From a virus: a stretch of 26,779 nucleotides of DNA. How positions within the stretch are numbered: the stretch's first letter is position 1; each line of letters begins with the position of its first letter. The position numbers and the translations under genes were made by a program. The notes under the pieces are model-generated. The model was not told the DNA's origin. It saw only the letters and a list, made by a program, of their open reading frames with translations, and made no database searches. Positions 1 to 26,779 of this stretch are shown here, in pieces. The stretch covers positions 1-26,779 of the IMG/VR virus record IMGVR_UViG_3300025869_000079; one strand, given 5' to 3'.

Positions 1-1333
1 CATACAGGAAATCATATTGAATATGATCTGCCATAGTTTCCCAATCTTCGGGAGTGACAACGTTCTTCAGAATTAGTTGAGTTTTCAACATGTCATTGAA
101 CATGTCCGAGAATCTCTTTCTCAGTCTACCAACAAATTTAGAGAACTTAACCTCATCTCTTAAAATTTCAGATGAACGACCCATTGAAAAACCAGTATCA
201 CCTTGGATACGACTTTCGGGAACATTTAATGCTCTATAAAGTTTCTTCTGGAAGTAGTTAATATCAGTAATTTCACCAAGATTCTGACCACCAGGAAGTG
301 TAGTAATTTCAGTTCCTCTACCGCCTTCTCTTCTAGGTAACCAGAAATCTTCCATCATAGACATAAACTTTTTGTCATCTCTGACTTCACCAGTATTAGC
401 ATCATAGACAAGTTTGTTTCTATAACGCATCATCACATCACGCAGGTACTGTTCTGCCTTTTGCTTTGGAAGATTACCAACATCAATGTAGAAGATTCTA
501 CGTTCTGGTGCTCTTGATAAACGATAAATGACGAGAGAATCCTCAATCATCATTAACTGATTAAGTGGTTTGATTGACTTATGCAACCAAGACAATGTTG
601 TTCCTTTATTTCTATCTACCAAACCAGAAGTACAATAGGTGACAGAATCGCGTGTCATTCTGACGCCTTTGGTGGTTTGATTGATAGCACTATATCCACC
701 AGAAGATGTTGAACTTCCTGGATTATAAATGAAAAACTCTTCAATCTCTGGATAATTATAGGTAGTAGGATTGTCTCTGTCTAGATTATTTCTTATACTT
801 TGAACACTATCCTTACCTTTTTTCTTCAACTGACGAATATAACGCATCTTAGATGAGTCAATATATCTTAACTCCTGAATACCATTTTGTGGATTCTTCT
901 GGTCAATAACTTTATTATAGTAAAGTCTTCCATCAATATACCAATTGCGGAAGATTTCGTGTGCCTTTTTATCAAAATCAAGCAGTTCTAGGATATATTT
1001 GAATTCATCCCTTACTTTCTTTTTGATACCATCACTGGCTTTTAGATTAGACAGTTCAATTGAAATAGGACTGTCATTAGTGTCTGATACAATTGCTTCA
1101 TTAACAACATCTTCAATCGCACTATCGCACTCTGGATACAATGCCATTGAGCGATATCGTCTAATTAGATCATTCTCGTTCTTATATTTTCCTTCAATAT
1201 CAACGTAGGAACCATAAAAACCCGACGAGACGTAGTGCTCAGATCCATCTTGGTTAGAAGGTGGAATCGGAGATACTACTCCCGGCGGGTTCTTATCGTT
1301 ATCTTCAATTGAGAATCCAAATAATCTCGCCAT
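1..1333 (-). CDS. 20: Portal vertex protein gp20 (3' end outside window)
   Basis: Portal protein, which forms the dodecameric ring at the unique head vertex through which DNA is packaged and ejected and to which the neck attaches. I read the frame by hand from the ATG at 1333 (MARLFGFSIEDNDKNPPG...); it stays open for 444 codons to the window edge, against about 520-560 residues for full-length T4-type portals, so the C-terminus is missing. Recognisable portal features are the early DLIRRYRSMALYPECDSAI block, the central SLVIYRLSRAPERRIFYIDV segment and RALNVPESRIQGDTGF near the cut end. This is the g20 region widely used as a diversity marker for cyanomyoviruses. It lies downstream of gp19, as in T4. 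A late-promoter-like GATAAATA overlaps the gp19 stop codon and a small hairpin lies before the ATG. No strong ribosome binding site precedes the start. Identity is very secure. Confidence 0.95.
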   Translation of the reverse strand, partial: MARLFGFSIEDNDKNPPGVVSPIPPSNQDGSEHYVSSGFYGSYVDIEGKYKNENDLIRRYRSMALYPECDSAIEDVVNEAIVSDTNDSPISIELSNLKASDGIKKKVRDEFKYILELLDFDKKAHEIFRNWYIDGRLYYNKVIDQKNPQNGIQELRYIDSSKMRYIRQLKKKGKDSVQSIRNNLDRDNPTTYNYPEIEEFFIYNPGSSTSSGGYSAINQTTKGVRMTRDSVTYCTSGLVDRNKGTTLSWLHKSIKPLNQLMMIEDSLVIYRLSRAPERRIFYIDVGNLPKQKAEQYLRDVMMRYRNKLVYDANTGEVRDDKKFMSMMEDFWLPRREGGRGTEITTLPGGQNLGEITDINYFQKKLYRALNVPESRIQGDTGFSMGRSSEILRDEVKFSKFVGRLRKRFSDMFNDMLKTQLILKNVVTPEDWETMADHIQYDFLY

Positions 1334-1343
1334 TATTAATAAG

Positions 1344-1364
1344 ACTAGAAACGTTCGTTCTAGT
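1344..1364 (-). other. Hairpin in the gp20 leader
   Basis: ACTAGAA (1344-1350) and TTCTAGT (1358-1364) are perfect 7-base inverted arms around ACGTTCG. An alternative fold adds ACG/CGT pairing and bulges one A. It falls between the late-promoter-like element and the gp20 ATG, so it would form in the mRNA leader. No T-run follows, so it is not a typical intrinsic terminator; a role in RNA processing or stability is a guess. Confidence 0.4.
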
Positions 1365-1372
1365 TATTTATC
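1365..1372 (-). promoter_or_regulatory. Late promoter -10 element (GATAAATA) for gp20
   Basis: GATAAATA differs from the T4 late -10 octamer TATAAATA at one base. Its GA belongs to the TGA stop of gp19, and the gp20 ATG lies 31 bases further on, leaving room for a start site and leader. T4-type late promoters need only this element plus the phage sigma factor gp55 and clamp. Assigned by motif and position only. Confidence 0.6.
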
Positions 1373-2009
1373 ACTGAATCAGTACCTGACCTCTAGCGCC
1401 TCTGTTTCTGACCAGGGAGTTACCGATTGTGAAGTACTGAACCTGGAAGGTAACAGTGAATTCTTCAATCTGATCGGTATTGTCGTAGGACAGTTCGATA
1501 GCAGAAACTTCAGTTGGGAAGACATCAAAGAACTTGTAGTTTCTAAGCGTAGAAGACCTTCTACCTCTTCTGTTTCTCGTTGATTCGGCAACTCTACCTC
1601 TACCCAGTTGAGTGACATAAGCGTCAGTCATATAGGATGATGGATTGGTAACACCAGTCGCATCATTCAACTTACTCATGACGTTCATCCACTGCTCGAA
1701 AGCAGTTCTGAGTTGGAAGTCCTCATCATTGATGATGGTGACGGTCCAGGTATCGAAGGTTCTGTCTCCAGCAACCTTCAAGATTCTACCTCTGAAAGGA
1801 ACGGGTACTTCAGCAATAGTGGAAGCAGGCAACTGAGCCGCTTTCGCCAAGAATTTAAAGGTTCCGTTTTCTCTTTTTCCACCATTTCTCCAAACTCTTC
1901 TACCAAGAGCAGCAGGGAACGATGGAATATTAACTTCAAATAGATTGGGGCGAGCGCCGCCGCCCGCCAATCTGTTTTTGAATTGTGATAAGGTTCTAGT
2001 TTGTGGCAT
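1371..2009 (-). CDS. 19: Tail tube protein gp19
   Basis: Major tail tube protein. It stacks as hexameric rings inside the sheath and forms the channel for DNA. It is 212 residues long against about 163 in T4. The conserved core is easy to see: ARPNLFEVNIPSF (19-31), LPASTIAEVPVPFRGR (60-75), VAGDRTFDTWTVTIINDEDF (79-98, the family signature) and a C-terminal beta segment IEEFTVTFQVQYF (181-193). Two stretches are extra relative to T4: a basic loop around residues 36-51, and an arginine-rich insert at 137-156 with eight arginines in 20 residues. The ATG at 2009 is preceded by the Shine-Dalgarno-like AAGAGGA (2017-2023). It lies 34 bases after gp18 with no clear promoter between, so it is probably cotranscribed with gp18. 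Confidence 0.95.
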   Translation of the reverse strand: MPQTRTLSQFKNRLAGGGARPNLFEVNIPSFPAALGRRVWRNGGKRENGTFKFLAKAAQLPASTIAEVPVPFRGRILKVAGDRTFDTWTVTIINDEDFQLRTAFEQWMNVMSKLNDATGVTNPSSYMTDAYVTQLGRGRVAESTRNRRGRRSSTLRNYKFFDVFPTEVSAIELSYDNTDQIEEFTVTFQVQYFTIGNSLVRNRGARGQVLIQ

Positions 2010-2043
2010 TGGTTTTTCCTCTTAAATGTTTGATATTAGTAGA

Positions 2044-4230
2044 TTAGGCTGCTGTGCCAACTACTTCATCAAATGAGATTCCAGACCTGGTTGCGACGAA
2101 CGTCAGAGTGATGTAGTTAATGGATCTCGCAGGTGAGATGAAGATGTCCGCTCTGAATTCGTTGTTATCAACGACAGCAGGCGTGTTGTTAGTTTCATCA
2201 CAAACAACTGTGAACTCTTCAATTCCTCTTTGTGCCTGAATATCTCTCAGGTAAGGAATGACAATGTTGACGAAGTTCTCTCTTGTTTCCTCATCGTTAA
2301 GTTCAAAGAGTTGATCATTTGCTGCTTCTTCAAGTGCTTGCTCGACTGTGAGGAACAGGCGGCGAACGTTGATTCTATCAAACGCAGAACTGTAACTGAG
2401 ACCAGTCTTGTCGCCAAATAGGATGACTCCTTGACCGTTCTGATTGATTACAGGGTTGATTCTGTTGCCATAGAGCACATCTCTCTGTGCCTTATTGGGA
2501 TTATACGCTAGTTTGACAGCATTGTTAATGTTGCCTCTTTGCTGACCAGCAGGTGAGAACCAAGGGAATGATTCAATGCTAGTTCTAACCATCAGACCCG
2601 CAATGTCACCATTCAAAGGAACATAACGGAACTCATTGTTGAATCTGTCATATGTATACTTATATCCACTATCAAATACCGCGTAGGACGAGGAAGTGAT
2701 AGGTGAGTAATACTTGACCAGATTGCTAGTCTGTGTAGTTGTATTTGTTTCTCCAACAACATTTGCTCTGTGTGGGGAAATGACTGCCATACAGTCTTTT
2801 CTTATTTCAGCGAGAGAGATAAGAAGATTTGCCTTCGCTTGAGACTGAAGTTCGGTTGAACATCCAGGACCCATCAGCAGATAATCAACTGAGATTTCGT
2901 CTCTATTAGAGAAAAGGTTGTATGAGGTGTTAAGATCACCCAAGGTTCCTGCCATTCCGCCGTTAGCACCATAATCGGCACCACCAAGCAGATTGTAACC
3001 AACGTTACCAATTGCGGCAAACTGAACATCTCTTGCCTCTTGACCCCACAGACCATCACCTCTAGTTACAGGGGAGAAGTCAGTTGAGAATCCAGTTGCG
3101 ACAGGAGTAGTTCCGTGGAAGGTATCTGCTGCCTGCGAGGGGTTGTAACCAGGGAAGACCCAATCTGAATTAATTGCCAGATAGTTCTTATAGTAGTTCT
3201 TAAGAGGTGCATCTCCATCTGCTTCGGAGTCAAGTGCCTTCGACAAGAAGGACCACGACTCAAGAAGATTACCAGCAATACCAGTTACAGAACCAGTATC
3301 ATCTACAACTGCAACGTGGATTGCATCACCACCACCGCCTCTTGAAGAGGAGAAGTTTGAATCAACCGGTTTTGGAGCAATTGTTTTCCAGAAGATTGCG
3401 CTATTATTGATCTGCAGTTTCTGCTGATCATACCAGTCTTCGGCGGAAGTAGCGGAAGTAGTTCCTTCTGAACCACCAGCGTTGTTGCGAATTGTAAGAA
3501 CGTCTGCTGCTTCAAATGATTGAGCAGGATTGTTCTCTTGGTAAGCAATAGGGAACTCAGTTCCAGCAGTGTTAACTCTGGAAACTACTTTAACATCAAT
3601 TGTGCTATTACTATTTGTAGAATCAGTTGAAACACCAGTAATGATGCCCTTCAGCATTCCATTAAAGGTTGTTGTTGTTCCTACGCCAGGAATTGCTACA
3701 GATGAAAGCACTGCAGTAACACCGTATCCAACAGTAATACCAAGACCAGCGAGGTTGCTGGTGCTAACACCAATAACTTGGTCTGCCGCGTTATCAATAG
3801 TACAAACTTTTAGTTGGTTTGCCCACTGACCAGGATTCCTACCAGCATAGTAGTAGGATGTTGAAGAAGTGTAGTTCTCTTGATAGTCATCGTAACTCTT
3901 GATCTTCAATGAAGCTGAAGAACCAATACCTACACCCGCGTTTGCGTTAACTAGGTTGCTTCCATCTGTTCTTACAACACTCAAAATACCACCGTAGTTG
4001 AGGTACTCAGATGCTGTCATCCAGTATTCGTATTGTCTGTCATTACTCTGAGGAGTGCCGAAAACATCGATCAACTCCTGCTGAGTTGTAATAGCAGTAG
4101 CTTCATCAATGGGTCCCAGTCTAAATGGACCAGCAATCGCTCCGATATTATCGAGAACGTTTTCTGCTCTACCTACTGTAAGATCAATTTCCCTGACTAA
4201 TACGCCCGGAGATAATTGAGGAGTCGCCAT
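2044..4230 (-). CDS. 18: Tail sheath protein gp18
   Basis: Contractile tail sheath subunit. It assembles as hexameric discs around the gp19 tube and contracts to drive the tube through the host envelope. It has 728 residues against 659 in T4. The N-terminus has the sheath signature LSPGVLVREIDLT (6-18) and GAIAGPFRLGPIDE (30-43). The conserved C-terminal part that interlocks subunits includes INVRRLFLTVEQALEEA and SPARSINYITLTFVA, followed by a terminal SGISFDEVVGTAA. The segment from about residue 100 to 290 is Gly/Ser/Thr-rich with 'GVSTDS'-type stretches and probably forms the variable outward-facing protrusion domain (inference). The start is well defined: AAGGAGAG at 4235-4242 is the strongest ribosome binding site in the window, as suits an abundant virion protein. 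A late-promoter-like CTAAATA lies upstream. Confidence 0.96.
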   Translation of the reverse strand: MATPQLSPGVLVREIDLTVGRAENVLDNIGAIAGPFRLGPIDEATAITTQQELIDVFGTPQSNDRQYEYWMTASEYLNYGGILSVVRTDGSNLVNANAGVGIGSSASLKIKSYDDYQENYTSSTSYYYAGRNPGQWANQLKVCTIDNAADQVIGVSTSNLAGLGITVGYGVTAVLSSVAIPGVGTTTTFNGMLKGIITGVSTDSTNSNSTIDVKVVSRVNTAGTEFPIAYQENNPAQSFEAADVLTIRNNAGGSEGTTSATSAEDWYDQQKLQINNSAIFWKTIAPKPVDSNFSSSRGGGGDAIHVAVVDDTGSVTGIAGNLLESWSFLSKALDSEADGDAPLKNYYKNYLAINSDWVFPGYNPSQAADTFHGTTPVATGFSTDFSPVTRGDGLWGQEARDVQFAAIGNVGYNLLGGADYGANGGMAGTLGDLNTSYNLFSNRDEISVDYLLMGPGCSTELQSQAKANLLISLAEIRKDCMAVISPHRANVVGETNTTTQTSNLVKYYSPITSSSYAVFDSGYKYTYDRFNNEFRYVPLNGDIAGLMVRTSIESFPWFSPAGQQRGNINNAVKLAYNPNKAQRDVLYGNRINPVINQNGQGVILFGDKTGLSYSSAFDRINVRRLFLTVEQALEEAANDQLFELNDEETRENFVNIVIPYLRDIQAQRGIEEFTVVCDETNNTPAVVDNNEFRADIFISPARSINYITLTFVATRSGISFDEVVGTAA

Positions 4231-4234
4231 GTTT

Positions 4235-4242
4235 CTCTCCTT
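4235..4242 (-). promoter_or_regulatory. Strong ribosome binding site for gp18
   Basis: On the minus strand AAGGAGAG lies a few bases before the gp18 ATG (4230). Most genes here have weak or no Shine-Dalgarno sequences, so this one stands out and fixes the gp18 start. It fits the high copy number of sheath subunits. Confidence 0.7.
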
Positions 4243-4264
4243 AATGTCTCAAATTAACTAATAA

Positions 4265-4271
4265 TATTTAG
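4265..4271 (-). promoter_or_regulatory. Late promoter -10-like element (CTAAATA) for gp18
   Basis: CTAAATA, 34 bases before the gp18 ATG, is a variant of the T4 late octamer. The same heptamer occurs before gp13 (15977-15983). It sits in the longest gene-free gap of the window (4231-4311), where a promoter for the sheath-tube pair would be expected. Motif and position only. Confidence 0.5.
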
Positions 4272-4290
4272 AGTTTTGAGTAGTTTCAAT

Positions 4291-4311
4291 GACGTGAACA
4301 AGACGTGAACA
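4291..4311. repeat. Short tandem direct repeat, 10 bp twice
   Basis: GACGTGAACA occurs at 4291-4300 and again at 4302-4311, separated by one A. It sits directly after the stop codon of the small zinc-ribbon gene and upstream of the gp18 promoter-like element. The spacing of 11 bp, about one helical turn, would suit two protein contacts on one face of the DNA; no function is known to me. Confidence 0.5.
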
Positions 4312-4506
4312 CTAGGATTTCCTACTTTTCTTTATTCTATCTATTGTACATTTTTTACATTCATATGAATATGACGATGGAACTTGACCTTTATCTTTTC
4401 TAGTTCGATAAAATCCTTCTAATAAATTCTTTGTTTCGCCACAAGTCCGACATTTTCTTTCATTCAGAAAGAGATGATTTACATCGAATTGAGCGTCTAA
4501 ATCCAT
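4312..4506 (-). CDS. Small zinc-ribbon protein, translationally coupled to gp17
   Basis: A 64-residue basic protein with two CxxC knuckles (C19/C22 and C50/C53) separated by 27 residues, which should bind one zinc ion. The N-terminus is acidic (MDLDAQFDVNHLFLNERK) and the C-terminus is lysine/arginine-rich (IDRIKKSRKS). The chosen ATG overlaps the gp17 stop as TAATG, an arrangement typical of translational reinitiation. An in-frame ATG at 4521 would add five residues but overlaps gp17 by 16 bases and has no better ribosome site. The fold resembles the zinc ribbons found in front of HNH nucleases, but no HNH residues follow, so it is not a nuclease on its own. Its place between terminase and sheath suggests a role linked to packaging or late expression; that is inference. 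Function unknown. Confidence 0.75.
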   Translation of the reverse strand: MDLDAQFDVNHLFLNERKCRTCGETKNLLEGFYRTRKDKGQVPSSYSYECKKCTIDRIKKSRKS

Positions 4507-6152
4507 TATTGATAATCCCACATATAACTCATGTCCCCGTATTCATCGGTATGCCACCTGTCTCCTTCATTATCAACAAAAGAAGTATCATCGAATCCAT
4601 CGACAATGAAACCGAAGGGTGCCATATCTTGCTCGATCTGATTCTTTTGTTCCTCGTATAATCGTTTTCTGACATCTTGATCTGTCAACTCCTTAAAATA
4701 ATCTTGTGCCACCAACCAAGCATATATTACCAAACACATTGCCAGGTCATCATTACAACCTTCCTCTGCTTCAAATGAATTATGCTTTGATATAAAAGTG
4801 GTCAATTCTGAAATGACTTCATAATCGCTGAAGGTAAATTTATCTTCCTCAATCATAGTTTTCAAATTAAGAGAACCAACCTTCTTTACGGTCTTAGACA
4901 TCTTAACACCTAGTTGGGTTTTTTGACCAGAGAATCCTTGTCCAACAATTTGTCCTGCTCTACCTCTCATAGAACACATCAACAGATTTTGGTATTCTAG
5001 ATCATATTGTAAAATGCTCGCTACCTGATCTCCTACATCATTCACCTCACATAAGATGAATGCTTCATTATAACTTTTACACACTTCATAGATGACACTA
5101 GGAAATAGCATCGGTTTGATATTATTATCTCTATATTTTGCTACAAGTTTATGTGGAAATTCTGTAATATCGATCACAGTAAAGGCAGAGTAGTCCCCTC
5201 CAACACCTCTTGCTACGTCAACAGTACAAACATAATCATGATCCTTTATCACTGGTTGGTATACATCTAATCCAGCATTTCTTTTAATTGGATTTTCATA
5301 AATTAATGTTTTGAGTTTACTTGGAGCAATCAGAGTGTCAACAGAACCTAAAAACTCACACTCAAACTCAATTTTAAATTGTTGTTCGGATGTGTTCTTG
5401 ATGGTTTGTTCTTTCCATTTACCATCTCTACCTGGAACTTCTGACCAATGAACATCCGTTGGAACATATTCACTTCGACCTTTCTCCGCATCGTGCCACA
5501 TACGGTAGAAATGATTCATACCATGTGGTGTGGATACAATAATTACTTTCGTGCTTTGACCGGAAGTAATAGTAGGATAAACAGAGGCAAAGAAGGCATC
5601 TGCGATATGGTTTGGAACGAAAGCGAACTCATCGAGGAATAGGATATTGAACGACATGCCTCGGACAGCACTTGCAGATGTAGAAGCTGCCAGAATCTTT
5701 GATCCATTTTCTAACTCCAGAGAACCTTTGTTCCAAGATAGAATACCTTGCTGCATCCAGTTAGGCAAGTTCTCGTATGCAATTTGTAACCTACTTAAAA
5801 GTTCCCTGGCAGTCGATGCTTTGTTTGCTAGAATACCAATGTTTACACTATCATTGAAAACAGCATAATGTAGAAGAAAAGATACCACAGTCGTAGACTT
5901 ACCAGTCTGGCGTGGCATCTTACAAATATTAAATCTATTTGCGTGAAAATTATTAACTAACTTTTCTTGAAAGTCATACATCTTAAATGGTTGAAGACCA
6001 TGGTCCAACGTCACAATTTTTACATAGTGTGCCGCAAAGTAGACCGGGTCGTTCTTACATTTAATGTATTCTTCAATTTGTTCTTGTGTAAACTCAATTT
6101 GGGTATTCGCCTTTTTAAGGTTTGGATTCCCAAGATAGATATTTTCAGACAT
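4506..6152 (-). CDS. 17: Terminase large subunit gp17
   Basis: ATP-driven DNA packaging motor and headful nuclease, which docks on the gp20 portal. It has 548 residues against 610 in T4. The N-terminal ATPase has Walker A MPRQTGKST (79-87, K85), Walker B LFLDE (171-175, D174 and catalytic E175) and the coupling motif IIVSTPHG (204-211). The C-terminal RNase H-like nuclease has acidic residues in CTVDVARGVGGD (D312), FILCEVND (E369) and GCNDDLAM (D468/D469). The D312-E369 spacing of 57 equals the T4 D401-E458 spacing. All key residues are present, so the enzyme should be active. It starts 9 bases after the 506-residue gene, with no promoter between, and its stop overlaps the start of the zinc-ribbon gene. 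Unlike T4, it is not next to gp16. Confidence 0.97.
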   Translation of the reverse strand: MSENIYLGNPNLKKANTQIEFTQEQIEEYIKCKNDPVYFAAHYVKIVTLDHGLQPFKMYDFQEKLVNNFHANRFNICKMPRQTGKSTTVVSFLLHYAVFNDSVNIGILANKASTARELLSRLQIAYENLPNWMQQGILSWNKGSLELENGSKILAASTSASAVRGMSFNILFLDEFAFVPNHIADAFFASVYPTITSGQSTKVIIVSTPHGMNHFYRMWHDAEKGRSEYVPTDVHWSEVPGRDGKWKEQTIKNTSEQQFKIEFECEFLGSVDTLIAPSKLKTLIYENPIKRNAGLDVYQPVIKDHDYVCTVDVARGVGGDYSAFTVIDITEFPHKLVAKYRDNNIKPMLFPSVIYEVCKSYNEAFILCEVNDVGDQVASILQYDLEYQNLLMCSMRGRAGQIVGQGFSGQKTQLGVKMSKTVKKVGSLNLKTMIEEDKFTFSDYEVISELTTFISKHNSFEAEEGCNDDLAMCLVIYAWLVAQDYFKELTDQDVRKRLYEEQKNQIEQDMAPFGFIVDGFDDTSFVDNEGDRWHTDEYGDMSYMWDYQ

Positions 6153-6161
6153 AAAGAAGTA

Positions 6162-7682
6162 TTAGCAGTTCCAAGCTCTTAATGATTTATTTATTCTGGA
6201 ATCAGGATCATTGGCAGTTTTCGCAGAAGTTAGTTTTTTCTTCATACCCTTCATTCTTGCACAGAAGGATGCTCTTCTTTTGTTGCCCTTCTTTTTAGAT
6301 GGTGCTTTCAGGTCAGAACCAGGGTTCTCTCTTTCATAAGATTTACGACCCTTCTCATTCAATCCTCCTGATTGATTCTTACCAGACTTTTTTGTCCATG
6401 CTGCTGCCTCCTCGATGTCTTCATCGATAGCGTCTTGATATCCAGTGGTATCTGGACCAAGATTAGGAACAGACTCTTCATGAGTCATACCAACAATAAT
6501 TTTATTATTTTTGGTTTTCTTATCCATATAATTAATGGATTGTTTTTGCTGGTCAGCATATCCTTTTCCTTTTGAAGGAGCAAGACGTTTTTCACCGGAC
6601 TTTCTTTCGGCAGATGCTGCTTTTCTCATTTCAGTATCTTGACCCTTCACTGCTTCAGTAACTTCAGTTTCTTCGGACATGTCAGGTACTCTAATATAGG
6701 TATCTTTATTGTCCAACATAGAAGCATCGAATCTCATCACCTTGGAACCAGGATAAACCTTATCCATCGCTGCTTGAACTTGCCTTTTATTAGGTTGCTT
6801 GAGTTCAGGGAAGAACAACTTCATCATCATATACTTCCCTCTCCAAAGGAAAGATACGAGATAAACTTTCCCTGATTCAGATGGGATTCTTTCAATACCT
6901 TCACCAAGAGTCAATCTCTCAAGGATTCTGTCTTTCTCGGATTGTGTTTCTTCATTTTTGGGTACACAGTTGGGGACCATCTTGCCACCTTTCTTCTTCA
7001 TGCCTTTTTGAGTATATCCAACCCAGCATTTCTCATTAAGAACATCAACCTCAATACCAGCATTTCTCATTGCATTGATTTGCATTTGAGAGAGTTCTGG
7101 AAGGTTCTCAAACTCCTCTTTCTTAGTACTATTACCATAGTTCTTAGCACCCTTCTTACGGCACTGTACGAGTCTTCCAGAGGCATATGCTGACGGCCAT
7201 ACAGAAGCACTTGCTTTTACTTTATGATAGCAGGCATCTTTCTTACCACTACTTTTGCCCTTCTTATCTTCTTCAGTCATTGCTTCAATATCATACGTCT
7301 CATATGACTCGATATCAGGTGCGTTTGTTTTCATGGGTTTTGGTTTGATAATGTCTTGTACAACTGCAAAAGGTTCACCGTATGCATCAGTAAGTTCAAT
7401 ATCTTCTTTTACTTTTTTTGGTTTGTCTGTAGAAACATATGTTGGTTTTGCAGCACCAGTCTTGGATTGTTGACCAGGATCTGCTGCTTTTTTGCGACGG
7501 GCAGCAGATTTTCTTTCTGCTTTAGTCATACTTGCCCTTTTAGATGATGAGACGCACTTAGGAGTTCCTTCACCAGGTTTATCACTTGCACAAGTTCCAC
7601 CAGTGACCACATTAACCCATCCAGACTTACCGTCTTTGGATTTTGATCCCTTGAACCATTTATGAAGATTGCCTTCGTTCAT
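6162..7682 (-). CDS. Mosaic basic protein with four paired-cysteine modules, unknown function
   Basis: A 506-residue protein I cannot assign. It contains exactly eight cysteines, two in each of four basic segments: C31/C43 in a WFKGSKSKDGKSGW...KPGEGTPKC segment followed by a Lys/Arg-rich stretch; C151/C174 around VWPSAYASGRLVQC (resembling DUF5872-type sequences); C219/C239 in EKCWVGYTQKGMKKKGGK; and C474/C506 in SFCARMKGMKKKLTS...LRAWNC. Acidic linkers join them. Between the third and fourth lies a cysteine-free alpha/beta-looking segment (about 271-334: VYLVSFLWRGKYMMMKLFFP ... VYPGSKVMRFDAS). The pairs could be zinc half-sites or disulphides, and the charge suggests nucleic-acid or capsid contact; both are inference. 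A perfect TATAAATA late element precedes it and gp17 follows 9 bases after its stop, so it heads the gp17 unit. Confidence 0.85.
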   Translation of the reverse strand: MNEGNLHKWFKGSKSKDGKSGWVNVVTGGTCASDKPGEGTPKCVSSSKRASMTKAERKSAARRKKAADPGQQSKTGAAKPTYVSTDKPKKVKEDIELTDAYGEPFAVVQDIIKPKPMKTNAPDIESYETYDIEAMTEEDKKGKSSGKKDACYHKVKASASVWPSAYASGRLVQCRKKGAKNYGNSTKKEEFENLPELSQMQINAMRNAGIEVDVLNEKCWVGYTQKGMKKKGGKMVPNCVPKNEETQSEKDRILERLTLGEGIERIPSESGKVYLVSFLWRGKYMMMKLFFPELKQPNKRQVQAAMDKVYPGSKVMRFDASMLDNKDTYIRVPDMSEETEVTEAVKGQDTEMRKAASAERKSGEKRLAPSKGKGYADQQKQSINYMDKKTKNNKIIVGMTHEESVPNLGPDTTGYQDAIDEDIEEAAAWTKKSGKNQSGGLNEKGRKSYERENPGSDLKAPSKKKGNKRRASFCARMKGMKKKLTSAKTANDPDSRINKSLRAWNC

Positions 7683-7706
7683 TGTAACAATAAAAAGGTC
7701 TCTTAG

Positions 7707-7714
7707 TATTTATA
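7707..7714 (-). promoter_or_regulatory. Perfect T4-type late promoter element (TATAAATA)
   Basis: The only exact TATAAATA among the promoter-like sites noted here. It begins two bases after the stop codon of the 72-residue gene and lies 24 bases before the ATG of the 506-residue gene, so it should drive that gene together with gp17 and the zinc-ribbon gene. Confidence 0.75.
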
Positions 7715-7716
7715 AT

Positions 7717-7935
7717 TTATCCATCAAGAGCCAAAGACAATCCAACGGTTAGTCCTGGCAGAGTATTCCAGGAAGTTCCGTTATAAAATTCTAATTTAGT
7801 TGAAGTGGTATTGTATATTACTGACCCAGCATCAAAAGACCCATCATCTCTTTGTGTGGTTGAAAAGGTGGGAATGTTCATACGAGCATCAGTACCACTA
7901 GAAACCATATTTGCAATTTGTCTAGTCTTGCTCAT
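7717..7935 (-). CDS. Small fibre-tip-like protein, 72 residues
   Basis: A short protein with the start MSKTRQIANMVSSG and the segment GSVIYNTTSTKLEFYNGTSW (37-56). This 'GSxxYNTTTxKLEFYNGTxW' pattern is common near the tips or chaperone ends of tail fibres in marine phages, where it usually sits inside much longer proteins. Here it stands alone between the 1017-residue fibre-like gene and the 506-residue gene, so it may be a separate fibre cap or accessory subunit (inference). The ATG at 7935 lies 18 bases after the upstream stop. There is no good Shine-Dalgarno sequence. A CATAAATA element overlaps the upstream stop, but a transcript from it would have a very short leader. Confidence 0.75.
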   Translation of the reverse strand: MSKTRQIANMVSSGTDARMNIPTFSTTQRDDGSFDAGSVIYNTTSTKLEFYNGTSWNTLPGLTVGLSLALDG

Positions 7936-7950
7936 GAGAGTCTTTATGAA

Positions 7951-7958
7951 TATTTATG
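7951..7958 (-). promoter_or_regulatory. Late promoter-like element (CATAAATA) overlapping a stop codon
   Basis: CATAAATA has one mismatch to the T4 late octamer and contains the TAA stop of the 1017-residue gene in its middle. The next ATG is only 15 bases downstream, so a transcript for the 72-residue gene would be nearly leaderless. Weaker than the other sites. Confidence 0.4.
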
Positions 7959-10900
7959 ATAACTTCGTAACTATGACTTGAGAATAGTAATTATTTCCAA
8001 TAGCACTTACATTATGTGGATTACCCATACCATATGCTGAAGATTGGGTTGTAGTACATCTATGTTGTAGTTTAAATTTTTGATTTACATCAGTTGTTGT
8101 ATATATGGTAGATCCCATACTATTAGTTTGTGCATAAAAACCAGAATCTTGACTATATGTAGAAGACCCCCGACCTCTCACAAGAGTTATAGATGTATCT
8201 AAAATCCTTGCAACATGACTATCGCATCTAAAACCTGGTGCTCTAAAATCAATTTTATATGTACCAGCTGCTTTTAAAGTCACTTCTCCTGTACTACTAT
8301 TTAAATCAATAATATCATCACCATCATAAGTAACAGTATTTAAGTCCCTATCCTGCCATGCTCCAGAGGTGAAAGATCCTCCACCAGTTGAAAAAGTTTC
8401 AACTTCATCAATAATAGCAACTGATGATGATCCACCACCTCCACCAGAAGCAGTAACAGTTGCAATACCGCCACTAGCAGTTGCAGTTACATTGGTACTG
8501 AAATTTATTGAAGTTATTCCTGTTCCAACAGAAGTTCCATTATTTTCAATCTCAATACCTGAACTACCCCCACCACCAGAAGAATTGATAGTTACTACTC
8601 CAGTTGATCCAGAGATAGTTACATTAGTTCCAGCAATAATAGAAGTTACAATTCCAGTTAATCCTGTACCAGATGATGTTGCTGTTATAAATCCAGCACC
8701 ATTGGTCAGTTGATTAGTGTTAGTAAATGATGTGGTTATAAATCCAGCACCATTGGTCAGTTGATTGGTATTGGTAAATGATGTTGTAATAAAACCAGCA
8801 CCATTAGTCAGTTGATTATTATTTGTTGGAACTGTTGGTGTATTTGTGAAATTATCATAGTCAAGATAATAAGATGCTGCTTGACTGTTTAGAGTAAAGG
8901 CATTAGTAGCATTGGTTACTGATGTAATTCCACCAATTGTTAGTTGATCTATTTTTTGAAATTCAACAACATCACCATTACTAATAAAGGGTGTCATAGT
9001 CACAACAGACCCATTGGTAGCCGTAAAGTCAACTCCACTTCTCTGTTTAATTCCGTTCAGGAATACATCAATCAAACCAACTTCATATCCACCAGTAATT
9101 GTGAAATTCGTTGTTACACCAGAAGATGTTTCTGTCTGTCTAGTGATTGTTGAGAATGGAATATTAACAGTTACAGTCGTTCCAGACCCTACAATTGTTA
9201 CACCTGCTCCAGTAAATTTAACGTCAGTAAATCCAGTTCCAACACGAACTGATCCCGATTGGATTCCAACACCAGAAATGATATTACTCAGTCCACTACC
9301 ATCACCAATAAATGAAGTAGCAGTAATAACACCAACTGCATTAATTCCACCAGCAAGAACATTAATACCACTTCTTGCAGTAACAATACCAATAGAGTCT
9401 ACGTTCTTGACATCTTCATATGTGATTGTTCCACCAACACTTAGATTGCCAGTGAACTGAACATCACCTACGACATACAGTGACTTTCCTGTTGCAGCAG
9501 ATGAGGTATTAATTCCAACAGATTTGTTAGTAGAAATGCCAATGCTATCAGTGTGCCAAGTTCCTCCAGCACCAACATTGCCACCACTCGCTACTATCCA
9601 CTTATTATTTGGGTCATCCCATTTTAAAATATAGTTGTTTTGTAAACCAGTGATATCAACATCATCAAGATCTTTGATAAAACCTGCTCCACCACCACCC
9701 ATTGTTGAGAGTTGAGTGGTAATCCTATTAATAAAAAGTCTGTAATGATTTGATAGATCATCAAGAGTAGCAAACTTTTGATCAAGCGGTGTTAATGCAT
9801 CAGTTTGCCCACCTGCTTTTTCTTTTTCAGATGGTGGTTCATTAAGAAGATAATTTTCTTGTAACTGCTTTTGATCTTTTTTGATTAACGAGGCAATATC
9901 CTTAAGTTCTCTAACAGTTGATTTTAAAGAATCAACGTCTTTTATGATAGTAGATATTTCATTATCATAATATTTGACTTCTGGAAGTAAATTTACTTGT
10001 TCTTTAAGTTCATTGAAAAACTTTAAAAGTGTTTCATCTGTCTTGATGCTCTGCTCATTGATAGAAGTAATTTCTTTTTCTAACTTCTGTTTTATTTTAT
10101 TCTGCTCACTCAGAACTGCTTTTTTTAGTTTTCTATCATCATCTTTAAATTCTCTGTGATATTCCCAAACTTTTAATGATGACTTACTTAGTTCAGAATA
10201 TATTTTATCTTTAGTTTCAGTTAATCGAGTATTAGTTTGATCAATCTTCTCACTAACATTATCTTTGAGGTTTTTGACATTTATATTTTGTTCAAAATCC
10301 TTTACTTGAATAGTCTCATTAAGTTCTGATACCTCAAAAGATATCTTTTCTTTAATTACGTCAAGATGCCCTTGAACTCTAGTAAAATCTTCGTCAATAG
10401 TATTAAAAGTATTCCCAATCCACCTAAAATCAGGTACATCTCTCGATTTTACTTTATTAAGTTCTTCTACAAGAGATGATATATCACTATCATAGTGTTT
10501 GATTTCAGGTAAAGATGTTATATCTTCTTTTAATTGTGTTATCTTATCATTAATATGTTCAATATCATGATCATAATACCTTATTGTTGGTATTTCAGGT
10601 ATTTTTGATTCAATTTCAGTTAATTTTTCCTCAAGATGTTCATTTTTTACATCTAAGTCATCAATTTTATTACTTTTTTGATCAAACTGTGTAAAATATT
10701 CCTCAATATGAGTTAATTTACTACTTAAATTACTTAATTCTTCATCATAATATTTTATTTCTGGTATTTCTGGTATCTCTTTCCTTAAATCATTAACAAG
10801 GCGTATCAGTTCTGACCATTCTGGTGCAGTCTCTGATAAAACAGGGTCAATATTCTCTATCTCTTCAACTAAAACTTCTTCTTTGGGCGATTCTGTAATA

Positions 10901-11007
10901 TAATCTTCTACTGACGGAAGTTCCTTTTCATCTATAAAATCTTTATAAGAGGGTAAATTATTTTCCTCTACTATATCATTTATTGACGGCAGGTCTTCGT
11001 TAGACAT
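7954..11007 (-). CDS. Tail-fibre-like protein with long coiled coil and C1q-like tip
   Basis: A 1017-residue protein with a clear domain series. Residues 6-41 hold three 12-residue repeats of LPS-x-x-D-aromatic/I-I (LPSINDI, LPSYKDF, LPSVEDY). About 65-390 is heptad-rich coiled coil, broken by four PEI/V-K/R-YYD-like motifs near 79, 137, 167 and 342. Then follow a Gly hinge (436-441), a DLDDVDITGL segment, beta-repeat shaft sequence with DSIGIVTARSGI (about 535-548), three 17-residue NQLTNGAGFIT repeats (about 731-775) and a compact C-terminal domain from about 863 that resembles the C1q/TNF-like jelly-roll tips of phage fibres (TSGAWQDRDLNTV ... AGTYKIDFRAPGF). It is probably a trimeric fibre or whisker contacting host or neck. 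Its place between gp16 and gp17 is unusual compared with T4. The N-terminal attachment site is unknown. Confidence 0.85.
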   Translation of the reverse strand: MSNEDLPSINDIVEENNLPSYKDFIDEKELPSVEDYITESPKEEVLVEEIENIDPVLSETAPEWSELIRLVNDLRKEIPEIPEIKYYDEELSNLSSKLTHIEEYFTQFDQKSNKIDDLDVKNEHLEEKLTEIESKIPEIPTIRYYDHDIEHINDKITQLKEDITSLPEIKHYDSDISSLVEELNKVKSRDVPDFRWIGNTFNTIDEDFTRVQGHLDVIKEKISFEVSELNETIQVKDFEQNINVKNLKDNVSEKIDQTNTRLTETKDKIYSELSKSSLKVWEYHREFKDDDRKLKKAVLSEQNKIKQKLEKEITSINEQSIKTDETLLKFFNELKEQVNLLPEVKYYDNEISTIIKDVDSLKSTVRELKDIASLIKKDQKQLQENYLLNEPPSEKEKAGGQTDALTPLDQKFATLDDLSNHYRLFINRITTQLSTMGGGGAGFIKDLDDVDITGLQNNYILKWDDPNNKWIVASGGNVGAGGTWHTDSIGISTNKSVGINTSSAATGKSLYVVGDVQFTGNLSVGGTITYEDVKNVDSIGIVTARSGINVLAGGINAVGVITATSFIGDGSGLSNIISGVGIQSGSVRVGTGFTDVKFTGAGVTIVGSGTTVTVNIPFSTITRQTETSSGVTTNFTITGGYEVGLIDVFLNGIKQRSGVDFTATNGSVVTMTPFISNGDVVEFQKIDQLTIGGITSVTNATNAFTLNSQAASYYLDYDNFTNTPTVPTNNNQLTNGAGFITTSFTNTNQLTNGAGFITTSFTNTNQLTNGAGFITATSSGTGLTGIVTSIIAGTNVTISGSTGVVTINSSGGGGSSGIEIENNGTSVGTGITSINFSTNVTATASGGIATVTASGGGGGSSSVAIIDEVETFSTGGGSFTSGAWQDRDLNTVTYDGDDIIDLNSSTGEVTLKAAGTYKIDFRAPGFRCDSHVARILDTSITLVRGRGSSTYSQDSGFYAQTNSMGSTIYTTTDVNQKFKLQHRCTTTQSSAYGMGNPHNVSAIGNNYYSQVIVTKLS
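8684..8818 (-). repeat. 51-bp tandem repeat inside the fibre-like gene
   Basis: Three units begin at 8684, 8735 and 8786, exactly 51 bp apart, each encoding a 17-residue TNTNQLTNGAGFITTSF-type unit. The first two are almost identical in DNA (both contain ATAAATCCAGCACCATTGG on the plus strand); the third carries more silent changes. The in-frame period lets copy number change without breaking the gene and would lengthen or shorten the fibre shaft. Confidence 0.85.
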
Positions 11008-11030
11008 TCTATTAGTGTAGTACTTTGGGA

Positions 11031-11047
11031 TTTCTCTCCCTGAGAAA
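11031..11047 (-). other. Hairpin in the leader of the fibre-like gene
   Basis: TTTCTC (11031-11036) and GAGAAA (11042-11047) form perfect 6-base arms around TCCCT. An overlapping alternative pairs GGGA (11027-11030) with TCCC (11037-11040), so the two folds exclude each other and both bury a purine-rich GGGAGAG in the mRNA. It lies between the late element and the ATG at 11007. No U-tract follows, so a terminator is unlikely. Confidence 0.35.
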
Positions 11048-11473
11048 CTATTTATCTGTCTGACTTGCTTGCTTTAACATTTTTTGAAGGTCCGCTGTAG
11101 AACCGACAAATAGGGCATTATTGACTGTAGTGGGTCCTTTTTGATCTTTTTCCTCACTAACATCTTTCAGTTTCTTCTGAAGATCCATCAACTTATCAGT
11201 GGCATCGGAAACGTTTTTAATAAGTTGACCTGCTACTTCATATGCTCTTGGCATCTCACTTTCTTGAGCAAGTTCAAGAATGCCATTGATTGCTTCTTGT
11301 CCTTTTTCTATTATTGAATAAAGATTTCCTCTAGTATATTCATAATCTTTATTGATGTCTTCAGTTGATGATTTGATTTTTTCAATTTTATTATCAACTT
11401 TTGTTTTATCTATTTGAACATCTGAAACTTCAACGTCAAATGCCTCATCCAAACCGTCATATTTTTTAGTCAT
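11048..11473 (-). CDS. 16: Terminase small subunit gp16
   Basis: Small terminase, which recognises or recruits DNA and stimulates the gp17 ATPase at the start of packaging. It has 141 residues against 164 in T4. The central helical oligomerisation region is visible from DYEYTRGNLYSIIEKGQEAI through SEMPRAYEVAGQLIKNVSD and TDKLMDLQKKLKDV, and the C-terminus keeps NNALFVGSTADLQKML, corresponding to the T4 NATVFMGSPTDL stretch. The N-terminal 35 residues are charged and variable. It starts 8 bases after the gp15 stop with no promoter, so it belongs to the gp13-gp16 unit. Its TAG stop overlaps a GATAAATA late element for the next gene. In T4 gp17 follows directly; here about 4.9 kb intervenes. 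Confidence 0.9.
   Translation of the reverse strand: MTKKYDGLDEAFDVEVSDVQIDKTKVDNKIEKIKSSTEDINKDYEYTRGNLYSIIEKGQEAINGILELAQESEMPRAYEVAGQLIKNVSDATDKLMDLQKKLKDVSEEKDQKGPTTVNNALFVGSTADLQKMLKQASQTDK
11049..11056 (-). promoter_or_regulatory. Late promoter -10 element (GATAAATA) for the fibre-like gene
   Basis: GATAAATA is formed from the last two sense codons (GAT AAA) and the first two stop-codon bases of gp16. It has one mismatch to TATAAATA. The next ATG (11007) is 41 bases downstream, a normal late leader length. Confidence 0.6.
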
Positions 11474-11481
11474 AATAGTAA

Positions 11482-12489
11482 TTAACTAAATCCTCCATCA
11501 AATCCAAAGTTATCTCCAACTTCAATGAATGAAGCATCTGCTTTAGTGATATTATAGATAGCAGAACCTAAAACGTGCTGCTGAATCGGAGTCTTATCTT
11601 GTGCTCTTCTAACTGTTAACTTATTATCAATTATATTGTCAACGTACATTTGCTCTTCGCCCATGTAGATATATGTTTTCTTGGTAAACTTAGTACCATC
11701 TGAAACTTCAATCACGGTGTCTTCAAAATCAATGTTTGCTGTTAACTGAGCAACTTCACTTCCATTGTAATCTTTTAGTGCTCTTGGTTCTACAGTGTAA
11801 GTAACATCTCTTTCGTACTGAGTTTTTCCTTTTGTTCTTGTTCCTGCAATATATCCAACAGAAACTTTTTCAACAATAGAAGAACTAATATCTGTAAGTG
11901 GTCCGTAAAGATAGGTCTTTGCTGTAAATCTAAAAGTATAAACTAATGCTCTTCTTGTATCAAAGTTGCCTTCATAATCATCTTCCATTGATACATTATC
12001 AAGCACAACTGGAGTATTAACTACTTCTGTTAATCCACTAAGAAGTTTAACCGGTATGGTGTACGCAGGAGTAAAATAGGGTAAAATCTGCTCAGTTATT
12101 TGCAGCATATCATCATTTAGTTTCGTCATTACAGACAATTCAAAAACCATATTATATGGTACTGGCATATATGCTTTTTTAGTTTGCTCTCCGTTATCAC
12201 CAGTTATAACAAACGTTTGAGATTTTGATACTTTTCTTTCGGGATCATAAGTCAAATCAATAAACTCAAAAGACATTCTAGGCAATGTCATTTGAACAGG
12301 AGTATTCAAATCTGGAGTCTGTTCTAATCTTGCTAAGAACTTTTGTGTAGGTCCATAAGCAAGAGGAACTTTGACGACACTCCAAGTCTCATCATTTCCG
12401 TCTTTGTGTTTAATCTCGATACCGTTAAACAGAGAACCAAATGAAATGATTGTAGATCTTAGAATTTCGTTGTAGAAATACTCAAACAT
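11482..12489 (-). CDS. 15: Tail completion / sheath stabiliser gp15
   Basis: Forms the terminal hexameric ring on top of the tail, which stabilises the tube and sheath and joins them to the gp13-gp14 neck. It has 335 residues against 272 in T4. The N-terminus MFEYFYNEILRSTIISFGSL matches the T4 start (MFGYFYN...FRRY). The conserved middle includes VPLAYGPTQKFLARL, TLPRMSFEFIDLTYDP, MVFELSVMTKLNDDMLQITE and QILPYFTPAYTIPVKL, with T4 counterparts in the same order. The roughly 60 extra residues are C-terminal (after about 250: ANIDFEDTVIEVSDGTKF ... GEEQMYVDN), a beta-rich segment like those in other marine-phage structural proteins. It follows gp14 after 39 bases; a weak TTAAATA is there, but cotranscription with gp14 is likely. 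Confidence 0.93.
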   Translation of the reverse strand: MFEYFYNEILRSTIISFGSLFNGIEIKHKDGNDETWSVVKVPLAYGPTQKFLARLEQTPDLNTPVQMTLPRMSFEFIDLTYDPERKVSKSQTFVITGDNGEQTKKAYMPVPYNMVFELSVMTKLNDDMLQITEQILPYFTPAYTIPVKLLSGLTEVVNTPVVLDNVSMEDDYEGNFDTRRALVYTFRFTAKTYLYGPLTDISSSIVEKVSVGYIAGTRTKGKTQYERDVTYTVEPRALKDYNGSEVAQLTANIDFEDTVIEVSDGTKFTKKTYIYMGEEQMYVDNIIDNKLTVRRAQDKTPIQQHVLGSAIYNITKADASFIEVGDNFGFDGGFS

Positions 12490-12528
12490 GATCTTTAAAG
12501 AATATACTTCTATTTAACAGTTTTATGT

Positions 12529-15075
12529 CTAAGGCATTCCAAAAGGATTATTCTCACTAAAATCAATAACTAGACTTGCTTCTCTTTGAATATTATCATT
12601 ATCTGCGAATGGAGTAACCTCGTCGTAAATACCTACCGTTCTGATAACACCAACCGCAGAAGATTCTGAACCAGTGATCGTTTCGCCTGCCTTGAAGTCT
12701 CCACTGACTATTGAAATCTCAAGAGTATTAGCAACTGCATCATACTCTTTAACTCTGGCTGTAGTACCACTAGTTCCACCTGTAACGATTTCATTATACA
12801 CAAATGATCCACTTGATGTAACTATTCCAGCGACTGGTTTTGGTAATGTAACATCTGGCGCTATAACATATTTTGCTCCACCATTTGAAATATAGATGGA
12901 AGTAACGAATCCTGCAGAACTGATAGTAGCAATGCCTGTTGCTTTTACAACTCCATTTACTTCTGTGTAATAGTTTTTCTCTGAGGTATCATTTGAAATT
13001 GTAACAACAGGAGGAGAAGTATATCCACCTCCACCAAATGTTACAGTTATACCTGTTACTATTCCACAATTTTGTATGCCTACTTCAACATTTTGAGTTG
13101 TTGTAGCAAGACCAACAGTGGAATTATTCACAACAAGAATTGAAGATCCAATGCTCGTTACAAAAGTATCTTTTGGTATAATATAAACTCTTTCATATGG
13201 ACTATCATATCCAGTCTGCAGTCTTACACGGTCACCAACTACCATATTAGTGGTATTGATTCCTGTAATAACTGTTGAACCTATACCTATTGTTCCAGAA
13301 GTTATAATAGAATCAAATCTTATTGTAGAAATTCCTGTAGCAATAAATTGAGTACCTATACCACCAGGACCAGCAACTGCGACATCTGGAGTAGAAACAT
13401 ATCCAAATCCACTACTACCAATAGATATGGCACTAATAGTACCAGCAATAGAAACAGTAGCAGTTGCTGTTGCTGTAATCGGTTGAGGATTTGAAAAACT
13501 AATCGTTGGTTGTACTGTATATCCTGCCCCAATAGTTGCTCCAGTTCCGACACACCATAATTTAGTTTCTGTATTGAATCCAACTGCTGTGACAATTCCT
13601 AAGATCGGATGAATAGTAGCAATACCAACTGCTACTTGAGACGGGGTTGCAGTTCCTGTTCCAAGTCCAATTGAAACTGTTGGTGCTGTTGAATATGCTC
13701 GACCTGTTGTAGTAAATGCAACAGAAGTTTCATCAATACTAGATCCATCAACTCCTCCGCCATTATCAATGGTAGCAACTGCTGGACTTGTTCCTGGATG
13801 AGCAATAACAATATCCGGTGCGCTTGTGTAGAATTTACCTTCTGTGGTTATAGCAACTTTTTTGACTGTGCCGCCTGCTAATGCGATTGGATCCATAATA
13901 GCAGAAGCAAGTCCAGCATTACCGCCTCCTGTTGGAGCACCAAAAGTCACCGTAGGTGCCTGTTTATAATAAACACCTCCCGTAGTTCCATATGGGAACA
14001 GATATGCAGATGCACCAATACTAATAGGTGCCTTTACTACACTGACTCCTGCTCCCACTTCTGACGCAGTATTAAGAATAGCAGTTGCTGCGGCACCAAC
14101 ATGTTTTGGAGTTGATATTCCAACAATTGGTGCTGTAATATATCCTCCTCCGCTATTTGCTATTGATACTGTTTGTACAGAACCTGTTGGAACAAGAATA
14201 CTAGTAGCAGCAGCTCCAGCACCAGAAAGACCTCCTCCGTGGAATGTAATAATAGGTGCTACAGTATACCCACATCCAGCATTTGTTACATTTACTGAAA
14301 CTATTTTTCCTGATGTTCCGTCACACCCAATATAATCATAAGTAAGTGATGCTATGCCAACTGCTGTTGTTCCTCCTGGTGCGGAAGAGAAAGCAACTCT
14401 GGGTAGTTCTGTATACCCTCTACCCATATTTGTAATTACAACAGATCCAACAGAACCAGTTATGCACAAATTTGAGGTTGCGGTTGCTTGTGTACTGACT
14501 CCTACAGCAATAAGTCTAAGAGTCTTGATATGACCAATCTGTTCAATTTCTTCGTCAATATCTTCGATTCCAGTATCAATAACTTCATCTTCATATCTGA
14601 AGAGTTCACATCTCAGTGTGTAAACATAGTTCTTCTGTAGTTGATAAAACGGTTGTTCGTGTTCTACATACTTGATTTCAAATAATCTCTCTCCCAATGG
14701 AAAATAGATTAAATCTCCTTCTTTTGGTCTAGTTGCTAGTTCAACATTAGGAAGATTTTTAATTAAAGGAGTAATATAGTCTTCAAACCTTTCTCTAGAC
14801 ACAACCAGAGTTAAATCATCTTTCTCTTGAATGCCGAATCGTGACAATATAGTGCCTTCTCCGCCATAACCATCATAGTTATCTACATATGCCTCAATAG
14901 GATATGCATTATCAAACTCAGATTGTATGACTTCTTTAATTACAGTAAACTTTGTAAGATATTTGCGAGGCATATAATATACCTCAATACCATACATTTT
15001 TAACTGTTCGTTGACGAGACTTTGGATTAATCCTTGTTCTCCCTTAGTTCCGTTTTGAAAAAATGGATTAAGCAT
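12529..15075 (-). CDS. 14: Neck protein gp14, enlarged by an internal repeat array
   Basis: Neck protein that with gp13 completes the head and connects it to the tail. T4 gp14 has 256 residues; this one has 848. Residues 1-190 are the gp14 body (MLNPFFQNGTKGEQGLIQSL, VYYMPRKYLTKFTVIKEVI, GDLIYFPLGERLFEIKYVEH, VYTLRCELFRYEDEVIDTGI). The last 31 residues are the normal gp14 C-terminus (DNDNIQREASLVIDFSENNP and FGMP). Between them lies about 625 residues of Gly/Ala/Thr-rich repeats with about ten GxGYxxxPxVxF-type motifs, plus one SGTTARVKEYD...GETITGSESSA module near the end. The insert therefore splits a conserved protein while leaving both ends intact. It starts 4 bases after the gp13 stop. 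The repeats probably form a beta-structured decoration of the neck (inference). Confidence 0.92.
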   Translation of the reverse strand: MLNPFFQNGTKGEQGLIQSLVNEQLKMYGIEVYYMPRKYLTKFTVIKEVIQSEFDNAYPIEAYVDNYDGYGGEGTILSRFGIQEKDDLTLVVSRERFEDYITPLIKNLPNVELATRPKEGDLIYFPLGERLFEIKYVEHEQPFYQLQKNYVYTLRCELFRYEDEVIDTGIEDIDEEIEQIGHIKTLRLIAVGVSTQATATSNLCITGSVGSVVITNMGRGYTELPRVAFSSAPGGTTAVGIASLTYDYIGCDGTSGKIVSVNVTNAGCGYTVAPIITFHGGGLSGAGAAATSILVPTGSVQTVSIANSGGGYITAPIVGISTPKHVGAAATAILNTASEVGAGVSVVKAPISIGASAYLFPYGTTGGVYYKQAPTVTFGAPTGGGNAGLASAIMDPIALAGGTVKKVAITTEGKFYTSAPDIVIAHPGTSPAVATIDNGGGVDGSSIDETSVAFTTTGRAYSTAPTVSIGLGTGTATPSQVAVGIATIHPILGIVTAVGFNTETKLWCVGTGATIGAGYTVQPTISFSNPQPITATATATVSIAGTISAISIGSSGFGYVSTPDVAVAGPGGIGTQFIATGISTIRFDSIITSGTIGIGSTVITGINTTNMVVGDRVRLQTGYDSPYERVYIIPKDTFVTSIGSSILVVNNSTVGLATTTQNVEVGIQNCGIVTGITVTFGGGGYTSPPVVTISNDTSEKNYYTEVNGVVKATGIATISSAGFVTSIYISNGGAKYVIAPDVTLPKPVAGIVTSSGSFVYNEIVTGGTSGTTARVKEYDAVANTLEISIVSGDFKAGETITGSESSAVGVIRTVGIYDEVTPFADNDNIQREASLVIDFSENNPFGMP
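12840..14457 (-). repeat. GxGYxxxPxVxF protein-repeat array within gp14
   Basis: At the protein level this stretch encodes about ten related units of roughly 50-60 residues. Each is centred on a motif such as GRGYTELPRVAF, GCGYTVAPIITF, GGGYITAPIVGI, GAGYTVQPTISF, GFGYVSTPDVAV or GGGYTSPPVVTI, preceded by a short IVSVNVTNAG-type strand and followed by a GxGAxAxA stretch. DNA identity between units is low, so the duplications are old. Confidence 0.75.
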
Positions 15076-15079
15076 AGCA

Positions 15080-15952
15080 TCAACCGATCAAGTCTAACGG
15101 TGGAAGTTCATATGTACTCATCATTTTTTGCTTAATCTCATCGATTTCTCTTTGTCCGTCATCAAATATTTGTCTACCATTGAACTCAATGCCTCCAGGA
15201 AGTTTTACACCCTGGAACTTCATCAGATTTTGACCCCATTGTCTTTTGATAAGAGATGTTAGATATGGTTTTATGAATGAATCATTCCAAACTCGTGAAT
15301 AATCGTTACCATCCAATACTGACCAGCAATCTAAAACTAGAAACTCTCCTGCTTTTAATTCCGACCAATCTACGTCAAGATACATTCTATCTTGTCTTTG
15401 ATTGAATCTAATTTGCTTATGAGTATTAAGTAAAAAGTTTATTGTTTCCAAATAACTCATAGTCATTGAGTAGGAGGTAAGGTCATATCCCGTTGCTCCT
15501 GACCCTTGAAGTCCCGCTATATCACTTAACATCAACTGATATTTAATGTTAAACATTCCAGAAGATAACCCTTCATTATATTGAAATACTTTATTGATTC
15601 CAATAATTGATGGAGGAATTGCTATATAATTGCTATTTTCGTAATATGCAAATGTAGTATTAGATCCAGCAATATTTGCAGTTGCTGTAATACTAGTTAT
15701 TCCTGATGTTCCACCATCGCCTGCAGGTGCTCCTGGAGGTCTAGCCTTTCCTCTATTAACATCTGCGTCAGTTACTTGATACTTTAAATATGTTTGACTT
15801 ACCCCATCAAAGTGTCTTTCTTGGAAAAACTGAACAGCATCATCAACTAAATCCTGCAGTTGCTCCTCAGCAACATTAATCTCAACAACCGGAGCACCCA
15901 GTTGTCTTAAACAATAATCAATTAATTCTTGCCTAGTTGACGGTTTTGCCAT
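15080..15952 (-). CDS. 13: Neck protein gp13
   Basis: Head completion protein that binds the portal side of the neck and prepares the packaged head for tail joining together with gp14. It has 290 residues against 309 in T4. Conserved segments are TRQELIDYCLRQLGAPVVEI (6-25), EEQLQDLVDDAVQFFQERHF and DGVSQTYLKYQVTD near the N-terminus, then DWSELKAGEFLVLDCWSVLD and LTSLIKRQWGQNLMKF near the C-terminus. A short Gly/Ser/Thr insert (GDGGTSGITSITATANIAGS, about 78-97) is extra. A CTAAATA late element directly follows the stop codon of the upstream gene, so gp13 probably heads a gp13-gp14-gp15-gp16 unit. The ATG at 15952 has no clear Shine-Dalgarno sequence. Confidence 0.94.
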   Translation of the reverse strand: MAKPSTRQELIDYCLRQLGAPVVEINVAEEQLQDLVDDAVQFFQERHFDGVSQTYLKYQVTDADVNRGKARPPGAPAGDGGTSGITSITATANIAGSNTTFAYYENSNYIAIPPSIIGINKVFQYNEGLSSGMFNIKYQLMLSDIAGLQGSGATGYDLTSYSMTMSYLETINFLLNTHKQIRFNQRQDRMYLDVDWSELKAGEFLVLDCWSVLDGNDYSRVWNDSFIKPYLTSLIKRQWGQNLMKFQGVKLPGGIEFNGRQIFDDGQREIDEIKQKMMSTYELPPLDLIG

Positions 15953-15976
15953 TATTATAAGACAGTTCTTTTTTAT

Positions 15977-15983
15977 TATTTAG
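15977..15983 (-). promoter_or_regulatory. Late promoter -10-like element (CTAAATA) for gp13
   Basis: CTAAATA begins directly after the TAA stop of the 127-residue gene (TAACTAAATAA) and lies 24 bases before the gp13 ATG. It is the same heptamer as before gp18. Motif and position only. Confidence 0.5.
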
Positions 15984-16367
15984 TTAGACCGTAGAAATTC
16001 CAGAATACACATTGATATTACCTCTGGCAATGCTATAAGTGCTACTTCCTATAGAAGCAAAGATATCATACTCATATCTTCCACCTTTTATTTGTCTATT
16101 AAGAGTGTCAGATAGCGTAATCTTAAATTCTCCCGCACTAGCACTTGTAATTGATTCTGTAAAGTTTGCCACCACATCCATTGATGCTGCTTGACCAGTG
16201 GATTTCATCATTCTTGAATGCATCGTATGGGAAGTCAAATTATAGTTTGACCTATCATTATTCAAAATCTTAAATGTCTCTTCAAAATCAACACCAGTAT
16301 ACATTGTAAGGTTTACCCCATAAGGAGTTCTTACTGAAGGATCAAAGGTAATTGTATTATTTGCCAT
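15984..16367 (-). CDS. Small beta-rich virion protein, 127 residues
   Basis: Predicted virion protein with alternating beta-strand character throughout. It runs NTITFDPSVRTPYGVNLTMY, TGVDFEETFKILNNDRSNYN, TSHTMHSRMMKSTGQAASMD, GEFKITLSDTLNRQIKGGRY and YDIFASIGSSTYSIARGNIN. The order of strands, with 'GRYEYDIFA' followed by a GxI-V-G-type end, resembles small immunoglobulin-like or fibre-attachment domains seen in phage baseplate accessory proteins; this is a fold impression, not a homology claim. It overlaps the upstream 74-residue gene by 11 bases, so the two are translationally coupled. No T4 counterpart is obvious at this position. Probably a fibre or neck accessory protein made together with the giant structural protein. 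Confidence 0.8.
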   Translation of the reverse strand: MANNTITFDPSVRTPYGVNLTMYTGVDFEETFKILNNDRSNYNLTSHTMHSRMMKSTGQAASMDVVANFTESITSASAGEFKITLSDTLNRQIKGGRYEYDIFASIGSSTYSIARGNINVYSGISTV

Positions 16368-16581
16368 TTGCTATTACTTGGAGAAGAGTTTTGATATCAC
16401 TTAGATCATTTTGTAAATTATCCACTTTTTGTTCAAGATTATCAACTCTCTCCTTTTCAGAAGAGAGTCTATTTCTTGCATTTATATAGTTTTCATAATC
16501 AGTTTTATTTCGATTCACAATAGCACCGGTGGTGTTATCTCTAAAAAAACCATCCTTTCCTTCAATTGGTACTAATGCCAT
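16357..16581 (-). CDS. Small coiled-coil protein, 74 residues
   Basis: The first 30 residues form a compact head (MALVPIEGKDGFFRDNTTGA, then IVNRNKTDYE). The rest is a regular heptad helix (LSSEKERVDNLEQKVDNLQN then DLSDIKTLLQVIANGK), so it should form a parallel coiled-coil oligomer. The ATG comes one base after the giant protein's TGA (TGATATG), and the gene overlaps the next by 11 bases, which indicates tight translational coupling in the gp8 unit. Likely a small structural or connector protein of the tail. I do not recognise a T4 homologue. Confidence 0.8.
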   Translation of the reverse strand: MALVPIEGKDGFFRDNTTGAIVNRNKTDYENYINARNRLSSEKERVDNLEQKVDNLQNDLSDIKTLLQVIANGK

Positions 16582-16582
16582 A

Positions 16583-19500
16583 TCAAACTACCGCAACACA
16601 TCTAAGATTTCTAAACTGAGGAACAATTGCTTGATTGGTAGATGTTCCTATTATTTTGATCCTAAACATATTAAAGGGAGTTAGATTATCAATAGTAAAC
16701 TTATACTCTTTAAAGTAATTCAATGATGGATACTGAGTGTAAACATCCGATGGTGGGACATATACATCTGGTTTTCCATCAGCATTGAATGGTTGAAGAA
16801 CCGTTCCAAATTCACTCTGATTATTAATACCAGGGAAAGGAGTAAATACACATTCTGTGGCAGGAAGATCCTGATCAAGAGCATAGAACATTCTGATGTC
16901 ATTGAACGTTGAAACATATCCATCAATGAATATTCTCAAGGAAGATGCTGGATTCTCCAAACTAATATTTCTAGTCACATACATCAAACTAGTTGGGTCA
17001 CCTAAGATTCCCTTTGCTTTGCTGTCTGTAGCATAGTTTGTGATAGGTTGATTTGCTCTATTGGAAACAAACACAACAGCGGCATGATCAAGATCAATAG
17101 CAGGAGATAATCTATTATCAACGGTTAACATATTAGTATTCAAAGTCATTGACTTATTATATGGGAGACCGTTAAGATAACTTCTTTCATTAGTTGAAGA
17201 AACAACCATTCTTTGATTGTCAAAGTAATTCTTCTCATTAAGAGAAACTTCTTGATATCCCTTATCCAGGAAGGAGATTTCAGTTCCACTAACGGATGTT
17301 TCAGTGACAGTTCTCATCTGAGAACTAATAGAAGTTCCATTAGGTGAAACTGTTCTCAGTTTAGGAATAACGATTGAATAAGGAAGATTATATGTTCCTT
17401 TAACTTTAGTTCCTCCACCAGTTTTACTAGTAACAAAATATCGAGAACCTAAAGTAGGAGAAGTAGAACTTCTATCCGTTCCATCAGCAGACATATTGAC
17501 CTTGATGTTATAGTGATCAAGTCCAATAGCATCATCAACAGTCACATCTGCAAATTGATGTTCTTTATTGATTCTTAGCAAAGAAACGCCACCAAATTCA
17601 TATCTGTAGACCAGTTCATTTATATTATGAGTAGCAGCAATAGTATTATCAACTGACCTACTTGAAATTCCTACCAAAGAATTACCAGCAGTTCCAGTGT
17701 ATGATATAATCTCACTACCAATCTTCACATATCCAGGATTGTTAACACTAATAGGAAGACCTTCAAAATCTGCTAAGTTAGCGGTTGATCCAACAGAAAT
17801 GGCACCTGTATCTGCCTTAGTATATTGAGCAGAAAGTGCTGTTGGAGTAATATCGGAACCAACTTCCTTGAGAAGAACTCTATTGGTATTTGAATACATT
17901 CCATGATTTCTCTGGAACACTTTCAAATGAAGTCCATCATTCCTTACAGTAACTGGTGCGTCAGGAACCAAACTTCCACCTACACCTACATTCACATCTG
18001 AGGTGATTCCTGCAGATGTAGTATATTGTAAGTAGTTATTTGCAGTAAACTTAACTTCGCCTTGAACTTTACTGAGTTCAAGTTCATTAAATCCAAGCAA
18101 TGTATTAACAGACAATTTCATGTCTCTTCCTGGCAAGAAAGCATTACTACCAGTGGTTAATGGTGTCAGAACATCACCAACATTGTATCCACTGCCGCCC
18201 GTATTGATAGTCGCAGCAATAGCAACTCCATTGTTGATTGTAATGTTAGCAGTTGCATTTACACCTTGACCAGTAAACGCTGTTAACGCAATCCCAGTAT
18301 GAGTAAACTGAGATGCTGCAGGAGTATATCCTATTCCTGGATTAGAAAGTCCAAGATTTCCAGTTGAGGAACCAGCAAGACCTACTAATACTCCTCTAAA
18401 GTTAGATGAAGTTTGAGTGATTATATCTCCAATAGATAATTCCCTCCCAGCAACAACTCCTGTATTATTAACAGTTGTTCCGATTCCAACGCTAATTGTT
18501 CTAGGAGTAATCGAAATACCATTCCTAGTGATTTTTTCAAGTTGCTGAGGAAGTTCTGGATTAAAGAACTGAACAACACCTTGAGATACGAACTGGCAGC
18601 GATAAAGAACAAATTTAAGGTCTTCATACTGACTTGGTGTCCATACTGAAGCATTCTGAGATTTGAACAAAGAACCCAAGAGAGGTTGCTGAGTAACAAG
18701 AATCTGTCCTGCTTCTTGGGCAGCAGTTGTTATATCTGCTTCGCCAAATCGTGAAATCCATACGTTGTAATCAGTAACATCTGCCTTAACAACTATTGCA
18801 TATTCTGTATTGCCGTTCAAATATACTGGAGAGTTAAAAGTAAATGTAGTTGGAACAGAACCATCTTCAGATATCTCAACAAATTTTGGATCTAAAGTTA
18901 CCTCAGAGAATGGGAGAACGATATTAGTTGGAGTACCAAGTCTAGTCTCACGAATCTGAATAGTTACAGGGAAATCTGTTGCCTTAGATTGGAAGAATAA
19001 ATCAATCTTGGAAAGATATATGCCAGTAAGATCATCAACAAAGAATGTTTGAGCAAGAGGATCTCCACGCCATGGTGGACGTGGTGGTGCTGGTGGTGGT
19101 GGGGGAGGTGGTATTCTAACAACGTTAATATCTTGTATAATATTAACTTCTGTGGACTCACCGACTAATTGTCTTGTTTCTGGTTGAATATCATCATTAG
19201 TTGCAACTCTAGCATTTCTCAGCGAGAGAGTTACTTCTTGAGTATTATCAAGATCTCCTTGAGAATAGAATATTTCTTGAGCACTAGTAGAAAGTGCTCC
19301 TTTAACTCTACTGTTAATTGAACTACTTGTTAGTCTAAACTCTGACCTTCCGGTGTCGAAAGTTGGATTAGAGACGCTAGATGGGTCAGGAACACGGTAA
19401 GAACCAATCAAAGTACCAACTCGGTCTGTGATGAGTCTAACAGAGGTTATAGTCGCTTCTGCACCACTTGTACGTCCTCTTAAAACCATTCCTGATTGAA

Positions 19501-22500
19501 TGTATCCAAAGAACTGTGAGAACTCTTCGGACTGCAGACTATCAGTATCAACATTTATAATAGTAGATGCGCCAGTATATGCAGTTGGTAAACTAGTTGC
19601 TCTGGTGTATGGATTGCTATCATAAATGTCAGAAGGTTCAGTGATACTTCCATACTTATGATTTGCAGCTGCTGCTCTGAAAACAATCTCAGGTAGAGAA
19701 GAACTACCTATTTGTTGAGTAGTAACGCTACCTGGCATTGTACCATTAATAGTTTCCCCTACAGTAAACGTACCTGAAGTCATTGTGACTTCTATGAGTT
19801 TAGGGACTGTAAATCTACTTATTGCTACACCGTCAAAGTAAGAATATACTTGTGTAAATGGTTTCATTGCCTTAGCAGTGAACTTAATATTACGAGATCT
19901 CATTGTATGAGTGATCTCTCTGTTTACGACTCTATCACCAAGACTTTCAGTATTAATTACTTCTTGGATAGACTGTTGTGAACCAGTTCTTGTTTGCTCA
20001 AGTGAAACAGATCCATTGATAACTGTACTTTGAACTGTAGTTCTTCCAGTATCAATTCTTCCAGCACCAATTCCTTGTCCGGCAAGAATTGCGCCAGCAC
20101 TAGTCCCATTCCTTTGAGCAGATTGAGCGAGTGACTCATTTCTATTTGTTGCACTTAGATCAAGTTGAGCACCAACAGTTTCCCAAGAGTCCCAAACAAT
20201 AGGAGCAACGCCAATTCTTGAACCATCTTCAGCAGTTTCAACTTCTGCGCCAATCACATCAGCAAGTCCTTGGAAAGATCCTTCCATAAGAACATCGCGT
20301 ATCTGCATTGTGTTTGTATCAATCCAAACATCAACAGATGGTTCTAAATCTATATTGCCTTGATAGAAATTAATTAGGAATGGAGTAACATTTTCAAGTC
20401 TTGTAGCAAATGGTTGTTCCAACCAGACATTATTAGCATAATCAAGAGTAACAATATTACCTGTTCTTCGTACTCCGGCACCTAATAAAGTATTACCAAT
20501 TCCAACTTGAAGATTTACAGCATTAGAGTAGTGAGGTGGTCTAAGAATTTTTCTCTTTGTATCAATAGAGTTTTTAATTCCAATTGTAAGATCTTGCGGA
20601 AGTGTAGAGCTAAAGTTATCTACAAAAATTCCAGACTTAAATCTATTAAGTCCATTAATATCTGGAACAAATGTATTCAGAGTTGATTGCTCAAGCAAAT
20701 TCAATGAGCTATAATATTCAAGATTTTTAACTCTTTGTTCAATTTTAGAAATATCAACCATTTGATATCTCTTATGGTCAATAAATGTTACTTTTGCGTC
20801 ATTTGTATTATAAAGATATGGAGGTAAAAATACATTACCAACATTCATCCCATCTGTTACAGATAAAGGAAGTTGGGGAATATCATCTGGAGCACCATTC
20901 TTAACTGAGAATGATCCATTTTTATCAATATAAATTCTATCTGCCCTAGCAAGATAATAGTTATATCCTAAAGTAATAGATTCATCCGATGCAATAACGT
21001 TTTTTGAACTATGCTGACCACCGTTGAAGTTTCTACCAAAGAATTCAAGTGGTGATCTTGATCCAGGTGTTACAGCGTAGTTTGTAACTCTAGGTCTTCC
21101 ATCAATAATATCTGTAACTCTACTGTTTCCAACGGATGGAATTTCAGTGGAGTAATCAAAAGAATTGTAAGAATCAACAGTAGTAACATCTCCAGTATCA
21201 GAACTAGCGTAATAAGCATTTGAGAAATAAACTCTCAACTTAGAGGCAGCTTCGGGAACATTTTCTTTTCTTATAATTCTTGAGAAATCATAGAATGAAG
21301 ATCTTTGACCTCTAGCAAGATAATAATCTCTAGTTACGTTTTGAGATCCAAGTTCAATGTTTGAAGCATTTCCAGAAACAGTTGATTGCGAGAATGATAG
21401 TGGTTCTCCTACTTCAAATACTATATCATTTAAGTAAACAAAACTAATAGTGGTATCGTTTTTCCTTTGAATATACCTTGCTTTAGCACCTGAGGTTCCT
21501 CCAGAGAATGTTTCCCCAAGAATCAAATCATTTGTGGTCGCTGAAGGACCATTCATGTTAGCAACAGCAAGATTAGGAGATTCTGGATCTTCTGTTGTTC
21601 CTGATTGGAATATGCCATATACATCAATTACATCAGGCACATTTAACGAAATGATATTATCTTGAACTCTTGTTCCAAAAGGATAATTTCCATATGTCAA
21701 TCCATCTTGTAAAGTAGCAGTTCCAACTCCAGAAGCACTATTTTTTGATTTATTGATAATAATATTATTAGTTGAGTTCTTTAACTTCGTTTTAGATGTT
21801 ATATTAGATTTACGAGTGGATGTGATAAGAGTTGCATCAGGATCTGCACTACTTAAACCTTGTAGTTGAAGTTGAGTATTTCCCTGAGAGAATATAAACT
21901 TATCAGCAGTAAGGATTTCAGTTCCACCATCTGACCTTAACAGTGAATATCTTTCCTCATCAAATGCTAAAAATACCTCTTTGGCGGGATCACCTACGGA
22001 AACTACTTGAGAAAGTCCATTAGCGTCAATATTGATTGATGTATTGTTTCTAATTACAATATTACTCCCACTTAGATCTACTGATTCAATATTTTCTTTA
22101 GGAAGTACACTGTAGATTGAATCATTACTTGAAAGATTTCCAGTTCCTTGTGAACTTTGTAATCTAGAAGCAACTACCGAAATATTAGTAAGGTTTGTAG
22201 CAGATGTTGGAGGAGATCCTTCACAAATACCAGTTACCGTGGTTACTCCAGTAACAGTAGCAGTTTTTCCATTAATCCCAGTTACTCTTAAGATGGTAGG
22301 ATCAGCATTATCAGCAATTGTATATTTAATTAAATTACCTGTGGTAACAACTCCAATAAAACCACCGGCAGCAAGTTCAGGAGCAGATATTGTAGAAATA
22401 CCAGCATTATCTCTTGCAGAAATAGACCCAATACCTATTGAAATTATATTTCTTTGAATTGTATCTGCATTAAATGTATTTGCTGTCCCAACAATACTAT

Positions 22501-24148
22501 AAACTGACTTTACATCAGCAATTGAGTGCTTTTTAACTCCAGTAACAAATCTAGAAGTGTCTAAAACTCCATTAAAACTTAATCTTTCTCCAAAAACAAA
22601 ATCACCTTGTTGACTGTAAGCAGTTAATGCTGTTCCTGCACTTACATTGTATCTTAAGAATGCAGAGGCACCACTTTGTTCTCCTTGAAGATGAACAGGA
22701 GATGATAAAGTAGTAATTACATTAACATCCAGTGTAGTGTATGTTTGTACATCAAATAGTGATAAATCCCAAATATTTACTTGAGGTGTTGTGGTATTAT
22801 AACTTCCTGATTCTAAAGCAAAATCATAAATTCTAGCAAGTCCTATTTCTGCTCCAGCAGCTGCTGTAGAAGATGAACCTACTCTTTGATCTCTAAGACT
22901 TACTGTAGTTGAAGTATCAAATCCAATAATTGGTGATCCAGAAACATTATTTACTTCAATAGTAGGACCAAAAGCAAAATTAACTGCTTGATTTTCTAAA
23001 AGTCTTGTATCTCGGGGTTTTCTAACATCAATAAGTGATGGAGATCTTATATCTACTTCGTAACCTTTAACATATGCTTTACCTGGAGATACTTTATATA
23101 CCAACAAGTCATCGGATGGTACATTACCACCAACTGTAATTTGTCCTGGTTCGTAAACTCCTCTATTTCCTTCTTGATTATTTAAACTTTCCTTTACAGA
23201 AGTTACAAATTCATTAATATAATAATTTCCAGATTCCTCAAAAGTTCTTTTTGCTAATTCATCTCCTAAAAGATTATATTTGGTGTCATCAATTTTTGTT
23301 CTTAATAATCCTCTTTGAACTTCTGCAAGTTGAACAAAATTCTCATCATTAAAATCATCCGAGTCCTTTTTAACTAAGGTGCAAGAAATCTTTAATCTAT
23401 CTGCACCGGGTGCAGTATAGTTATTAAATCCTTGGGCATTATCTGTAAGTTGAGGATCAATATCTGATGAAATAAGTTCCTCATTAATTAAAAGACCAAT
23501 CCTATAACTAGGTTGAGTTCCATATTGGTCAAGAATCAATAATTGACTCTGAACAGTTACAAAATTGCCCCTAATAAAAAATACCCCCTCACTGACAACA
23601 AATGCCGATCCTGTTTGTGAAGCATCTTCAACAATAGTATTAGCAAAACCTTCTCCAGCACTTATGAAGGTAGTTGCATACGAAATACCTTCATTTACTG
23701 TAAGAACTTCATTATCAAAAAATGTTTCAGTGCTATTATCTGTGCTTGACTCTAAGTAATTTACATAAAGAGTAAAGTTTCCATTTTGGGATTCAGAATC
23801 AGTAACATAAGTTACAACTTCAGCAGTAATACCTGAAGATTGTCCAGTAATCTTCTTTCCTAATAACTGATCAAGATAGATTTGTACAGGAACACCAAGA
23901 AACTCTTGTTGAATCTGCACCCCATAGAATAAATCATTGTAATTTAAGTTACCAGGAATTACAACACTTCCTTCTTTATATAAATTATTACCAACGCTTT
24001 CAATCTGATTCTGAAGAATAGATTGAAGATTATTTAACTCTCTAGCCTGAACTGGGTATGCAGGTTTGAAAAGTACTTTATAATAGTTGCTACGAGGGTC
24101 AAAGTCGTCAAAGTAGGGAGCAACGTTGAGGTTAGTTTCCTGGGGCAT
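16583..24148 (-). CDS. Giant DUF4815-type virion structural protein, 2521 residues
   Basis: The largest gene here. The N-terminus has the DUF4815 pattern (FDPRSNYYKVLFKPAYPVQA and RELNNLQSILQNQIESVGNN, residues 16-55), found in structural proteins of T4-like marine phages. Following regions are beta-rich with short modules such as GKKITGQSSGITAEV (94-108), a LGETFSGGTSGAKARY module (about 879-894) and an IGYTPAA / GGSGYNVGD repeat (about 1937-1995). A proline tract (P1680-P1692, seven in a row then AP PRPP) precedes a conserved block DPLAQTFFVDDLTGIYLSKI and DLFFQSKATDFPVTIQIRE. The C-terminus (TIDNLTPFNMFRIKIIGTST) is beta-rich. It starts 6 bases after gp8. Cyanophages lack clear gp9-gp12 homologues, so it may take over baseplate-rim or fibre-attachment roles (inference). 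Confidence 0.9.
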   Translation of the reverse strand: MPQETNLNVAPYFDDFDPRSNYYKVLFKPAYPVQARELNNLQSILQNQIESVGNNLYKEGSVVIPGNLNYNDLFYGVQIQQEFLGVPVQIYLDQLLGKKITGQSSGITAEVVTYVTDSESQNGNFTLYVNYLESSTDNSTETFFDNEVLTVNEGISYATTFISAGEGFANTIVEDASQTGSAFVVSEGVFFIRGNFVTVQSQLLILDQYGTQPSYRIGLLINEELISSDIDPQLTDNAQGFNNYTAPGADRLKISCTLVKKDSDDFNDENFVQLAEVQRGLLRTKIDDTKYNLLGDELAKRTFEESGNYYINEFVTSVKESLNNQEGNRGVYEPGQITVGGNVPSDDLLVYKVSPGKAYVKGYEVDIRSPSLIDVRKPRDTRLLENQAVNFAFGPTIEVNNVSGSPIIGFDTSTTVSLRDQRVGSSSTAAAGAEIGLARIYDFALESGSYNTTTPQVNIWDLSLFDVQTYTTLDVNVITTLSSPVHLQGEQSGASAFLRYNVSAGTALTAYSQQGDFVFGERLSFNGVLDTSRFVTGVKKHSIADVKSVYSIVGTANTFNADTIQRNIISIGIGSISARDNAGISTISAPELAAGGFIGVVTTGNLIKYTIADNADPTILRVTGINGKTATVTGVTTVTGICEGSPPTSATNLTNISVVASRLQSSQGTGNLSSNDSIYSVLPKENIESVDLSGSNIVIRNNTSINIDANGLSQVVSVGDPAKEVFLAFDEERYSLLRSDGGTEILTADKFIFSQGNTQLQLQGLSSADPDATLITSTRKSNITSKTKLKNSTNNIIINKSKNSASGVGTATLQDGLTYGNYPFGTRVQDNIISLNVPDVIDVYGIFQSGTTEDPESPNLAVANMNGPSATTNDLILGETFSGGTSGAKARYIQRKNDTTISFVYLNDIVFEVGEPLSFSQSTVSGNASNIELGSQNVTRDYYLARGQRSSFYDFSRIIRKENVPEAASKLRVYFSNAYYASSDTGDVTTVDSYNSFDYSTEIPSVGNSRVTDIIDGRPRVTNYAVTPGSRSPLEFFGRNFNGGQHSSKNVIASDESITLGYNYYLARADRIYIDKNGSFSVKNGAPDDIPQLPLSVTDGMNVGNVFLPPYLYNTNDAKVTFIDHKRYQMVDISKIEQRVKNLEYYSSLNLLEQSTLNTFVPDINGLNRFKSGIFVDNFSSTLPQDLTIGIKNSIDTKRKILRPPHYSNAVNLQVGIGNTLLGAGVRRTGNIVTLDYANNVWLEQPFATRLENVTPFLINFYQGNIDLEPSVDVWIDTNTMQIRDVLMEGSFQGLADVIGAEVETAEDGSRIGVAPIVWDSWETVGAQLDLSATNRNESLAQSAQRNGTSAGAILAGQGIGAGRIDTGRTTVQSTVINGSVSLEQTRTGSQQSIQEVINTESLGDRVVNREITHTMRSRNIKFTAKAMKPFTQVYSYFDGVAISRFTVPKLIEVTMTSGTFTVGETINGTMPGSVTTQQIGSSSLPEIVFRAAAANHKYGSITEPSDIYDSNPYTRATSLPTAYTGASTIINVDTDSLQSEEFSQFFGYIQSGMVLRGRTSGAEATITSVRLITDRVGTLIGSYRVPDPSSVSNPTFDTGRSEFRLTSSSINSRVKGALSTSAQEIFYSQGDLDNTQEVTLSLRNARVATNDDIQPETRQLVGESTEVNIIQDINVVRIPPPPPPPAPPRPPWRGDPLAQTFFVDDLTGIYLSKIDLFFQSKATDFPVTIQIRETRLGTPTNIVLPFSEVTLDPKFVEISEDGSVPTTFTFNSPVYLNGNTEYAIVVKADVTDYNVWISRFGEADITTAAQEAGQILVTQQPLLGSLFKSQNASVWTPSQYEDLKFVLYRCQFVSQGVVQFFNPELPQQLEKITRNGISITPRTISVGIGTTVNNTGVVAGRELSIGDIITQTSSNFRGVLVGLAGSSTGNLGLSNPGIGYTPAASQFTHTGIALTAFTGQGVNATANITINNGVAIAATINTGGSGYNVGDVLTPLTTGSNAFLPGRDMKLSVNTLLGFNELELSKVQGEVKFTANNYLQYTTSAGITSDVNVGVGGSLVPDAPVTVRNDGLHLKVFQRNHGMYSNTNRVLLKEVGSDITPTALSAQYTKADTGAISVGSTANLADFEGLPISVNNPGYVKIGSEIISYTGTAGNSLVGISSRSVDNTIAATHNINELVYRYEFGGVSLLRINKEHQFADVTVDDAIGLDHYNIKVNMSADGTDRSSTSPTLGSRYFVTSKTGGGTKVKGTYNLPYSIVIPKLRTVSPNGTSISSQMRTVTETSVSGTEISFLDKGYQEVSLNEKNYFDNQRMVVSSTNERSYLNGLPYNKSMTLNTNMLTVDNRLSPAIDLDHAAVVFVSNRANQPITNYATDSKAKGILGDPTSLMYVTRNISLENPASSLRIFIDGYVSTFNDIRMFYALDQDLPATECVFTPFPGINNQSEFGTVLQPFNADGKPDVYVPPSDVYTQYPSLNYFKEYKFTIDNLTPFNMFRIKIIGTSTNQAIVPQFRNLRCVAVV
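19075..19111 (-). other. Polyproline hinge within the giant structural gene
   Basis: On the plus strand this is a run of GGT/GGA-type triplets; on the coding strand it encodes seven consecutive prolines, then Ala-Pro-Pro-Arg-Pro-Pro (residues 1680-1692), directly before WRGDPLAQTFF. Such a segment should form a stiff polyproline II rod between two domains. CCA dominates the codons, so replication slippage could change its length. Confidence 0.7.
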
Positions 24149-24154
24149 AATTCT

Positions 24155-25729
24155 TTAGAACTGCAAGATAATCTTTACGTCTTCTTTCTGTGAGGATGAC
24201 CTGGTTACAGAGGGTCTATTATCAACGTGAATAATATTTCCTGAGTATTTTTTAGACTCTGGTTGAGCAACGCCCTTCACAAAACTTTGACCTAGAAAGT
24301 AGGTACGACTATTTATTACAGTACTTATACCGGGACTTCCAATAGATCCAAAAGAGGTATCAATACCCAAAGTAACAGATCCTCCGATAATATTAATATT
24401 TCCCCCTGCTGCAGGGTCATTTGTAAACCTCAAGGATTCAAACCCGTAAATAGGACCTGAATTTTGAGTTCCATCAGAGTTAAATCCAGAGTTTGTTCTA
24501 TCCTGCCAGTACTTAAGAACTCCTGTAGATTGATCATAAGATATAACTCTACCAACTGAAGTAGAACCAACTCCTACTTTTTGTGTGATAGTACTATCTG
24601 GCGTAAAAATAGCACTTTGATATTCGTCACCATCGCTGGTAAGTTTAAGAGCATATACTGCACTTGCCTTATCTGTGGTCAATATGGTGCTTGAGTCATT
24701 ATTAAGAGGATTAGCGATTAATCCAACTCTTGCAAACTCATTGCCGGTAATAAAGTCAGGATTCTCAGTATCATTTTCAAACCTAGCATAGGTTAGAACA
24801 TTAAATGCTCCTAACTCTCTGTAAATATCAGCACCATGCCCTCCATTTGGTGGAATAATAACATTAAAGATTGGTGCTGTTGATCCTGTAGGTACACCAC
24901 CAGTTTTAAGGTCTAAAGTACCAAAAGTATAGTTTGATCCACCGTTTGAAACATTAACTGATTCAATTTTTGAATCATTATTAATGATGACAGTTGCCTC
25001 AGCACCTCTACCATCGCCATTAATAGGGACTCTAGTGTATGTTCTAGCAGTTCCAAGACCAACACCACGATTTCTAATTGTAATAACTTTTAGTTGTCCG
25101 CTTGTAGAAGCATTCTGTCGTACAGGAGCAGCGTCAGTATCAGTATCCCAATTACTTGGAACAGGAATATAATTTGTTGATTCAAACTTGATTGCTTGAC
25201 TTGGTTTAATAGTGTAAAGATATTTCCAAACATATCCATCGCCACTACTGCCAGCAGCTCTTGGTTCTAAATCTGTAAAAGTAGGTTCATCTAATGACGG
25301 ACCTCCTTGGAAAGCATTTTCTGGAGTTGCGTTATTATAAAGACAAATATAAACTCTAAAATCTGAGTTCATTACATAATAATTTCCATCATATATGTCA
25401 AAAGAACCAGATGGTTGTGATGGATTACTTCTGGTTACGTCATTTCTCCACATATCATACGTGGTTCCCGTTGCCCACGTAGTCTTTCTAATGACTTGAC
25501 TAACATCACTTGATGTGATCTTTTTCATAGCGATCATTGTATCCCAATAATCGTTAGATTCATTCAAACTATCTTTAGGAGACGGGGGATTTGTATTCCA
25601 CGTAGATTGATAGTCACCCGCATTAGGCAAACCAATAAAGGTATAATAAGAATTTGAAGTGGATTGTATACCAGCAACAAAGTTCTTAGCATTCAAAATA
25701 CGAAGTTGGTCAGTAATTATAGCTGCCAT
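24155..25729 (-). CDS. 8: Baseplate wedge protein gp8
   Basis: Baseplate wedge subunit, part of the gp7-gp8-gp10 arm in T4. It has 524 residues against 334 in T4. The gp8 pattern is visible in the N-terminal half (YYTFIGLPNAGDYQS, DYWDTMIAMKKITSSDVSQV, DFRVYICLYNN), the hallmark GDGYVWKYLYTIKPSQAIKF (163-182; T4 has GDGYVWEYLFEIPPD) and PPNGGHGADIYRELGAF (293-309). About residues 210-280 hold an extra module of the GxGxxYTRVPI / GGSNYTFG type shared with gp14 and the giant protein, which accounts for part of the size difference. Two late-promoter-like elements lie in the 44 bases upstream, so gp8 probably heads a unit with the giant protein and the two small genes. Start ATG 25729; no strong Shine-Dalgarno sequence. 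Confidence 0.9.
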   Translation of the reverse strand: MAAIITDQLRILNAKNFVAGIQSTSNSYYTFIGLPNAGDYQSTWNTNPPSPKDSLNESNDYWDTMIAMKKITSSDVSQVIRKTTWATGTTYDMWRNDVTRSNPSQPSGSFDIYDGNYYVMNSDFRVYICLYNNATPENAFQGGPSLDEPTFTDLEPRAAGSSGDGYVWKYLYTIKPSQAIKFESTNYIPVPSNWDTDTDAAPVRQNASTSGQLKVITIRNRGVGLGTARTYTRVPINGDGRGAEATVIINNDSKIESVNVSNGGSNYTFGTLDLKTGGVPTGSTAPIFNVIIPPNGGHGADIYRELGAFNVLTYARFENDTENPDFITGNEFARVGLIANPLNNDSSTILTTDKASAVYALKLTSDGDEYQSAIFTPDSTITQKVGVGSTSVGRVISYDQSTGVLKYWQDRTNSGFNSDGTQNSGPIYGFESLRFTNDPAAGGNINIIGGSVTLGIDTSFGSIGSPGISTVINSRTYFLGQSFVKGVAQPESKKYSGNIIHVDNRPSVTRSSSQKEDVKIILQF

Positions 25730-25747
25730 TTTTAGAGAACTTTTTGT

Positions 25748-25755
25748 TATTTATC
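25748..25755 (-). promoter_or_regulatory. Late promoter -10 element (GATAAATA) for gp8, proximal
   Basis: GATAAATA lies 18 bases before the gp8 ATG, with one mismatch to TATAAATA. It is the second of two such elements 20 bases apart in this gap. If used, the leader would be short. Confidence 0.5.
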
Positions 25756-25767
25756 TTATATTTCAAG

Positions 25768-25775
25768 TATTTATT
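25768..25775 (-). promoter_or_regulatory. Late promoter -10 element (AATAAATA) for gp8, distal
   Basis: AATAAATA overlaps the TAA stop of the upstream gene (TAATAAATAC) and lies 38 bases before the gp8 ATG, a more usual late leader length than the proximal copy. One mismatch to TATAAATA. Confidence 0.55.
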
Positions 25776-26779
25776 ACACATAATTATTGAATCTGAGAGC
25801 ATCTCTTCTAGTGACCAGTGCAGAAGTAGAAATGCCACCATATCCATTTTCATTATAAGAACTGAATGTGGTAGAAATACTACTTCTACTCACGTTAATT
25901 TTACCCCAACTAAATGATCCAAAACTAGTTGTTCCATATGAAACAGTGCTTATAGATCCTACATTAGTTATTAATCTTCTAATAGTAGTTGTTCCAACTC
26001 CAACCACATTTGTTTGTATGGTTGAGGCAGAGTAAACCTGGAATACACCATCCATAAATGATGTGGTGATTCCCAAAGTAGTTCCGTCATTATAAAGACT
26101 TGTGAGAGCAGACCCCACTGCAGGAGAAATATTAGAGTTAAATACTGTGAAGTATTCTCCAGTTGAAATTCCACTTACAGTTACTGCAGTTCCTACAATA
26201 TTGGGATTTCTCATATCAGAGTTAACTGGAATATAGAAATCAAATCTAAGTTGATTAAATGATCCACTAGTTGTTGTGCCAAATCCAACTATATTGCCGT
26301 AATCTCCATTATAACTGGAGACTGGCATAACTTCTTTTACTAAAATAGGTTCTTCAATAATTACAGAAGGTGGATTAGTATATGTATATCCAGAACCAAT
26401 GGTATTCACAGATACAGTTGCTAGTTTGCCTGATGTTATAGATCCAACTCCAGATGCTCTATGAGTATTACCAAGACCAATTGGAGGGGCAACACTAATC
26501 GCAATTGTAGATAACCCAACATAACCTTGTCCAGAGTTAGTAATAACAAAAGATGATATCGTTCCAGCAATGCTTACTACTGCTGTTACAGATGCTCCAA
26601 CTAAAACATCTTGGGTATTAACTACAATTGAGTTTTGGAAACCTCTTATATTGGACTCATTTCTAGAGTCAAATAATGGTCTAACGGTATCAACATATAC
26701 AATAGTGGTGCTAATGCTTAATGATTGCGTCAGATATGCTGCTGGGAAAATAGATGGTTCATATGCCAGTCTATCTTTG
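25774..26779 (-). CDS. Repeat-rich virion structural protein upstream of gp8 (5' end outside window)
   Basis: Reading the minus strand by hand, the frame is open from the window edge (KDRLAYEPSIFPAAYLTQSL...) to the TAA at 25774, giving 334 residues of C-terminal sequence. A GTG at 26409 is internal and not the true start. The visible part contains two GxGYxxxxxxI-type modules (ITNSGQGYVGLSTIAISVAP and VNTIGSGYTYTNPPSVIIEE) of the kind in gp14, then a long Ser/Thr/Gly beta-rich region ending RRDALRFNNYV. In T4 the gene before gp8 is the wedge protein gp7; this protein occupies that position, but I see no direct gp7 similarity, so a gp7-like role rests only on context. It is probably a large baseplate or tail structural protein. 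Confidence 0.8.
   Translation of the reverse strand, partial: KDRLAYEPSIFPAAYLTQSLSISTTIVYVDTVRPLFDSRNESNIRGFQNSIVVNTQDVLVGASVTAVVSIAGTISSFVITNSGQGYVGLSTIAISVAPPIGLGNTHRASGVGSITSGKLATVSVNTIGSGYTYTNPPSVIIEEPILVKEVMPVSSYNGDYGNIVGFGTTTSGSFNQLRFDFYIPVNSDMRNPNIVGTAVTVSGISTGEYFTVFNSNISPAVGSALTSLYNDGTTLGITTSFMDGVFQVYSASTIQTNVVGVGTTTIRRLITNVGSISTVSYGTTSFGSFSWGKINVSRSSISTTFSSYNENGYGGISTSALVTRRDALRFNNYV

Follow-up and report, generated by a model that had tools for sequence, protein, structure and literature searches.

Between the large terminase gene (gp17) and the tail sheath gene (gp18) of a T4-like cyanomyovirus lies a small zinc-finger gene which encodes no nuclease, is held under purifying selection, and co-occurs near-perfectly with a conserved site upstream of the gp18 late promoter, a single-copy site fixed in phase with the TAAATA core of that promoter. 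Judged from sequence comparison, it is an evenly balanced proposition that the zinc finger binds this site and regulates the transcription of gp18. What we infer comprises the protein as the binder of the box, its action on transcription and the sign of its effect, activation of gp18 being more likely than repression. The window, that is the whole stretch of DNA analysed, is the 26,779-base virus record IMGVR_UViG_3300025869_000079, which carries the T4-like virion block on its minus strand. The features concerned, in the order in which they would be transcribed, are:

4506..6152, minus strand: gp17, large terminase, the upstream neighbour of the zinc-finger gene
4504..4508, minus strand: TAATG, in which the gp17 stop (4508-4506) overlaps the start codon (4506-4504)
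4312..4506, minus strand: zinc-finger gene, 64 amino acids, ATG at 4506 and stop at 4314-4312; CxxC-x27-CxxC, without the C-terminal YPDW tail of the family
4302..4310, minus strand: half-site 1, GTTCACGTC, the TTCAC element, at about -49 of the gp18 late promoter; TTCA[C/T] is conserved in 72 dereplicated relatives
4291..4299, minus strand: half-site 2, GTTCACGTC, identical to half-site 1 and 11 bp downstream of it; GTTTCCCCA in most relatives
4284..4289, minus strand: TTGAAA, third part of the box; T, then AA, conserved in 72 dereplicated relatives
4265..4270, minus strand: TAAATA, core of the gp18 late promoter, in the context CTAAATATT
2044..4230, minus strand: gp18, tail sheath, downstream of the late promoter, assigned by tblastn synteny

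An initial annotation had placed a zinc-ribbon mini-protein at 4312-4521 without giving a strand. The gene is real and lies on the minus strand, plus-strand translation of the interval meeting many stops, but its upstream boundary has to be moved: 4521 marks the first in-frame GTG, which would yield 69 amino acids, whereas relatives keep the ATG at 4506-4504 as start, giving a protein of 64. Read on the minus strand, the remaining description holds well, including the overlap of the start with the gp17 stop as TAATG, the two CxxC pairs (C19/C22 and C50/C53 in the 64-residue protein), the basic tail (15 K/R against 9 D/E over the whole protein) and the absence of a nuclease motif. The protein has a single histidine, H11. 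Upstream of gp17, the window also holds a lysine-rich open reading frame of 506 amino acids with a cysteine-containing C-terminal segment (6162-7682, minus strand).

The window protein matches PHROG_4723 ("endonuclease VII") over residues 1-63 with an E-value of 4.5e-31, and this full-length profile match, along with the position between gp17 and gp18, places the gene by its sequence in the cyanomyovirus family PHROG_4723/T4-GC282. The family is found by tblastn in 113 phage records, all of them cyanophages or marine single-cell virus records, with identities of 57-67% among the matches listed, and in IMG/VR at least 598 stretches code for relatives. Together with the cysteines shared by every distinct protein compared, these matches put the gene well outside what chance would produce. 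A gp17 at least 60% identical to that of the window occurs in about 475 records, against the 113 with the zinc-finger gene; by count of these redundant records, the gene is missing from most cyanophages. In ACG-2014d, Syn19, P-HM1 and ACG-2014f, gp17 is followed directly by gp18, and in T6, KVP40 and a Stenotrophomonas T4-like phage the gap between the two holds no gene, in keeping with the initial annotation, which had regarded the gene as not present at this place in T4. On a gp17 tree of 59 rows, gene presence requires 6 changes, compared with 18.5 when labels are shuffled (0/500 as low), which indicates that the gene is inherited with a few losses or transfers; some sister clades have it and some do not.

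The protein family is thus already in the databases, under a misleading name. The gene appears in records as endonuclease VII, PacI protein or recombinase endonuclease subunit, and is unannotated in several public phage records, including S-H38 (L443) and S-CAM9. The S-PM2 and S-SSM7 copies carry the label T4-GC 282. In the available portion of PMC3037559 the labels T4-GC228 and T4-GC282 are apparently swapped between the main text and the legend of Fig. S7; the record annotations side with the legend, 282 standing beside gp17 in S-PM2 and S-SSM7, and 228 before gp17 in Syn19.

No nuclease is recognisable in the window protein. It matches no Pfam family above cut-off and gives no match to PF02945 (Endo VII) at E <= 10, nor does that profile appear among 25 listed families matched by 50 relatives at E <= 1; F-CphI, the positive control for this profile, scores 91.2 bits. 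Of the catalytic Asp-His-x-His with Arg and Asn, the DHxH is found neither in the 64-residue sequence nor in the family consensus, and no HNH or beta-beta-alpha-metal nuclease matches the protein or its relatives above cut-off. An ancestral connection is nonetheless apparent, since hhalign aligns the protein to residues 9-53 of F-CphI, the finger only, with a probability of 94.2% (E 1.2e-7), and PHROG_4723 stands next to endonuclease VII families in profile comparison. In AlphaFold2 models (pLDDT 71.5 and 71.9) one CxxC lies in a hairpin and the other stands where a long helix begins, a predicted fold which, with medium confidence, lies closer to a treble clef than to a zinc ribbon. Searching the PDB by sequence gave a best E-value of 1.2, to RPB9, and Foldseek found no PDB entry at E <= 0.001. 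A second look brought a weak structural match to Hpy99I 61-106 (Z 3.5), the protein which served as template for the F-CphI model in print (PMC6083498). The only BFVD entries at E <= 0.001 are an S-CAM3 "Endonuclease VII" and the P-SSM2 protein.

According to the available text of Sullivan et al. 2010 (PMC3037559), T4-GC282 is a putative homing endonuclease which arose by a single insertion at the gp17 3' end; catalytic residues are retained in P-SSM2 only, and other copies are likely to be non-functional remnants. The homing-endonuclease origin is very likely correct. The label "non-functional" does not fit, given the retention of the four cysteines, the YPDW or YPNW tail and the invariant residues, and a dN/dS of 0.275. 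Thus CxxC...CxxC is present in 177/177 distinct proteins, the C-terminus is YPDW in 167 of the 177 and YPNW in 2, and R17, Y33, Y48 and K51 are invariant among 52 aligned sequences. The dN/dS value, summed over 66 disjoint pairs (median 0.116), shows the gene to be under purifying selection; the gp17 C-terminus, taken as a control, gives 0.071 over 43 pairs. The YPDW tail is a regularity observed across the 177 proteins rather than a defining family feature in print, and is missing in 8 of them, seven from the window clade and that of S-H38. In S-PM2 the pattern of YPDW followed by a stop marks the zinc-finger gene only; it is found in none of six other records, and YPDW is absent from gp17 C-termini.

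The initial annotation took the overlapping start to imply a ratio to gp17 and hence a possible motor-associated role. The gp17 stop and the start of the gene overlap by 1 nt in 190/269 loci and by 4 nt in 6; the gap is 0-20 nt in 21 and exceeds 20 nt, with other genes inserted, in 41, while the gp17 end lies off the locus in 11, leaving 258 loci in which it is visible. From these counts, coupling to gp17 is usual, not obligatory. Among the 41/258 loci with the wider gap, the genes lying between gp17 and the zinc-finger gene take up as much as about 1.5 kb; in one of these loci, L067, the insert of 971 nt contains a 189-residue open reading frame with an HExxH-like stretch (HEAWHAAQ), possibly a metallopeptidase. 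The distance from gene to gp18, meanwhile, is 75-96 nt in 269/270 loci and 340 in the remaining one. A variable gap on one side and a near-constant distance on the other weaken the idea of a fixed ratio to gp17, and the motor-associated role is left unsupported, with 41/258 loci more than 20 nt from gp17 and most cyanophage gp17 records lacking the gene altogether. The gene moves together with the gp18 side, and its constant partner is the gp18 late promoter. A conserved co-occurrence between gp17 and gp18, which had been suggested as a check, is indeed seen, in that placement across loci is non-random. The two outcomes named as contrary, a random distribution of homologues and loss of the cysteines in close relatives, did not occur, all four cysteines being kept in the 177/177 proteins.

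TAAATA precedes gp18 in 270/270 loci with the gene and in 142/142 without it, and is found within 60 nt upstream of the zinc-finger gene in 0/110 loci, from which it follows that the gene is part of the gp17 message, its end lying immediately ahead of the gp18 promoter. The word TTTCCCC stands exactly 27 nt before TAAATA in 207/270 gene-bearing loci, with 6 further cases at 26, 1 at 28 and 3 at other spacings; the exact word is missing in 53 of the 270. It occurs in 0/142 loci without the gene. The TTCAC element lies about 11 bp upstream of TTTCCCC. Counted from TAAATA over 72 dereplicated sites, the conserved columns are TTCAC at -38 to -34, TTTCCCC at -27 to -21, T at -18 and AA at -15/-14, the columns between these elements being unconserved; on the T4 numbering, with TAAATA at -11 to -6, the two half-sites come to lie at about -49 and -38. 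The spacing of 27 is kept in 207/217 motif-bearing loci, whereas the modal share of the flanking spacers is 28% from gene stop to motif and 23% from TAAATA to the gp18 ATG. The box is therefore phased to the promoter.

Eight-mers at least 7/8 identical recur at offset 11 in 7/72 dereplicated sites and at none of the other offsets from 6 to 18; this test was made in a fixed register, so that the S-H38 pair, one turn further up, is outside the 7. The doubled half-sites have five different sequences: GTTCACGTC in the window clade, TTTTCGTCC in locus L009, TTTCGTC in S-SZBM1, TTCATGCA in S-H38 and TTYCC.C (L420, P-RSM6). To judge by these repeats, the box resembles an operator made of direct repeats that is read from a single face of the helix. 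An RNA hairpin was considered for the same stretch and rejected, RNAalifold giving 0.0 on the 72 phased sites and single folds a mean z of +0.25; pairing of the TTTC/GAAA arms is possible at 3 or 4 of 4 positions in 58/72 sites. A general late-promoter element was likewise rejected, the box being absent from other late promoters of the same genomes. The S-PM2 genome has one box. Among 18 whole records, exactly one box (<=1 mismatch) is present in 10 of the 15 with the gene, and these single boxes sit at gp18 wherever coordinates were matched; the other 5/15 give no box match, their gp18 sites departing from the pattern, and of the 3 records without the gene one has a one-mismatch match elsewhere.

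The association of box and gene is also visible when the search is made independently of the protein. Scanning IMG/VR for TTCA-N7-TTTCCCC-N20-TAAATA gave 119 places among the matches listed, and at 111 of these the gene lies immediately upstream; gp18 is visible at 109 of them, and the remaining 2 fall at a contig end. Of the other places, 2 have gp18 but the contig does not extend to the gene side, 3 have gp18 without the gene next to the box, and 3 are chance matches that lack gp18. In one of those lacking an adjacent gene, L469, the zinc-finger gene is one small open reading frame further up. In the two others, L498 and L551 (2/119 listed, both on short contigs), the box is kept and an open reading frame of 78-79 amino acids fills the slot between gp17 and gp18 (L498:1100-1336, oriented by the box; L551:4035-4274), which from its motif we take to be NifU-C-like. 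Similar ends occur upstream of the zinc finger in L315, L364, L374 and L407. A tree-aware test of the link between gene and box yields 3 well-supported independent contrasts, all concordant (p = 0.25), and shared linkage alone, the gene and site being neighbours, could lie behind the co-occurrence.

Both lineages lacking YPDW, the window clade and S-H38, have no TTTCCCC half-site and doubled TTCA half-sites instead, which is suggestive (n = 2) of a half-site type that changes along with the protein tail; L009 and S-SZBM1, which bear YPDW, also depart from TTTCCCC. Promoters of gp18 have the canonical TATAAATA less often where the gene is present than where it is absent (14/270 versus 60/142). 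The P20 control is also non-canonical (1/50), and behaving alike it deprives this -10 difference of any bearing on activation. As would be expected of a promoter-specific factor, there is a conserved site of binding type, with a fixed phase and co-occurrence with the gene (207/270 versus 0/142). The initial annotation had offered a late-transcription factor as its other guess. Because the gp18 late promoter gains a conserved upstream site only where the gene is present, this part of the guess is favoured in the form of a promoter-specific factor and not of a general one; a late-transcription role is plausible while an association with packaging is unsupported.

It is attractive to consider that a homing endonuclease of the Endo VII type (DHHRN, F-CphI-like) lost its nuclease domain but left behind its N-terminal finger, and that this small non-enzymatic finger was kept and put to use. 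It would be translated from the gp17 message, in most cases through stop/start coupling, and would bind a bipartite DNA site whose half-sites, near -49 and -38, are separated by a helical turn of 11 bp. So bound, it would adjust transcription of the tail-sheath gene from the gp18 late promoter, and a single late promoter would thereby be given an upstream element absent from T4 late promoters. At -49/-38 the finger may contact the late polymerase or its clamp, activating gp18, and the YPDW end, which we infer to be a partner-docking peptide, would be a natural means of doing so.

Other explanations have to be weighed against this one. That the gene is what remains, decaying and without function, of a homing endonuclease that entered the gp17 3' end a single time, as stated by the authors of PMC3037559 in its available part, is very unlikely. 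Homology to the F-CphI finger with loss of the nuclease domain, the carriage of a finger with a degenerate Endo VII half by P-SSM2 and its kin, and the existence of sister clades with and without the gene all agree with such an origin, but the open reading frames are intact, the cysteines and the YPDW/YPNW end (169/177) persist, and the dN/dS and invariant residues already strain the reading. Slightly less improbable, though still distinctly doubtful, is a packaging factor working with gp17, for which the box would be a packaging-start (pac-like) or motor-loading site. The gp17 overlap in 196/258 loci and the single copy of the box per genome speak for this, as do the small nucleases or zinc proteins known beside terminases, such as the HK97 case as cited in the available text of PMC10448857. 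The box, however, is locked in phase to the late promoter and not to the gene, the gene stays by gp18 where other genes part it from gp17, and most cyanophages package without it.

The box might instead be an autonomous cis element serving the host or phage RNA polymerase or another factor, for instance as an extended upstream element for gp55-RNAP, with the finger doing something unrelated, such as binding nucleic acid in late infection. The two loci with a NifU-like gene in the slot and the box kept would be explained in this way, and linkage can account for the co-occurrence where only 3 contrasts are supported. Against it stand the absence of TTTCCCC from all 142 loci without the gene, the disuse of the box at other late promoters of the same genomes, and the shift of half-site type with the protein tail in two lineages; we consider such an element unlikely. 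About as unlikely is a variant of the reading preferred here with the sign reversed, a repressor or roadblock, in which the bound finger stops read-through of the gp17 message into gp18 or delays gp18 until late. The site is placed where a bound protein would touch or block the polymerase, and the gene is upstream of the site in the direction of read-through. Nothing decisive opposes this, save that roadblocks less typically show an exact spacing to TAAATA than do activators or polymerase contacts.

If the preferred reading, of a finger that binds the box and regulates gp18, is true, late control in abundant ocean viruses would have an additional, promoter-specific layer, and the finger would be a clear-cut example of part of a selfish gene becoming a regulator; the "endonuclease VII" label on many records would be corrected. 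The claim involves one protein of 64-76 amino acids and one DNA of about 30 bp, and so is directly testable. In the passages of the open-licence literature consulted, we found nothing on a box at the gp18 promoter or on the function of the zinc-finger protein, and the available part of PMC3037559 makes no mention of the box; as far as these searches show, neither the promoter box nor its association with the gene has been described.

A number of comparisons can be drawn with known systems. Terminase-associated HNH proteins of the HK97 gp74 type possess an HNH motif which the window protein lacks. F-CphI (S-PM2p177, a DHHRN homing endonuclease; PMC6083498, available text) shares the homologous N-terminal finger, but has in addition a C-terminal Endo VII catalytic domain and is located by psbA. 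The 121-residue P-SSM2 protein (P0002) has the same finger in its N-terminal 58-62 residues; it differs in its degenerate Endo VII second half (10.6 bits against PF02945, cut-off 23.6), in having no YPDW, and in lying by psbA and not gp17, and TTTCCCC is found neither in its locus nor in those of its P-SSM2-like kin. Proteins of this kind, in which the finger is joined to a degenerate Endo VII half, make up a small family of their own (L086:6001-6366 and L255-L261), and by eye the DHxH of Endo VII is missing from all of them, against the statement in print for P-SSM2. The T4-GC282/PHROG_4723 copies occupy the same place between gp17 and gp18 and belong to the same sequence family as the window gene; they have been labelled nuclease or dead homing endonuclease, whereas proteins of the window type are nuclease-free and under selection, and the window clade, unlike most members, has no YPDW tail.

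The likeness to gp33 and gp55 of T4 resides in where the finger is proposed to act, on the upstream side of the -10-like element of the late promoter. According to the available text of PMC2988020, T4 late promoters have a -10-like core only and no -35 element, and gp33 fills the place of sigma domain 4 without recognising DNA sequence; a conserved, phased upstream site matters for this reason. Homologues of genes 55, 33 and 45 occur in cyanomyoviruses, together with late promoters of the form NATAAATA (PMC2984593, available text). It is conceivable, if speculative, that the finger stands in for sigma domain 4 in a sequence-specific manner at a single late promoter of the T4 type, reading direct repeats at -49/-38, contacting polymerase or clamp via YPDW and coupling tail-sheath synthesis to expression of the packaging motor, with tail and half-site having changed together in the window clade. 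Where T4 gp33 lacks sequence recognition and T4 late promoters lack a -35 element, the gp18 promoter of cyanophages with the zinc-finger gene has a conserved upstream element.

Follow-up and report, generated by a model that had tools for sequence, protein, structure and literature searches.

Why does gp14, a head-closure protein of 256 residues in phage T4, reach 848 residues in an uncultivated relative? The question is raised by a 26.8-kb virus fragment (IMG/VR record IMGVR_UViG_3300025869_000079), referred to here as the window, which is 26,779 nt long. The minus-strand genes of the window follow the T4 order: the end of gp7, gp8, a DUF4815 protein, a small protein, gp13, gp14, gp15, gp16, a fibre-like protein, gp17, gp18, gp19 and gp20, with gp16 and gp18–gp20 assigned by position and by reading of their sequences. 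The gp17 protein is 85–87% identical to gp17 of the cultured cyanophages S-SCSM1, P-TIM68 and Bellamy, so the source is likely a marine T4-like virus of the cyanophage type (Kyanoviridae-like). A tandem 51-bp repeat (2.9 copies, window positions 8676–8823) lies inside the fibre-like gene P0005 that follows gp16.

The enlarged gene is adjoined by gp13 and gp15, and the order gp13-gp14-gp15-gp16 (gp16 by position) is that of T4. A sequence-only reading had placed an 848-residue gp14 at positions 12529–15075; these limits are exact and the strand is minus. The features of the locus are as follows.

11482..12489, minus strand: gp15, 335 residues, the tail-sheath stabiliser on which T4 gp14 docks (Pfam T4-gp15_tss, E 2e-82).
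12529..15075, minus strand: gp14, long form, 848 residues, ATG start (open reading frame and translation; Pfam T4_neck-protein; PHROG 460, head closure Hc2).
12529..12627, minus strand: residues 817–848 plus stop, conserved NPFG tail and proposed gp15-docking end (NPFG survey; T4 arm-gp15 contact).
12628..12825, minus strand: residues 751–816, small C-terminal beta domain, SGSFxxNE..SGTTARV..GExIxGSESGA (also found in S-SM1 gp14, where GYTxxP repeats are missing; combined with strand 183–190 it matches gp7 barrels of T4-type phages at VIA-align Z 7.3–7.8).
12826..12939, minus strand: residues 713–750, last repeat, common to the short forms (alignment, repeat profile).
12940..14124, minus strand: residues 318–712, extra module, net about 375 residues, made up of some six additional repeats plus a beta domain (absent from short gp14s in the alignment; full module in 65 distinct complete gp14s).
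13078..13320, minus strand: residues 586–666, non-repeat beta domain inside the module (not matched by the repeat profile; best VIA-align hit a 124-residue chain of Arthrobacter phage Bridgette at Z 8.0, with phage tail chains scoring lower).
14125..14505, minus strand: residues 191–317, repeats 1–3, also present in the usual gp14s of 440–500 residues (alignment, repeat profile).
14506..14529, minus strand: residues 183–190, proposed first strand of a small barrel that would be completed after the repeats (model strand E3-9; VIA-align ranges 1..636; S-SM1 alignment).
14545..15075, minus strand: residues 1–177, gp14 core, in T4 an N-terminal loop, a helix and a barrel with stopper loop (T4 gp14 chain match 2–171; T4 anatomy from PMC12270204).
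15080..15952, minus strand: gp13, 290 residues, the ring above gp14 (PHROG 211; alignment with T4).

The identity of the protein is given by its N-terminal part. Pfam T4_neck-protein matches residues 1–168 (E 1e-29) and the T4 gp14 chains of the PDB match residues 2–171 (E 4e-26), while PHROG 460 (head closure Hc2) matches the protein with an E value of 1.5e-132. Homology to T4 gp14 thus ends near residue 171, short of the 190 N-terminal residues that had been thought to match. In T4 gp14 the core barrel ends at residue 177, and the arm that follows (178–256) is flexible or disordered until the tail joins, when it contacts gp15; the protein forms a hexameric ring that docks under the gp13 dodecamer (PMC12270204). 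The extra mass of the window protein lies outside the core fold, as had been supposed, since it follows the ring-forming core, in the position of the T4 arm. T4 gp14 (PF11649, PHROG 679; PDB 9lu4, 9mkb) therefore resembles the window protein in the core, in its place between gp13 and gp15 and, weakly, in its C-terminal end, but has neither the repeats, nor the small beta domain, nor the module.

The region after the core consists largely of beta repeats of about 42 residues with a "GYTxxPxV" motif. A repeat profile recognizes 10 units in the window gp14, the best with 44 bits, against a maximum of 0.3 bits in 100 shuffles; the profile was built from units of the same gp14 family, and hence shows repetition rather than an independent family match. 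Tandem Repeats Finder reported no repeats in the gene, because the copies are too diverged in DNA. The block of about 625 residues described previously as repeats is only partly so, since it also contains a non-repeat beta domain at about 586–666 and the small C-terminal beta domain at about 751–816. A profile of the C-terminal domain retrieved no convincing solved relative. NPFG occurs within the last 9 residues in 266 of 269 distinct gp14s, and by analogy with the T4 arm this tail may dock on gp15. The proposed match of the last 31 residues to gp14 is strong with respect to other kyanovirus gp14s and only weak for T4 (SFESSPFDN versus DFSENNPFG).

In order to judge how unusual the window protein is, the sizes of related gp14s have to be considered. 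The usual gp14 of this marine group has 440–500 residues, comprising the core, about four "GYTxxPxV" repeats, the small beta domain and the NPFG tail. Cultured cyanophage gp14s (P-TIM68, P-SSM2, S-SM2; PHROG 460) share all these parts with the window protein and lack the module of 375 residues, those of P-TIM68 and P-SSM2 measuring 469–470 residues. S-SM1 gp14 is shorter (308 residues), with the core, the small beta domain and NPFG near its end, and with none of the repeats found in the window. A search with only the core yielded 72 complete gp14s: 61 of 450–500 residues and 11, including that of the window, of 836–851. A larger set of 306 distinct complete gp14s, whose counts are not frequencies since core-based and module-based scans were mixed, contains 65 with the full module, all of 830–869 residues, and 241 without it, about 195 of which have 440–519. 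The window protein, with a full-length module between repeats 3 and 4, belongs to the long form. The enlargement from about 256 to 848 residues noted from the sequence is real, but T4 is the wrong reference: growth beyond the T4 size is normal in the group, and the unusual part amounts to about 375 residues.

Other large gp14s owe their size to other causes. A class of 757–763 residues has a Laminin-G-like insert, as shown for Synechococcus phage Sf-FS3, whose gp14 (762 residues) resembles the window protein in having a large insert after the same core, the repeats and the NPFG tail; this insert holds a Laminin_G_3 domain, detected by Pfam in Sf-FS3 and absent from the window gp14, rather than the window's module. 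The Sf-FS3 gene (L083:2998-5286) and its relatives of the same size among loci L120–L165 form a separate class, in which this neck protein has been elaborated a second time and independently. The gp14 of S-8S55 is large through more repeats, and those of L118 and L119 have the module without its middle. At L116:3538-6513 a gp14 of 991 residues combines the module with about 120 further residues at a repeat boundary, with glycine-rich stretches on either side. The gp14s of L324 and L212 (545 and 563 residues) contain additional sequence within the C-terminal domain that looks, by eye, like the window beta domain 586–666, as if that domain had moved independently.

The module is restricted to gp14. 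Its profile identified 273 confirmed stretches in IMG/VR and, among the loci examined, full modules occur only in gp14 frames or in frames truncated at a contig end. Two partial cases were also seen: L394 has a partial frame of 339 residues with half the module and without the core, which may be a broken gp14, a frameshift or a sequencing error, and L240 has a gp14 frame that ends early (373 residues, no NPFG), perhaps for one of the latter two reasons. The window module gave no match at E 1e-5 against 50,697 phage records, and no cultured phage among those searched carries it. For a divergent copy, the matches at E up to 1 were weak and of the repeat type. When bacterial and archaeal genomes were scanned by pattern, no relative of the module was found. 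Profiles of the module and of its beta domain retrieved no convincing solved relative, and the beta domain had no confident Pfam match. No photosystem genes (PF00124) were found in the module-bearing records, which are genome fragments.

A first structure model, of the whole gp14 with 20 near relatives, reached a pLDDT of 46 and was set aside for fold claims. A second, of residues 181–848 with 54 sequences, has a mean pLDDT of 74.9 and many short beta strands. Foldseek found nothing in the PDB at E <= 0.001, and matches in BFVD were largely to other marine phage structural proteins. VIA-align matched the model to the gp7 barrel of T4-type phages (Z 7.3–7.8) and to aIF2-gamma over a range from residue 1 to 636 of the model, only about 70 residues being aligned, namely the strand before the repeats and the domain after them. 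These ranges, together with the S-SM1 alignment, suggest that the repeats and the module are an insertion in a loop of a small beta barrel; we put this no higher than a suggestion because the Z values concerned are under 8. The best match of the beta domain 586–666, to the Bridgette chain, covers 65 residues at 1.6 A, and Z values of up to 8 can arise from common arrangements.

Gain or loss of the module has occurred repeatedly. On a tree of the gp14 core (134 rows) module presence needs 11 changes, and well-supported branches force 7 of them, which sets the minimum; FastTree trees of P0006, gp13, the gp14 core and gp15 for 88 common loci give 7–10 changes. Comparison of closely related contigs delimits the segment concerned. 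L022 (gp14 of 842 residues) and L011 (462 residues) are mostly 85–97% identical in DNA before and after the segment, and about 60% identical with a large gap between gp14 nucleotides ~525 and 2400. In this pair and in L006/L007, the post-core segment of gp14 is the only place where identity drops steeply. The simplest reading of these alignments is that the whole post-core segment has been exchanged by homologous recombination in the conserved flanks.

Phages with and without the module have gp13, gp15 and gp16 of similar length, and the fibre-like gene after gp16 is present with both gp14 forms. A link between the module and P0006 (window 15984–16367, the small gene before gp13), prompted by a dip in identity upstream of gp13, was tested and is unsupported: P0006 and its counterparts in L022, L015 and L011 show local divergence (66–80%, versus about 90% between otherwise near-identical contigs) that does not track the gp14 module. 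As no neighbouring gene tracks the module, no partner for it was identified.

The module is under purifying selection. Conservation among long forms is 0.71–0.82 in the module, comparable to 0.78 in the core, and 0.59–0.64 in the flanking repeats and barrel, while median dN/dS (up to 140 non-independent pairs) is 0.03 in the core and about 0.16 in the module and flanks. With an intact frame and this level of constraint, the expectation of the sequence-only reading that the enlarged protein is probably functional holds. The nearly fixed length of the module and its conservation argue for a specific fold and function, and against both neutral slippage and fast antigenic change.

These data bear on how the long form should be explained. 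That it is an artefact of repeat assembly in metagenomes is barely credible: the module is so far known from IMG/VR contigs only, yet 65 distinct complete full-module sequences from many contigs have the same length and an open frame, the 273 stretches are confirmed, and selection acts on the protein. Removal of the extra block before assembly, by an intein, an intron or proteolysis, would leave a short mature gp14 in keeping with the size otherwise conserved in T4. This is very unlikely, given that Pfam detects only T4_neck-protein in the window gp14 at E up to 0.1, with no intein or endonuclease domain, and that the block has an open frame, consists of the repeats that also flank it and is under protein-level selection. 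Repeat numbers do vary in some relatives, such as L118 and L119 with their incomplete module and S-8S55 with its additional units, as would be expected had the repeats grown neutrally, or nearly so, through slippage and unequal crossing-over and served no particular function. We consider this improbable as well: the DNA copies are too diverged for recent slippage, the survey of gp14 lengths shows two narrow size classes instead of a continuous range, and there is a single module type, conserved in order and length and under purifying selection.

A less easily dismissed alternative, though still an unlikely one, is that the post-core region is a fast-changing display surface, comparable to a tail-fibre tip, that binds cell-surface sugars or evades host defences, the long form being one variant of many. 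Swapping of the segment between near-identical backbones, the lectin-type insert of the Sf-FS3 class and the further domain inside the module of L116 would all fit such a surface. The module of the long forms, however, is as conserved as the core, hardly varies in length and has a low dN/dS; also, the neck fibre of Anabaena phage A-1(L) has a distal carbohydrate-binding part, and this failed to bind the host (PMC10966104).

The explanation that we favour, and regard as probable, is a neck decoration or collar built from an insertion in a loop of gp14, whose post-core segment is exchanged by recombination. Residues 1–177 would form the head-closure ring and be followed by a small beta barrel, with the chain of ~42-residue beta repeats sitting between its first strand and the rest. 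In the window phage and some relatives, the conserved module of ~375 residues would be added between repeats 3 and 4. Recombination in the gp14 core, the gp14 tail and gp15 would exchange the post-core segment, with or without the module, between phages, and the NPFG tail would still be docked on gp15. If gp14 is hexameric as in T4, each virion would carry six copies of the module. Repeats and module would presumably project outwards round the neck, a location that the sequence-only reading had proposed and that fits these data. There they may serve as a decoration or, in phages without fibritin, as a collar bracing the neck or nearby fibres. Mass spectrometry detected S-SM1 gp14, a short form, in virions (PMC3037559), which supports gp14 being a virion protein in these phages.

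Known neck appendages offer partial parallels. The T4 fibritin (wac) collar and whiskers, which sit on gp13 domain III (PMC12270204), would be a comparable decoration if the gp14 module projects outwards; fibritin is a separate trimeric coiled-coil protein bound to gp13, unlike a module built into gp14. The fibritin C-terminal domain was found in T4 and not in the complete genomes of P-TIM68, P-SSM2 and S-SM1, the module-bearing records being fragments. Also, kyanovirus gp13s, that of the window included, lack much of the fibritin-binding segment (domain III, T4 190–239), which is mostly gap in the alignment of the window gp13. The failure to find that domain in three cultured relatives and the reduced binding segment of gp13 make a gp14-built collar attractive and plausible as a candidate role. 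The bead-chain neck fibres of the Anabaena myophage A-1(L) (PMC10966104) are likewise a cyanophage neck appendage with repeated beads, but they are separate proteins (gp80–gp82) on a pentadecameric ring, whereas in the window the head-closure protein itself is enlarged. Nothing direct on imaging of the cyanophage neck or collar was found in the literature. A bolder version, possible if doubtful, is that cyanophage-type T4-like phages without fibritin build their collar from gp14 as six long loops on the head-closure ring, with alternative versions (short repeats, long module, lectin-bearing) recombining as alleles between near-identical phages.

Elaborated T4-type gp14s as such were already known; what appears to be new, from sequence comparison, is a conserved, gp14-specific module of ~375 residues that has been repeatedly gained or lost. 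Head-closure proteins are usually regarded as conserved, buried parts of the connector, and here gp14 carries large, modular and exchangeable additions. Many uncultivated marine phages share a module of nearly fixed length and sequence, whose presence has nevertheless changed again and again. In abundant ocean phages gp14 is thus a candidate site of neck morphology, and perhaps also one where they interact with the host or the environment.
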